Assembly: GCA_022792535.1 (NCBI GenBank)
Contig: JAAWBG010000010.1
Coordinates: forward strand, 1 to 56,655
Length of the DNA stretch: 56,655 nt
From: Lachnospiraceae bacterium
GTDB taxonomy: Bacteria; Bacillota; Clostridia; Lachnospirales; Lachnospiraceae
Direction: 5' to 3'
Part shown: positions 1 to 56,655 of the stretch, in pieces
Layout: the number at the start of each line of letters is the position of its first letter
Position numbering within the stretch: the first letter of the stretch is position 1
Notes under the pieces: model-generated
The model's input: the letters and a program-made list of their open reading frames with translations, nothing else
The model's database searches: none
What the model was told of the DNA's origin: nothing
Made by a program: the position numbers and the translations under genes

Positions 1-11
1 ATTCCTTCGGA

Positions 12-96
12 TTTCCTATAAGATAAAATAATTATCGCACTGCGGCGGGAAAGAAATGAGCCGCCGAAGCGGCCCGCCGCAGGCGGAGAATCCTGC
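12..96. repeat. GC-rich dispersed repeat, copy A
   Basis: This stretch of about 85 bases is repeated at 311-397 with roughly 85 percent identity judged by eye. It contains the inverted arms CTGCGGCGGG (41-50) and CCCGCCGCAG (73-82). It is followed by a short hairpin at 89-107 (AATCCTGC, loop AAG, GCAGGATT) and then CTTTCTT, which resembles an intrinsic terminator. No gene is visible between 1 and 440; the stretch holds this repeat, a terminator-like stem at 218-270, and the hairpin and second copy upstream of the first gene. Confidence 0.65.
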
Positions 97-217
97 AAGG
101 CAGGATTCTTTCTTAATTATAGTCGGTTAAACGAACGAAAGCAAGTTACAGAGTCTGACAGTTAATTTTTTTGTGATTATTCCGATACATAAAACAGAAT
201 GAAATATTGAGCTAAGG

Positions 218-270
218 ATAGCGCTTTTTCTAAGGATGGAAGTCATGTATAGAAAAGCGCTATTTTTTTC
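218..270 (+). terminator. Intrinsic terminator-like hairpin
   Basis: The arms ATAGCGCTTTTTCTA (218-232) and TAGAAAAGCGCTAT (250-263) are inverted repeats with one extra T, separated by a 17-base loop. A run of T residues follows directly (263-269). It could end an upstream transcript or act as an attenuator for the gene at 441; the sequence does not decide this. Confidence 0.55.
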
Positions 271-321
271 TTATAGGAAAGAACTTGTCACGCTAATGTG
301 TGAAAGTATCTTTCCTATAAG
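270..321. repeat. Dispersed palindromic hairpin, copy 1
   Basis: The outer arms CTTATAGGAAAGA (270-282) and TCTTTCCTATAAG (309-321) are perfectly complementary, with an inner ACTTGTCACGCTAA segment. The same design recurs at 4793-4842. The right arm runs straight into GC-rich repeat copy B, so hairpin plus repeat form a composite element of about 130 bases. The window start (13-22) carries the same right arm, so a further copy probably extends off the left edge. Confidence 0.7.
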
Positions 322-397
322 AGAAAATAAAATGATCGCACTGCGGCGGAAAGGAAATGAACCGCAAGAGCGGCCCGCCGCAGGCGGAGAATCCTGC
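311..397. repeat. GC-rich dispersed repeat, copy B
   Basis: This is the second copy of the 12-96 repeat. It shares TTCCTATAAGA, ATCGCACTGCGGCGG and GCGGCCCGCCGCAGG, and ends in AATCCTGC. It sits 44 bases before the start codon at 441, so it forms part of the leader of that gene. No transposase or target-site duplication was recognised. Confidence 0.65.
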
Positions 398-440
398 GGA
401 CTTGCTTGCTTTGTTCTTGTAGAAATGGAGGACTTAAAAA

Positions 441-2222
441 ATGAACTATACGCATGATATCAACAGTACCTTGATAAATGGCTCTTATTATGGAAAAGGC
501 TGCTTTGCCTCTCCCATGAAAGAACTGAATGAGCAGACTGTTTTGGTAGAAAACAACAGGGAAAATAAAAATGACAGCTACCGTCAGAAAACAAAATATG
601 ATGACAGGGTAGACCACTACTACAGTACCTATGATTTAGGTATATTGTTGCAGAACAGTGACAGTTACCTGGAAGGGAAACTGGATACAAATGAAGATGC
701 AGACTGCTATTCCTTTTCCTATTTCCAGAAGAATTTTTATGAAAAGATGGGCTTAGAAACGGAAGTCACGATCCGTCTGGAAAATATTCCGGAGGGCTGT
801 AATTATGACCTGATTGTTTATGATATGCAGGGAAATCAGGTAGGGATAGGGAAGGATAATGGCCATGGAGGCAGGGAACTTACTCTGCCGGATTGGAATG
901 AATCAGGCCGTTATACCATTAAGGTGGAAAATCGCGGAGATGGAAATGTGAATACAGAGGCGCCTTACCGCATCCGCATTACGGAAGAACGGTATCAGAA
1001 ACAGGAGAAGACAGATGAAAGACAAGAATACACGGATGAAATTGAAAGGCTGCATAGGGAGCAATATGATTCTTTGCCGGAAGATGAACGCTATACGGGC
1101 GCGAAAAACGTGGAAGAACTGCTGGAGAAAAAAGCATCTGGTGAACGGATGGACAGTCAGGAGGAAGCATATTTGAAAATTTTTGCGAACCTGCATGATT
1201 ATGAGCGGGCGTCGGCTCAGGGCAGAATACGGAACATGTTGTTTCCGAAAATAGAGGAGGCGCTAAGAAATGCAGGGATTCATGTACAGGGGAAAGAGTT
1301 TACCATAGAAATGGATATTTATGGGGAGATAATTATTACCGGGGATTTATCAGAGGAAGAAAAACAAAAGGCCGCAGGTATATTGGAAGAACAGTTTGCC
1401 GATGAACTTTGGGACTGCCATATGCAGGCGTCAAATGATACCACAGAAGAATTTAACCGGATTAATGCTTATAAGGAACTTTCCAGTTTTCTTCGAAAAT
1501 CAACGGGAGGACAGTATTCCTGGAAGGATATTTCAGTGGATGAGAATGGAAAGATCAGGGGACTCCCTCAAAAGATGTGCCAGTTGTTAAATTCCCAGGA
1601 AAGCAATGGCAGATATGAGCAGTTAAGGGATGACATTCTGATGCTTTATGATTATGGGCGGGTGTATGGGATGGATGAACTCTCCGATTATAAAGTAAGA
1701 TATGAGGTGGCAGGATCGGACGTGAAATCATTCAAAAATGCGGTAAATTCAATGAACGAGCCGCTTATCGTCAACTGGAACGCAGTGGTTGATCCATATG
1801 GGATATTTAAGAGTTTTGCGATGGTGGAGTCTCGTCTGAAACAACTGACCGACCCAACAGCTTCTAAAAAAGATGAAGATATGGAAAAGATTGCAGAAGA
1901 GTATGCCAGGGGTAAACTTGACATACTGATAGAAAAGAAAAAAGCCATGCAGAATTCGGGAATGGCAAAAAGCTCTAGCGAGGAATACGCGGAGTATAAA
2001 GCGGCATATAACGCGTACCATTCGGAAAATGGAGAAAATTTAATAGCGGCAATGACAGGTGATGCAAAAAAAGCTTATTATATATATAAAAATATTATTG
2101 ACGGAATATCAGTCCCAATAAAAGATGCGGAATTTCTTATGCTGTACAATGGCATGATGTATTCGGCAGCCAGAAGCGAATATGTACGAAAAACAGACGA
2201 ACTGTATCATATCATGCAATAA
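441..2222 (+). CDS. Uncharacterised protein with PPC-like beta-sandwich domain
   Basis: This 593-residue protein starts at an ATG preceded by GGAGG. I do not recognise the whole protein. Residues of about 75-185 resemble a bacterial pre-peptidase C-terminal (PPC) domain: LEGKLDTNEDADCYSF, then a strand reading YDLIVYDMQGNQVG, and a final GRYTIKVENRG. PPC domains are usually secreted, yet there is no signal peptide or membrane segment here, which is odd. The rest is charged, mostly helical sequence with no catalytic motif I can name. It stands alone between a repeat-rich leader and the perR promoter. Function unknown; a structural or surface-associated role reached by a non-classical route is only a guess. 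Confidence 0.8.
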   Translation: MNYTHDINSTLINGSYYGKGCFASPMKELNEQTVLVENNRENKNDSYRQKTKYDDRVDHYYSTYDLGILLQNSDSYLEGKLDTNEDADCYSFSYFQKNFYEKMGLETEVTIRLENIPEGCNYDLIVYDMQGNQVGIGKDNGHGGRELTLPDWNESGRYTIKVENRGDGNVNTEAPYRIRITEERYQKQEKTDERQEYTDEIERLHREQYDSLPEDERYTGAKNVEELLEKKASGERMDSQEEAYLKIFANLHDYERASAQGRIRNMLFPKIEEALRNAGIHVQGKEFTIEMDIYGEIIITGDLSEEEKQKAAGILEEQFADELWDCHMQASNDTTEEFNRINAYKELSSFLRKSTGGQYSWKDISVDENGKIRGLPQKMCQLLNSQESNGRYEQLRDDILMLYDYGRVYGMDELSDYKVRYEVAGSDVKSFKNAVNSMNEPLIVNWNAVVDPYGIFKSFAMVESRLKQLTDPTASKKDEDMEKIAEEYARGKLDILIEKKKAMQNSGMAKSSSEEYAEYKAAYNAYHSENGENLIAAMTGDAKKAYYIYKNIIDGISVPIKDAEFLMLYNGMMYSAARSEYVRKTDELYHIMQ

Positions 2223-2266
2223 CATTCCGCTCTGGAAATGTGAAAATTCCTTGAAAAAATTTTATC

Positions 2267-2295
2267 TTGACAAAGGAGATTTTATAGGCTAATAT
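2267..2295 (+). promoter_or_regulatory. Promoter of the perR-hydrogenase operon
   Basis: A consensus -35 TTGACA (2267-2272) is separated by 17 bases from TAATAT (2290-2295). This is a strong vegetative-type promoter. The PerR box begins six bases after the -10 element, so a bound repressor would cover the transcription start. Confidence 0.8.
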
Positions 2296-2300
2296 TAGAA

Positions 2301-2315
2301 TTAGAATAATTCTAA
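2301..2315. promoter_or_regulatory. PerR/Fur box
   Basis: TTAGAATAATTCTAA is a perfect 7-1-7 palindrome identical to the PerR box consensus. It lies at the expected transcription start of the downstream PerR-family gene, which implies autorepression and co-repression of the hydrogenase-rubrerythrin gene. Confidence 0.85.
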
Positions 2316-2334
2316 AAAGTTCCGAGGTGATATT

Positions 2335-2697
2335 ATGACAAAGTATGCAGAAAAAATATTGAATCTGATCAATCATTCCCAGGATCATCTGACTGCAGAG
2401 GAGATTTTTCTTCTGTTGAAAAAAGAAGAGCCGAAAGTGGTTCTGGCTACGGTTTATAATAATCTGAATACTCTGTACAATGAAAGTATGATCCGTAAGG
2501 TCTGTATGGAAGGAGAGCCGGATCGCTATGACCGGATTCAAAAACATGATCATCTGGTATGCAAAAAGTGTGGAAGATTGGCGGACATTACCTTTGAGGA
2601 CTTTACACAGAAATTAGAAGACCAATTGCAGGAGGGCATTTTAAGTTATGATTTGAAAGTATTTTATATCTGTCCAGACTGTAAAGGAAAAAAATAA
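2335..2697 (+). CDS. perR: PerR-type peroxide-responsive repressor (Fur family)
   Basis: This 120-residue Fur-family protein has the winged-helix segment LATVYNNLNTL and two zinc-binding pairs, CKKC (Cys78/Cys81) and CPDC (Cys113/Cys116). The regulatory-metal ligands expected for PerR are visible: His18 in DHLTAEE, an Asp in DRYDR, His73 and His75 in HDH, and Asp86 at the position where PerR carries Asp and Fur usually Glu. That favours a peroxide sensor over an iron sensor. PerR acts by iron-catalysed histidine oxidation, which releases DNA. The gene has its own operator (2301-2315) and is 11 bases upstream of the hydrogenase-rubrerythrin gene, so the two are very likely co-transcribed. Confidence 0.88.
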   Translation: MTKYAEKILNLINHSQDHLTAEEIFLLLKKEEPKVVLATVYNNLNTLYNESMIRKVCMEGEPDRYDRIQKHDHLVCKKCGRLADITFEDFTQKLEDQLQEGILSYDLKVFYICPDCKGKK

Positions 2698-2708
2698 GGA
2701 GGTAAAAC

Positions 2709-4751
2709 ATGCAGCATTTATCCATGGATATCCGGGTTCCCATTGAGTCCGATAATCCAAGTATCACAAGAGAAGAAAAGAAATGTATTAAATGCGGAAT
2801 GTGCAAAGAAGTCTGTACCAATCAGATTGGAGTACATGGAACTTATACCTTTGAGGAGACGGAAGGCAGAGCAGTCTGTATTAATTGCGGCCAGTGCGCA
2901 AATGTCTGTCCGGCAGACAGCATTACAGAAAAGTATGAGTATCTGGATCTGCAGAAGGCCATTGCAGATCCGCAGAAAGTGGTGATTGTAAGTACTTCGC
3001 CCTCTGTGCGGGCCGCATTAGGGGAAGAATTTGGAATGGAGGACGGAAGTTTTGTCCAGGGGAAGATGGTGGCTCTGCTTCGAAAATTAGGCGTCGACTA
3101 TGTACTGGATACGAATTTTGCGGCTGATTTGACAATTATGGAAGAGGCCAGTGAGCTGATTGAGAGAATTACGAAACAGACGGGGCCCCTGCCTCAGTTT
3201 ACCAGCTGCTGTCCCGCATGGATTCGTTACTGCGAGATCTATTATCCAGAGATGATTCCTCATCTTTCTTCTGCAAAAAGTCCCATCGGAATGCAGGGGC
3301 CGACGATCAAGACATATTTTGCAAAAAAGGCGGGAATTGATCCAAAGAAAATCGTAAACGTGGCCCTTACTCCCTGTACCGCTAAAAAGTACGAGATACG
3401 AAGACCAGAGATGGATGCGTCTGGGAAGTATCATAAGGATGAAGAAATGCGTGATATGGATCTGGTGATTACCACCAGAGAATTGGCGAAATGGGCAAAA
3501 GAAGAAAAAATAGATTTTCTGGAACTGCCAGACAGCGATTATGACAATCTGATGGGAGAAGCCTCCGGTGCAGGTGTGATCTTCGGCAATACAGGAGGAG
3601 TTATGGAGGCTGCCCTGCGGACCGCTTACGAATACATAACAGGCGAAAGTGCGCCGGATGCACTGTTTCATTTTATGCCGGTGAGAGGGTATGAAGGTAT
3701 CCGGGAAGCTACTCTTAAGATCAATGAAATAGACGTCCATGTGGCAATTGTGTATGGAACAAAAAATGCAGGGGAGTTAATTCGGCAGATCAAAGAGGGC
3801 AAGAAAAAATATCATTTTGTGGAAGTGATGACCTGTCCTGGAGGATGTATTGGCGGAGGCGGCCAGCCCAAAGATATGAACAAAGATAAAGATACAGTCA
3901 GACAGGCCCGGATGGAAAGTCTTTATGCAAAAGATGAAACTATGACGCTTCGAAAAAGCCATGAAAATCCAGAGGTGAAAAAAGTTTACGAAGAATTCTA
4001 TGGAAAGCCTTTGAGTGAAATGGCCAAGAAAATGCTGCATACCTTTTATGAGGATCAAAGTAAAATAATAAATAGAAAAGGAGAGAAAAAAATGAGAACA
4101 TGGAAATGTAAAGTATGTGGTTATATTTATGAAGGAGAAAAACTGCCGGATGATTTCGTCTGCCCAGTATGTAAACAGCCAGTTTCCGCTTTTGAAGAAG
4201 TGGGAGGAAAAGCAAAACATAAATATGTAGGCACCCAGACAGAGAAGAACTTGGAGGCTGCTTTTGCAGGGGAATCTCAGGCAAGAAATAAATATACTTA
4301 TTTTGCCTCTGTGGCAAAGAAGGAGGGATATGAGCAGATTTCTTCCCTGTTTCTGAAAACAGCAGAGAATGAAAAAGAACATGCCAAAATGTGGCTGAAA
4401 GAGTTAAAAGGGATCGGAGATACTTCCCAAAATCTGACTGCTGCGGCAGAAGGGGAGAATTACGAGTGGACCGATATGTATGAGGGATTCGCGAAAACTG
4501 CAGAGGCAGAAGGATTTCCAGAGCTGGCAGAAAAATTCCGTATGGTGGGAGCCATCGAGAAACACCATGAAGAGAGATATCGTGCCCTGCTGAGAAATGT
4601 GGAGACTGCAGCAGTCTTTGAAAAGAGCGAAGTAAAAGTATGGGAATGCCGCAACTGCGGACATATCGTGGTTGGAACAAAGGCTCCAGAAGAGTGCCCC
4701 GTATGCGCGCATCCACAGAGCTACTTCGAGGTAAATGCAGAGAATTACTAA
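2709..4751 (+). CDS. [FeFe] hydrogenase fused to rubredoxin-rubrerythrin-rubredoxin
   Basis: This 680-residue polypeptide joins two enzymes. Residues 1-85 hold two [4Fe-4S] ferredoxin motifs ([21 protein letters not shown]). Residues 90-420 form the hydrogenase H-cluster domain with L1 TSCCPAW (165-171), L2 TPCTAKKYE (from 221) and L3 [13 protein letters not shown] (Cys376, Cys380). Residues 462-680 are a rubrerythrin with an N-terminal rubredoxin (CKVCG, CPVCK), a four-helix di-iron domain ([32 protein letters not shown]) and a second rubredoxin-like knuckle (CRNCG, CPVC). Known chemistry: hydrogenases exchange electrons with H2 and rubrerythrins reduce H2O2. Inference: electrons from H2 or ferredoxin reach the di-iron site to detoxify peroxide. 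The L2 Met of classical enzymes is Thr here. An internal Shine-Dalgarno and ATG (4092) could also yield free rubrerythrin. Confidence 0.88.
4079..4094 (+). promoter_or_regulatory. Internal ribosome binding site and start for the rubrerythrin module
   Basis: AGGAG (4079-4083) lies eight bases before ATG 4092, in frame with the long ORF. The ATG matches the natural N-terminus of a rubredoxin-first rubrerythrin ([11 protein letters not shown]). The preceding linker is A-rich and looks like an intergenic spacer that lacks only an in-frame stop. Confidence 0.7.
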
Positions 4752-4792
4752 GGATGGGTTAGACAGGCGGAGTTTTTAAGCCATATCTTTTT

Positions 4793-4842
4793 CTATAGGA
4801 AAGATCTTGTCACGCTAAAACGTGAAAGTGTCTTTCCTATAG
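4793..4842. repeat. Dispersed palindromic hairpin, copy 2
   Basis: The outer arms CTATAGGAAAGA (4793-4804) and TCTTTCCTATAG (4831-4842) are perfectly complementary, with inner CACG/CGTG pairs around loop CTAAAA. It shares GGAAAGA, CTTGTCACGCTAA, GTGAAAGT and TCTTTCCTATA with copy 1 at 270-321. It follows the hydrogenase-rubrerythrin gene and may serve as its 3' end. A second small inverted repeat follows (GGACAAAAT at about 4845, CCATTTTGTTC at about 4868). Confidence 0.7.
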
Positions 4843-4887
4843 AAGGACAAAATAAATGGGGACTTGTCCATTTTGTTCAAAAATTTC

Positions 4888-4916
4888 TTGACTTTAAAAT
4901 CTTACAGATGTAGTAT
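4888..4916 (+). promoter_or_regulatory. Promoter of the penicillin-binding protein gene
   Basis: TTGACT (4888-4893) and TAGTAT (4911-4916) are separated by 17 bases. The BlaI/MecI-like operator O1 overlaps the spacer and the -10 element, the usual place for a blocking repressor. Confidence 0.75.
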
Positions 4917-4918
4917 TA
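4902..4918. promoter_or_regulatory. BlaI/MecI-like operator O1
   Basis: TTACAGATGTAGTATTA closely follows the BlaI/MecI core TACAnATGTA with flanking TA-rich bases. It belongs to a repeated block (AATCTTACAnATGTA) that recurs at 4961-4975. Confidence 0.7.
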
Positions 4919-4963
4919 AATTGCATAGAGAACAATTCTCCGCAAATTTTTTTACATGAAAAT

Positions 4964-4980
4964 CTTACATATGTAATATT
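4964..4980. promoter_or_regulatory. BlaI/MecI-like operator O2
   Basis: CTTACATATGTAATATT contains the perfect palindrome TTACATATGTAA. It lies 62 bases downstream of O1 and 30 bases before the start codon at 5010. Paired operators of this kind precede bla and mec genes in Firmicutes. Confidence 0.72.
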
Positions 4981-5009
4981 AAGCGGTAAGAAAAGAAAGG
5001 AAAGATAGG

Positions 5010-7181
5010 ATGAAAAGAAAAAGCAGAAACAAAAGAAAAAAGAGGAGGGACAGGTTTCTATGGATGAAAAGGCTTGCTGTTTTGACAATTGCGGGAATCG
5101 CTGCCTTGGCTGTGACAGCCATGTTTATGGGAAAGCATGATCAGAAGGAAGCAGGGAAAACAAAGGAGGCCAGGGAACCGCAAGAGCTTTTAATCCAGTA
5201 TATGAACTATATTCCAGAGCAGAAATATGAAGAAATGTATCAAATGCTGAATCTTGAGGAATATGGCAGAATCAGCCAGGAAGATTTCATAAAGCGAAAC
5301 AGGGCCATTTATGAGGGAATGGAAGTGAAGAATCTGGAAACTGAGATTATCTCATATCAGAAGGAAAGAGAAACGGTTACTTATCAGACTTCTTTTGACA
5401 CCATTGGAGGAAGGATCTGTTTTGAAAATGAGGCGTTTTTTCTGAAAGGGGAAAATGGATATGAATTGGTATGGGATGATTCTATGATCTTTCCAGAACT
5501 GGGATTCACAGATAAGGTAAAAGTTTCCACTATACAGGCAGAACGAGGGGAGATTTTGGATCGAAATGGACGCGTGCTTGCAGGAAAAGGCACGGCTTCT
5601 TCTGTGGGAGTTGTTCTGGGAAAATTGGAAAACCGGGAAGAGGCGGTGGGGCAGATGGCGGTATTGTTAGAAATGGAGCCAGAAGCCATAGAAAAGAAGT
5701 TGTCTGTTTCCTGGGCAAAAGAGGATTCCTTTATCCCTATCCAGACCATTCCCAAGCTAAAAGAGGCAGAGCTGATGGTCTATGAAAAAAGCGGGGTAGA
5801 AAGGGTCGAACTAGAGCCAGATGAAAAGCTGCTGGCAGAGAAGGAGCGCCAAGAGAAATTATTGGAGATTCCGGGAGTGATGCTGGCGGATACTCAGGTG
5901 CGGGAATACCCCCTTGGGAAGGCGGCGGCACATTTGACCGGGTATGTGCAGAATGTGACAGCAGAAGACTTAGAAGCCCATCCAGGAGAAGGATACACTG
6001 CCGCCAGTGTGATAGGAAAAAGCGGAGCGGAAGGGCTGTTTGAGAAAGAACTGCGGGGCCGAAACGGATGCAGGATCTATATTGCAGATTCTGCCGGAAG
6101 GGAAAAAAAGGTGCTTGCAGACCAGGCGGTACAACATGGCCAGAATATTCGACTGACCATAGACGCTGATCTTCAGACTGCGTTGTACGAGCAGTTTCAG
6201 GAAGATAAAAGCTGTTCTGTGGCTATGAATCCCTATACAGGAGAAGTGCTTGCCCTGGTCAGCACGCCTTCTTATGACAGCAATGATTTCATTATGGGAT
6301 ATTCCAAAGAGCAATGGGCAGCGTTAAATGAAGATGAGAAGAAACCCATGTATAATCGTTTCCGGCAGACTTGGTGCCCAGGTTCCGTCTTTAAGCCTGT
6401 TACCGCCGCCATCGGCCTGGAATCGGGAGCGGTTGACCCCTTAGAAGATTATGGGGAAGAGGGACTGCGCTGGCAGAAGGACGGGTCCTGGGGGTCTTAT
6501 TACGTGACGACCCTTCATGCATATCGGCCTGTTATTTTGGAAAATGCTCTGATTTATTCGGACAATATCTATTTTGCAAAAGCAGCGTTGAAGATTGGAG
6601 CAGAAAAGATGTCGTCCTCTTTGTCAGAACTTGGGTTTCAGAAAGAGCTGCCTTTTGAGATTTTGATGACCAAGTCCCAATATTCAAACACAGAGTTCAT
6701 AGAAACAGAGATACAATTGGCAGACAGCGGATATGGACAAGGGCAGATCTTGATCAATCCTTTGCATATGGCATGTATTTATTCAGCCTTTTGTAATGAG
6801 GGAAATATGATCAAACCCTATCTCACCTATTCGGAGGAAAAAAGCGTTGATTACTGGATTCCGGGAGCATTTTCTAAAGAAACTGCGGATCAGATTTTAG
6901 AGGGAACAAAAAAGGTGGTAAGCGATCCCAATGGAACCGGGTATAGAGCGCGCCGGGAAGAGGTGGTTTTGGCAGGAAAAACGGGAACTGCAGAGATCAA
7001 GGCGTCTCAAAATGATGATTCCGGCACGGAACTTGGCTGGTTTGTGGTCTATACTCCTGAGAGAAATGAGGAACGTCCCATTCTGCTGGTCAGTATGGTA
7101 GAAGATGTAAAAGAAAGGGGCGGAAGCGGTTATGTGGTGGAAAAAGAGAATCTGGTGTTAGGAAAATGGTTTCATAAGTGA
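5010..7181 (+). CDS. Class B penicillin-binding protein, MecA/PBP3-like
   Basis: This 723-residue D,D-transpeptidase cross-links peptidoglycan on the outer face of the membrane. A basic N-terminus and one membrane anchor (about residues 19-41) are followed by an NTF2-like MecA_N region (about 50-155), a dimerisation domain with RGEILDRNGRVLA, and the transpeptidase domain. The active-site motifs are intact: SVFK with Ser459, SDN at 517-519 and KTGT at 657-660. The N-terminal extension is the hallmark of low-affinity subclass B3 proteins such as MecA and PBP3. Two BlaI/MecI-like operators suggest induction by cell-wall-active beta-lactams, but the cognate repressor and sensor are not in the window. 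Actual beta-lactam resistance cannot be read from the sequence. Confidence 0.88.
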   Translation: MKRKSRNKRKKRRDRFLWMKRLAVLTIAGIAALAVTAMFMGKHDQKEAGKTKEAREPQELLIQYMNYIPEQKYEEMYQMLNLEEYGRISQEDFIKRNRAIYEGMEVKNLETEIISYQKERETVTYQTSFDTIGGRICFENEAFFLKGENGYELVWDDSMIFPELGFTDKVKVSTIQAERGEILDRNGRVLAGKGTASSVGVVLGKLENREEAVGQMAVLLEMEPEAIEKKLSVSWAKEDSFIPIQTIPKLKEAELMVYEKSGVERVELEPDEKLLAEKERQEKLLEIPGVMLADTQVREYPLGKAAAHLTGYVQNVTAEDLEAHPGEGYTAASVIGKSGAEGLFEKELRGRNGCRIYIADSAGREKKVLADQAVQHGQNIRLTIDADLQTALYEQFQEDKSCSVAMNPYTGEVLALVSTPSYDSNDFIMGYSKEQWAALNEDEKKPMYNRFRQTWCPGSVFKPVTAAIGLESGAVDPLEDYGEEGLRWQKDGSWGSYYVTTLHAYRPVILENALIYSDNIYFAKAALKIGAEKMSSSLSELGFQKELPFEILMTKSQYSNTEFIETEIQLADSGYGQGQILINPLHMACIYSAFCNEGNMIKPYLTYSEEKSVDYWIPGAFSKETADQILEGTKKVVSDPNGTGYRARREEVVLAGKTGTAEIKASQNDDSGTELGWFVVYTPERNEERPILLVSMVEDVKERGGSGYVVEKENLVLGKWFHK

Positions 7182-7305
7182 GTCTGGACAGCAGAAAGAA
7201 AAGCTTTTTGACAGTTCTGCAAGTGAAATAACAAAATCGTACAAATTCCAGTTATGAAAACCTTCCTAGCATTATTATATAATAAAAAAATGGAATTTTC
7301 AAGAC

Positions 7306-7334
7306 TTGTACCTGCCGGCGTTTTCGCCTATACT
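7306..7334 (+). promoter_or_regulatory. Promoter of the 7388-8771 gene pair
   Basis: TTGTAC (7306-7311) and TATACT (7329-7334) are separated by 17 bases, 54 bases upstream of the start codon. The rest of 7182-7387 is AT-rich and shows no gene. Confidence 0.7.
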
Positions 7335-7387
7335 ACAGATCTATTATAGTCCACAAGTGTGAATGGCAGCGAATATCTTAAGGAGGT

Positions 7388-7930
7388 ATGTGTATGGGCG
7401 AACAAAATTGGCTGGAGTTGATGAATCGTCAAGTTTGGCTGGAACAAGTGAGGAAAACAAATCAATATACGGAAAAGTTTGGACTGACATTGTCAGAACA
7501 AGACATGGAGCTTTTGCTGGCGGGAAAAAATGATATTTTGAAAATGGAACGGAGGGTAGAGTTAGGCCAGGGCATTCTGCCGCAGATTATCTATACATTT
7601 TGTGATTCTTCTTTTTTGTCGCAGGATAATTATGTGGAAGTTCTGGGGCGGCTTCAGGAAATATTTTATATGTACAAAAATGAAATGCAGGATGAGATCA
7701 CAGATGAGGAATTATTGAATTTTATGCAGGAACAATTTGAGACAGTTTGCTGCGGAGATCTGGACTATCTAGAGGGAACCTGCCTGGATATCTTTGCACA
7801 GGCAGTCAGAGCGGGATATAAGGGATATCAGAAGACAAAGGGACAGGGGGAATTTGAACAATTTGATCTTGTGAAAAGATGGGATAAAGAACTGTATCTG
7901 GAAACCTTAAGAGAACTTTGCTGGAGGTGA
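7388..7930 (+). CDS. Uncharacterised protein, DUF6323-like
   Basis: This 180-residue soluble protein has no signal peptide or membrane segment. It starts at ATG 7388 behind AAGGAGG; an in-frame ATG at 7394 is an alternative start. It is rich in acidic and aromatic residues and predicted mostly helical, with the readable stretch LTLSEQDMELLLAGKNDIL near the N-terminus. From memory it resembles a family annotated DUF6323 in Lachnospiraceae, but I could not check this. It is five bases upstream of the next gene, so the two are surely co-transcribed and their products may work together. No catalytic motif is visible. Confidence 0.7.
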   Translation: MCMGEQNWLELMNRQVWLEQVRKTNQYTEKFGLTLSEQDMELLLAGKNDILKMERRVELGQGILPQIIYTFCDSSFLSQDNYVEVLGRLQEIFYMYKNEMQDEITDEELLNFMQEQFETVCCGDLDYLEGTCLDIFAQAVRAGYKGYQKTKGQGEFEQFDLVKRWDKELYLETLRELCWR

Positions 7931-7934
7931 GCCT

Positions 7935-8771
7935 ATGGATAATAGAATGGAAGAACTGCTTCCCCTTGTAGCTGAACTGGCACAGAAATACACAGGGTAT
8001 GAGAGTACCTCTGTCACCTATGAAAGGGCTCAGACATTGATGGAATCCGTTTTATACTGTCTGGAAGAATATGAGAATTCAGCCGGAAACCATCTGGTTT
8101 TTGGAAAGGTTTCTGTCAGAGAACAATATGAGATTGGGAAAAGGGAGGCATTGAAAAAGGCAGAACATGTCAGAGATATGTTTAATGACCTTTCCTTAGA
8201 TTTTGAGGATTTTGGAGTGCAGTGCCTCTATGATACGGTTCAGAAAGGGATTCCTGAATTTTTAAAATGGTATGACGCTCAATTCTGCGCGCAGGATAGG
8301 ATTCTAACTTTGGACTATCCTCTGCTCACAGACTGTAGTTCCTGGAAAGGAGCAGATGGAATCTGCCGCTACCTCTCTGCCATACAGATGGAACAGGAGT
8401 TTTTGGGGATGTTTGATCAAGGCTATGTCAGAATGGTTTTGGAAAAATATGATCCAGAATATCAAATGATGCTGGAAAATATATGCGGTATCATATTAAA
8501 TAATATGCTGGGACATATAGCGATCCAAAAACCGCTGGATGATTTGGGGTTTCGGGAAGAAGAGTATCTGCAGCTATCTCAGGTATTTGGAGGAAAGTCC
8601 ATTTCTGAAATAGAAGAGATAGAAAAATATTTTATTCAGAAACTGGTAAAAGAATTCTATCAAGATGACGAAACTATATTAGAATACTTGTGCTGTAATA
8701 TCAAAAATACGGCTGTACGGATTGATCTGGCCATTCAGCAGAACCAGCTGGGAAAAATATTCTTGCTGTAA
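7935..8771 (+). CDS. Uncharacterised protein, DUF6179-like
   Basis: This 278-residue soluble, largely helical protein begins MDNRMEELLPLVAELAQKY. I recall similar sequences labelled DUF6179 next to DUF6323 genes; this is unverified. It has no signal peptide, no transmembrane segment and no nucleotide-binding motif. The four-base gap to the upstream gene implies translational coupling. Nothing in the neighbourhood (a cell-wall enzyme before, a small hypothetical gene after) gives a clear functional hint. Confidence 0.7.
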   Translation: MDNRMEELLPLVAELAQKYTGYESTSVTYERAQTLMESVLYCLEEYENSAGNHLVFGKVSVREQYEIGKREALKKAEHVRDMFNDLSLDFEDFGVQCLYDTVQKGIPEFLKWYDAQFCAQDRILTLDYPLLTDCSSWKGADGICRYLSAIQMEQEFLGMFDQGYVRMVLEKYDPEYQMMLENICGIILNNMLGHIAIQKPLDDLGFREEEYLQLSQVFGGKSISEIEEIEKYFIQKLVKEFYQDDETILEYLCCNIKNTAVRIDLAIQQNQLGKIFLL

Positions 8772-8889
8772 ATGAAGGTCATTTAAGATCATTGTAAAGG
8801 CAGTATTTTTGAATCAGCGGTTTTACAGGGAACTAGCCCAGCGTCAGAAGGTGCGGGAGTGGAAGAGGGCTTAGATTGGAGGATGGAAA

Positions 8890-9315
8890 ATGAAAATTTC
8901 TGAAATGGGAATGACTGGATACTGGCCGAAGGAATACAACAAAAGGGATGGAAAAAGAGTTAGCTGTTATCAGCCAGATAAAGAATATGAAAATTCATTA
9001 TCAAAAGATCAACAAGAGAAAAAGAAAGCTGATATCGCTTTACAGCAGGTTTCCGCAGCAGAGATTTATCAGAGAATGCACGCAGAGGATAAAAACAGGA
9101 CGGACACAGAGATTATTGTAAAGCCGGACGGGTCCAGGGTGCTGGTGATGACTATGCACATAGGAAGCATGGAAACTACAATGAGCATGGAGATTTCTAA
9201 GCCCACAGATATGCAGAATGACAAGGGCAGAGAAGCCGACAGCGGTGAAGAGGCTGAGAGTAATAACAGTGAAATTGCGGCGGCAGAGCTGGAAAAGATG
9301 GAAGACAGCCTTTGA
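8890..9315 (+). CDS. Small hypothetical protein
   Basis: This 141-residue hydrophilic protein begins MKISEMGMTGYWPKEY and has a highly charged, acidic C-terminal tail. TTGGAGG stands before the start codon. The centre (about residues 70-100) has a hydrophobic beta-like stretch, EIIVKPDGSRVLVMTM, within otherwise low-complexity charged sequence. I do not recognise the family. It is 118 bases after the preceding pair and could share its transcript. Confidence 0.6.
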   Translation: MKISEMGMTGYWPKEYNKRDGKRVSCYQPDKEYENSLSKDQQEKKKADIALQQVSAAEIYQRMHAEDKNRTDTEIIVKPDGSRVLVMTMHIGSMETTMSMEISKPTDMQNDKGREADSGEEAESNNSEIAAAELEKMEDSL

Positions 9316-9354
9316 CACCTGAATCCTGTCTAAAAAGTATGCTGAAATAACTTT

Positions 9355-9422
9355 TTACTCCAGCCAGGAAATACCGCAGCTTTGATCTGCCTGAATATTG
9401 TGATATTGACTGGCTGGAGTAA
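9355..9422. repeat. 13-bp perfect inverted repeat
   Basis: TTACTCCAGCCAG (9355-9367) and CTGGCTGGAGTAA (9410-9422) are exact inverted copies separated by 42 bases. They lie between a plus-strand and a minus-strand gene. There is no T run, so it is not a typical terminator. Confidence 0.6.
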
Positions 9423-9456
9423 CAGTGACAAAAGACGCTGGATTTGATCTGAGAAA

Positions 9457-9996
9457 TTATTTCCGGTCAAAGAAAATATTTTTTCCAGAGACGCTTAAGG
9501 GAATGCCAACCCAGCAGGCGTCTTCTTCCGTATAATGCATTTCTTCTGCAGCTTTTCCCACAGACCACATCATACGGGTGTCAACTTTATCCTGGGCGGC
9601 GGCAGCGGCAGCGGAGGATAAAGCGATTCCAAGATCTAAAAGCAGATGTCCGCAGACTCCGCCGGCTTTCTGGCAGGCGCCGCAGTTTTCAAAACCGCAG
9701 AGAGAACATGGAGAGACGCCTCGGAAACTTTTCTTAGCGCCTACTAAAAGCAGGGCGTCGCTGTTTTGAACATTAGAGGCATCTCTGTGAAACCATGGGC
9801 CTCCCTGTGCTTCTCCAAGCCTCTTGCTGATTGTTTCCATTTTTTCAACGAGAAGATCTTTTTCTTCGCCGGTTAAAACAAGGGTGAGTATGTAATCTAC
9901 TCCCTTGGCTTTCGGAGCTGTCCGGGCTGCAACGCACATTTTGGCGGCAGTTGCAAGCAATCCCTTTTGTTCCATTTCATTGCTGTTGTAAAGCAT
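9457..9996 (-). CDS. Ferredoxin-domain protein, DUF2148 family
   Basis: This 179-residue protein starts at the ATG at 9996, behind AAGGAGG; the open frame extends upstream to 10149 but lacks a ribosome binding site there. It carries a cysteine cluster typical of DUF2148: CSLCGFENCGACQ, followed by GGVCGHLLLDLGIALSSAA. This may hold an iron-sulfur cluster. The N-terminal half contains CVAARTAPKAKGVDY, characteristic of the family. The function is unknown even in described members. It is divergent from rplS and shares the 9997-10214 intergenic region with it. Confidence 0.8.
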   Translation of the reverse strand: MLYNSNEMEQKGLLATAAKMCVAARTAPKAKGVDYILTLVLTGEEKDLLVEKMETISKRLGEAQGGPWFHRDASNVQNSDALLLVGAKKSFRGVSPCSLCGFENCGACQKAGGVCGHLLLDLGIALSSAAAAAAQDKVDTRMMWSVGKAAEEMHYTEEDACWVGIPLSVSGKNIFFDRK

Positions 9997-10103
9997 AGAC
10001 TCTACCTCCTTTTTTTCAAGTATATGGTATGGGACAAAGATTGTCAATGAAGCCCCTGCAGGATATGGGCGATGATTTTTCGTGAAGTCAAGGAAAATAT
10101 GCC

Positions 10104-10132
10104 TTGCATTTTTGAAAAAATTATGATAAAAT
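10104..10132 (+). promoter_or_regulatory. Promoter of rplS
   Basis: TTGCAT (10104-10109) and TAAAAT (10127-10132) are separated by 17 bases, leaving a leader of about 75 bases before the start codon. Confidence 0.6.
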
Positions 10133-10214
10133 ATCAATCTGTGAGACAAGAAAACGATGGTCCTCTGTTACAGAAAAGTATTAAGAACATCTAACTTAAT
10201 CAGGAGGTCACAAG

Positions 10215-10568
10215 ATGAACATAACAGAAATTATCAAAAGTGTAGAACAGGAACAGTTGAAGTCCCAGGTGGATGAATTCCGCGTAGGCGACACCGTGAG
10301 GGTACACGGTAAAATCAAAGAGGGAAACCGGGAGAGAATTCAGGTTTTTGAAGGAATCGTATTGAAGAGACAGGGCGGAAGCAATCGAGAGACTTTTACG
10401 GTAAGAAAGTTCTCAAATGGCGTTGGTGTTGAGCGGACATGGCCATTGCATTCTCCAAACGTTGAGAAGATAGAGGTGGTTCGTCATGGTAAGGTAAGAC
10501 GTGCGAAACTGAATTATCTGCGTGGACGTGTTGGAAAGAGAGCAAAAGTAAAAGAATTAGTGAAATAG
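10215..10568 (+). CDS. rplS: Ribosomal protein L19
   Basis: This 117-residue protein matches bacterial L19 in length and sequence: [51 protein letters not shown] and [15 protein letters not shown]19 sits at the interface of the large and small ribosomal subunits. CAGGAGG precedes the start. It has its own promoter and is followed by an intrinsic terminator, but heads a cluster whose order resembles the Bacillus rplS-ylqF-rnhB region, so read-through into lepB and rbgA is plausible. Confidence 0.97.
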
Positions 10569-10583
10569 TTCAGACAGAATGGG

Positions 10584-10617
10584 AAGGGACAAATACGATT
10601 GTAGTTGTCCCTTTTCA
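10584..10617 (+). terminator. Terminator after rplS
   Basis: The stem AAGGGACAA (10584-10592) / TTGTCCCTT (10605-10613) is followed by TTC. It may partly separate the abundant rplS transcript from the downstream processing genes. Confidence 0.7.
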
Positions 10618-10640
10618 ATATTTAACAATAAGAGGGAAAA

Positions 10641-11228
10641 ATGAGAAGACGTACATCTGGATTGAATTTTAACCGGAGAAAGAAAAAAATAAATATTGGA
10701 CTTCTGAAAGAGATTATAACCTGGGCGGTGGAAATCTGCGTGGCCATGCTGGCGGCGGTGGTGGTGGTATTGTTTTTCGGATTTCAAATTTCTGTAGTGG
10801 GGCCTTCTATGTCTCCGACTCTGGAAAATGGAGAGAAAATTTTGGTGAATCGCTTCGTATACAAATTATTCAGTCCAAAGCAGAATGATGTGATCGTATT
10901 TCTGCCCAATGGAAATGGAAGATCTCATTATTATATCAAACGTGTGATCGCTGTGCCGGGAGACAAGGTACAGGTCAAAGATGGCGTGATCTATGTCAAT
11001 GGGGAAGCTTTTGAGGAAAACGAAGAGACAGAGGAAGCCATAGAGAATGCACTGCTGGCGGAAGACGAGATCGTGATCGGCGAAGACGAATATTTTGTGA
11101 TGGGAGATAACCGAAGCAACAGCGAAGACAGCCGGTACGCCAGCATTGGCAATGTGAAAAAAGAATATATTGTAGGGAAGGCCTGGTGCATTGTCTATCC
11201 CTGGAGCAGATTTGGGTTATTGAAGTAA
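10641..11228 (+). CDS. lepB: Type I signal peptidase (first copy)
   Basis: This 195-residue S26 peptidase removes signal peptides from exported proteins at the outer face of the membrane. One N-terminal membrane segment (about residues 33-55) is followed by the catalytic Ser box VVGPSMSPTL, the Lys box YYIKRVIAVPGD and the conserved GDNRSNSEDSRY box. The basic N-terminus sets the membrane topology. It lies between rplS and rbgA. A second signal peptidase follows rbgA. Confidence 0.93.
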   Translation: MRRRTSGLNFNRRKKKINIGLLKEIITWAVEICVAMLAAVVVVLFFGFQISVVGPSMSPTLENGEKILVNRFVYKLFSPKQNDVIVFLPNGNGRSHYYIKRVIAVPGDKVQVKDGVIYVNGEAFEENEETEEAIENALLAEDEIVIGEDEYFVMGDNRSNSEDSRYASIGNVKKEYIVGKAWCIVYPWSRFGLLK

Positions 11229-11238
11229 GGAGGCAGCC

Positions 11239-12090
11239 ATGCATTTTCAGTGGTATCCTGGACATATGACGAAGGCGAGACGTCAAATGCAGGAGGATAT
11301 AAAATTGATTGATCTGGTGATTGAACTGGTGGACGCCAGAATTCCCTTAAGCAGCCGGAATCCAGATATTGATCAATTAGGAAAACAGAAGGCCAGATTA
11401 ATCTTGATGAATAAGGCGGACCTTGCCAATGAAGAACAGACCAGGCAGTGGACAGAATTTTTTCAGAATCAAGGTTACTTTGTGGTGAAATTAGACGCAA
11501 GGACTAAGGCTGGCATGAAAAAAGTCAATGACGTGATTATGGAAGCCTGTCGGGAAAAGATAGAGCGGGACCGAAAAAGAGGAATCAAGAATCGCCCGGT
11601 ACGGGCTATGGTGGTGGGAATTCCCAATGTGGGGAAATCCACATTTATCAATACTTATGCAGGAAAAGCCTGCGCTAAGACTGGAAATAAGCCAGGCGTC
11701 ACAAAAGGAAAGCAGTGGATTAAATTAAATAAAAATGTGGAACTGTTAGACACACCGGGAATTTTGTGGCCGAAGTTTGAAGATCAGCAGGTGGGGTTAT
11801 ATCTTGCTCTGATTGGTTCTATCAAAGATGAGATCTTGAATATAGATGAACTTTCCCTGAAATTAATTCAGATTTTAAAAGAGAATTATTCAGGAATTTT
11901 GACAGAAAGATATTCAGCGGCGGAGGAAGGGGAAGCGCCAGAGATCTTAAGACAGATTGCGGAAAACCGCAATTGTGTAAAAAAGGGGAATGAGCTGGAT
12001 TACAGCAAGGCGGCGGCTCTTGTACTGGATGAGTTTCGAAGCGGGCGTCTTGGAAAAATAACCCTTGAATTTCCCGGGGAGCAGCGATAG
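11239..12090 (+). CDS. rbgA: Ribosome biogenesis GTPase RbgA (YlqF)
   Basis: This 283-residue circularly permuted GTPase is needed for late assembly of the 50S subunit. It begins FQWYPGHMTKARRQM, the signature of the family. The G motifs occur in permuted order: NKADL (G4), then GIPNVGKST (G1) and DTPGILWP (G3). The C-terminal domain that binds the ribosome is present. It starts 11 bases after lepB behind AAGGAGG, so it is co-transcribed. Its position beside rplS matches Bacillus. Confidence 0.95.
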   Translation: MHFQWYPGHMTKARRQMQEDIKLIDLVIELVDARIPLSSRNPDIDQLGKQKARLILMNKADLANEEQTRQWTEFFQNQGYFVVKLDARTKAGMKKVNDVIMEACREKIERDRKRGIKNRPVRAMVVGIPNVGKSTFINTYAGKACAKTGNKPGVTKGKQWIKLNKNVELLDTPGILWPKFEDQQVGLYLALIGSIKDEILNIDELSLKLIQILKENYSGILTERYSAAEEGEAPEILRQIAENRNCVKKGNELDYSKAAALVLDEFRSGRLGKITLEFPGEQR

Positions 12091-12126
12091 AATAGAGAGC
12101 AGAAGGATGTTAGAAGAGAGAATGGT

Positions 12127-12759
12127 ATGAATATGAATAAGAGTGAAGACGACAGGAATATAGAGAGTAAAAAGAATAGAAAAAGAGAAAAAAATGAAGA
12201 AAAAGAATCTGCAGCAGGAAAATCTGAAGTGATAAAGGAGACCATCAATTTTATCATTTATATTGCAATTGTTTTTTTCGTTACCTATCTAGTCATTCAT
12301 TATGTGGGGCAGCGTACACAGGTCAGTGGAACTTCCATGGAATATACGCTAAGCGATGGAGATAATTTGATTGTAGATAAGATCAGTTATCGTTTTCGCA
12401 AACCAGAACGGTTTGATATTATTGTATTTCCTTATCAACATGAAAAAAATACTTACTATATCAAACGGATTATCGGACTGCCAGGAGAGACCCTGCAGAT
12501 CGACACAGACGGCAACATCTATGTGGACGGAGAAGTTTTGGAAGAGTCTTATGGAAGAGAAGTGATCTTAAGTCCAGGGCAGGCGGAAGAACCCATTGTA
12601 TTGGGGGAAGATGAATATTTTGTATTAGGCGATAACAGAAATGCAAGTTCAGACAGCCGGGACCCTAACGTAGGTTTGATAAAGGGGAAAAATATCGTGG
12701 GAAGAGCATGGCTGCGAATTTTTCCTTTTGACAGAATTGGGTTTATCAAACACCAGTAG
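12127..12759 (+). CDS. lepB: Type I signal peptidase (second copy)
   Basis: This 210-residue paralogue of the 10641 gene has a longer, very charged cytoplasmic N-terminus (about 35 residues), one membrane segment, Ser box VSGTSMEYTLSDGD, Lys box YYIKRIIGLPGE and GDNRNASSDSRDPN. The catalytic Ser and Lys are both intact, so both copies should be active. They differ in the residues around the Ser (PSMSPT versus TSMEYT), which might reflect different substrates. Its end lies just before the rnhB start. Confidence 0.92.
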   Translation: MNMNKSEDDRNIESKKNRKREKNEEKESAAGKSEVIKETINFIIYIAIVFFVTYLVIHYVGQRTQVSGTSMEYTLSDGDNLIVDKISYRFRKPERFDIIVFPYQHEKNTYYIKRIIGLPGETLQIDTDGNIYVDGEVLEESYGREVILSPGQAEEPIVLGEDEYFVLGDNRNASSDSRDPNVGLIKGKNIVGRAWLRIFPFDRIGFIKHQ

Positions 12760-12772
12760 ACAGGAGAACAAG

Positions 12773-13546
12773 GTGAAAGAACGAAAGAAGATCGAAGCGA
12801 TCAGAGAAGAACTACAGGCAGCAGAGGAGACGATGCTGCCTTCTTTTATTTTAAAATATGAAGAGGATGAGAGAGCAGGAGTACAAAAGTTGCTGCAGCA
12901 GGCAGAGAAACGCCTGGCCCGTCTTGCAGCGGAAGAGAAGCGGATTGAGGAATTAAAACAGTACGAGAGAGAGTACGGGGCGGCAGGCTGTCTCTGCGGA
13001 ATTGACGAAGCAGGCAGAGGACCTCTGGCAGGACCAGTGGTGGCAGGAGCTGTGATCTTACCAAAGGATTGTAAGATCCTCTATATCAATGATTCCAAAA
13101 AGCTCAGTGAGAAAAAGAGGGAAGAACTCTATGATATCATTATGGAACAGGCGGTGGCGGTGGGAATCGGCATGGCAGGTCCAGGAAGGATTGACAAAAT
13201 TAATATTCTCCAGGCGACTTACGAGGCCATGCGCCAGGCTATTCAAAATTTATCTGTAGTACCCGATATATTATTAAATGATGCAGTGACGATCCCTCAG
13301 GTGGAGATTCCCCAGGTGCCCATTATTCATGGAGACGCTAAGAGTATTTCTATTGGTGCGGCAAGTATCATTGCAAAAGTCACAAGAGACAGGCTGATGA
13401 TGGAATATCATGAGAGGATGCCGGAGTATGGATTTGACCGGAATAAAGGATACGGCACGAAAGAACACATAGAGGCCATCCGCACCCACGGGCCCTCTCC
13501 GATTCATCGTCAGTCCTTTATTAAAAATTTTTGGATGGAAGATTAA
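12773..13546 (+). CDS. rnhB: Ribonuclease HII
   Basis: This enzyme removes RNA from RNA-DNA hybrids and single ribonucleotides from DNA. I place the start at GTG 12773, seven bases after AGGAG; an in-frame TTG at 12728 would overlap lepB and lacks a ribosome binding site. The product is 257 residues with a helical N-terminal extension of about 70 residues that is common in Firmicute RNase HII. Catalytic motifs are CGIDEAGRGPLAGPVVAGA, INDSKKLSEKKRE and HGDAKSISIGAASIIAKV. Confidence 0.94.
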   Translation: MKERKKIEAIREELQAAEETMLPSFILKYEEDERAGVQKLLQQAEKRLARLAAEEKRIEELKQYEREYGAAGCLCGIDEAGRGPLAGPVVAGAVILPKDCKILYINDSKKLSEKKREELYDIIMEQAVAVGIGMAGPGRIDKINILQATYEAMRQAIQNLSVVPDILLNDAVTIPQVEIPQVPIIHGDAKSISIGAASIIAKVTRDRLMMEYHERMPEYGFDRNKGYGTKEHIEAIRTHGPSPIHRQSFIKNFWMED

Positions 13547-13575
13547 GATAAAAACGCAGAAAGGCAGTGATAGAT

Positions 13576-15516
13576 ATGTCCTTTGTAGAAGGCCTTCATC
13601 AATATCAGACCAATACAGCCTCCAACACCCAGACTATGGGGAATGTAAAAGAGGCAGGAGCAGTACGCCCCACAGCTCAGGCTCAGGAATTGGTTCCTGG
13701 AAAAGTCTTTGAGGGAATGGTTACGGAGATTAAAAACGGCCAGGTGACCTTGGGATTAAGCGACGGAAGAACCATCTCAGCAAGAATGGAAGCAGGTGTG
13801 GCTTTAGAAAAAGGCCAGCCCATGTTGTTTGAGGTGAAAGCGAATACAGGGGAACAGATTGCTATCCGCCCGGTTACGTTGGAAAGTGCTCAGAATCCAA
13901 CCTTGCTGAAAGCATTGGAAGCGGCAGGATTGAAAGTGAATCCCAGAAATCTGTCCATGGTCAATCAGATGATGATGGAGCAGCTTCCCATTGATAAAAA
14001 CAGCCTGATGCAGATGGCGCGGGCAGTATCAGGGTTTCCCCAGGCAGATATGCAGACCTTGGTGCAGATGCAGAAACTGGGCTTTGTAATCACAGAGAAT
14101 TCTTTGAATCAATTTCAGAACTATCAGAATGGGCAGCAGGCCATTCTCCCGGAAATGCAGGAGTTGATGGAAGGGATTACCAACCTTTCGGAACAGCTGA
14201 CCGGAAAAGAGGGAGTGGGCCAGAACAATCTTTTTACTGAGAATTTTACCTTGAACCCAGGAAACCAGAATACAGGATTGGCAAGTCTGGGTCAGAATTC
14301 ACCGGCAGGACAGCTGATGAGCCTGCAGCAGCAGATTTTAGCAGTTTTGGCAGGAAAGGATTTCCAAGCAGGGCAGTCAGGTGAGGCGCAGAATCCGGCT
14401 GTGATAAATCCTGTGGCAGAGAGCCAGCCAGTACCGGAAGTGACAGTTCAGAATTCAGAGGCACAGGTATCAGGCACAGAAGCTATACAACAGGGAATTC
14501 AGGAAGGAACAGCAGGGGCTATTTTAGCAGAAGGAGCCGGGAGTCTGGAAGGCAGTCAGGCAGGAGGACAGATTCCAGGAGAGATATCTGCACTGGCAGA
14601 GGCTGGAAACGGAACAGTCCAAGAAGCAGAGGACAGCGGAAGTCTGGCAAAAGTTGGGAAACTTCCAGCGGAGATCTCACAGCCTATAGATCAGGTTTTG
14701 ACCAAAGAACAGCAGGGAAATCTTGTGAGGATGCTTCAGAATTTTTCTGGAGCGGCGGAAAATCAGCAATTACTTCCCAATGGCCAGTTGAATACCAGTA
14801 TGAATGCTGGAGAAATGCTGCAGCAGATGATGCAGGTATTAGAAAACAGTAAAAATTTGAATGGAAATGCAGTGAAAGACTTGTTTTCTTCCAAAGAGTG
14901 GAAAAATTTGATGAAACAGGCCATGACAGAGCAGTGGACTTTGACGCCGGAACAATTGAAAGAAGAGGGGGCCGTCAAGGAATTATACCAGCGCTTGACC
15001 AGGCAGATGACAGAACTGCAGCAGGTCTTGTCTCAGACAGGCAAAGAGGGAGCGGCGCTGGCAAAGACAGCTCAGTCAGTGCAGGGAAATCTGGAGTTTA
15101 TGAATCAATTGAATCAAATGTACACTTATGTACAGCTTCCGCTGAAACTGCGTCAGCAGAATGCCCACAGTGACTTGTATGTATATACCAATAAAAAGAA
15201 TCTGCGGGAAAAGGAAGGAGATCTCTCCGCTCTTCTGCATTTAGATCTGGATCATCTGGGCTCTACGGATATCTATGTAAAAATGCATGGTCAGACAGTA
15301 CAGACAGATTTCTATCTGGCAGACGCTTTGTCTTATCAATTGATTGGAAAATTCACAGATCAGTTGATCAAACGCTTAGAGGAAAAGGGCTACCAATGCC
15401 AAGTAAAGGTAGAAAACCGAAAAGCCCAGAAGAATACAGTACAAGAACTTTTCGAACAGGAGAAACCGGAAAACGCAGGAAAACTCCATCGCTATTCTTT
15501 CGATGTGAAGGCATAG
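13576..15516 (+). CDS. FliK/YlqG-like protein with hook-length-control C-terminal domain
   Basis: This protein of about 646 residues starts at ATG 13576; GTG 13567 in frame is the alternative. The N-terminal part (about 40-110) looks like a small beta domain (GKVFEGMVTEIKNGQVTLG). The middle is Gln/Gly/Ala-rich and likely disordered. The C-terminal 130 residues (PLKLRQQNAHSDLYVY, LHLDLDHLGSTDIYVKMHG) match the Flg_hook domain of FliK. No flagellar genes are in the window, and the neighbour is an isolated FlhB C-terminal domain. The arrangement mirrors ylqG-ylqH of Bacillus, whose function is unknown. A role outside flagellar export is likely. Confidence 0.8.
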   Translation: MSFVEGLHQYQTNTASNTQTMGNVKEAGAVRPTAQAQELVPGKVFEGMVTEIKNGQVTLGLSDGRTISARMEAGVALEKGQPMLFEVKANTGEQIAIRPVTLESAQNPTLLKALEAAGLKVNPRNLSMVNQMMMEQLPIDKNSLMQMARAVSGFPQADMQTLVQMQKLGFVITENSLNQFQNYQNGQQAILPEMQELMEGITNLSEQLTGKEGVGQNNLFTENFTLNPGNQNTGLASLGQNSPAGQLMSLQQQILAVLAGKDFQAGQSGEAQNPAVINPVAESQPVPEVTVQNSEAQVSGTEAIQQGIQEGTAGAILAEGAGSLEGSQAGGQIPGEISALAEAGNGTVQEAEDSGSLAKVGKLPAEISQPIDQVLTKEQQGNLVRMLQNFSGAAENQQLLPNGQLNTSMNAGEMLQQMMQVLENSKNLNGNAVKDLFSSKEWKNLMKQAMTEQWTLTPEQLKEEGAVKELYQRLTRQMTELQQVLSQTGKEGAALAKTAQSVQGNLEFMNQLNQMYTYVQLPLKLRQQNAHSDLYVYTNKKNLREKEGDLSALLHLDLDHLGSTDIYVKMHGQTVQTDFYLADALSYQLIGKFTDQLIKRLEEKGYQCQVKVENRKAQKNTVQELFEQEKPENAGKLHRYSFDVKA

Positions 15517-15553
15517 CAGGAAAGATCGGATCATAATTGAAGGAGCAAAATCT

Positions 15554-15880
15554 ATGGCGGGAACAAGATATAAAAATACCAAAGAACTGGTAACCATGGA
15601 GACAGGACCGGGAGAAAAACAAAAGACTGCTGTGGCCATCGCGTATCAGCCGGGGGAGACTGCGCCTAAGATTCTGGCCACAGGAAAGGGCCATGTGGCG
15701 GAACGGATTATTGAGAAAGCCAAGGAAGACAACATTCCCTTTTACCGGGATGACAAGCTGGCAAAGACCTTGTCTAAGTTAGAGATTGGAGATTTGATTC
15801 CGCCAGAGCTGTATGAAGTGGTGGCGGAGATTCTGGTGTTTGTGGATGATATGGAGCGGATGCGGGAGAAGATTCGATAG
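15554..15880 (+). CDS. FlhB C-terminal-domain protein (FhlB/YlqH family)
   Basis: This 108-residue protein corresponds to the cytoplasmic C-terminal domain of the export-switch proteins FlhB/YscU, without membrane segments. Readable parts are AVAIAYQPGETAPKILATG, VAERIIEKAKEDNIPFYRD and LEIGDLIPPELYEVVAEIL. The NPTH autocleavage motif of FlhB is absent; the matching stretch reads QPGE, so self-cleavage is not expected. AAGGAG precedes the start. Its pairing with the FliK-like gene suggests that the two interact as FliK and FlhB do. Confidence 0.88.
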   Translation: MAGTRYKNTKELVTMETGPGEKQKTAVAIAYQPGETAPKILATGKGHVAERIIEKAKEDNIPFYRDDKLAKTLSKLEIGDLIPPELYEVVAEILVFVDDMERMREKIR

Positions 15881-15964
15881 ACGCCTGCAGGAGATAGAAA
15901 GAGAAAATGCAGTAGATCCTGTGTAAAAGGATAGGGAAATGATCACAGATAGGCAGCAGGCGGA

Positions 15965-16363
15965 TTGGAAGAGAAGAAAGAAGAAGGGGAATCATTGGGG
16001 AAGACAGGAAATAAGAACCGTAAGACAGGCAGTTTTTGGGAAGGCCAGGCGGCGGAATTTTTACAGAACAAGGGGTATGAGATTCTGCACAGAAATTTTA
16101 CCAGCCGATGGGGTGAAATTGACCTGGTGGCAAGACAGGGAGATTATCTAGTATTTGTGGAAGTAAAATACCGGAAGGACAGCAGCGGCGGCCATCCGCT
16201 GGAGGCAGTAGATGGTTTCAAGCAACGGCGTATTTTTCAGACGGCAAAGTATTACTGTCTCCGCTTTGGATATGGTGAGAATACTCCTTGTCGTTTTGAT
16301 GTGATCGGGATTTTAGGAACAGAAGTGATCCATGTGGAAAATGCTTTTTTAGTCTGGAACTAA
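15965..16363 (+). CDS. YraN family (UPF0102) endonuclease-like protein
   Basis: This protein of up to 132 residues shows the YraN nuclease-fold motif GEIDLVARQGDYLVFVEVKYR, with the Asp and Glu-x-Lys of PD-(D/E)XK-like enzymes, preceded by GSFWEGQAAEFLQNKGY. The start is uncertain: no in-frame ATG is available after the stop at 15950, so TTG 15965 or TTG 15995 must be used. UPF0102 genes commonly follow rnhB, as here. The biological role is not established. Confidence 0.88.
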   Translation: MEEKKEEGESLGKTGNKNRKTGSFWEGQAAEFLQNKGYEILHRNFTSRWGEIDLVARQGDYLVFVEVKYRKDSSGGHPLEAVDGFKQRRIFQTAKYYCLRFGYGENTPCRFDVIGILGTEVIHVENAFLVWN

Positions 16364-16411
16364 GTCTTTCCGTTCGGAGTAGATAAGGCAGTGGGAATAG
16401 AAGGAGGAAAA

Positions 16412-17293
16412 ATGCAGGAACAGAAAATAGAATTTCAGATTTCCGGTGAAGCGCAGATGCCGCTTCTTGGACAGACAGAGACAGCGGGAAGGATTTTTCC
16501 TTATTTGTATTATCCTCTGCTGGAGGAGACCGGCATCGTAAGCCACTGTTTCACCACACGCCTGGGAGGCGTCAGCAAAGGAATGTTTGAGAGTCTCAAT
16601 CTGAGTTTTTCCAGAGGAGATGTAAGAGAAGATGTGGAAGAAAATTTCTGCAGGGTGGCCCAGGCTCTAAAAGCAGACAGGAAAAAATTTGTGTTGTCCC
16701 ATCAGACTCATACCACCAATGTAAGACGGGTGGGGAAAGAGGATGCTGGAAAAGGCATAACAAAGGACCAGGATTTTTCTGATGTAGATGGATTGATTAC
16801 TAATGAACCGGGTCTTGTGCTGACCACCTTGTATGCAGACTGCGTGCCTTTGTATTTTGTAGATCCCGTCCACCGGGCCATAGGGCTGTCCCATTCTGGC
16901 TGGCGGGGAACCGTTGGACGCATGGGAAAGGTGACCTTAGAGGCCATGGAGCGGGAATTTCACACAAGGCCGGAAGAGGTGCTCTGCGCGATTGGTCCCT
17001 CCATCTGCCAGAAATGTTATGAAGTCAGCCAAGACGTGGCGGCAGAATTCCAGCGGGAATTTTCCGGCCAGTCTGAGGCTGTTTTAGAAGATAAAGGAAA
17101 TGGAAAATATCAATTAGATTTGTGGAAAGCCAATGAAATTGTTCTGCTGGAAGCAGGCGTGAAACAGGAGCATTTAGCGGCGTCTACGATTTGTACCTGC
17201 TGTAATAATAAATTATTGTTCTCCCACCGGGCAAGCCAGGGGAAACGAGGGAATCTGGGTGCATTTCTGGGATTAAAAGCAGAGAAAGGATAG
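16412..17293 (+). CDS. pgeF: Peptidoglycan editing factor PgeF (laccase-domain protein)
   Basis: The 293-residue product starts at ATG 16412 behind AAGGAGG; an upstream in-frame GTG at 16391 lacks a site. It has the family metal-site motifs VLSHQTHTTNV, YADCVPLYFVD and LSHSGWRGTVGRMG, which place the His-Cys-His zinc ligands. PgeF proteins remove wrongly incorporated amino acids from peptidoglycan precursors; older annotations call them polyphenol oxidase YfiH. The gene ends eight bases before the M42 peptidase. Confidence 0.9.
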   Translation: MQEQKIEFQISGEAQMPLLGQTETAGRIFPYLYYPLLEETGIVSHCFTTRLGGVSKGMFESLNLSFSRGDVREDVEENFCRVAQALKADRKKFVLSHQTHTTNVRRVGKEDAGKGITKDQDFSDVDGLITNEPGLVLTTLYADCVPLYFVDPVHRAIGLSHSGWRGTVGRMGKVTLEAMEREFHTRPEEVLCAIGPSICQKCYEVSQDVAAEFQREFSGQSEAVLEDKGNGKYQLDLWKANEIVLLEAGVKQEHLAASTICTCCNNKLLFSHRASQGKRGNLGAFLGLKAEKG

Positions 17294-17301
17294 GAAAAAT
17301 T

Positions 17302-18342
17302 ATGGAAAAGATCATGGAATATATATTGGAACAGACAAAAAAACTTTTGGCCATCGACAGCCCTGCCGGATATACCCAAAAGGCTGCGGATTATCTGATG
17401 GAAGAATACAGGTCTTTGGGCTATCAGCCTGTGGAGACGGTAAAAGGCGGCGTACTGGTGGAAATCGGCGGTCAGGATTCACAAAATGGAATTTTGCTGG
17501 AAGCTCATACAGATACCTTGGGAGCTATGGTATGCGAGGTTAAAAGCAATGGAAGGCTGAAAGTGTCTCCTTTGGGGGGATTGGAACCTTGCAATACAGA
17601 GGCAGAAAACTGCCGGGTGATCACAAAATTTGACGGTGTGTATGAGGGCACCTTCCAACTAGAAAATGCTTCTGTTCATGTGAACGGTGAGTACAGTGAG
17701 AAAAAGCGAAGCTTTGATACCATGGAAGTGGTACTGGATGAAAAAGTAAGCTCTGCAGAGGAGACGAAGAAACTAGGAATTATGACAGGGGATATTGTGG
17801 CTTTTGAGCCCCGTACAGTCATTACGGAAAAAGGATATATTAAGAGCCGGTTTCTGGATGACAAGCTGAGCGTGGGAATTTTGCTTGGCTTTGCAAAATT
17901 TTTAAAAGAAGAACATATTACCACACAGCGAAAAATTTATCAGCATATCACCGTGTATGAAGAGGTAGGACATGGGGCCAGCGGAACGGTACCAGAAGGA
18001 GTGACGGAGATTCTTTCTGTAGATATGGGATGTGTGGGAGAAGGGTTAGATTGTACGGAACATCAGGTATCCATCTGTGTCAAGGACAGCGTGGGCCCCT
18101 ATAGTTATTCTGTGGTGGAAGATCTGGTAAAAGCGGCAAAAGAACATAAGGTAGATTTTGCACTGGACGTCTATCCTCATTATGGCTCAGACGCAGATGC
18201 TGCATTGAAAGCAGGCTATGACTGCAGACATGGGCTGATTGGAGCAGGGGTCTATGCTTCCCACGGATACGAGAGAAGCCATGTGGATGGAGTGAGAGCC
18301 ACATTGGATCTGTTAAAAGCTTATCTGACAGGAAAGTCTTGA
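17302..18342 (+). CDS. M42 family metallo-aminopeptidase
   Basis: This 346-residue protein belongs to the M42 (glutamyl aminopeptidase/FrvX-like) family of co-catalytic metal peptidases that form large cytoplasmic shells. Metal ligands and catalytic residues are visible in LLEAHTDTLGAM, FLDDKLSVGILLG, YEEVGHGAS and SVDMGCVGEG. Substrates are probably short peptides. It begins eight bases after pgeF and is therefore likely co-transcribed. Confidence 0.92.
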   Translation: MEKIMEYILEQTKKLLAIDSPAGYTQKAADYLMEEYRSLGYQPVETVKGGVLVEIGGQDSQNGILLEAHTDTLGAMVCEVKSNGRLKVSPLGGLEPCNTEAENCRVITKFDGVYEGTFQLENASVHVNGEYSEKKRSFDTMEVVLDEKVSSAEETKKLGIMTGDIVAFEPRTVITEKGYIKSRFLDDKLSVGILLGFAKFLKEEHITTQRKIYQHITVYEEVGHGASGTVPEGVTEILSVDMGCVGEGLDCTEHQVSICVKDSVGPYSYSVVEDLVKAAKEHKVDFALDVYPHYGSDADAALKAGYDCRHGLIGAGVYASHGYERSHVDGVRATLDLLKAYLTGKS

Positions 18343-18424
18343 TTCTTTTCCAGTCAGATAAGAGATATATGTTAGGTAACCTGTGTGTGAAAATGTTTGA
18401 GCGCAAAGGCGAAAGGAAAATAAA

Positions 18425-19780
18425 ATGAGAGCAGAGAATAGAAGATTTTATCATTCGCTGGCAGCATTGGTGATTCCTATCACAATTCAAAATTTTATTA
18501 CCAATGCAGTAAATTCAGCGGATGTATTTATGTTAGGATATGTGGGGCAGACGGAGTTATCGGCGGTATCTTTGGCAAATCAATTTCAATTCCTGTTGTC
18601 AGGAGTGTTTTTTGGGATTTCTTCAGGCGTTACCATGATGGCCTCTCAGTATTGGGGCAAGAAAGACACCAATTCCATTCAGGCTGTTATGGGAATTGCC
18701 ATTAAGATTGCGGCAATAATTACTGTGATGCTTGCTGTGGGGGCAGTGGTCATTCCAGAGACTTTAATGAGGATTTATACCAATGATGAGACTTTGATTT
18801 ATATCGGCGCCGGCTATCTGAGGATCATTGGCGTCTCTTATGTATGTATGAGTTTTTCGCAGGTATATCTCTGTGCCTTGAGAAGTATGGAACGTGCCCC
18901 TTTAAGTACGATAATCAGTACCACAGCCCTTGTGATGAATATTGTGTTAAACGCAGTTTTTATCTTTGGAATCGGCGGCGCGCCGAAGCTGGGAGTTATG
19001 GGTGTAGCCATTGGAACTGTGACTGCCCGCATAGTAGAATTGCTGCTGTGTCTTGTAGATGCAGTTCGGGGAAAAGTTTTTCAGATTGATCTTAAGATTA
19101 TGTTTGGCAGGCATAAATTGCTGCGTCAAGACTTTTTCCGCTACGCAGTTCCGGCGCTGATCAACGATTGTGCCTGGACGGTTGCATTTTCTTTGTATTC
19201 CGCTATTATGGGTCATATGAATGCAGATGTGGTGGCCGCCAGCTCTGTGGCCGCTACGGTACGTAATCTGTGCACTATATTGTGTTTTGCACTGGGAGCC
19301 GGAGCTTCGGTACTTTTAGGAATTGAGATTGGTGAAGGAAAGATAGAAGAGGTAAAGCGGGATGCCAAAAGATCTTGTTATGTAACGCTGGCAGTAGGAA
19401 TTATGACAGGGATTGTTCTATTATTGATCCGTCCTCTGGTCTTTGTATTTTTCCATTTGACCCAGCGGGCCAGCGGTTATCTGGACTTTATGCTTCTGAT
19501 CAGCGCTTATTATGTGGTGGGACAGGCTATGAATACCCTGTTGATTGCCGGTATATTCCGGGCAGGCGGGGACTCCCGGTTTGGAATGATCTGTGATATT
19601 ATTGTAATGTGGTGTATCAGCGTGCCTTTGGGATATCTGTCAGCCTTCGTACTGAAACTGCCGCCTATGGCAGTGTATTTTATACTGTGTCTGGATGAAT
19701 TCTGGAAAATTCCTGTGGTGTACCGCCACTATAAGAGTTTCCGCTGGCTGAAGGATATTACCAGGGAGTTTGAGATGTGA
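18425..19780 (+). CDS. MATE family efflux transporter
   Basis: This 451-residue protein has about twelve hydrophobic segments in two similar halves, as in MATE cation/drug antiporters. The start (FYHSLAALVIPITIQNFITNAVNSADVFMLGYVGQTELSAVSLANQF) holds the conserved family signature. It would export small molecules in exchange for Na+ or H+; the substrate cannot be read. AAAGGAAAA precedes the start codon. The next gene begins 22 bases downstream. Confidence 0.92.
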   Translation: MRAENRRFYHSLAALVIPITIQNFITNAVNSADVFMLGYVGQTELSAVSLANQFQFLLSGVFFGISSGVTMMASQYWGKKDTNSIQAVMGIAIKIAAIITVMLAVGAVVIPETLMRIYTNDETLIYIGAGYLRIIGVSYVCMSFSQVYLCALRSMERAPLSTIISTTALVMNIVLNAVFIFGIGGAPKLGVMGVAIGTVTARIVELLLCLVDAVRGKVFQIDLKIMFGRHKLLRQDFFRYAVPALINDCAWTVAFSLYSAIMGHMNADVVAASSVAATVRNLCTILCFALGAGASVLLGIEIGEGKIEEVKRDAKRSCYVTLAVGIMTGIVLLLIRPLVFVFFHLTQRASGYLDFMLLISAYYVVGQAMNTLLIAGIFRAGGDSRFGMICDIIVMWCISVPLGYLSAFVLKLPPMAVYFILCLDEFWKIPVVYRHYKSFRWLKDITREFEM

Positions 19781-19802
19781 TTTGTAAAAAGGAGGAAGCA
19801 GC

Positions 19803-21854
19803 ATGCAGAAAAATGCAGAAGAGATTCTAAAACAGCTTACGCTGGATGAAAAAATTGGAATGGTTCACGGGGCGGAGCTTTTTCGGACCGCTGGGGTAGA
19901 GCGGCTGGGAATTCCACCGTTAGTTATGTCAGACGGGCCTATGGGAGTCCGTCAGGAATTTGAGCCGGACTGCTGGAAGCCAATGGGTGGAAATGATGAT
20001 TTTGTGACATATCTGCCCTGCAACAGCGCCCTTGCTTCCACCTGGAACCCTGGGCTTGCCCATGAGATGGGCAGTGTGTTAGGAGAAGAAGCCAGAGGAC
20101 GGGGAAAAGACGTGATTCTTGCGCCGGGGGTGAATATCAAAAGGACTCCTCTGTGCGGAAGAAATTTTGAATATTTCAGCGAAGATCCTTATCTGACCAA
20201 AAAGATGGCGGCTTCCTGCATTCAGGGAATTCAGCAATGGGATGTGGCGGCCTGCGTAAAACATTTTGCAGTGAATAATCAGGAAGTCCAGCGCATGAGC
20301 GTAGATGTGGAAATTGAGGAACAAGTTCTGCGCAAGATTTACCTCCCGGCTTTCCAGGAGGCCATAGAAAAGGGCGGTTCCTATTCTATTATGGGAGCCT
20401 ACAATCAGCTTTATGGAGAACATTGCTGTCAGAGTGATTTTCTGCTGAGAAAAATTCTCAGAGAAGAATGGGGGTATGATGGAGTTGTAATTTCCGACTG
20501 GGGCGGGGTGCACGATACGAAGGCAGGAGCAGAGTCTCAGCTGGACATTGAGATGTCTGTAACGGATCATTTTGATCAGTATTTTCTGGCAGAACCATTG
20601 AAAGAGAAGATTCAGTCTGGAGAGATCAGTGAAAAAGTTCTGGATGAAAAAGTTTTGCGGATTCTGAATCTGATGATACGGTTGCATATGCTGGATGGCC
20701 AGCGCAAAAAGGGCAGTTACAACACAGCAGAACACAGACAAAAGGCTCTTGAGGCGGCCAGGGAATCCATGGTTCTTCTGAAAAATGAAGATAATATTCT
20801 GCCATTGAAGAAAGAAACATTGAAACGGGTATTAGTGATTGGGGAAAATGCAGACTGTGTTCATTCCAATGGCGGCGGCAGCGCTGAGATTAAAGCTTTG
20901 TATGAGATTACGCCTTTGATGGGACTGAAAACACATCTGGGAGGCAATACAGAGATTACGTATGTCAAAGGGTACTGCAGAGAGGAAAAGCAGGAAAAAG
21001 GCAGTGTAAACTGGCAGGAAACCAGCTTAGAAGAAGGAGGAGCTGCAGGAACAGAAGAAAAGGAAAGCATGGCCCTTGCCCAAAAGCGGGAAGCCCTGCG
21101 TAAAGAGGCAGTCAGTCTTGCAGAAACATATGAGACTGTAATCTACGTGGGCGGCCTGAACCATGAGTTAGATTGTGAGAATCAGGATCGGCCGGATATG
21201 AAACTGCCTTATCGCCAGGATCTATTGATACAGGAACTTTTGGCAGTGAGACCGGATATGACAATCGTTATGATGGGCGGAAGTCCGGTGGAAATGGGAA
21301 GCTGGATTGCCCAGGCCAAATCCTTAGTCTGGTGCTGGTATGCAGGAATGGAAGGAGGAAATGCTCTGGCAGAAGTGCTGCTGGGAGAAATAAATCCTTC
21401 TGGAAAACTGCCGGAAACATTCTATAAGACGCATACAGACTGTTCCGCCCATGCTTTGGGAGAGTATCCAGGAGGCAGAAGCGTAGCCTACAAAGAAGGC
21501 AGGTATGTGGGATATCGTTATAATGACAAGTTCCAGGTAGAACCAGAATTCTGTTTCGGATATGGACTGAGTTATACTACATTTTCATGCTGCGATCCTG
21601 CCTGGAATCGAGAAAAGAATCAAATCTGCTGTAAGATCAAAAATACGGGAAACAGATATGGAGGAGAAGTACTGCAGCTCTACCGGCGTGATGGAGAAGA
21701 CGAATTGTTCCAGGAACTGGCGGGATTTGAAAAAGTATTTCTGGAAGCCGGGGAAGAGAAACAGGTGGTATTTCAGTTAGAGGAAGAGAGTTCTGAGTCT
21801 TGTAAATATGGTATTGGAAGTTCTTCCAGGGATATTTATTTAGAAGTGGAATAA
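19803..21854 (+). CDS. Glycoside hydrolase family 3, beta-glucosidase type
   Basis: This 683-residue cytoplasmic enzyme (no signal peptide) has the GH3 N-terminal barrel with MSDGPMGVR, the KHFAVNNQE substrate loop and the nucleophile Asp in VISDWGGVHD. A C-terminal GH3 domain and a short fibronectin-III-like end follow (EPEFCFGYGLSYTTFSC, VFLEAGEEKQVVFQL). It lacks the KHFPGHG motif of NagZ-type N-acetylglucosaminidases, so a beta-glucosidase or related exo-glycosidase is more likely. AAGGAGG precedes the start. Intracellular location implies action on imported oligosaccharides. Confidence 0.9.
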   Translation: MQKNAEEILKQLTLDEKIGMVHGAELFRTAGVERLGIPPLVMSDGPMGVRQEFEPDCWKPMGGNDDFVTYLPCNSALASTWNPGLAHEMGSVLGEEARGRGKDVILAPGVNIKRTPLCGRNFEYFSEDPYLTKKMAASCIQGIQQWDVAACVKHFAVNNQEVQRMSVDVEIEEQVLRKIYLPAFQEAIEKGGSYSIMGAYNQLYGEHCCQSDFLLRKILREEWGYDGVVISDWGGVHDTKAGAESQLDIEMSVTDHFDQYFLAEPLKEKIQSGEISEKVLDEKVLRILNLMIRLHMLDGQRKKGSYNTAEHRQKALEAARESMVLLKNEDNILPLKKETLKRVLVIGENADCVHSNGGGSAEIKALYEITPLMGLKTHLGGNTEITYVKGYCREEKQEKGSVNWQETSLEEGGAAGTEEKESMALAQKREALRKEAVSLAETYETVIYVGGLNHELDCENQDRPDMKLPYRQDLLIQELLAVRPDMTIVMMGGSPVEMGSWIAQAKSLVWCWYAGMEGGNALAEVLLGEINPSGKLPETFYKTHTDCSAHALGEYPGGRSVAYKEGRYVGYRYNDKFQVEPEFCFGYGLSYTTFSCCDPAWNREKNQICCKIKNTGNRYGGEVLQLYRRDGEDELFQELAGFEKVFLEAGEEKQVVFQLEEESSESCKYGIGSSSRDIYLEVE

Positions 21855-21955
21855 GAAGATAGAATAGCACCAAATAATATATTATAGTTTTTGTGTCACT
21901 CACCAAAGCCTGGCAACAGGAAGGAACCTACTGGGTGCTTTGCCAGTATAAAAGG

Positions 21956-22005
21956 AAAGAAGAATCCCTAAACGGTACTGCCATACAGTTTAGGGATTCT
22001 TCTTT
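21956..22005. terminator. Bidirectional terminator between GH3 and CPBP genes
   Basis: Two perfect 18-base inverted arms (21956-21973 and 21988-22005; core AATCCCTAAAC / GTTTAGGGATT) surround a 14-base loop. A-rich and T-rich outer ends make it suitable for both strands. It lies between convergent genes; the rest of 21855-22109 shows no gene. Confidence 0.8.
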
Positions 22006-22109
22006 CGTCAACGTGGACTTTTCATTTCTTTTGCTTATCGGCATTATAGCATATGTAAAAATGTTTTTCAAAATGCTTTTATTCAAAGGTTTTAAATGTA
22101 AACAAAATA

Positions 22110-22994
22110 TCATTCATCCCTCAGATAAGCCTCCGGCATAGGTTCCCGGTTTTCCACTCCTCTTCCATAGAGAAAGATCCCAAACAGCGCGAAGAGCGCT
22201 GCGCCTGCCGCGATGGCCAGATGGATGAGAATGGAGTCGCCGCTGTAGGACAAGAATTCAGGAGAAAAAGTTCCCCAGAGGTTGAACAGCATATGAAAGA
22301 GGATGGACAGATAGATACTGCCGCCTTTTAAGCAGACATAACCGCAGAACATTCCCACCACAAAAGCATAAGCTCCCTGGATCATATTGGCGTGAAACAG
22401 GCCGAACAAAAAAGCTTGAAATATATTTGCAGCCATAAAAGGCATGGCCTTTTTTGCATATTTTAAAGTGACGCCCCGGAAAATCAGTTCTTCACTAATG
22501 GGAGCGATTAGAACGGAGTACAGGGCAAGAATCAGAGATACGTTGTCAAAGCCAATTCCGTTCATTAGAGATTCATAAGTGTCGTACCAGGCTGGATGGA
22601 TGGCAGAGACAATAAGCGTGATATAGCCAGAGATGTACTGAGTTCCGATTACAAGGAATATCAGACCTATAACCATAGCAGGGTTGAGGATAGAAGAAAT
22701 TTCCCGACGAGGCTGTTTTTTTGGCACGAACCGTTTCCAGTACCAAAATCCCATAACCAGGGCTGCGATAATTGCGTAGAGAGCGGAGAGAGCGGCAATA
22801 AAGTTGCTGTCTCCCATCATTCCCAGCAGAGAATTGTAAAGATGATCCATTTGAAGAACAGATGGGTCCTGTAAGGAGGTGATGATCAATTTGATCATCA
22901 GTCCTCCTACAGAGACAATGATTTGAATGACAAAAGCCAGAAGAAACGGAAGCAGGCAAAGTAAAATGCTTCCGATTTTTTTTAATACCTTCAT
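22110..22994 (-). CDS. CPBP family intramembrane metalloprotease
   Basis: This 294-residue membrane protein has about eight hydrophobic segments. It carries the CPBP (Abi/CAAX protease-like) motifs in order: EELIFRG, FGLFHANMIQG and HMLFN, giving the two Glu and two His residues of the membrane-embedded active site. Family members cleave prenylated proteins, process peptides or give bacteriocin self-immunity; no bacteriocin gene is next to it. GAAAGGA precedes the start. It is convergent with GH3 and divergent from the GH94 gene. Confidence 0.9.
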   Translation of the reverse strand: MKVLKKIGSILLCLLPFLLAFVIQIIVSVGGLMIKLIITSLQDPSVLQMDHLYNSLLGMMGDSNFIAALSALYAIIAALVMGFWYWKRFVPKKQPRREISSILNPAMVIGLIFLVIGTQYISGYITLIVSAIHPAWYDTYESLMNGIGFDNVSLILALYSVLIAPISEELIFRGVTLKYAKKAMPFMAANIFQAFLFGLFHANMIQGAYAFVVGMFCGYVCLKGGSIYLSILFHMLFNLWGTFSPEFLSYSGDSILIHLAIAAGAALFALFGIFLYGRGVENREPMPEAYLRDE

Positions 22995-23038
22995 AAATGT
23001 AAAGTCCTTTCTATAAAAGTGGATTTTGTAATGTTTTT

Positions 23039-23067
23039 ATTATAAGGTGATAGTTGGGAAAAATCAA
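23039..23067 (-). promoter_or_regulatory. Promoter of the CPBP gene
   Basis: On the minus strand TTGATT (plus-strand AATCAA, 23062-23067) is separated by 17 bases from TATAAT (plus-strand ATTATA, 23039-23044). Confidence 0.75.
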
Positions 23068-23177
23068 GTTGGAGCAAAAGGTGCGTTTGGCAAGGGGATT
23101 CTAAGATCGAAAGATATTTGTAAAATTCCAACTTAGCCGGGTTACCAATATAATACAAATTATGCCATCCCTGACAA

Positions 23178-23206
23178 TATCTTTCTGCAGTTTTGTGGTC
23201 TATAAT
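23178..23206 (+). promoter_or_regulatory. Candidate promoter of the GH94 gene, weak -35
   Basis: A consensus TATAAT (23201-23206) lies about 100 bases before the start codon. The -35 position (23178-23183) reads TATCTT, a poor match. A second TATAAT is at 23149-23154. A good -10 with a poor -35 fits activator-dependent expression, for example by the YesN-like regulator at 32502. Confidence 0.5.
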
Positions 23207-23304
23207 GATGGTAAAGATACAGGGGAATATGTATTAGCAGAATTGTGACGGTGAAGCCAAAGGCTGAACTGTTGCGCAGAATCCAGAAAAGGAGAAGGTT
23301 ACAT

Positions 23305-25710
23305 ATGCAGTATGGACATTTTGACAGAAAAAAAAGAGAATATGTGATTGACCAGGTGGATCTGCCGGTTTCCTGGACGAATTATCTAGGGGTGCGGGAT
23401 CTGTGCGTGGTGGTCAATCATACAGCGGGAGGCTATATGTTTTATCAGTCGCCGGAATATCACAGGGTTACCAGGTTCCGGGGAAATGCCGTTCCCATGG
23501 ACCGTCCGGGACATTATGTATATCTGCGGGATGCAGAAGACGGAGATTACTGGAGCATTTCCTGGCAGCCGGTGGGAAAGCCCTTGGATACAGCGGAATA
23601 TACCTGCCGCCATGGAATGAGCTATTCTATCTATGAGTGTAATTATAAAGGAATCGAGGCCAGCCAGAGGCTGGCGGTGCCTATGGACGATCCGGTGGAG
23701 CTGTGGGATGTGAAGATCAAAAACACCACAGACAGGGAACGGAGAATTTCGGTATTTTCTTATCTGGAATTTTCTTTTCATCATGTGATGATCGACAATC
23801 AGAATTATCAGATGAGCCTTTACTGCGCGGGATCTTCTTATGAAGACGGAATCATAGAGCATGACTTGTTTTATGAGGAATTTGGATATCAGTATTTTAC
23901 CAGCAGTTTTGAACCAGACGGATACGATTGTCTCAGAGATAAGTTTTTGGGAGCTTACCGCACAGAGGACAATCCCATTGGGGTAGAACGGGGACAGTGC
24001 AGCGGTTCTCAGGAGTTGGGGAATAATCACTGCGGAAGTCTGCAGAAAGATCTGGTGTTGTCGCCAGGAGAAGAAGTGCGTCTGATTTTTATGCTGGGAG
24101 AAGGAAACCGGGAAGAAGGAAAAAAGATTCGTCAAAAATATAGTGAATTTGCTGTGGTAGATGCAGTGTATGAGCAGTTGGCCGCTTATTGGGAAGACAA
24201 GTTTCAGAGGCTTCAGATTCAAACGCCGAATGAGGGTATGAACGTTATGATCAACACCTGGAACCTCTATCAGGCAGAGGTGAATATCATGTTTTCCCGT
24301 TTTGCATCTTTTGTGGAAGTAGGCGGAAGAACAGGACTTGGCTATCGCGATACAGCTCAGGACGCCATGACGATCCCTCATTCCAATCCGGAAAAATGCA
24401 GACAGCGGATCGTGGAACTGCTGCGGGGATTGACGCAGAAGGGATATGGACTGCATCTTTTTCAGCCGGAATGGTTTGAGCCCGAAGAAAAAAAGGAAAA
24501 GAAAAAACCTTTCAAGTCTCCTACCGTGATTCCGACGGTTCATTCTGCCGATATCATACATGGAATAGAAGATGCCTGTTCCGACGACGCCCTTTGGCTG
24601 GTGCCTGCCATTGTAGAATATATTCGGGAGACGGGAGAAACTTCTTTTACAGAGGAAATGGTCACCTATGCAGATGGCGGAGCTGGAACCGTCTATGAAC
24701 ATATGATGCGTATTCTGGATTTTTCAGCGGAGCAGGTGGGAAACACTGGAATCTGTAAAGGGCTGCGGGCAGACTGGAATGACTGTCTGAATCTGGGCGG
24801 CGGAGAGAGCGCTATGGTATCTTTCCTCCATTACTGGGCCTTGGGGCATTTTATAGAGCTGGCGGCTTTTTTGAAACGTGAGGAAGATGTGGAGAAGTAT
24901 GCCAGAATGCAAAAAAAGGTTCACCAGGTCTGTAATGAAGTATTGTGGGACGAAGAATGGTTTATCCGGGGCGTGACAAAAAGCGGCAGAAGGATTGGAA
25001 CTTCCATGGATGCAGAAGGAAAGATCCACTTAGAATCCAATGCCTGGGCAGTGCTTTCCGGTGCGGCAGATGAGCAAAAAGGCAGGACGGCAATGGACAG
25101 TGTGGATCAGTATTTGTTTACACCATATGGAATTATGCTGAATGCGCCGGCCTACACAGTTCCAGACGATGAGATTGGGTTTGTCACAAGGGTATATCCG
25201 GGATTGAAAGAAAATGGTTCTGTGTTTTCTCATCCCAATCCCTGGGCCTGGGCTGCAGAATGTGTGCTGGGGCGGGGAGATCGGGCTATGAAATTTTACA
25301 ATGCCCTCTGTCCTTATTATCAGAATGACAAGATTGAGATTCGGGAATCAGAGCCATATTCTTATTGTCAGTTTATTATGGGAAGAGATCATACGGGATT
25401 TGGACGCGCCCGTCATCCTTTTATGACAGGCAGCGGAGGCTGGGCTTACTTTTCTGCTACCCGCTATATGCTGGGAATCCGGCCTCAATTTTCTGAACTT
25501 GCGGTGGATCCTTGTATTCCGGCAGAATGGAAAGAATTTTCTGCGGTACGCAGATGGAGAGGGGCAGAGTATCACATCACAGTCACCAACCCTGACGGAA
25601 GGATGAAGGGTGTGAAAGAGATTTTTCTGGATGGAAAGCCGGTGGAAAAGATTCTGCCCCAGGAGAAGGGAACCAAACATCAGGTAACAGTGGTTATGGG
25701 CAGGGGATAG
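23305..25710 (+). CDS. chbP: GH94 phosphorylase, N,N'-diacetylchitobiose phosphorylase-like
   Basis: The 801-residue product starts at ATG 23305 behind AGGAGAAGG; the open frame runs upstream to 23245 without a ribosome binding site. It follows the ChbP pattern closely as I remember the Vibrio enzyme: MQYGHFDRKKREYVID, DRPGHYVYLRDAEDGDYWS, VGGRTGLGYRDTAQDA, CKGLRADWNDCLNLGGGES (catalytic Asp490), FSHPNPWAW and VDPCIPAEW. ChbP splits (GlcNAc)2 with phosphate to GlcNAc-1-phosphate and GlcNAc in the cytoplasm. Cellobiose phosphorylase is a close GH94 relative and remains an alternative, but the downstream nagB and nagA favour a GlcNAc disaccharide. Next gene: a phosphohexomutase 11 bases on. Confidence 0.82.
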   Translation: MQYGHFDRKKREYVIDQVDLPVSWTNYLGVRDLCVVVNHTAGGYMFYQSPEYHRVTRFRGNAVPMDRPGHYVYLRDAEDGDYWSISWQPVGKPLDTAEYTCRHGMSYSIYECNYKGIEASQRLAVPMDDPVELWDVKIKNTTDRERRISVFSYLEFSFHHVMIDNQNYQMSLYCAGSSYEDGIIEHDLFYEEFGYQYFTSSFEPDGYDCLRDKFLGAYRTEDNPIGVERGQCSGSQELGNNHCGSLQKDLVLSPGEEVRLIFMLGEGNREEGKKIRQKYSEFAVVDAVYEQLAAYWEDKFQRLQIQTPNEGMNVMINTWNLYQAEVNIMFSRFASFVEVGGRTGLGYRDTAQDAMTIPHSNPEKCRQRIVELLRGLTQKGYGLHLFQPEWFEPEEKKEKKKPFKSPTVIPTVHSADIIHGIEDACSDDALWLVPAIVEYIRETGETSFTEEMVTYADGGAGTVYEHMMRILDFSAEQVGNTGICKGLRADWNDCLNLGGGESAMVSFLHYWALGHFIELAAFLKREEDVEKYARMQKKVHQVCNEVLWDEEWFIRGVTKSGRRIGTSMDAEGKIHLESNAWAVLSGAADEQKGRTAMDSVDQYLFTPYGIMLNAPAYTVPDDEIGFVTRVYPGLKENGSVFSHPNPWAWAAECVLGRGDRAMKFYNALCPYYQNDKIEIRESEPYSYCQFIMGRDHTGFGRARHPFMTGSGGWAYFSATRYMLGIRPQFSELAVDPCIPAEWKEFSAVRRWRGAEYHITVTNPDGRMKGVKEIFLDGKPVEKILPQEKGTKHQVTVVMGRG

Positions 25711-25721
25711 GAGGATAAAAT

Positions 25722-27146
25722 ATGATAAAATTTGGAACAGGCGGATGGAGAGCTGTCATTGGGGATGAATTTACCAGAGAAAATATACAGCTTTTGGCCC
25801 AGGGAATGGTCAATAAAATGAAAAACGAGGGCGTGGCGGAACAGGGTATCGTGATGGGATATGACAGAAGATTTCTGTCAAAAGAAGCGATGCAGTGGGC
25901 GGCAGTCGTCTTTGCTGCGGCTCAGATCAAAGTGTATCTGATCAATAAGTCTTCCCCTACGCCGCTGATTATGTTCTATGTGATGCGGCACGAATTTCCC
26001 TATGGAATGATGATCACAGCCAGCCATAATCCAGCTATTTACAATGGGATCAAGGTATTTACCGCGGGAGGCAGGGATGCAGACGAGACCCAGACAAAAG
26101 ATATTGAGGCTTATATTGAGGATATCGGCCCAGGGCAGGTAAAGACAGTGGAATATGAAGCTGGAAAGGAAGAAGGGTATATTGAAGAGATCTATCCTTT
26201 AAATGAATATTTGGACAATATTATTTCCTCTGTCAACATGCAGGCGATCCGGGAAGCTGGATTGAAAGTAGCCTTAGATCCTATGTATGGAGTCAGCGAG
26301 ACTTCTCTGAAAACCATTTTGATGACAGCCCGTTGTGAGATGGCCACCATTCATGACAGACACGACACTCTTTTTGGGGGAAAACTTCCGGCTCCTTCAG
26401 CGGCAACCCTCCATTCTCTGCAGAATTATGTGGTGGAAAAAAAGTTTGATATTGGAATTGCCACAGATGGAGACGCCGACCGGATCGGTGTGATTGATGA
26501 CAAGGGAAATTTCCTGCATCCCAATGATATTTTAGTGCTGCTCTACTATTATCTAGTGAAATTTAAAGGCTGGAAGGGGCCGGTGGTGCGGAACATTGCC
26601 ACCACCCATATGCTGGATAAAGTGGCGGAAAAATTTGGAGAAAGCTGTTATGAGGTTCCGGTAGGATTTAAGCATATCTCAGCCAAAATGAAAGAGACAG
26701 GAGCCATTATCGGAGGGGAATCCTCCGGCGGTCTTACGGTACAGGGCCATATTAACGGAAAGGACGGAATCTATGCGGCGGCTCTTTTGATTGAAATGAT
26801 AGCAGTGACAGGAAAGAAACTTTCCTGTATTATGGAAGATATCCAAAAAGAATGCGGAGCGATCCATATGGAAGAGCGAGACTATAAGTTCACTCAGCAG
26901 GAGAAGGAAAACCTGCATCGAATTTTGATCCAGGAGAAACGGCTTCCAGAAATCCCCTATGAGATTGCTCATATTTCTTATCTGGATGGAAGCAAAGTAT
27001 ATCTGAAATGCGGCGGCTGGGTGATCGCGCGTTTTTCAGGAACGGAGCCTTTACTTCGTATTTTCTGTGAGATGCCAGAACAGGCGGATGCAGAAAAATT
27101 ATGTGGGATTTACGAAGAGTTTTTAGGATTAGAGAGAGAACCATAA
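25722..27146 (+). CDS. Phosphohexomutase (phosphoglucomutase/phosphomannomutase family)
   Basis: This 474-residue alpha-D-phosphohexomutase has the four family sites: phosphoserine loop TASHNP, metal loop DGDADR, sugar loop GGESSGG and phosphate-binding RFSGTEPLLR. It moves phosphate between C1 and C6 of a hexose. Its position directly after the GH94 gene suggests that it converts the phosphorylase product, GlcNAc-1-phosphate (or glucose-1-phosphate), to the 6-phosphate that NagA uses. The sugar loop does not by itself fix the substrate. AGGAGG precedes the start. Confidence 0.88.
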   Translation: MIKFGTGGWRAVIGDEFTRENIQLLAQGMVNKMKNEGVAEQGIVMGYDRRFLSKEAMQWAAVVFAAAQIKVYLINKSSPTPLIMFYVMRHEFPYGMMITASHNPAIYNGIKVFTAGGRDADETQTKDIEAYIEDIGPGQVKTVEYEAGKEEGYIEEIYPLNEYLDNIISSVNMQAIREAGLKVALDPMYGVSETSLKTILMTARCEMATIHDRHDTLFGGKLPAPSAATLHSLQNYVVEKKFDIGIATDGDADRIGVIDDKGNFLHPNDILVLLYYYLVKFKGWKGPVVRNIATTHMLDKVAEKFGESCYEVPVGFKHISAKMKETGAIIGGESSGGLTVQGHINGKDGIYAAALLIEMIAVTGKKLSCIMEDIQKECGAIHMEERDYKFTQQEKENLHRILIQEKRLPEIPYEIAHISYLDGSKVYLKCGGWVIARFSGTEPLLRIFCEMPEQADAEKLCGIYEEFLGLEREP

Positions 27147-27162
27147 TCGAACTGGAAGTTCT

Positions 27163-27216
27163 TTGGGGCAGGACAGAGCGGGGCAAAAATGATACCCCTG
27201 CAGCGGTCTGCCCCAA
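27163..27216 (+). terminator. Hairpin after the mutase gene
   Basis: TTGGGGCAG (27163-27171) and CTGCCCCAA (27208-27216) are perfect arms around a 36-base loop. The following GAAAAGTTT is not a real T run, so this may be a weak terminator or a processing site between the enzyme genes and the sensor kinase. Confidence 0.45.
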
Positions 27217-27287
27217 GAAAAGTTTAAGTCCCTTATAAATAGAGATTTAGTGAGTCGAGTCAGACTCTAAGGAGGAAGTGGAAAGAT

Positions 27288-29165
27288 ATGAGATGGAAAC
27301 GCAGGTCTGCAAGCCCGAAAGGAAGGCCCAAATCCCTGAACAAAAAAATATTGTTTTTTACGATACTGTGCTGGGTGGTACCAGTTACGGTATTTTTTGC
27401 ATTTATTACAATATCTTATCGCCAGGGAATTGTAGAGAAAACAGAAAAGTTGATGGAAGATGAGCTGAACAATGCGGCGTCCTTTGCCTCCATCCGAATC
27501 GGGGACGCTATCACCCTCTGCCAGCGTCCTTCCTATGAGAAGACCTGGGAAATGGCCTGGAAAAGTTTTGAGGAGGGAACCTCTGGCAAAAGCGGATATC
27601 TTCAGGAAGTGAACGCCAGTTTGAAGGGTAAATTTTATTTAGACGAGCGGTTTAACATGTATGCCTACTACTGTTATGGAGATCTAGAACCAGGGTGCTT
27701 TTCTTCCAGAACCGGTATTTCCTATCACAGTTATCTGGAAGAGATTCAGCCGGAGATTATGGATATCATAGAAATGGATTCCTCTTATGCGTATGTGCGT
27801 GTGGTAAAGGGGAGAATGTTTATCGTGCGGAATCTGTACACAACTGTAGATTATGTGCGGTATGGAACTTTGGTGGTGGAATTGAATAAGTACAAAGTGT
27901 TTCAGGACGTCACAGAGGAAGTACGGGAAAATATGATGGTCTGTATCGGCAGTTCAGAACATATTTTAGATTTCAGATCGGGAGAAATGGAAGATGACAG
28001 ACAGTCTTTGGCAGAGCAGCTCCTTTTAGAGTACGATGGAACCAGCAGACAGAAGACAATTCAAAGAGAAGACAGGAATTATCATGGATATCTCTATCAG
28101 GAACAGTGTGAAGGGTATCATATGGGAGTGCTGATTTTTGCAAAGAGAAGGGATTTGTATTCCAGCCTGTATGAATTTTATACCATCGCAGCGGTGATGA
28201 TACTTCTCTTTATTCCTTTGTTCTGCTATGTGATCTATTTTCTGAAACTGCATATTCAACTGCCCATTGAGCGGATGATGCAGGCGTCTAGACGAATGGA
28301 AGCCGGAGAGATGGGGATTACCGTGGAGGGCGGAGAGATGCCGAATCTGGAGTTTCAATATATGAAAGAGAGTTTTGACAGTATGTCAGCCCAGGTGTGT
28401 TATCTGTTTGAGACTGTATATGATGAAAAACTGGCCCGCAAAGACGCCCAGATACAGGCTCTGCAGGCTCAGATCAACCCCCATTTTCTGAATAACACCT
28501 TGGAGATGATGAACTGGCAGGCTAGGATGTCCGGGGATACTGTGATACCTAAAATGATCGAAGCTCTGGGGACAGTTCTGGATTACCGCATGAATCGGGC
28601 AAAAGTTCGTGAGATCCACTTGTCAGAAGAATTACAATGCGTCAATGCTTATTTCTATATTATGTCTATGCGCTTTGGACAGAGACTAGAGATCGAACGC
28701 GATATTGATGAAAAGATGTTATCTCTGATGGTGCCGCCTTTGATCTTACAGCCTCTTGTGGAAAACGCCATTGTTCATGGAGTGGAAGCTTTGGCCAACG
28801 GAACCATTCGGCTGAAAATATATCACGACAGGGAAAATGCTTATCTGGAAGTTCGAAATACCGGAAAAGAAATGACAGAAAAGGATAAAAAGAAGATTCG
28901 GGCCATTCTGGAAGGGGACGAGGCTCAGATTCCTCAGGAACCGGGAAGACATACTTCCATCGGGATACAGAATGTAAACCGGAGGATCCGCCTGGTCTAC
29001 GGAGAGGAATATGGGCTGATCATTCTGCAGGAAGAAGGCTGCGAGACCATTTCTAGGATTACCCTTCCATGGCGAAAAGAAGAGGAATCGTCAGAAAGAC
29101 GGAAAGAGACAAAAAATCAGGAAGAAATATGGCAAGATAAAACAAATAATGTCAATTCGGTCTAA
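27288..29165 (+). CDS. YesM-type sensor histidine kinase
   Basis: This 625-residue membrane kinase has two membrane segments (about residues 23-45 and 302-325) bracketing an extracellular sensor domain, then a HAMP linker and the His_kinase domain. The phosphoacceptor His lies in QINPHFLNNTLEMMNW and the ATPase domain carries QPLVENAIVHG and TSIGIQNVNRRI. Such kinases sense extracellular sugars, often with the cognate binding protein. It lies before a sugar importer, and its likely partner is the AraC-type regulator at 32502, which is separated from it by the transporter genes. AAGGAGG precedes the start. Confidence 0.9.
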   Translation: MRWKRRSASPKGRPKSLNKKILFFTILCWVVPVTVFFAFITISYRQGIVEKTEKLMEDELNNAASFASIRIGDAITLCQRPSYEKTWEMAWKSFEEGTSGKSGYLQEVNASLKGKFYLDERFNMYAYYCYGDLEPGCFSSRTGISYHSYLEEIQPEIMDIIEMDSSYAYVRVVKGRMFIVRNLYTTVDYVRYGTLVVELNKYKVFQDVTEEVRENMMVCIGSSEHILDFRSGEMEDDRQSLAEQLLLEYDGTSRQKTIQREDRNYHGYLYQEQCEGYHMGVLIFAKRRDLYSSLYEFYTIAAVMILLFIPLFCYVIYFLKLHIQLPIERMMQASRRMEAGEMGITVEGGEMPNLEFQYMKESFDSMSAQVCYLFETVYDEKLARKDAQIQALQAQINPHFLNNTLEMMNWQARMSGDTVIPKMIEALGTVLDYRMNRAKVREIHLSEELQCVNAYFYIMSMRFGQRLEIERDIDEKMLSLMVPPLILQPLVENAIVHGVEALANGTIRLKIYHDRENAYLEVRNTGKEMTEKDKKKIRAILEGDEAQIPQEPGRHTSIGIQNVNRRIRLVYGEEYGLIILQEEGCETISRITLPWRKEEESSERRKETKNQEEIWQDKTNNVNSV

Positions 29166-29187
29166 TGCTTTTTGTAGAAAATGCCCC

Positions 29188-29193
29188 TATAAT
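29188..29193 (+). promoter_or_regulatory. -10 element upstream of the binding-protein gene
   Basis: A perfect TATAAT lies 66 bases before the binding-protein start. The -35 position at 29165-29170 reads ATGCTT, a poor match, as for the GH94 promoter. This suggests an activated promoter driving the transporter genes. Confidence 0.5.
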
Positions 29194-29259
29194 ACAACTA
29201 TAAAGTAAAGATGTCGCAGACATTTTACAAACACATGTAAACAAAAAAGGAGGATTACT

Positions 29260-30537
29260 ATGAAAAGAAAACTTTTATCTATGTTGTTGGTTGGGGCAAT
29301 GACAGTGACGATGCTGGCAGGATGCGGAAATGATTCCAGCAAAAAAACAGAAGGAAAAGCGGATGAAAAGGTGACCTTAAAAACCGTATCTATGTTTGGA
29401 GGAACAGATCCTAACAAAGAATCTTACGAGGCTATCAACGCAGAATTCATGAAGGAAAACAGCAATGTGACCATCGAGGATAACTCACAGACTTCAGATG
29501 AAGAGTGGAAAGCTTCTGTCAATGCAGATTTTTCCGTTGGAAATGAACCAGACGTCATTCAGTTTTTTACAGATGCAACAGCAGACAGCATTATTGCTAC
29601 AAACAAAATGGTAACTTTGGAAGAGATTCGCGCAGAATATCCTGACTATGCAAAAGATACGCTGGATTCTGCTCTGGAAGCATCCAGGAATACAGACGGA
29701 GTATCAAGAGCAGTTCCCACTACCGGTTATTGGGAAGGACTGTACTGCAACAAAGATCTCTTTGATCAGTATGATCTGGAACTTCCTACGGACTGGGCTT
29801 CTTTAGAGAAAGCAATCACAACTTTTAAAGAGAATGGAATTATACCAATTGCCTGCTCTTTGAACAATGTACCTCATTACTGGATTGAGTTCTTGATGCT
29901 CTACTCTGCAGGAGAAGAAGAGTACGTTTCTATTCCGGAGACTGCACCAGAGGGATGGGTCAAAGGGTTAGATCTCTTTAAAACATTAAGGGATATGGGC
30001 GCATTTCCAGAAGATACAGACACAGTAGACGATGCTTATGTAGGACAGTTGTTCCGGGATAAAAAAGCGGCTATGCAGTTAGATGGTTCCTGGTATTCTG
30101 GAAATATTGAAGATACAGAGAATACCGTAGTGATTGCATTCCCAGGCGTGCCGGATCAAAAAGCAGAGAAAAATTCTATGATCGGCGGAATTTCTTCTGG
30201 ATTCTATATTACAAAGAAAGCATGGGATGACCCGGCGAAACGGGAGGCAGCGGTAAAATTTGTGATGGCGCACACCTCTCAGGCAGGCGTTCAGAGATAT
30301 TGGGAATCTACCGGAGCTGTTTCTCAGGCGGCTGTTGAGGTAACCGCACCAGAGGATGCAACACCATTTGCAGAATCCATTGCAGCTTATACCAGCAGTG
30401 CAAGCGCAATCTTAGCGCCTACCGACGCAAGAATCGGAGACGCATATAAGACCCTGGTATCTGAGATCGTAAAAGTTTCTACCGGCGCTATGACAGCGGA
30501 AGACGCTATTAACGAAACATTGTCATTGATAAAATAA
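29260..30537 (+). CDS. Sugar ABC transporter substrate-binding lipoprotein
   Basis: This 425-residue extracellular lipoprotein has signal MKRKLLSMLLVGAM, lipobox LAGC and lipidated Cys22. The mature part is a family 1 solute-binding protein (MalE/UgpB-like), with NKESYEAINAEFMKENSN, NEPDVIQFFTDA and VPTTGYWEGLYCNKDLFDQY. It captures an oligosaccharide and delivers it to the permeases encoded next. Given the enzymes of the locus, a GlcNAc disaccharide or oligosaccharide is the probable ligand. AAGGAGG precedes the start. Confidence 0.92.
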   Translation: MKRKLLSMLLVGAMTVTMLAGCGNDSSKKTEGKADEKVTLKTVSMFGGTDPNKESYEAINAEFMKENSNVTIEDNSQTSDEEWKASVNADFSVGNEPDVIQFFTDATADSIIATNKMVTLEEIRAEYPDYAKDTLDSALEASRNTDGVSRAVPTTGYWEGLYCNKDLFDQYDLELPTDWASLEKAITTFKENGIIPIACSLNNVPHYWIEFLMLYSAGEEEYVSIPETAPEGWVKGLDLFKTLRDMGAFPEDTDTVDDAYVGQLFRDKKAAMQLDGSWYSGNIEDTENTVVIAFPGVPDQKAEKNSMIGGISSGFYITKKAWDDPAKREAAVKFVMAHTSQAGVQRYWESTGAVSQAAVEVTAPEDATPFAESIAAYTSSASAILAPTDARIGDAYKTLVSEIVKVSTGAMTAEDAINETLSLIK

Positions 30538-30574
30538 GTGACAGGAATTTTTGAGGAAGGAAAGGCTGGGGAAA

Positions 30575-31537
30575 ATGTTATATAAGAAAAAATGGCCGCT
30601 CTTGATCTTCCTGGTTCCAGGACTGCTGTTTATGCTGGTATTTCTCTACATACCTTTTTTGGAAAATATTAAGAACAGCTTCTATGATATGGCAGCTATT
30701 GTGAAGATGCCGGGAACGGACTGGGAATTTATTGGATTAGATAATTACAAAAGGATGTTTACGGACCCAGATGTGCGGACAGCTCTGATCAATTCCGTAA
30801 AAATGATGGTGCTTACCGTGATCTTTGAAGTGGGAATCGCATTTGTGCTGGCGGTTATGGTGACACAGGTGAAAAGATTGCAGCAGTTCTTTCGTACCGT
30901 ATACTTTTTTCCAGTGGTAATTTCCGCTACAGCCATCGGTCTGTTGTTTAAATTGTTTTACAATTACAATGGAGGCATGCTGAATCAGATTTTGGAATTT
31001 TTCGGGAAAGAGCCAGTGAACTGGCTCTCCCCGGAACTGGCGTTTATCATGGTGTGTATTCCCACCCTGTGGAGCTACATTGGTTTCTATTTCGTCATTC
31101 TTTTGACTGGGCTCAGTGACATTCCAGATGATGTTTATGAGGCGGCTTCCATCGACGGATGCAATCGTTTCAAACAGGTGTTTTATATTACCCTGCCTAT
31201 GATGAAACCAGTATTTTTTACCTCCGTTACATTGGCGGTGACCGGAGCTTTGAAAGTATTTGATCTTCCCTGGATTATGGTGCCTAACGGGGCGCCTCAG
31301 GGAGTGACGCATTTCTTGGGAACCTATATGTATCAGCAGGCATTTGGACTGAACAATTACGACTATGGTTCCACCCTTGCAGTGCTGATTGTGCTTCTGG
31401 GAATCGCAGTATCCAGAGGAATCGGTTTTTTGACAGATGATCCGGAAGAACGCAGAAATCGAAAAGAGACACGCAGACGGGAACGGGCTATGAAGAAGGC
31501 GGCCCAATTGGCTGAAAAAAAGGGGGGGGCGGCGTAG
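30575..31537 (+). CDS. Sugar ABC transporter permease (MalF/UgpA-like)
   Basis: The product is about 320 residues from ATG 30575; an in-frame TTG at 30551 would add eight residues. It has six membrane segments and the permease-ATPase coupling loop DVYEAASIDGCNRFKQVFYITLPMMKP (the EAA motif). It pairs with the next permease. No ATP-binding subunit is encoded in the locus; Firmicute sugar importers of this type often share one MsmK-like ATPase made elsewhere. A tract of eight G residues (31522-31529) lies near the 3' end. Confidence 0.9.
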   Translation: MLYKKKWPLLIFLVPGLLFMLVFLYIPFLENIKNSFYDMAAIVKMPGTDWEFIGLDNYKRMFTDPDVRTALINSVKMMVLTVIFEVGIAFVLAVMVTQVKRLQQFFRTVYFFPVVISATAIGLLFKLFYNYNGGMLNQILEFFGKEPVNWLSPELAFIMVCIPTLWSYIGFYFVILLTGLSDIPDDVYEAASIDGCNRFKQVFYITLPMMKPVFFTSVTLAVTGALKVFDLPWIMVPNGAPQGVTHFLGTYMYQQAFGLNNYDYGSTLAVLIVLLGIAVSRGIGFLTDDPEERRNRKETRRRERAMKKAAQLAEKKGGAA

Positions 31538-32404
31538 ATGGATGGAGCAGTAATACAGACAGCAGTTCGAAAGAAGAAATCAAAAGTAAAGATCAGCACT
31601 GTTGTTATCTATGTGATCCTGATTTTTTGGGCGGTTTTGACCATATCTCCCTTTGTGTGGGTGGTATTAAATTCTTTTAAACCCTCTGCAGATGTGCTCA
31701 GATCTTCTTTTACACTGCCTAATCCGGCAACTATGATGAACTATGAGAATGCCTTTGGCAAGCTGAATGTGCTGAAAGCCTATGGATACAGTTTTACTAT
31801 TTCTGGATCGGTGACAGTGGGAGTTATGATTTTGGCTTCTCTGATGTCCTTTGGACTGACCAGATATCAATTCAGGGGAAAACAGTTTGTGCGCAGCTTG
31901 ATTGTGGCAAGTTTGATGTTTCCGGTATTTGCCACAATCATTCCTGTATACAAGATGATGGTAGAGTGGAACCTGTTAAGTAAGAATATCGCGGTGATCC
32001 TGCCCCAGATTGCAGGAAATCTGAGCTTTGCCACCATTGTGATGACTGGGTTTATGCAGAGCATTCCATTGGAAATGGAAGAGGCGGCCTATATGGAAGG
32101 GGCAAATGTATTTCAAGTATTTCTAAAGATCGTCGTTCCCCTTTGCAGGCCCTCTCTTGCAACTGTGGCAATCTTCAGTTTTCTATGGTCTTACAATGAT
32201 CTGTTTGTGCAGAAAATTATGATCCGTGATCCGATGAAATATCCGATTTCTAATTTGTTAGAGGAGATTAGTTCCCAATATGGAACAGATTTCGGTTTGA
32301 TGGCGGCTTCTGTGACCATTATTGTCATTCCGGTTATGATCGTTTACATATTACTTCAGAAAAACATCATTAAAGGCTTGACAGCAGGCGCAGTAAAGGG
32401 ATAA
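31538..32404 (+). CDS. Sugar ABC transporter permease (MalG/UgpE-like)
   Basis: This 288-residue inner-membrane permease has six hydrophobic segments and an EAA loop (EMEEAAYMEGANVFQVFLKIVVPLCRP). Its ATG follows the stop codon of the preceding permease directly, which implies translational coupling. With that permease it forms the channel of the importer. Confidence 0.92.
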   Translation: MDGAVIQTAVRKKKSKVKISTVVIYVILIFWAVLTISPFVWVVLNSFKPSADVLRSSFTLPNPATMMNYENAFGKLNVLKAYGYSFTISGSVTVGVMILASLMSFGLTRYQFRGKQFVRSLIVASLMFPVFATIIPVYKMMVEWNLLSKNIAVILPQIAGNLSFATIVMTGFMQSIPLEMEEAAYMEGANVFQVFLKIVVPLCRPSLATVAIFSFLWSYNDLFVQKIMIRDPMKYPISNLLEEISSQYGTDFGLMAASVTIIVIPVMIVYILLQKNIIKGLTAGAVKG

Positions 32405-32501
32405 TAAAAGAAGAATGTGATTGGAGAAAGGGGCAGATATCTGTGTGGTATAAGGATATTTGTCCTTTTTCCAGGTAGAAATTTGAATAGGAGGGCGGAT
32501 C

Positions 32502-33293
32502 ATGTACAAGGTCATGCTTGTGGACGACGAGCCGATTATTGTGGAAGGGCTGTCCCGCAGTATTGCATGGGAAAAATGGAATTGCCAGGTGGTGGCAGCG
32601 GCCTACAATGGATTGGAAGGCAAGAAGGTCATTGAAGAACAGAAACCAGATATCGTCTTTATGGATATCTGTATGCCGGAGATGGACGGTCTGGCAATGA
32701 TTGCCGCCATTCATTCTCAGTTTCCAGATCTGGAAGTCTGTGTCCTGACAGGATATCGAGACTTTGAATATGCGAAAGAGGCAATCCGGCTTGGGGTTAC
32801 CCGGTTTCTCTTGAAGCCTTCTGACATGGGAGAGTTAGAGGAAGCGATAGAGAAAATGTGTGAAAATCTGAAAAAGAAAGGAATCACCGGAGAAGAGCAG
32901 ACAGATAAAGAGGATTCTGCCAAAGAAGAGGAAAATGAAAAGGAGACGGATGCGGGAAATGCTTCCAGCAGTTTTATTGTGAAAAATGCTCTTTCTTATA
33001 TAGAGGAAAACTATACGCGCAAACTGACATTGGCAGATGTAGCGGAGAAAACTTATGTGAGCCAGTGGCATCTGAGTAAACTGCTGAATCGCCACACAGG
33101 TCAAAGCTTTTCAGATCTTTTGAACCATGTGCGGATCGAACATGCAAAGGAATTGCTGCAGGAACCCTCCCTTCGAATTGGAGAGATTTCAGAACAAGTG
33201 GGTTTTTTGGATCTGGCCCATTTCTCCAGAGTGTTTAAAAAACAGGAGGGGGTTACTGCCAACGAATACAGAAATAAGATTTTGGGAAAATAA
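32502..33293 (+). CDS. YesN-type response regulator, receiver plus AraC-type HTH
   Basis: This 263-residue DNA-binding regulator has a receiver domain (about 1-120) with MLVDDEP, phosphoacceptor Asp in FMDICMPEMDG and LLKPSD. An acidic linker is followed by a C-terminal AraC/XylS domain with VAEKTYVSQWHLSKLLNR and IGEISEQVGFLDLAHFSRVFKK. It is the likely partner of the YesM-type kinase at 27288 and would activate the transporter and phosphorylase promoters, both of which have weak -35 boxes. AGGAGGG precedes the start. Confidence 0.92.
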   Translation: MYKVMLVDDEPIIVEGLSRSIAWEKWNCQVVAAAYNGLEGKKVIEEQKPDIVFMDICMPEMDGLAMIAAIHSQFPDLEVCVLTGYRDFEYAKEAIRLGVTRFLLKPSDMGELEEAIEKMCENLKKKGITGEEQTDKEDSAKEEENEKETDAGNASSSFIVKNALSYIEENYTRKLTLADVAEKTYVSQWHLSKLLNRHTGQSFSDLLNHVRIEHAKELLQEPSLRIGEISEQVGFLDLAHFSRVFKKQEGVTANEYRNKILGK

Positions 33294-33314
33294 CAGACAG
33301 AAAGGGAAGAAGTC

Positions 33315-34058
33315 ATGAATCTTATCAAAGCAGAAAATTATCAGGATATGAGTCGAAAAGCGGCAAACATTATTTCGGCTCAGGTGATTATGAAGCCAGA
33401 CTGCGTGCTGGGACTTGCAACTGGATCTACGCCAATTGGGATCTATAGACAGCTGGTGGAATGGTATGAAAAAGGCGACTTGGATTTTTCCAGAGTTTCT
33501 ACAGTAAATTTAGATGAATATCGGGGGTTGAAACATACAGACCCTCAGAGTTATTATTATTTTATGAAACAAAATCTATTTCAATATATAAATATCCGGG
33601 AGAAAGCAGTTTTTGTTCCGGATGGAGAAGAGATGGATGCAGAAAAGGCCTGCAAAAATCATGAGCAGGCAATTCAGGATTTAGGCGGAATTGATTTTCA
33701 GCTTTTGGGCCTTGGAAAGAACGGACATATTGGGTTTAACGAACCTGGGGCTGCTTTTGAGAAAGACACTTATTGCGTGAATCTGGCAGACAGCACCATA
33801 AAAGCCAACGCTAGATTTTTTGGTTCTGTAGATGAAGTTCCCACTCAGGCCTATACGATGGGGATTCGAACCATTATGCACGCTAAGAAGATTTTAGTGG
33901 CAGTCAATGGGGAGGGGAAAGCCCAGGCAGTACGGGAAGCTTTTTTTGGTCCGGTGACACCTCAGGTTCCAGGCTCTATTCTGCAGATGCACCCAGATGT
34001 GACAGTTGTTGCGGACGAGGCGGCCCTTTCACAATTACCAGATGTAATTCATAAATAG
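33315..34058 (+). CDS. nagB: Glucosamine-6-phosphate deaminase
   Basis: This 247-residue enzyme converts glucosamine-6-phosphate to fructose-6-phosphate and ammonia. Family motifs are LGLATGSTPIGIYR, VNLDEYRGL, GLGKNGHIGFNEPG and the C-terminal ADEAALSQL. Length fits the shorter Firmicute NagB without the allosteric tail of the E. coli enzyme. It starts 21 bases after the regulator gene and 13 bases before nagA, so it belongs to the same operon and completes the path into glycolysis. Confidence 0.95.
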   Translation: MNLIKAENYQDMSRKAANIISAQVIMKPDCVLGLATGSTPIGIYRQLVEWYEKGDLDFSRVSTVNLDEYRGLKHTDPQSYYYFMKQNLFQYINIREKAVFVPDGEEMDAEKACKNHEQAIQDLGGIDFQLLGLGKNGHIGFNEPGAAFEKDTYCVNLADSTIKANARFFGSVDEVPTQAYTMGIRTIMHAKKILVAVNGEGKAQAVREAFFGPVTPQVPGSILQMHPDVTVVADEAALSQLPDVIHK

Positions 34059-34071
34059 AAGGAGAGAAAAG

Positions 34072-35229
34072 ATGATCATCAAACATGCACAGGTTTTTAC
34101 CCTGACACAGGGATTTGTAGAGAAAGAAGCTGCCATAAAAGATGGATATTTTGTGGAAGTGTCAAAGGAGCTGAAACAAGATCCCAATGAGATTGTGATA
34201 GACGGGACCGGGGCTTATTTGATACCAGGACTTGTGGATGTTCATTTTCATGGATGTGCCGGGCATGATTTTTCAGATGGAACCCCAAAAGCCTTGGCAG
34301 AGATCGGAGCTTATGAGCTGGCCAATGGGATTACATCCATTTGCCCCGCTTCCATGACTTTGCCGGAAGAAAAATTGTCTGCCATCTGTGAAAATGCCTA
34401 TGCTTATACAGAGCATCAGAAAAAAAGGGAGGAAAAGAAACCCTCTGGTTCCAGATTATGGGGGATTCATCTGGAAGGTCCCTTTATTGCCGAAGAAAAA
34501 AAAGGAGCTCAAAATCCCGCCTATATTCAGAAACCGGAGACGGAAACCTTTCAGCGTCTTCAGGAGGCGGCTCATGGATTAGTGCGGCTGATTACTATTG
34601 CGCCGGAGGTGGAAGGCGCTGAAAGGTTTATCAGAGAATTGGCGGGGAAAGTTCACATTTCCCTGGGGCATACCTGCTGCGATTATGAGACTGCCCTTCT
34701 GGCATTTTCTCTCGGAGCAGATCATGTCACCCACTTTTTTAACGCAATGCCGGGATTTACCCACAGGGAACCAGGAATATTTGGAGCGGCCTTTGATGCA
34801 AAACATGTGATGATAGAATTGATCTGTGATGGAATTCACATTGCCCCTGCGGCCATCCGAACAGCCTTTCAAGTTTTTGGAAAAGAGAGGGTTATTCTGA
34901 TCAGCGATAGTATGATGGCAACTGGAATGGAAGATGGGGATTATACCTTAGGAGGGCTTCCGGTGACTGTAAAAGGAAATTTGGCAGCGCTGCAAGACGG
35001 CACCATTGCCGGATCTGCCACCAACCTGACGGACTGTATGAGGAAGGCTGTGGCAATGGGAATTCCGTTGGAGGATGCAGTCCGCTGCGCTTCCTATAAT
35101 CCGGCAAAGTCTATTGGGATAGAAGATATGTGCGGCAGCATTGAGCCAGGAAAATATGGAGACTGTGTGTTATTGTCTCAGAAAGATTTGTCTGTTCAGC
35201 AGGTGATTTTAGGCGGAAAAGTATGTTAA
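34072..35229 (+). CDS. nagA: N-acetylglucosamine-6-phosphate deacetylase
   Basis: This 385-residue amidohydrolase removes acetate from GlcNAc-6-phosphate. Metal and substrate motifs are LVDVHFHGCAGHDF, GIHLEGPFI, HISLGHTCCD, THFFNAMPGF, CDGIHIAP and the catalytic Asp in ISDSMMATGM. AAGGAGAG precedes the start. Its presence beside nagB and in the same block as the GH94 phosphorylase is the main argument that the imported sugar contains GlcNAc. Confidence 0.95.
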   Translation: MIIKHAQVFTLTQGFVEKEAAIKDGYFVEVSKELKQDPNEIVIDGTGAYLIPGLVDVHFHGCAGHDFSDGTPKALAEIGAYELANGITSICPASMTLPEEKLSAICENAYAYTEHQKKREEKKPSGSRLWGIHLEGPFIAEEKKGAQNPAYIQKPETETFQRLQEAAHGLVRLITIAPEVEGAERFIRELAGKVHISLGHTCCDYETALLAFSLGADHVTHFFNAMPGFTHREPGIFGAAFDAKHVMIELICDGIHIAPAAIRTAFQVFGKERVILISDSMMATGMEDGDYTLGGLPVTVKGNLAALQDGTIAGSATNLTDCMRKAVAMGIPLEDAVRCASYNPAKSIGIEDMCGSIEPGKYGDCVLLSQKDLSVQQVILGGKVC

Positions 35230-35305
35230 CAGCTCAGCCTTTTCAGGAAGGAACTTTCATTTATGAAAAATGATGTGTGTTTGATTCCTGGAAAGGCTGA
35301 GCTGT
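35229..35305 (+). terminator. Long hairpin after nagA
   Basis: Two 21-base arms (35229-35249 and 35285-35305; cores AGCTCAGCC and GGCTGAGCT) pair fully apart from one G-U. The loop is 35 bases. The T run afterwards is weak (ATTTTG), but the stem is strong enough to mark the end of the GlcNAc operon. Confidence 0.65.
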
Positions 35306-35427
35306 CATAGATTTTGCATTGCACTTTTTTGGAATTCGAGGTAAAATATAAGAACTGATGTAACTGTGAGAAATTGCTCAGTTACGAACGGACAAGAGTT
35401 CAGAGGAGAATACAAAGGAGCAATTGC

Positions 35428-36600
35428 ATGGGATTATTTAATAAGAAGAAAAAAGAGGCGGCAGCGAGACAGACGGAGACAGGCCGGGCAAAAACAGAAC
35501 AGAATGGAGCAGATCAGGGAGCCTTTAGCCAGACAAAGACTCATCAATCGGGAACGAAACAAAAAGAAATCAAACAATATATCAAGGAAACCAGCGGAAC
35601 CATTGTCAGCAAGTCCATTCTGGAGGGGACTTCTAAGTTAAAGTGGCTGTTTCGCCAGGAAAGCGGAGAGGGATGGATTGCATTTGGAGACTGCGATACC
35701 CAGGAATATGTAGACAATCCGGAAAATATGGCTGTGGTGGATTTTAATGTGCTGGCTAATATAGAGCCGGCGGCAGCAAATGTCTTTTACCTTCCGCCAG
35801 GAGCAGATCTGGAGTTTTGCTCGGATGAGACAGGAAAATATTTTATTGATACGAGAACGGGAGAAGAATTTCGGGAAAAGGTGGAGAATCCTCTTCAGAT
35901 CGCCTTTGAAAGAAATATGAAATTTTTAAATAAAGAGAGTTATCCAGAAGAATTTTTTCAGGAATTATTTGGGGAGAAAGAGAACCAGGAACTGTTTGTG
36001 CTGGGAGAGGCAGATTTTCCAACAGGGGAAATTGTGCTGGCGGATCCTTTGGCATATCTGGGAACCAAATATATGATTACATTAGAGAAACAGATCCCGC
36101 CGGGAAGCTATCCGGTGGAACTTGCCATCTGCCGCTCCGAGATAGCGGGGCTGCGGATTGCGGCGGCCAGATTAAAGATCAGCGGCCAGAGGGCAGTTCG
36201 TCATGAGATTGCAATGCCAAAGGGAAATAACGTAGAAGATCTGGGCAAGTCAGGCGTGTGGGGATTTTTTGGCGTAGATACCGGTATGGCGTGTTTTACA
36301 GATTTAAAGACTGCAGGAGCCTACCATGGATTTATTCAGGACTGGCAGAAAAAGCATCCGGGGAAAAACCGATATGTGGATTATTTTGCCGCGTTCTTCC
36401 AAGAGAGTTATCAGAAATATCCTGATGTTCAGCGGGAGGGCGGCGACTTTCTGCTTTGGCAGGTGCCGGGCGCCTCTGACAGACTTGCCATGTTTGCCAG
36501 CGGTATGGGAGACGGAATTTACAGTGGATATTGGGGCATGGATGCAGAGGGAAATCCAGTGGAACTGGTGATTCCCTTTATCAATCCCCTGTACATTTAG
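35428..36600 (+). CDS. DUF2185 - DUF4241-like protein
   Basis: The 390-residue product starts at ATG 35428 behind AAGGAG; the longer open frame to 35374 lacks a site. A charged N-terminus of about 45 residues leads to a region like DUF2185/Imm33 (WLFRQESGEGWIAFGDCDT, TRTGEEFRE). The C-terminal 220 residues resemble DUF4241 (YPVELAICRSE, GFFGVDTGMACFTD, ASGMGDGIYSGYWG). Both are families of unknown function often met among immunity proteins of polymorphic toxins, but no toxin gene lies nearby. It sits 12 bases upstream of dnaE. Confidence 0.75.
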   Translation: MGLFNKKKKEAAARQTETGRAKTEQNGADQGAFSQTKTHQSGTKQKEIKQYIKETSGTIVSKSILEGTSKLKWLFRQESGEGWIAFGDCDTQEYVDNPENMAVVDFNVLANIEPAAANVFYLPPGADLEFCSDETGKYFIDTRTGEEFREKVENPLQIAFERNMKFLNKESYPEEFFQELFGEKENQELFVLGEADFPTGEIVLADPLAYLGTKYMITLEKQIPPGSYPVELAICRSEIAGLRIAAARLKISGQRAVRHEIAMPKGNNVEDLGKSGVWGFFGVDTGMACFTDLKTAGAYHGFIQDWQKKHPGKNRYVDYFAAFFQESYQKYPDVQREGGDFLLWQVPGASDRLAMFASGMGDGIYSGYWGMDAEGNPVELVIPFINPLYI

Positions 36601-36612
36601 AGGGATGCCATT

Positions 36613-39600
36613 ATGTCGTTTGTACATCTGCACGTTCATACGGAGTACAGTCTCCTGGACGGGTCGAATAAGATAAAAGAATATGTTGCCAGAGTGAAAG
36701 AGCTGGGCATGAATGCGGCCGCCATCACAGATCATGGCGTGATGTATGGGGTGATTGATTTTTATCGGGCGGCCCATGAAGCAGGAATTAAGCCTATCTT
36801 AGGGTGTGAGGTTTACGTTTCTCCTGGTTCCCGGTTTGATCGGGAAAAAGTAGAAGGAGAGGACCGTTATTTTCATCTGGTTTTGCTGGCAGAGAATCAT
36901 CAGGGATATGCCAATCTGATGAAAATTGTTTCCAGAGGGTTTACAGAAGGATATTACTACAGGCCGCGGGTAGACCGGGAAGTGCTGGAGACTTATCACG
37001 AAGGGATTATTGTGCTGAGCGCCTGTCTGGCAGGAGAAGTGCAGAAACTTTTGTCCAGAGGCGCTTATGACCAGGCAAAAGAGGCTGCGCTGTGGCACGA
37101 TAAGACCTTTGGCCATGGGAATTATTTTCTGGAATTGCAGGATCATGGACTGGCGGAACAGAAACATGTGAACCAGCAGCTTCTGCGGCTGAGCCAGGAG
37201 ACAGGGATACCTCTCACTGTCACCAATGACGTGCATTATACTTATGAGACGGACGTGGATTCCCATGATATTCTGCTGTGTATTCAGACTGGGAAAAAAT
37301 TATCCGATGAGAATCGTATGCGCTATGAAGGCGGGCAATTTTTTGTAAAGTCAGAAGAACAGATGAAGGCATTGTTTCCCTATGCATTAGAGGCAGTGGA
37401 AAATACCCAGAGAATAGCAGACAGATGCCAGGTGGAGATTGAGTTCGGAGTGACGAAACTGCCTCGGTTTGATGTGCCGAAAGGGTATAATTCCTGGGAG
37501 TATTTGAACAAACTATGTTATGAGGGACTAGAAGTCAGGTATCCGGCGAAACAGGGCATGGTATCTATTCCAGGGCTCCCTCAGCCCATTTCTCTGGAAG
37601 AGATCAAAAAACAGCTCCAATATGAACTTGATATTATTCAGCAGATGGGCTATGTGGATTATTTTCTGATCGTGTGGGATTTTATCCGGTTTGCCAGGGA
37701 AAATGGGATTGCGGTAGGACCGGGACGAGGAAGCGCGGCTGGTTCGGTAGTGTCTTATGCATTGAAAATTACCAATATTGATCCTCTGCGTTACAATCTG
37801 ATTTTTGAGCGTTTTCTGAATCCAGAACGTGTGACTATGCCGGATATTGATATTGACTTTTGTGTGGAACGAAGGCAGGAGGTCATTGATTACGTAAGTC
37901 AAAAATATGGCAGGGACCGGGTGGTGCAGATCGTCACCTTTGGTACCATGGCGGCAAGAGGCGTGATCCGGGACGTGGGAAGAGTGATGGACATGCCCTA
38001 TGCCTTTGTGGACAGCATTGCCAAGCAGATTCCCACAGAACTGGGAATCACCATAGACAAAGCCTTAAATATGAACCGGGAACTGCGTACCCTTTATGAA
38101 AATGATGAGAGCATTACCCGGCTGATTGACATGTCAAAACGTCTGGAAGGACTGCCCAGACACAGCTCCATGCATGCGGCGGGAGTGGTGATCGGTTCCA
38201 AAGAGATTGATGAGTTTGTGCCGCTGTCAAGAGGAAGCGACGGCGCCATTACCACACAGTTTACCATGACCACCCTGGAAGAACTGGGACTTTTGAAAAT
38301 GGATTTTCTGGGACTGCGAAATCTGACTGTGCTGCAGCATGCAGTTAATATGGTAAAAGAGGGGCAGAAGATTCAGCTTGATATTGACAATATTGATTTT
38401 AACGACAAGGCAGTGTTAGACGCCATCGGCACCGGAAGGACCGAAGGAGTGTTTCAGTTAGAAAGCGCAGGCATGAAAAACTTTATGAAAGAGTTGAAGC
38501 CTAAGAATCTGGAGGATATCATTGCAGGAATTTCTCTGTACCGCCCGGGACCTATGGATTTTATTCCAGCTTACATCAGAGGGAAGAATAATCCCGATTC
38601 CGTTACCTATGACTGTCCCCAATTGGAACCTATTTTAGCGCCGACCTACGGATGTATCGTCTATCAGGAACAGGTAATGCAGATTGTAAGGGATCTGGCG
38701 GGATATACCCTGGGACGAAGCGATCTGGTGCGCCGGGCCATGTCCAAGAAAAAAGGCTCTGTGATGGAAAAAGAGCGGAAGAACTTTGTATACGGGAATC
38801 CAGAAGAGGGAGTTCCAGGCTGTATCAGCAATGGAATCGACGAGAAGGTGGCCAATAAAATATATGATGAGATGATTGACTTTGCAAAATATGCCTTTAA
38901 CAAGTCACATGCGGCGGCTTATGCAGTGGTGGCTTATCAGACTGCTTACTTGAAATATTATTATCCTCTGGAGTATATGGCTGCCTTGATGAGTTCTGTG
39001 ATGGGCCATATCGGTAAGATTTCAGAATATATTTTTACCTGCAGGCAGATGGGAATCCGGGTACTGCCTCCCAGCGTCAACGAAGGGGAAAGTGATTTTT
39101 CCGTAGCGGAGGGCGGGATTCGCTATGGATTATCTGCCATAAAAAGCGTCAATCATACGTTTATTGAGAATCTGTGCAAGGAGCGGAAAGAACGAGGGAA
39201 ATTTAAAAATCTAAAAGATTTTCTGACCCGCATGACAGGACAGGAGATCAACAAGCGGGTAGTAGAAAACTTGATCAAAGCAGGGGCTCTGGATGGTTTT
39301 GACGCCACCAGAAAACAGTGCATGATGGTATATGTGGGAATTATGGAAGACATTGCCCAGGACAAGAAAAATACCATGGCAGGCCAGATGACGCTGTTTG
39401 ACCTTGCAGGGGAGGAAGAAAAAGCAGATTTTGAGATAAAGCTGCCGGATGTGGGAGAATATTCCAAGGAAGTATATCTGGGATTTGAAAAAGAGGTTTT
39501 GGGAGTTTATCTTAGCGGCCATCCTCTGGAAGAATATGAAGAAAAATGGAGAAAAAATATTACCAGAGTGACCACGGATTTTCTACTGGAAGAAGAGAGC

Positions 39601-40137
39601 GGACAGACCAAGGTGCGGGATGGAGAGAGCGCTACTGTGGGCGGCATGATCGTAGAGAAAACCATCAAGTATACGAAAAATAACCAGACGATGGCTTTTA
39701 TCACTTTAGAAGATCTGGTGGGAAATCTGGAGATTATTATTTTCCCGCAGAATTATGAGAGAAACAGTCATCTTCTGAATGTGGATGAAAAAGTCTTTAT
39801 CCGGGGACGGGTGTCTGGCGAAGAGGAAAAGAACAGCAAGTTGATCTGTGAGAAGATCTATTCTTTTGAAGACACCAGAAAAGAACTCTGGCTGCAGTTT
39901 GAGACAAAAGAAGAATATGAACAAAAGGAATCCCAGTTCACGGAGCTGATGGAATTTGGCCCAGGAAAGGATCAGATTCTAGTCTATATCTCAGAGGAGA
40001 AGGTAATGAAGCGGCTGTATCCTGGTCAGAGCATTGGCATTTTGCCTGAAACAGTCAACAAATTAACTAACTTTTTGGGAGAAAAAAATGTAAAAGTTGT
40101 AGAAAAGATCATTGAAAATCCGAAGAAAAGAGATTAG
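36613..40137 (+). CDS. dnaE: DNA polymerase III alpha subunit
   Basis: This 1174-residue replicative polymerase has an N-terminal PHP domain (FVHLHVHTEYSLLDG, AAITDHGVMYG), the catalytic aspartates in MPDIDIDFCVERRQEV, the fingers segment GVFQLESAGMKNFMKELKP and the C-terminal OB fold (GGMIVEKTIKYTKNNQTMAFITLED). Length and domain order are those of DnaE1/DnaE3-type enzymes rather than PolC, which carries a built-in exonuclease. Clostridia use DnaE together with PolC. It is 12 bases after the DUF gene and just upstream of pfkA. Confidence 0.96.
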   Translation: MSFVHLHVHTEYSLLDGSNKIKEYVARVKELGMNAAAITDHGVMYGVIDFYRAAHEAGIKPILGCEVYVSPGSRFDREKVEGEDRYFHLVLLAENHQGYANLMKIVSRGFTEGYYYRPRVDREVLETYHEGIIVLSACLAGEVQKLLSRGAYDQAKEAALWHDKTFGHGNYFLELQDHGLAEQKHVNQQLLRLSQETGIPLTVTNDVHYTYETDVDSHDILLCIQTGKKLSDENRMRYEGGQFFVKSEEQMKALFPYALEAVENTQRIADRCQVEIEFGVTKLPRFDVPKGYNSWEYLNKLCYEGLEVRYPAKQGMVSIPGLPQPISLEEIKKQLQYELDIIQQMGYVDYFLIVWDFIRFARENGIAVGPGRGSAAGSVVSYALKITNIDPLRYNLIFERFLNPERVTMPDIDIDFCVERRQEVIDYVSQKYGRDRVVQIVTFGTMAARGVIRDVGRVMDMPYAFVDSIAKQIPTELGITIDKALNMNRELRTLYENDESITRLIDMSKRLEGLPRHSSMHAAGVVIGSKEIDEFVPLSRGSDGAITTQFTMTTLEELGLLKMDFLGLRNLTVLQHAVNMVKEGQKIQLDIDNIDFNDKAVLDAIGTGRTEGVFQLESAGMKNFMKELKPKNLEDIIAGISLYRPGPMDFIPAYIRGKNNPDSVTYDCPQLEPILAPTYGCIVYQEQVMQIVRDLAGYTLGRSDLVRRAMSKKKGSVMEKERKNFVYGNPEEGVPGCISNGIDEKVANKIYDEMIDFAKYAFNKSHAAAYAVVAYQTAYLKYYYPLEYMAALMSSVMGHIGKISEYIFTCRQMGIRVLPPSVNEGESDFSVAEGGIRYGLSAIKSVNHTFIENLCKERKERGKFKNLKDFLTRMTGQEINKRVVENLIKAGALDGFDATRKQCMMVYVGIMEDIAQDKKNTMAGQMTLFDLAGEEEKADFEIKLPDVGEYSKEVYLGFEKEVLGVYLSGHPLEEYEEKWRKNITRVTTDFLLEEESGQTKVRDGESATVGGMIVEKTIKYTKNNQTMAFITLEDLVGNLEIIIFPQNYERNSHLLNVDEKVFIRGRVSGEEEKNSKLICEKIYSFEDTRKELWLQFETKEEYEQKESQFTELMEFGPGKDQILVYISEEKVMKRLYPGQSIGILPETVNKLTNFLGEKNVKVVEKIIENPKKRD

Positions 40138-40185
40138 AATGGAATAAATTGAATGATACAGGACAGGAAAACAGGAGGGACGGTT

Positions 40186-41160
40186 ATGGCAAAAGAGATT
40201 CAGACAATTGGTGTGCTTACCAGCGGCGGGGATGCGCCAGGCATGAATGCTGCCATACGTGCAGTGGTACGTCAGGGAATTGCACGTGGTAAGAAAGTAA
40301 AGGGAATTAAGAGAGGATATGCCGGACTGCTTCAGGAAGAGATTATTGATATGGAAGCAACAGGCGTTTCAGATACGATTCAGCGAGGCGGAACGATTCT
40401 GCAGACTGCAAGGTGTAAGGAATTTACCACACCGGAAGGTCAGGAGCTGGGAGCAGAAGTCTGCAGAAAACATGGAATCGAGGGTATGATTGTAATCGGA
40501 GGAGACGGTTCTTTCAAAGGAGCTCAGAAGTTAGCCGCTCTTGGCATCAATACCATTGCCATTCCTGGAACCATCGACTTAGACATTGCATGTACAGAGT
40601 ATACCATTGGATTTGATACCGCAGTGAATACAGCGATGGACGCCATCGACAAAGTGCGTGATACCTCCACTTCCCATGAGAGGTGTTCTATCATTGAGGT
40701 TATGGGAAGAGGCGCAGGCTATATTGCGCTGTGGTGCGGAATTGCAAATGGTGCGGAAGATATTCTGCTGCCGGAGAAATATGATTATGATGAACAGAAA
40801 TTAGTGGACAATATTATTGCCAACCGTAAACGGGGAAAGAAACATCACATTATTATAAATGCAGAGGGAATCGGACATTCTGCAAGTATGGCGAAGCGGA
40901 TCGAAGCGGCTACCGGTCTTGAGACAAGGGCAACGATTTTAGGACACATGCAGCGTGGCGGAAGTCCTACCTGTAAGGACCGCGTCTATGCTTCCACTAT
41001 GGGAGCTTACGCTGTGGACTTGCTGTGTCAGGGCAAATCCAATCGAGTGGTGGGATACCGTCATGGAGATTTCATGGACTTTGATATTGATGAGGCCCTG
41101 GCTATGCAGAAGAAACTTCCAGAGTATCAGTTTGAAGTATGCAAAAATTTAAGTGTCTAA
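40186..41160 (+). CDS. pfkA: ATP-dependent 6-phosphofructokinase
   Basis: The 324-residue glycolytic enzyme starts at ATG 40186 behind GGGAGG. It phosphorylates fructose-6-phosphate, the end product of the nag pathway encoded upstream. Motifs are LTSGGDAPGMNAAIR, VIGGDGSFKGA and EVMGRGAGYIAL. GGDGS and PGTID point to ATP rather than pyrophosphate as phosphate donor. The active-site loop reads GTIDLDI where most PfkA proteins have GTIDNDI: both catalytic Asp residues are kept but the middle Asn is Leu. Confidence 0.94.
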   Translation: MAKEIQTIGVLTSGGDAPGMNAAIRAVVRQGIARGKKVKGIKRGYAGLLQEEIIDMEATGVSDTIQRGGTILQTARCKEFTTPEGQELGAEVCRKHGIEGMIVIGGDGSFKGAQKLAALGINTIAIPGTIDLDIACTEYTIGFDTAVNTAMDAIDKVRDTSTSHERCSIIEVMGRGAGYIALWCGIANGAEDILLPEKYDYDEQKLVDNIIANRKRGKKHHIIINAEGIGHSASMAKRIEAATGLETRATILGHMQRGGSPTCKDRVYASTMGAYAVDLLCQGKSNRVVGYRHGDFMDFDIDEALAMQKKLPEYQFEVCKNLSV

Positions 41161-41188
41161 AACGTTTTCGAACAAAGGAATGTAAAAT

Positions 41189-41959
41189 ATGATAACCAGC
41201 ACTGCCAATCAGCAGATGAAGCGTGTAATACAGTTGAATAAAAAGGCAAAAACCCGCTATGAACAGCGGGTTTTTGTGGTGGAGGGAATGAAATTGTGCA
41301 TGGAAGCTCCCAAAGAGGAGATTGCAGCCATGTATGTTTCAGAGTCTTTTCTTGAGGAGGAAGACAAGAGAAAAAAGATTCAGGGATATTCTTATGAGGT
41401 GGTTTCCGATCATGTATTTCAGACCATCAGCGATACGAAAACTCCCCAGGGAATTTTAAGCCTGGTGAAAATGCCCGAATACCATTTAGAAGACCTGATG
41501 GGAAAGAATCCGCATCTTTTGATTTTAGAAAGCATACAAGATCCAGGAAATCTGGGAACCATGATACGAACCGGAGAAGGGGCCGGTATCACAGGGATTA
41601 TTATGAATCAGACCACTGTAGATGTCTATCATCCCAAGACAATCCGCGCCGCTATGGGAGCGCTGTACCGAGTGCCCTTTTACATTGCCAAAGATCTGCA
41701 GGAAACAATAGAATATTTAAAGGAAAAGGGTATTTTCCTGTATGGGGCTCATTTAGAAGGAAACTTGTCTTACGATCAGCCTGATTATACCAGAGCCACA
41801 GGATTTCTGATTGGAAATGAAGGGAATGGGCTCAGCGCCCAGACCGCAGAGCTGGCGGATACCTGGATTCAGATTCCCATGGAGGGGCAGGTGGAATCTT
41901 TGAATGCTGCAGTTGCGGCAGCTCTGCTGATGTACGAAGTAAGACGCCAGAGAAAATGA
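41189..41959 (+). CDS. TrmH/SpoU-type RNA 2'-O-methyltransferase
   Basis: This 256-residue protein has an N-terminal substrate-binding domain (about 1-95) and a C-terminal SPOUT domain. The SAM-binding knot motifs are visible: LESIQDPGNLGTMIRTGEG, LIGNEGNGLSAQTAELAD and IPMEGQVESLNAAVAAALL. Such enzymes methylate ribose in 23S rRNA or tRNA; the exact target cannot be told. It starts 28 bases after pfkA. Confidence 0.92.
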   Translation: MITSTANQQMKRVIQLNKKAKTRYEQRVFVVEGMKLCMEAPKEEIAAMYVSESFLEEEDKRKKIQGYSYEVVSDHVFQTISDTKTPQGILSLVKMPEYHLEDLMGKNPHLLILESIQDPGNLGTMIRTGEGAGITGIIMNQTTVDVYHPKTIRAAMGALYRVPFYIAKDLQETIEYLKEKGIFLYGAHLEGNLSYDQPDYTRATGFLIGNEGNGLSAQTAELADTWIQIPMEGQVESLNAAVAAALLMYEVRRQRK

Positions 41960-41983
41960 TAGATACGCATATTGCGTATCTAT
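41959..41983. terminator. Bidirectional hairpin between methyltransferase and small gene
   Basis: ATAGATACGCA (41959-41969) and TGCGTATCTAT (41973-41983) form a compact stem with loop TAT-size. It overlaps the stop codons of both convergent genes. Confidence 0.65.
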
Positions 41984-42240
41984 TCTTCGATAATATGAAT
42001 TTCCAGAAAATCAAAATCAATGGTTTCCACAAAATTATCCTGATAAAATCGTGCTTTTCCGTGGCGTTTGAATTCGGCAATGGTGGCCTCTAACCAGATA
42101 GGCTTGCTCAGATCGAATTCATAGCAGACCTGGTCAAGAGCCTGGAAGATCTTGTGGGTCCTGGTATCTTCGTCGTCTTTTGTGACGACCGTATCTTTGA
42201 TCAGATGATTGTCCTTTATGATTTTAAACCAAATACGCAT
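41980..42240 (-). CDS. Small conserved-type hypothetical protein
   Basis: This 86-residue acidic protein begins MRIWFKIIKDNHLIKD. GAAAGGAC precedes its start. It has the readable parts TRTHKIFQALDQVCYEFDL and PIWLEATIAEFKRHGKARFYQDNF. The alternating charged and aromatic pattern looks like a compact folded domain, and its gene structure (clear ribosome binding site, terminator) supports a real gene. I recall similar small proteins in Lachnospiraceae without a name. Confidence 0.7.
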   Translation of the reverse strand: MRIWFKIIKDNHLIKDTVVTKDDEDTRTHKIFQALDQVCYEFDLSKPIWLEATIAEFKRHGKARFYQDNFVETIDFDFLEIHIIEE

Positions 42241-42656
42241 GACAGAGTCCTTTCTTACATTAATAATTTCAAATCTTACCTTATCATAAGATAAATTCAG
42301 GTGTCAAATGGAAAAGACCAGAAGTCCCGCCGAAGCGGAACCCTGGTCTAAAAGAGAGTGGGCAAAAATTAAATTACATTCGGGTGGTAAATAGTTACCA
42401 CACCTGACTGTGACTGTATTATATCGTCAAAGTTATGCAGTTTCAAGGGCAAATAGCGCGAAATGTCAAAAAAACAAGAGCATTTTTGACATTTGATCTA
42501 AGATGTATGAGGAAAATCAAATAGAACATATAGGAAATTCTGAATTTTTTAGATTTAATCCAAGAAAATGGGAAAAAAGGACTAGACAAAACAACCAAAT
42601 TGTCATAATAAAATTTGATAGAATTGGACATAATTTTATTTTTTTCGAAAGTATGC

Positions 42657-42685
42657 TTGAATTTTTTCGTTAAAAATGCTAACAT
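42657..42685 (+). promoter_or_regulatory. Promoter of glpP
   Basis: TTGAAT (42657-42662) and TAACAT (42680-42685) are separated by 17 bases. Transcription would start near 42692, giving a leader of about 270 bases that contains the terminator at 42728-42780. Confidence 0.6.
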
Positions 42686-42727
42686 AAATGCATGAGTGAA
42701 AGAGAAAATAAAGTGCCTAGAGAACAG

Positions 42728-42780
42728 AGAGTAAGGTTAACCTCAGCAGAAATGCTGTTTATTAGCTTTACTCTTTTTTT
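42728..42780 (+). terminator. Attenuator-like terminator in the glpP leader
   Basis: AGAGTAAG (42728-42735) pairs with CTTTACTCT (42766-42774) around a loop that has its own small stem (CAGCA-GAAA-TGCTG), and seven T residues follow. It lies between the promoter and glpP. GlpP proteins allow transcription through such leader terminators when glycerol-3-phosphate is present, so autogenous control is plausible. Confidence 0.7.
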
Positions 42781-42960
42781 AGCCCATATTTTAGGGGTGG
42801 GAAAAATTTTCACACTCTGAATCAAAATAAAGCGGCCGAATGGCTGCCAGGGGATTTTAGGGCCTGTGCTTTTCAAAATGTTTCAGATACAGGTCTATTA
42901 TTGAGAAAGGGAGGTGGAATTTGGGGAAACGTGAACTAAAAGAAACTGGTGTGGAGGCCT

Positions 42961-43527
42961 ATGGAACAAAAATTTTATGATGCAATGTCGGATTGTCCTA
43001 TCATTGCGGCAGTAAAGGATTTTGAGGGAATTCAACAGTGTTTGAAATCTGATGTAAAGATTGTGTTTGTCTTGTTTGGAAATATGTGCAACATCGGAGA
43101 GATTGTAAAGCAGATCAAACAGGCGGACAAGATGGCTTTGGTGCACATTGATCTGATTGAAGGATTGAGCAGCCATGAAATAGCAGTGGATTATATCAGT
43201 AAAAACACAGAAGCAGATGGAATCATTTCAACAAGAATGAATATGATTAATCGAGCAAAGGAGTTGTCCTTATATACGATTTTTCGAATATTTGTTTTGG
43301 ATTCCAGAGCTTATCAGAGTATAGAGAAACAGAAAAAGCAGATCAAAGCAGATTTTATTGAGATACTGCCAGGGGTTATGCCAAAGATTATACAAAAGAT
43401 TAATAAACTTAGTTCTCAGTCTGTGATTGCCGGCGGACTGATCAGTGACAGGGAAGATGTGATTGACGCCTTGAATGCCGGAGCAATTTCAGTTTCAACG
43501 ACCAACCAGGATATATGGTTTATGTAA
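42961..43527 (+). CDS. glpP: Glycerol uptake operon antiterminator GlpP
   Basis: The product is 188 residues from ATG 42961 (GGAGG four bases before, rather close; GTG 42949 in frame is the alternative). It matches GlpP along its length: ALVHIDLIEGLSSHEIAVDYI, ADGIISTRMNMINRAKEL, FRIFVLDSRAY, FIEILPGVMPKIIQKI and VIAGGLISDREDV. GlpP is a TIM-barrel-like RNA-binding protein that, with glycerol-3-phosphate, prevents termination in glp leader mRNA. Terminator-bearing leaders precede both this gene and the oxidoreductase operon at 46055. Confidence 0.9.
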   Translation: MEQKFYDAMSDCPIIAAVKDFEGIQQCLKSDVKIVFVLFGNMCNIGEIVKQIKQADKMALVHIDLIEGLSSHEIAVDYISKNTEADGIISTRMNMINRAKELSLYTIFRIFVLDSRAYQSIEKQKKQIKADFIEILPGVMPKIIQKINKLSSQSVIAGGLISDREDVIDALNAGAISVSTTNQDIWFM

Positions 43528-43541
43528 GGAGGAAAAGAGAG

Positions 43542-44096
43542 ATGGGTAATACAAAAAGAAAGATTGCAGACGGATTACAGGAAATGCTACACGAGAAGCC
43601 TTTGCGGAAGATCACCGTGCAGGATATCATGGACTGTAAGAATATGAAACGTCAGAGTTTCTATTATCATTTCCAGGATATTTATGGAGTGATCGAGTGG
43701 CTGTATAATGAAGATTTTGTAAAACAAGTTACATATGATGAGAAGGAAGGCTTTGATGAGTGGATCTGCAAAGTGGTAAGGATCATCAAAGAGAATCGTT
43801 TCTTCTATAGAAAAGTCCTGGAGAATGTCAGCAGAGAACGGTTGATGGAATCCCTTTTCCCAGTAGTGGATGAACAGATCAGAAACAGGTTTTGGTCGGA
43901 CAAGAATGGGAATTATTTAGTGGAGAATTTTATTATCAAATCAGTCTGTCATTTTGTTTTAGATTGCGTAGCGATGAAAAAAGGGCCGGAAGAAGAAGAG
44001 GTACTGGCGGCAGTGGAAAATATACGGGCAATGCTCCAGCACCCAACCGGAAATATTTTGGTACTTCCTACAACAAAGAGCACGATGACAGCCTAG
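43542..44096 (+). CDS. TetR family regulator, DhaS-like
   Basis: The 184-residue product starts at ATG 43542 behind AAGGAGG. An N-terminal TetR helix-turn-helix (ADGLQEMLHEKPLRKITVQDIMDCKNMKRQSFYYHFQDI) is followed by a C-terminal domain of the kind found in DhaS, the activator of dihydroxyacetone kinase genes. Its place between glpP and glpK suggests a role in glycerol or dihydroxyacetone metabolism. No dhaK or dhaL genes are in the window. It lies 14 bases after glpP. Confidence 0.82.
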   Translation: MGNTKRKIADGLQEMLHEKPLRKITVQDIMDCKNMKRQSFYYHFQDIYGVIEWLYNEDFVKQVTYDEKEGFDEWICKVVRIIKENRFFYRKVLENVSRERLMESLFPVVDEQIRNRFWSDKNGNYLVENFIIKSVCHFVLDCVAMKKGPEEEEVLAAVENIRAMLQHPTGNILVLPTTKSTMTA

Positions 44097-44175
44097 GGTT
44101 TCGGCAGAAACACCGTCTATGAAAAAATAAATATAAGAAATTTGAATAAATTGTACAAATAAGTGTATGTGTCTA

Positions 44176-44204
44176 ATGACAAAAAGCACTTCAAAAGATA
44201 TAAT
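44176..44204 (+). promoter_or_regulatory. Promoter of glpK
   Basis: ATGACA (44176-44181) and TATAAT (44199-44204) are separated by 17 bases. The leader of about 30 bases is short and has no terminator, so glpK itself seems not to be under GlpP antitermination. Confidence 0.75.
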
Positions 44205-44206
44205 AA

Positions 44207-45736
<1,530 letters not shown>

Positions 45737-45887
45737 TTAGTGAGGAAAAAGGGAAACACGAAACGTTACCATACATAGCAGAATTTCTAGGAACAATAGT
45801 TAGGTCTCTGGATATACTCAATGTTAGCGAACTATCGTGTGTAAGCACATAAATAGTGAAATATGGCATTGCAGAGATAGCAGAGAG

Positions 45888-45933
45888 GCAATGATTACAT
45901 TCTCCGAGAGGAGAGTGTGATTGTTGCTTTTCT
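45888..45933 (+). terminator. Terminator upstream of the glycerol-3-phosphate oxidoreductase operon
   Basis: An 18-base stem (45888-45905 with 45910-45927; GCAATGATTACATTCTCC side) pairs throughout if G-U is allowed, with loop GAGA and then TTTTCT. It sits in the 318-base gap between glpK and the next gene, 128 bases before that start. It could end glpK or be the GlpP-controlled leader terminator of the downstream operon. An upstream CATTGC (45867-45872) could compete for GCAATG. Confidence 0.7.
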
Positions 45934-45989
45934 CATGAGAGGGAGTCCAGATAGATTCTCTTGGGTTAGGCAATAGAATGATGAAAAAA

Positions 45990-46014
45990 ACTGTCTGGAT
46001 TCAATCCAGACAGT
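45990..46014. repeat. Hairpin before the oxidoreductase operon
   Basis: ACTGTCTGGA (45990-45999), loop TTCAA, TCCAGACAGT (46005-46014). Seven A residues precede it, so on the minus strand it resembles a terminator. An upstream GTCCAGATAG (45945-45954) can pair with CTGTCTGGAT instead, offering an alternative fold. No gene is visible in 45737-46054. Confidence 0.6.
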
Positions 46015-46054
46015 CAAAATAAATTTAAGAAAGAGCGAAGGATAGGTGAACAAT

Positions 46055-47491
46055 ATGTATGATGTAGTAATTATTGGAGCAGGCGTGTCAGGAAGTGCTT
46101 CTGCAAGAGAACTTTCCAGATACAATTTGAATGTCTGCGTAGTAGAGAAAGAAGAAGACGTATGCTGCGGAACTTCCAAGGCAAACAGTGCAATTGTACA
46201 TGCTGGTTTTGACGCAGAAGCTGGTTCCCTGATGGCAAAATTGAATGTAGAAGGAAACCAGATGATGGAAGAACTCTCCAAAGAGCTGGATTTCCATTAT
46301 AAAAACAATGGTTCTCTGGTTGTATGCCTTCATGAAGAAGAAAAGCCAAACTTACAGGAACTGTATGACAGAGGCGTACAGAATGGTGTAAAAGATCTTC
46401 GCATTATTGACAGAGAAGAATTAGTAAAATTAGAGCCCAATATTGCAGATGAAGCTGTAGCAGCTTTGTATGCGCCCACCGGCGGAATCGTATGTCCTTT
46501 CGGCATGAACATTGCATTTGCTGAGAATGCAGCAACCAACGGTGTAGAGTTTAAATTTGATACAGAAGTAACTGGTTTGGAGAAAAAAGGCGACGCTTGG
46601 GTAGTAAAGACCAACCAGGGTGAGATTGAAACAAAATATGTAGTAAATGCAGCAGGCGTACATGCAGACAAATTCCACAATATGGTAAGTGATAAGAAGA
46701 TGCATATCACTCCGAGACGTGGAGATTACTGTCTGTTAGACCGTTCTACCGAAGGTTTCGTAACACATACAATTTTCCAGCTTCCAAGTAAGTTCGGAAA
46801 AGGTGTTTTGGTATCCCCAACGGTTCACGGCAATACTTTAGTAGGACCTACTGCAATTGATATTGAAAATAAAGAAGGAACTAATACTACACAGGAAGGT
46901 ATTGATGAATTGATCAATAAAGCAGGAACCACTGTAAAAGGTCTGCCCATTCGTCAGGTTATCACTTCCTTTGCAGGCCTGCGTGCTCATGAAGATGGAC
47001 ATGAGTTCTACATTGGCGAATTAGAAGAAGCAAAAGGTTTCATTGACTGTGCAGGAATCGAATCTCCAGGATTAACCAGTGCTCCGGCAATTGGTAAAAT
47101 GGTAGCAGGAATTGTGAAAGATTTGACAAATGCAGAGCCGAACCCCAACTTCAACGGTTCCAGAAAAGGTATCTTAGATCCTAAGACTTTGAATAATGAA
47201 GAGCGTGCAGCTTTGATTAAAGAGAATCCGGCATATGGAAACATTATCTGCAGATGTGAGATGATTACAGAAGGAGAAATCATTGATGCAATCAAACGTC
47301 CTCTGGGTGCAAAATCTCTGGATGGTGTGAAACGTCGTACCAGAGCAGGAATGGGACGCTGTCAGGCAGGTTTCTGTTCTCCGAGAACTATCGAGATCCT
47401 TGCAAGAGAGCGTGGAGTAGATCCTGCAGAGATCACCAAAGCAGGTGGAGAATCCAAGATTATTGTAGGAATTAATAAAGATAGAATATAG
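46055..47491 (+). CDS. Glycerol-3-phosphate dehydrogenase/oxidase-like FAD enzyme with BFD-type Fe-S domain
   Basis: The 478-residue product starts at ATG 46055 (GTG 46046 is an in-frame alternative). It has an FAD-binding DAO fold (VVIIGAGVSGSASARELSRY; SFAGLRAHEDGHEFYIGE) and a C-terminal [2Fe-2S] BFD-like domain with four cysteines (IICRCEMITEGEIIDAI and GRCQAGFCSPRTIEI). It is related to GlpA and LhgO and probably oxidises glycerol-3-phosphate to dihydroxyacetone phosphate. It leads a three-gene operon whose other members can pass electrons on. Confidence 0.88.
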   Translation: MYDVVIIGAGVSGSASARELSRYNLNVCVVEKEEDVCCGTSKANSAIVHAGFDAEAGSLMAKLNVEGNQMMEELSKELDFHYKNNGSLVVCLHEEEKPNLQELYDRGVQNGVKDLRIIDREELVKLEPNIADEAVAALYAPTGGIVCPFGMNIAFAENAATNGVEFKFDTEVTGLEKKGDAWVVKTNQGEIETKYVVNAAGVHADKFHNMVSDKKMHITPRRGDYCLLDRSTEGFVTHTIFQLPSKFGKGVLVSPTVHGNTLVGPTAIDIENKEGTNTTQEGIDELINKAGTTVKGLPIRQVITSFAGLRAHEDGHEFYIGELEEAKGFIDCAGIESPGLTSAPAIGKMVAGIVKDLTNAEPNPNFNGSRKGILDPKTLNNEERAALIKENPAYGNIICRCEMITEGEIIDAIKRPLGAKSLDGVKRRTRAGMGRCQAGFCSPRTIEILARERGVDPAEITKAGGESKIIVGINKDRI

Positions 47492-47515
47492 TCGGAAAGC
47501 CAGGAGGGAAAGAAA

Positions 47516-48787
47516 ATGTTAAATTATGATATTGTTATTGTAGGCGGCGGCCCGGCAGGACTTGCAGCAGCCGTATCAGCAAAGAAAAACGGAGTAGAAT
47601 CTATATTAGTTTTAGAGAGAGATAAAGAACTGGGCGGTATTCTGAATCAGTGTATCCATAATGGATTCGGACTTCATACATTCAAAGAAGAATTAACCGG
47701 ACCAGAGTATGCAGGAAGATTTATCGAGCAGTTAAAAGAAGCAGATATTGAATACAAATTAAATACCATGGTTATGGATATTGCAGACAACAAAGTTGTG
47801 ACAGCAATGAACCGTGAAGAAGGTATGTTTGAGATTCAGGCAAAAGCAATCGTACTTGCAATGGGTTGTAGAGAGCGTTCCAGAGGAGCTCTGAATATTC
47901 CTGGATATCGTCCTGCTGGTATTTACTCTGCTGGTACAGCACAGCGTCTGGTAAATATGGAAGGCTATATGCCTGGCCGTGAAGTAGTGATTCTTGGTTC
48001 TGGTGATATCGGACTGATCATGGCAAGAAGAATGACTTTGGAAGGCGCTAAAGTTAAAGTTGTTGCTGAGTTAATGCCATATTCCGGCGGATTGAAGAGA
48101 AATATTGTACAGTGTCTGGATGACTATGGAATTCCTCTTAAATTAAGCCACACGGTTGTAGATATTGAAGGAAAAGAGAGAGTAGAAGCTATCACGATCG
48201 CAGAAGTAGGTCCAGATAGAAGACCGGTTCCAGGTACAGAAGAACGCTATACCTGTGATACATTGTTGTTATCCTGTGGTCTGATTCCAGAGAACGAGTT
48301 GTCTAGAAGCTTAGGCGTTGAAATGAGCCCAATTACCTCTGGCCCATTGGTAAATGAGTGTCTGGAAACAAATGTAGAAGGCGTGTTTGCATGTGGTAAC
48401 GTACTTCATGTACATGACTTGGTAGACTTTGTTTCTGAGGAAGCATCTGCTGCTGGAAAACATGCTGCTGAGTATGTATTGAATGGTGCAAAACATCAGG
48501 AATCCAGTGCAAAGGATATTCCAATTGTTGCAGTAGAAGGTGCGCGTTATACAGTACCTAAGACCATCAATCCAGATAGAATGGATGAGAAGCATACCGT
48601 TCGTTTCCGTGTAGGCGATGTATACAAGAACTGTTTTGTATCTGTATATTTGAACGACGAGCGTATTATTCACAAAAAACGTCCAGTTGTAGCACCAGGA
48701 GAGATGGAAGAGGTAGTATTGAAGAAAGAACAGTTGGCTGCATTTTCAGGTCTGTCCCAGATTACTGTAAAGATTGAGGAGGCGTAA
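47516..48787 (+). CDS. NAD(P)/FAD oxidoreductase of the glycerol-3-phosphate operon
   Basis: This 423-residue pyridine-nucleotide oxidoreductase has two dinucleotide-binding folds (IVIVGGGPAGLAAAVSAKK and VVILGSGDIGLIMARRMTL) and the segment GGILNQCIHNGFGLHTF near the flavin. Genes like this follow GlpA-like genes in Clostridia and likely shuttle electrons between the dehydrogenase and NAD or another carrier. AGGAGG precedes the start. It is 24 bases downstream of the first operon gene. Confidence 0.88.
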   Translation: MLNYDIVIVGGGPAGLAAAVSAKKNGVESILVLERDKELGGILNQCIHNGFGLHTFKEELTGPEYAGRFIEQLKEADIEYKLNTMVMDIADNKVVTAMNREEGMFEIQAKAIVLAMGCRERSRGALNIPGYRPAGIYSAGTAQRLVNMEGYMPGREVVILGSGDIGLIMARRMTLEGAKVKVVAELMPYSGGLKRNIVQCLDDYGIPLKLSHTVVDIEGKERVEAITIAEVGPDRRPVPGTEERYTCDTLLLSCGLIPENELSRSLGVEMSPITSGPLVNECLETNVEGVFACGNVLHVHDLVDFVSEEASAAGKHAAEYVLNGAKHQESSAKDIPIVAVEGARYTVPKTINPDRMDEKHTVRFRVGDVYKNCFVSVYLNDERIIHKKRPVVAPGEMEEVVLKKEQLAAFSGLSQITVKIEEA

Positions 48788-48791
48788 ATCT

Positions 48792-49151
48792 ATGGAAACA
48801 AGAGAATTAATTTGTATTGGATGCCCCATGGGATGTCCGCTGAAAGTAGAAATGAACAATGGAGAGGTGGTAAGCGTTACCGGAAATACATGTAAACGTG
48901 GTGACGATTATGCCAGAAAAGAAGTGACTAATCCAACCAGAATCGTAACAAGTTCCGTAATCGTAGAAGGCGGAAGTCTTGCAGCGGTATCTGTTAAGAC
49001 GAAACAGGATATTCCAAAAGGAAAGATCTTTGATATTATGAAATCCTTAAAAGGCGTAAAGGTTCAGGCACCTGTACATATCGGCGATGTAATCGTAACT
49101 GATGTGGCAGGCACAGGCGTAGACATTATCGCTACCAAAAACGTATTATAA
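48792..49151 (+). CDS. DUF1667 cysteine-motif protein
   Basis: The 119-residue product starts at ATG 48792, four bases after the preceding stop and behind GAGGAGG. It has the cysteine motif CIGCPMGCPL and a fourth Cys in TGNTCKRGDDYA, which could bind an iron-sulfur cluster. This DUF1667 family regularly ends operons of GlpA-like and pyridine-nucleotide oxidoreductase genes. I infer that it is the small electron-transfer subunit of a three-part glycerol-3-phosphate dehydrogenase. Confidence 0.85.
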   Translation: METRELICIGCPMGCPLKVEMNNGEVVSVTGNTCKRGDDYARKEVTNPTRIVTSSVIVEGGSLAAVSVKTKQDIPKGKIFDIMKSLKGVKVQAPVHIGDVIVTDVAGTGVDIIATKNVL

Positions 49152-49187
49152 AATAAGCCTATCCTAAATTTCATATAAAAAGTACAT

Positions 49188-49224
49188 ATATCCCCCTGCA
49201 GCATATATTATAGCAGGGGGATAT
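49188..49224 (+). promoter_or_regulatory. Hairpin enclosing the ymxH ribosome binding site
   Basis: ATATCCCCCTGC (49188-49199) and GCAGGGGGATAT (49213-49224) form a perfect 12-base stem with a 13-base loop. The right arm contains the AGGGGGA Shine-Dalgarno, and the ATG is only one base after the stem. The same stem may end the upstream operon, although no T run follows. Confidence 0.7.
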
Positions 49225-49225
49225 T

Positions 49226-49474
49226 ATGCGTCTGTGTGAATTAAAAGAAAAAGAAGTAATCAATATTTGTAATTGTAAATGTCTTGGATTTGTGGTGGAT
49301 TTAGATATCGATCCTTGTAATGGATGTATTCTGGCATTGATCATACCTGGCTGCGGAAAAATGTGGGGGCTTTTTGGAAGAGAAAGTGAGATTATCATTC
49401 CCTGGAATCAGGTGGTGAAGATTGGACCGGATATTATTCTGGTGGAGATACCAGAGCCGAAACCGCCCAGATAA
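49226..49474 (+). CDS. YlmC/YmxH family sporulation-associated protein
   Basis: This 82-residue PRC-barrel-like protein matches the YlmC/YmxH family: MRLCELKEKEVINI, GFVVDLDIDPCNGCILALIIPG and IIIPWNQVVKIGPDIILVEI. The family occurs in spore-forming Firmicutes and has several copies per genome; the molecular role is not known. Its ribosome binding site is inside a hairpin. Confidence 0.9.
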   Translation: MRLCELKEKEVINICNCKCLGFVVDLDIDPCNGCILALIIPGCGKMWGLFGRESEIIIPWNQVVKIGPDIILVEIPEPKPPR

Positions 49475-49488
49475 AGCCGGAAATTATA

Positions 49489-49517
49489 TTGACAATCAAA
49501 GAAAGGAAAGATATACT
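49489..49517 (+). promoter_or_regulatory. Promoter of nrdR
   Basis: A perfect TTGACA (49489-49494) is separated by 17 bases from TATACT (49512-49517). Confidence 0.82.
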
Positions 49518-49591
49518 GAAAGAAAATAGCTGGATTTTTATATACAGAATCCAGAATATATAGTTTGATGTATAAGATCAGGGGTGATTTT

Positions 49592-50044
49592 ATGAAATGT
49601 CCATATTGCAGCAGCGATAATACACGGGTAATTGATTCAAGACCGGCAGATGATAATTACTCGATTCGAAGAAGAAGACTTTGTGATGACTGTGGAAAGC
49701 GCTTTACCACATATGAGAAAGTAGAGACAATACCTTTGATTGTTATGAAAAAGGATAATAATCGGGAACAATATGACCGGGCAAAGGTGGAAGCAGGAAT
49801 TTTACGGGCTTGTCATAAACGTCCAGTATCTGTGGATATGATCAGCCAATTGGTAGATACTGTGGAAGTGGATGTTTTTAATCGGGAGGAGAAAGAGATT
49901 TCCAGTTCTGAGATTGGGGAGATTGTTATGAACCGGCTGCAGGAATTAGACCCAGTGGCATATGTGCGGTTTGCATCTGTATATCGGGAGTTTAAAGATG
50001 TAAATACATTTATGGATGAGCTGAAGAAGATGTTGGATAATTAA
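49592..50044 (+). CDS. nrdR: Transcriptional repressor NrdR
   Basis: The 150-residue protein starts at ATG 49592 behind AGGGG; the frame is open to 49565. A zinc ribbon (MKCPYCSSDNTRVIDSR, CDDCGKRFTTYEKVE) is followed by an ATP-cone domain. NrdR senses ATP and dATP and represses ribonucleotide reductase genes. No nrd genes are in the window. Confidence 0.95.
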   Translation: MKCPYCSSDNTRVIDSRPADDNYSIRRRRLCDDCGKRFTTYEKVETIPLIVMKKDNNREQYDRAKVEAGILRACHKRPVSVDMISQLVDTVEVDVFNREEKEISSSEIGEIVMNRLQELDPVAYVRFASVYREFKDVNTFMDELKKMLDN

Positions 50045-50107
50045 ACTGGCTGCAGAACAGCGGCAATCATTAAGGTATACCTATACTGTGCACAGGAGAG
50101 TGTCAGG

Positions 50108-50623
50108 ATGTTAGAAAAATTTTATCCCAATGAATATTTAGATTCCGCGTATCAGATAGAATTTGACCGTTTTTTTCAGGCAGGGTATCGGGGAATTATT
50201 TTTGATATAGACAATACTTTAGTACCTCATGGAGCGCCGGCGGATCAGCAGGCCAAAAGGTTATTTGAGGATTTAAGAGAGATGGGTTATCAATGCTGCC
50301 TTTTGTCTAATAATAAAGAGCCGAGGGTGAAGATGTTTCATGACGAAGTGCAGGTACAGTATATTTTCAAAGCAGGAAAGCCAAAGGTATCAGGATATGA
50401 ACGGGCAATGGAGTTGATGGGAACTCAAAAAGAAAATACGCTGTTTGTGGGGGATCAGATTTTTACAGATGTATATGGGGCAAATCGGGCAGGGCTTCAC
50501 ACAATATTGACAAAGCCCATTCATCCCAAAGAAGAGATTCAGATCGTATTGAAACGGTATTTTGAAAAAATCGTACTGTTTTTCTACCGGAAAAAGTCTA
50601 AGAAAAGCTCCAGGAAAAGTTAA
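50108..50623 (+). CDS. YqeG family HAD-type phosphatase
   Basis: This 171-residue HAD subfamily IIIA enzyme has motif I FDIDNTLVPHG, motif II LLSNN and the metal loop FVGDQIFTDVYGANRAG. The basic C-terminus (YRKKSKKSSRKS) is unusual and could contact RNA or membranes. The substrate of YqeG proteins is not known; a few relatives act on phosphatidylglycerophosphate, which is one possibility. It lies between nrdR and efp. Confidence 0.9.
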   Translation: MLEKFYPNEYLDSAYQIEFDRFFQAGYRGIIFDIDNTLVPHGAPADQQAKRLFEDLREMGYQCCLLSNNKEPRVKMFHDEVQVQYIFKAGKPKVSGYERAMELMGTQKENTLFVGDQIFTDVYGANRAGLHTILTKPIHPKEEIQIVLKRYFEKIVLFFYRKKSKKSSRKS

Positions 50624-50645
50624 AATGAGGGAACCGAAAAAAAGG

Positions 50646-50674
50646 TTGAAAAATCTGCCGGTATAGTATAGAAT
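50646..50674 (+). promoter_or_regulatory. Promoter of efp
   Basis: TTGAAA (50646-50651) and TAGAAT (50669-50674) are separated by 17 bases. Confidence 0.65.
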
Positions 50675-50729
50675 AGTAAAGAATATAAGGGCGTATTGGG
50701 TCCTAATGTAGTTTAAGGAGGAAATTCGA

Positions 50730-51287
50730 ATGATTTCAGCAGGAGATTTTAGAAACGGGATTACGATTGAATTAGATAATAACATTTATCAGATTATTGA
50801 ATTTCAGCATGTAAAACCAGGAAAAGGTGCGGCTTTTGTCAGAACAAAATTAAAAAATATTAAAAACGGCGGCGTTGTGGAGAAGACATTCCGTCCTACC
50901 GAGAAATGTCCCCAGGCACGTATCGAAAGAGCGGACATGCAGTACTTGTATTCAGATGGAGATCTATTCCATTTTATGGATGTGGAATCTTATGAACAGA
51001 TCGCTTTGGATGCAGAGTCAATTGGAGACGCATTGAAATTTGTAAAAGAGAACGAGATGGTGAAAATGTGTTCTCACAATGGCAGCGTGTTTGCAGTGGA
51101 GCCGCCCCTGTTCGTAGAATTGAAGATTACAGATACAGAGCCAGGATTTAAGGGAGATACTGCCACAGGAGCCACTAAGCCGGCGGTTGTGGAAACAGGA
51201 GCAACAGTATATGTGCCTCTGTTTGTGGAGCAGGAAGATGTGATCAAGATTGATACAAGAACAGGAGAATATTTATCAAGAGTATAA
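50730..51287 (+). CDS. efp: Elongation factor P
   Basis: This 185-residue protein has the three-domain EF-P layout: [16 protein letters not shown], the tip loop [17 protein letters not shown] that reaches the peptidyl transferase centre, and the C-terminal signature [22 protein letters not shown] relieves ribosome stalling at polyproline. AAGGAGG precedes the start. A strong terminator follows. Confidence 0.96.
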
Positions 51288-51310
51288 GATATCCTGAAAA
51301 CAGAATACCA

Positions 51311-51346
51311 AAAGAGCCTTTGGAGTTTTAGTTCCAAAGGCTCTTT
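51311..51346. terminator. Bidirectional terminator between efp and the ABC-F gene
   Basis: AAAGAGCCTTTGGA (51311-51324) and TCCAAAGGCTCTTT (51333-51346) form a perfect 14-base stem with an 8-base loop. The outer A and T runs suit both convergent genes. Confidence 0.85.
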
Positions 51347-51347
51347 C

Positions 51348-52988
51348 TTAATCGTCTTCTTCCTGAGCGTTGCTGGTAGAGTAGATCTGTCTCTTTCTTG
51401 CCATCTCATCGCTTTCTAAATACTCGTCGTAAGTGGTAATCTTGTCGATCATACTTCCGTTGGGGAGCAGTTCAATAATACGGTTTGCAGTGGTCTGGAC
51501 TACCTGGTGGTCACGAGAGGCGAACAGCAGTACGCCAGGGAATTTGATCAATCCATTATTCAAGGCGGTGATAGATTCCATATCCAGATGATCCGTAGGC
51601 TCGTCCAGAATTAAGACATTCGCTCCGGTGATCATCATGCGGGATAGAAGGACCCGGACTTTTTCACCGCCAGACAAGACTTTCATTTTCTTTACCCCGT
51701 CTTCTCCGGCAAACAGCATTCTGCCTAAAAAGCCCCGGACATAAGTGGCGTCTTTGATCTCAGAAAACTGGGTCAGCCATTCTACAATCTGCAGATCGTT
51801 GTTGAAGATTTCGGTATTGTCCTTGGGAAAATAGGACTGGCTGGTGGTAACGCCCCATTTGTAATTTCCCTCATCTGGTTCCAATTCTCCTGCAAGAATC
51901 TGGAAGAGAGTGGTTTTGGCAATTTCATTGCTTCCCACAAAGGCGATCTTATCGTCGTGTCCTGCGATGAAAGAAATATTGTCTAGTACTTTTACACCGT
52001 CTATGGTTTTGCTCAGGTTCTCCACAGTGAGCACTTCATTTCCGATTTCCCGGTTTGGACGAAAATCAATGTATGGATATTTCCGGCTGGAAGGTTTGAT
52101 CTCATCCAATTGAATTTTTTCCAGAGCTTTTTTTCTGGAAGTAGCCTGCTTTGATTTGGAAGCGTTGGCAGAGAAACGAGAGATAAATTCCTGCAGTTCT
52201 TTGATTTTTTCTTCCTTCTTTTTGTTGGCCTCTTTCATCTGCTTGATTAAAAGCTGGCTGGATTCATACCAGAAATCATAATTTCCGGCATAGAGCTGAA
52301 TCTTAGCGTAATCAATATCTGCGGTGTGGGTGCAGACTTTGTTTAGAAAATAACGGTCGTGGGATACGACGATTACTGTGTTGTTAAAGTTAATCAGGAA
52401 TTCTTCTAACCATGCAATGGCGTCCAGATCCAAATGGTTGGTGGGCTCGTCTAAAAGCAGAATATCAGGGTTGCCAAACAGCGCCTGAGCCAATAGGACT
52501 TTTACCTTCTGTTCTCCTGTCAGATCATGCATCATGGCAGAGTGAAATTCTGTTTCAATTCCAAGGCCATTGAGAAGCTGAGCAGCGTCAGACTCCGCAT
52601 TCCAGCCGTCCATTTCAGCAAATTCCGCTTCCAGTTCGCTGGCACGGATTCCATCTTCATCTGAGAAATCTTCTTTCATATAAATGGCATCTTTTTCCTT
52701 CATAATATCATAGAGATGCTGATTTCCCATAATCACTGTGTCCAGTACAGAAAAATCATTGTATTTGAAATGATCCTGCTGCAAAAAAGAAAGACGCTGG
52801 CCAGGCGTGATAAAAATCTCACCTTTGGTTGGTTCCAACTGTCCGTTTAAAATTTTGAGAAACGTAGATTTTCCTGCACCGTTGGCTCCAATCAGGCCAT
52901 AGCAGTTTCCCTCTGTAAATTTAATATTTACATCTTCAAACAAAGCTTTTTTTCCAATACGTAATGTCACATTATTTGCACTAATCAT
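51348..52988 (-). CDS. ABC-F family ATPase, YbiT-like
   Basis: This 546-residue soluble protein has two ATP-binding domains joined by a charged linker (KEANKKKEEKIKELQEF), as in ribosome-associated ABC-F translation factors. The first site has GANGAGKST, signature LTGEQKVKVLL and LLLDEPTNHLD. The second has a changed Walker A, GSNEIAKTT, signature LSGGEKVRVLL, LILDEPTDHLD, and SRDHQ where the switch His is expected. The degenerate second site is partly typical of the YbiT branch. Some ABC-F proteins protect ribosomes from antibiotics; nothing here proves that role. Confidence 0.92.
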   Translation of the reverse strand: MISANNVTLRIGKKALFEDVNIKFTEGNCYGLIGANGAGKSTFLKILNGQLEPTKGEIFITPGQRLSFLQQDHFKYNDFSVLDTVIMGNQHLYDIMKEKDAIYMKEDFSDEDGIRASELEAEFAEMDGWNAESDAAQLLNGLGIETEFHSAMMHDLTGEQKVKVLLAQALFGNPDILLLDEPTNHLDLDAIAWLEEFLINFNNTVIVVSHDRYFLNKVCTHTADIDYAKIQLYAGNYDFWYESSQLLIKQMKEANKKKEEKIKELQEFISRFSANASKSKQATSRKKALEKIQLDEIKPSSRKYPYIDFRPNREIGNEVLTVENLSKTIDGVKVLDNISFIAGHDDKIAFVGSNEIAKTTLFQILAGELEPDEGNYKWGVTTSQSYFPKDNTEIFNNDLQIVEWLTQFSEIKDATYVRGFLGRMLFAGEDGVKKMKVLSGGEKVRVLLSRMMITGANVLILDEPTDHLDMESITALNNGLIKFPGVLLFASRDHQVVQTTANRIIELLPNGSMIDKITTYDEYLESDEMARKRQIYSTSNAQEEDD

Positions 52989-53108
52989 ATTAAATCCTCA
53001 TATTTTCTAAATATTTCTGGTTTTGGGTTCTGTTTTTCTCAGGCATTTTTAAAAATAAAGAACCGATTGGTAAATGATATGCCTTTCGTTTTAGACCTTG
53101 CTTTATTT

Positions 53109-53136
53109 ATTATACATAAAACCGCTGTATTTTCAA
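53109..53136 (-). promoter_or_regulatory. Promoter of the ABC-F gene
   Basis: On the minus strand TTGAAA (plus-strand TTTCAA, 53131-53136) is 16 bases from TATAAT (plus-strand ATTATA, 53109-53114). Confidence 0.7.
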
Positions 53137-53167
53137 GAAAAAAGTACAAAGACAAGAGAGTTATTCG

Positions 53168-53196
53168 TTGAAAACAGAGGGATTTTTTGGTATGAT
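53168..53196 (+). promoter_or_regulatory. Promoter of the GGDEF-EAL gene
   Basis: TTGAAA (53168-53173) and TATGAT (53191-53196) are separated by 17 bases, 70 bases before the start codon. Confidence 0.7.
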
Positions 53197-53265
53197 TAAA
53201 AATAATAAGAAAATCACAGCGGCAAAATAGGAACCACAGAGATATGCGGAATGGGGAATGTTTTT

Positions 53266-56200
53266 ATGGATCGAAAAAAAATGAGTGAGAAATTTTTTAT
53301 ACAGGGAGAGGAAGTTCTGCTGGAGGAGGTTGCAGAAAAGCTGAACCAGATGGTAGAAAAGATGCCTGCTGGATGTGCTGTGGTCCGGGGAATGGAACAC
53401 TGGAAACTGATCAGCGGCAACGAAGAGTTTTTTCATGGGATAGGGTATACTTTGGAAGAACTCCAGGCAATGAAAGGTGATTTTTCTAATATTTTATACA
53501 AGGAAGATATAGAATGTCTGAAAAAGACTATGGATGAGGTGGAACACAAGAAAGAGGTGGGCCAGTGCGAGATGCGCATCTGCAAGAAGTCAGGAGAGGT
53601 GCGGTGGATTGCACTGAAAGTCCGTCTTTTTTATTATGAAGACAAAGTCCCCTGTTTTCTTGTGGCAAGCTGGGATATTCACAAACGAAAGCTGATGGAA
53701 GAGGAACTGTATCTGCAGACAGAACGGTATAAACTGATGGAGGAGATCAATCAGGAATTCCCCTTTGAATATAATGTGAAAAATAAGACGCTGTTTATTC
53801 CGGCACGCTCTAATATTATACTGGCAGATCGAAATGGAAACGACTATTATGTTCCCATAGGAATTTTAGAAAAGGTACTGCACAGAGAGGATTGTGAAAA
53901 ATTTTTTCAGGTGATTGATCGTGCTTCTAAGGAGGAAGAGCACGGTATTTTGGAGTATCGGGTGAATATTGCAAAGGACGGAGAAAGACCGGAATATGCA
54001 TGGCACAGAACCAGCTATAAAAGCATTCGGGGCGTGGACAGCAAAATTGTGCGGATTCTGGGCAGAACAGAGGATATTACCAGAGACCGGATTCTGCAGG
54101 ATGAGATGGCTCAGAGACTGAAGCGGGATGATCTGATCGGCTTGCTGAATAAGCCGGCTACGAAAGGGGAGATCGAAGCATTTTTAAGGAGCAATCCAGA
54201 CGGAACCCATGCGCTGTTTCTGGTGGATATTGATAATTTTAAATATGTGAATGACACGTTGGGGCATTTGTTTGGAGATAATGTGTTGGTGAATATTGGC
54301 AAAAAGATTCAGGGATTGTTCCGGGGAACTGACGTAATTGGAAGAATCGGCGGGGATGAGTTTTTAATTCTGATGAAGCACACAGATTCTTTTCAGGCGA
54401 AAGCAAAGGCTCAAAATATTTGTGATACCCTTTATCAGACTTATCACGGCAGGAATCAGGAAGAGGTGGAGATAAGCTGCAGCGTGGGCGTTGCCATGTA
54501 TGGAACCATAAGAGAAAGTTACACTTCTTTGTTTTCCAAAGCAGATATGGCCATGTATCAGGCCAAAGAAGCGGGGAAGAATCAGTACTGTGTGGCTGAG
54601 ATTGCAGATCCCATGTGGAAGACCAGGAAGGTGACTAAGATTGAGACGGGAAGCGGCCATTATAAAGCAGGAAAAGTACAGGATATGGATTTTATCTCAG
54701 AGGCATTTACTTTACTTTCTCATGCCAAGGATGTGAATGATTCGCTGAATCTTTTGATGGAGCGGATTGGAAGGCAGTATGATCTGGGAAGAGTGGCTGT
54801 ATTAGAATGCGACAGGGAAAAGAGAGAACTGATTCAGACCAATTGCTGGACCAGAGAGAATGGAATTCTGCGGGAGCCTCAGTTTATAGATAAATATGAG
54901 AATTGGGATGGTTTTTTCCAGGGATTTAACGAGTGGGGGCTGGCCTGTATCAATGACTGCCTGGGAGATGAGGAGGTTTCGGAGTCAGATAAAGAAGTAT
55001 TTCGTGAGCGGAAAATGCGGGCGATTGTCAACTGCAGTTTTTCTTATTTTGAGTTGGGAGAAGGGTATGTGTCGTTCTGCGATCTGGAAAAGCCCCGGTT
55101 ATGGACCGATTTTGAGAAAGAGACCTTTCTGGAATTGTCTAAAATGCTTTCTGTATTTGTGGCGCTTCGGGTACAGCAGGAGGAAGACCAAAGGGCGATC
55201 CGGCATTTGAAGAAGAGAGATCCTCTCACAGGGCTTTACATTGAGGAAGCATTTAAAAGCAGAGTGAAAAGAGAGCTGGAAAATTGGAGAGAAGACAAAG
55301 AATATGCCATTATCTATACAGATATCAATGATTTTTCCTATATCAATGATAATTTTGGACATGCGGCCGGAAATGAGATTTTGAAGAGCTTTGCATCCCT
55401 GATTCAGGGAAGGGATTATATGGTTTCCTGCCGGTTATATTCTGATTTGTTTATTACGTTTTTGTGGGATACCGACCGGGAATCTATTCTGCAGAAAATT
55501 GTAGACAGCAGCTTGTATTTCAGCAGAAAACAAAAGAAGATCTATCCTTCCTGCAATATCAGGCTGACTACCGGAATTTATTTTATGGAAGAGAAAGATG
55601 AGAATTTAGATATGGCCATTGAGAATGCCAATCTTACCAGAAAGAGCATTAAGGGCAACAGCAGCGCTTTCTGCCGGGTGTATGAGAGCAGAATGCGCAG
55701 TCAGCGGGAGGAGGAGAAAAAAGTACTGGCAGAATTTCAGAGTACTTTGGAAGCAGGCGGATTCCAGGTGTATGTGCAGCCTAAATTCTACCTTTCTCAA
55801 TTCCAGGTTTCCGGCGGAGAGGCGCTGGTGCGTTGGAAAAAGAAAAGCGGAAAGATCGTGTCTCCAGGCATGTTTATTCCTGTGCTGGAAAAGTCCGGCT
55901 ATATTGTGGAACTGGATTTCTATGTGTATGAGCAGGTATTGATTTATATGAGAAACTGGATGGGGGCAGGAAAAGAACCGCCGATTATTTCCGTGAATTT
56001 TTCCAGAAGCCATTTTGAAAAAAATGGAATTTATCAGCGGATTATCTCGTTGACAGAATCTTATCAGGTGGATCCCAAATACATTGAGATAGAGATTACG
56101 GAGAGCTTGTTTGTGACGGGATATGATCTGGTGAAAACGGAAGTGCAAAAGCTTCGGGAAGCTGGATTTCGGGTAGCCATCGACGATTTTGGAACAGGGT

Positions 56201-56472
56201 ATTCTTCTTTGGGAATGCTTCTTGATATTCCGGCGGATATTGTAAAGATTGACCGGAGCTTTTTGAATCGGGAAAATGCGGGAAATGCTAAGGAATTTAT
56301 TCAAAATGTGGGCAGGCTGATTGAGAGTGTCAAAGAGGAAGTTATTTTTGAGGGAATTGAGACTGAGGAGCAGCGGAAATTCTTGATAGACTGCGGATTC
56401 CGCTTTGGTCAGGGATTTCTCTTTGACCGCCCTATGCCTATTGAGGTGTTTCAAGAAAAATACATGAAATAA
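53266..56472 (+). CDS. PAS-PAS-GGDEF-GAF-(GGDEF)-EAL cyclic-di-GMP protein
   Basis: The 1068-residue product starts at ATG 53266 (GGGGA eight bases before; ATG 53251 in frame is less likely). Two PAS-like domains (about 30-150 and 165-285) precede a GGDEF domain with intact RIGGDEF (362-366). A GAF-like region (about 490-640) leads to a second GGDEF-like domain whose site reads YSDLF near 725 and must be inactive as a cyclase. A C-terminal EAL domain has EALVRW (Glu852), VNFSRSHF, IEITES, DDFGTGYSS, KIDRSF and EGIET, so it looks catalytically complete. It could make and degrade c-di-GMP. No membrane segment: a cytoplasmic sensor. Confidence 0.92.
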   Translation: MDRKKMSEKFFIQGEEVLLEEVAEKLNQMVEKMPAGCAVVRGMEHWKLISGNEEFFHGIGYTLEELQAMKGDFSNILYKEDIECLKKTMDEVEHKKEVGQCEMRICKKSGEVRWIALKVRLFYYEDKVPCFLVASWDIHKRKLMEEELYLQTERYKLMEEINQEFPFEYNVKNKTLFIPARSNIILADRNGNDYYVPIGILEKVLHREDCEKFFQVIDRASKEEEHGILEYRVNIAKDGERPEYAWHRTSYKSIRGVDSKIVRILGRTEDITRDRILQDEMAQRLKRDDLIGLLNKPATKGEIEAFLRSNPDGTHALFLVDIDNFKYVNDTLGHLFGDNVLVNIGKKIQGLFRGTDVIGRIGGDEFLILMKHTDSFQAKAKAQNICDTLYQTYHGRNQEEVEISCSVGVAMYGTIRESYTSLFSKADMAMYQAKEAGKNQYCVAEIADPMWKTRKVTKIETGSGHYKAGKVQDMDFISEAFTLLSHAKDVNDSLNLLMERIGRQYDLGRVAVLECDREKRELIQTNCWTRENGILREPQFIDKYENWDGFFQGFNEWGLACINDCLGDEEVSESDKEVFRERKMRAIVNCSFSYFELGEGYVSFCDLEKPRLWTDFEKETFLELSKMLSVFVALRVQQEEDQRAIRHLKKRDPLTGLYIEEAFKSRVKRELENWREDKEYAIIYTDINDFSYINDNFGHAAGNEILKSFASLIQGRDYMVSCRLYSDLFITFLWDTDRESILQKIVDSSLYFSRKQKKIYPSCNIRLTTGIYFMEEKDENLDMAIENANLTRKSIKGNSSAFCRVYESRMRSQREEEKKVLAEFQSTLEAGGFQVYVQPKFYLSQFQVSGGEALVRWKKKSGKIVSPGMFIPVLEKSGYIVELDFYVYEQVLIYMRNWMGAGKEPPIISVNFSRSHFEKNGIYQRIISLTESYQVDPKYIEIEITESLFVTGYDLVKTEVQKLREAGFRVAIDDFGTGYSSLGMLLDIPADIVKIDRSFLNRENAGNAKEFIQNVGRLIESVKEEVIFEGIETEEQRKFLIDCGFRFGQGFLFDRPMPIEVFQEKYMK

Positions 56473-56483
56473 GCTGAAAACTA

Positions 56484-56512
56484 TTGATTTTTTGCGCTAT
56501 AATTATTATAGT
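56484..56512 (+). promoter_or_regulatory. Promoter of the gene at the right edge
   Basis: TTGATT (56484-56489) and TATAGT (56507-56512) are separated by 17 bases. The transcript would start near 56519, just before the folded leader. Confidence 0.7.
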
Positions 56513-56530
56513 ATAAAAGGAAAGAATCAG

Positions 56531-56608
56531 TTACTATTCAGCTTTTGAATTTACGGTAACAATGGGAACGCCGGCCGGAATCAGGCGGGTGTTTCCTGTG
56601 AATAGTAA
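56531..56608 (+). ncRNA. Candidate structured leader RNA
   Basis: A perfect 10-base closing stem, TTACTATTCA (56531-56540) / TGAATAGTAA (56599-56608), encloses 58 bases. Inside, GGGAACGCC (56564-56572) can pair with GGCGGGTGTTTCC (56584-56596) with a bulge. The layout of promoter, closed multistem domain and ribosome binding site resembles a riboswitch aptamer. It does not match the c-di-GMP-I (GEMM) consensus or other classes I can recall. Confidence 0.4.
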
Positions 56609-56639
56609 TAGATTAAATTCAGGCAGGAGGAAAAATGTA

Positions 56640-56655
56640 ATGAAAAGATCTATTA
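56640..56655 (+). CDS. Start of a gene cut by the window edge
   Basis: ATG 56640 lies nine bases after AGGAGG (56625-56630) and encodes MKRSI before the window ends. A basic start suits a signal peptide, but five residues do not allow an assignment. A minimal ATG-TAA (56635-56640) overlaps this start codon by one base. Confidence 0.6.

Follow-up and report, generated by a model that had tools for sequence, protein, structure and literature searches.

The hydR locus and its regulator

The window, by which we mean the whole stretch of 56,655 nucleotides of Lachnospiraceae DNA that was analyzed, contains an open reading frame, hydR, which starts 11 nt 3' of the end of a gene for a Fur-family regulator (Table 1). 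The modules of the HydR protein are arranged in the order two ferredoxin-like cysteine sets, H-cluster domain, small-subunit domain, linker, rubredoxin, erythrin and second rubredoxin. In the Pfam search, matches were obtained to Fe_hyd_lg_C (residues 90-384, E 1e-94), Fe_hyd_SSU (396-449), Rubrerythrin (513-628) and RUBY_RBDX, the latter in two stretches of which the best covers residues 645-674. The curated cut-offs for group A [FeFe] hydrogenases (TIGR02512, 490 vs. 405.95 bits) and for rubrerythrin (NF045767, 271.7 vs. 200 bits) were both passed, in agreement with Pfam, and the claim of the earlier note that a hydrogenase and a rubrerythrin are joined in one frame is thereby borne out. The cut-offs for group B1 (TIGR04105, 146.6 vs. 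450 bits) and for group A6 were missed by the window hydrogenase, and a group B identity is ruled out by the curated cut-offs.

Table 1. Features of the hydR locus and their coordinates in the window.
Feature	Position	Strand	Remarks
Sigma-70-like promoter, TTGACA-17-TAATAT	2267..2295	+	Consensus match only; 11 promoter-like sites in 1900-5100 vs. 6.7 expected
PerR-like box TTAGAATAATTCTAA, perfect 7-1-7 palindrome	2301..2315	+	Just 3' of the -10 element; consensus match
Fur-family regulator, PerR-type, 120 aa	2335..2697	+	Pfam FUR, 82.7 bits vs. cut-off 23.1
hydR, [FeFe] hydrogenase-rubrerythrin fusion	2709..4751	+	680 aa, ATG start, no internal stop
Two [4Fe-4S] cysteine sets, C26-C29-C32-C36 and C57-C60-C63-C67	2784..2909	+	8/8 Cys invariant in 21 aligned fusions
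H-cluster domain and small-subunit domain	2976..4055	+	Pfam, alignment of fusions
Linker, residues 454-462	4068..4094	+	Low-confidence model region; 454-464 below pLDDT 50
AGGAG core, internal Shine-Dalgarno-like site	4079..4083	+	8 nt 5' of the internal ATG
Proposed second product, free rubrerythrin, 219 aa from Met462, rubredoxin-erythrin-rubredoxin	4092..4751	+	Predicted; matches stand-alone rubrerythrins
Long hairpin 3' of hydR, possible terminator or mRNA end	4788..4847	+	-33.7 kcal/mol, z -5.5

The ferredoxin motifs, H-cluster domain and di-iron module named in the earlier note were all confirmed, with every metal-ligand residue present. Invariant in the 21 aligned fusions are the cysteines of both rubredoxin centers (C467/470/485/488 and C647/650/663/666) and the residues E522, E555, H558, E583, E586, E617 and H620, which we take to be the iron-binding glutamates and histidines of the erythrin. 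The H-cluster motifs L1, L2 and L3, as defined in the legend to Figure 1 of PMC11926857, are present in the window HydR with cysteines that are likewise invariant among the 21 fusions, with the difference that L3 reads MTC in the window protein and MAC in that legend. Alignment to the rubrerythrin of D. vulgaris (1b71) revealed a 13-residue gap in the erythrin, which is thus of the loop-less, dimeric type. The predicted structure of the single chain is of moderate confidence (mean pLDDT 68.5).

The genome from which the window derives also encodes the maturase HydG, and contains four further matches to PF02906 and three further rubrerythrin-family loci, one of which is a 216-aa frame of the plain type. 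Elsewhere in the window, a 593-aa ORF before the regulator (441-2222, +) matched nothing in Pfam or NCBIfam at E 0.001, and positions 5010-7181 (+) encode a transpeptidase with MecA_N, PBP_dimer and Transpeptidase domains, which resembles the PBP4(5)/PBP2a-type proteins but scores lower than each of the NCBIfam cut-offs shown for them. A further palindrome of PerR-like type, CTATAATTATTATAG, is located at 56497-56511, just 3' of the gene for a PAS/GGDEF/EAL protein (53251-56472).

According to the earlier note, the fusion lies behind perR and under a PerR box. There is indeed a Fur-family gene upstream, but because it passed the Pfam FUR cut-off and missed the NCBIfam PerR cut-offs (best PerR model 66.8 vs. 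180 bits), perR is a likely and not a curated name. We compared the box to two PerR-box consensus patterns. It fits the relaxed pattern TTAKAATNATTMTAA with zero mismatches and is the sole match to it in the window at ≤1 mismatch, as compared to 0.09 expected, whereas it has 2 mismatches to the stricter pattern TTATAATNATTATAA, for which the 9 window matches at ≤3 mismatches are no excess over the 5.5 expected. The box is located before perR, about 400 nt 5' of hydR, and covers the site where a perR-hydR transcript would presumably begin. Among 34 fused loci, which include the window itself, three fusions without erythrin and some loci with short upstream sequence, a Fur-type homolog was identified upstream of hydR in 13, and a box (≤2 mismatches, ≥6 of 7 palindromic pairs) in 12 including the divergent box of L018, the latter count being made without a shuffled control. 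Taken as a whole, hydR is likely to be under PerR-type control.

Relatives of the fusion

A chimera of this type from Clostridium perfringens, CperHydR, has been purified, and in the text of PMC11926857 (2025) it is described as reducing H2O2 under H2, not measurably so under CO, and as oxidizing H2 with almost no H2 evolution; the artificial rubrerythrin half of CperHydR also reduced H2O2. Since its erythrin lacks the 13-residue loop, it is taken to be a homodimer by the authors, who credit Calusinska et al. with having proposed hydrogenase-rubrerythrin fusions from genomes (PMC11926857). Like CperHydR as presented there, the window HydR is a single chain with two [4Fe-4S] sites, an H-cluster domain, two rubredoxins and a loop-less erythrin. 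The L2 motifs of both are of the TPCTAKK[FY]E type; the window HydR, the hydrogenase of which is of the H2-uptake type, has TPCTAKKYE, the motif quoted in the same text for the H2-uptake enzyme CpII. The window copy differs from CperHydR, as the latter is described in the paper, in coming from another organism and in following a PerR-type gene.

The function demonstrated for this architecture in C. perfringens (PMC11926857) lends support to the suggestion in the earlier note of an H2:peroxide oxidoreductase, and by analogy the window ORF very probably encodes such an enzyme. The novelty of the arrangement had been left to be checked against proteins of the same architecture, and here the answer is that it has already been described under the name HydR (PMC11926857), with 38 non-redundant hydrogenase-erythrin fusions compared in this study. 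The hydrogenase-rubrerythrin fusion is an already known kind and not a new one, and the window hydR adds one member to it as well as a link to a PerR-type regulator.

Both halves also occur separately. Unfused CpII-type H2-uptake [FeFe] hydrogenases have the same L2 motif as the window protein but no rubrerythrin module, and the unfused relatives of the hydrogenase half in the searched genomes are 53-77% identical to it. Stand-alone rubrerythrins with an N-terminal and a C-terminal rubredoxin consist of the same modules, encoded by a separate gene with its own start, and reach identities of about 83% across the rubredoxin-erythrin-rubredoxin segment, for example in L023.

Homologs were collected from a search of a contig collection (best 80 of 589 loci), from 299 genomes of the family, 392 of the order, 391 of the class and 206 of the family of G698, and from plasmid records, with overlap among these draws. 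The family of G698 was taken to be the Clostridiaceae because this genome has a Clostridium-type hydrogenase over the cut-off of NF040762. Near-copies (L086, L089, L093, L094, L117, L119) were dropped from the fusion set and the second fusion of genome G086 was left out, as were L021, L022, L112-L115 and L136, the orientation of which was not resolved by the script. Two loci, L124 and L125, end at a contig end.

The same open fusion was found in independent genomes, and also in plasmid records called complete, so that an assembly artefact, in the form of a lost stop or a frameshift between the modules as considered in the earlier note, is ruled out. Five plasmid records contain the fusion, from Paraclostridium bifermentans and Cetobacterium somerae; in four of these the gene is listed only as "rubrerythrin", which hides the hydrogenase half in the annotation, and in the fifth, where the frame is interrupted, no gene is listed at that position. 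The HydR genes L161, L162, L163 and L165 are located on large plasmids of these two species. Module layouts vary in some loci. In L018, a rubredoxin precedes the hydrogenase and the erythrin follows it, while L150 and L151 have an extra rubredoxin preceding the erythrin. The same hydrogenase is followed by several rubredoxins without erythrin in L101 and L154, and by one rubredoxin only in L126 and L133.

Fused and unfused forms are interleaved in the hydrogenase tree, with at least 12 changes of which 8 are forced by well-supported branches, and fusions and stand-alone proteins are interleaved in the erythrin tree, from which L098 and L125 are absent, with 13 changes of which 5 are forced, both trees having been inferred by a quick method and containing many weakly supported forks. 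This interleaving in both trees indicates that fusion or fission has recurred. A single ancient fusion is supported by neither tree.

The joint between hydrogenase and rubrerythrin

In the window hydR, an in-frame ATG (4092-4094, Met462) opens the rubredoxin at the joint. We defined the joint start as the last ATG, GTG or TTG in the 14 codons that precede the first rubredoxin cysteine, except in L018, L147-L151, L161 and L162, where a motif recognized beforehand was used to place it, and found an ATG opening the rubrerythrin module in 36 of the 38 non-redundant fusions. The Shine-Dalgarno energy at these 36 starts has a mean of -8.98 kcal/mol, whereas the 686 other Met codons in frame within these ORFs average -2.72; a value of -5 was reached at 35 of the former and 161 of the latter, and the spacing from core to ATG is 6-12 nt. 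In a set of 36 fusions, 34 of which have the start, the mean at the joint (-8.87) is close to the means at the start of hydR itself (-9.18, n = 36) and of stand-alone rubrerythrin genes (-9.71, n = 56), each of the latter values being the best of several candidate codons. The local mRNA structure is weaker at the joint than at other Met codons (-1.8 vs. -8.2 kcal/mol per 50 nt). Exceptions are L122, in which the Shine-Dalgarno site is kept and the ATG lost, L125, which has neither, and L017, which has a weak site (-2.9).

The linkers vary in length and sequence among the fusions, whereas their ends are alike at the DNA level. Of 37 fused pairs that were compared, 36 have the same base at only 22-56% of their four-fold degenerate sites, the exception being L088/L090. 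The first glycine within seven codons before the ATG is encoded by GGA in 29 of the 30 fusions that have one, where the codon use of these ORFs would predict 12.4 (P 2e-11). When the linker amino acids were fixed, codon shuffles had an average of -6.3 as compared to the observed -8.45, with 2 of 32 loci (including three fusions without erythrin) individually below 0.05 and a combined P of 0.016; these P values are too small since the sequences are related and not independent.

Loci outside the 38 fusions provide additional joints. The sites of the near-copies L163 and L165 score -10.2 and -11.5, and L098, which like L164 has an interrupted hydrogenase half, has an ATG and a site of -7.8. For the fusions without erythrin (L030, L101, L102, L126, L133, L139, L154), the sites are -11.6 for L030, which has a GTG, -7.4 for L101, -5.3 for L102 and -3.1 for L154.

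No conserved internal start in HydR was found in print among the open-access papers searched. The words internal, start codon, truncat, PerR, heterodimer and Shine are all absent from the main text of PMC11926857, and a second start is thus not discussed for CperHydR in that text. A comparable case is Cas11b, a short C-terminal product made in the same frame from inside cas8b, which has been shown experimentally and helps complex formation, as described in PMC11899642; the window likewise combines a long protein with a short C-terminal product, for a redox enzyme and as a sequence-based prediction only. The new element at this locus is the conserved internal start, which probably makes the fusion a two-product gene.

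Alternative readings and proposed mechanism

The joint sites could instead be relics. Only the full-length protein would then matter, and the Shine-Dalgarno site and ATG would be uneroded remains of a rubrerythrin gene that became fused, with fusions arising repeatedly. The recurrent fusion or fission in both trees favors relics, and so do the site without ATG in L122, the loss of both elements in L125, which groups with L124 in the hydrogenase tree, and the observation that much of the strength of the joint site follows from the linker amino acids. In contrast, all members of L007/L116, L121/L123 and L095/L096/L120, which are placed together with strong support in both trees, have retained the ATG together with a site that reaches at least -5 in strength, despite an agreement at four-fold sites of only 37-55% within these groups, and the near-uniform use of GGA also argues against relics. 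Two further groups are less clear-cut: both elements, at this strength, are kept in L118/L124, next to which L125 has lost them, and in L091/L092, which form an unresolved fork with the unfused L100. Judging from this conservation, we consider relics the main rival but the less likely one, and an internal start that is used and selected the more probable explanation.

Another possibility concerns the chemistry, in that the physiological acceptor or donor may be different, with the fusion mainly reducing O2 or using electrons from ferredoxin instead of H2. The rubrerythrins of some clostridia act in O2 defense, and the [4Fe-4S] clusters could in principle accept electrons from ferredoxin. Against this stand the turnover of H2O2 with H2 by CperHydR and its near lack of H2 evolution, as given in the text of PMC11926857, and the TPC-T-A-K-K type L2 motif that the window protein shares with it. 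We regard a different acceptor or donor as improbable. Most improbable of all is that the joint serves as a programmed pause, in line with proposals that Shine-Dalgarno-like stretches within genes slow the ribosome, here while the hydrogenase half folds, or that a K/G/E-rich linker is conserved for itself, as its short and similar form at the protein level (LGG-x-[KNE]-M) in the compared Clostridiaceae, Paraclostridium and Cetobacterium fusions might suggest, since a pause does not need a start codon at 6-12 nt, yet the ATG is there in 36 of 38 fusions, and since linkers vary widely in length and sequence and residues 454-464 are modeled with low confidence.

The reading that we prefer, with a somewhat better than even prospect of being correct as a whole, is that the window HydR is an H2-dependent H2O2 reductase with a second translation start. 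As shown for the homolog, the H-cluster would be where H2 is cleaved and the di-iron site, in the same protein, where H2O2 is reduced, and the electrons would pass through the two [4Fe-4S] clusters and the rubredoxin centers in between. The regulator bound at 2301-2315 would hold perR-hydR off until it is oxidized by peroxide. Ribosomes that start from 2709 would make the full HydR, while ribosomes that load on the Shine-Dalgarno-like site at the joint would, as the conservation suggests, start at Met462 and make the free 219-aa rubrerythrin from the same mRNA. Judging from the sequences, this free rubrerythrin is reasonably likely to be made in a meaningful amount. The short product could be functional because the artificial rubrerythrin half of CperHydR reduced H2O2 (text of PMC11926857); a point against a second product is that other rubrerythrin-family genes are present, so that free rubrerythrin is not lacking in this genome.

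The description of the enzyme in the earlier note as self-contained may thus be incomplete, because the conservation of the internal start points to additional, separate synthesis of the rubrerythrin half, and because the erythrin is without the loop, an absence that PMC11926857 links to dimers. Given this dimeric type of erythrin, a free chain might associate with a HydR chain and so determine the ratio of hydrogenase to peroxidase, but such mixed dimers are speculative and rather doubtful.

Rubrerythrin modules were also identified in frame behind other partners: a rubredoxin and a glutamate-synthase-type FMN domain (L031, L061, L062, L076, L084 and, at a contig end, L054), a two-cluster ferredoxin (second ORF of L030, L032, L083) and a flavin reductase domain (L048), with the partner domains assigned by Pfam for L061, L030 and L048 and by sequence resemblance for the remaining loci. 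An ATG with a site of -5 or stronger is present at the joint in 8 of these 10 fusions, with a weaker site in L076 (-2.9) and none in L048. A broader and tentative proposal, to which we give a little less than an even chance, is that HydR genes across the Clostridia, Fusobacteriota and others are dual-product genes, in which free rubrerythrin would be made from a selected internal start, in a fixed proportion to the H2-driven enzyme, and a single hydrogenase could supply a shared pair of rubrerythrins through mixed dimers. The recurrence of this device in the FMN-domain and ferredoxin fusions would make rubrerythrin a portable module, one that retains its own start when placed behind different electron donors.

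Use of the internal start would mean that two proteins are made from HydR loci, and the dimers, stoichiometry and in vitro rates of HydR would have to be reread. It would help to explain the frequent interchange between fused and separate genes, since either form still makes rubrerythrin, and it would allow the balance that cells strike between an O2-sensitive hydrogenase and a robust peroxidase to be examined in a simple bench test.
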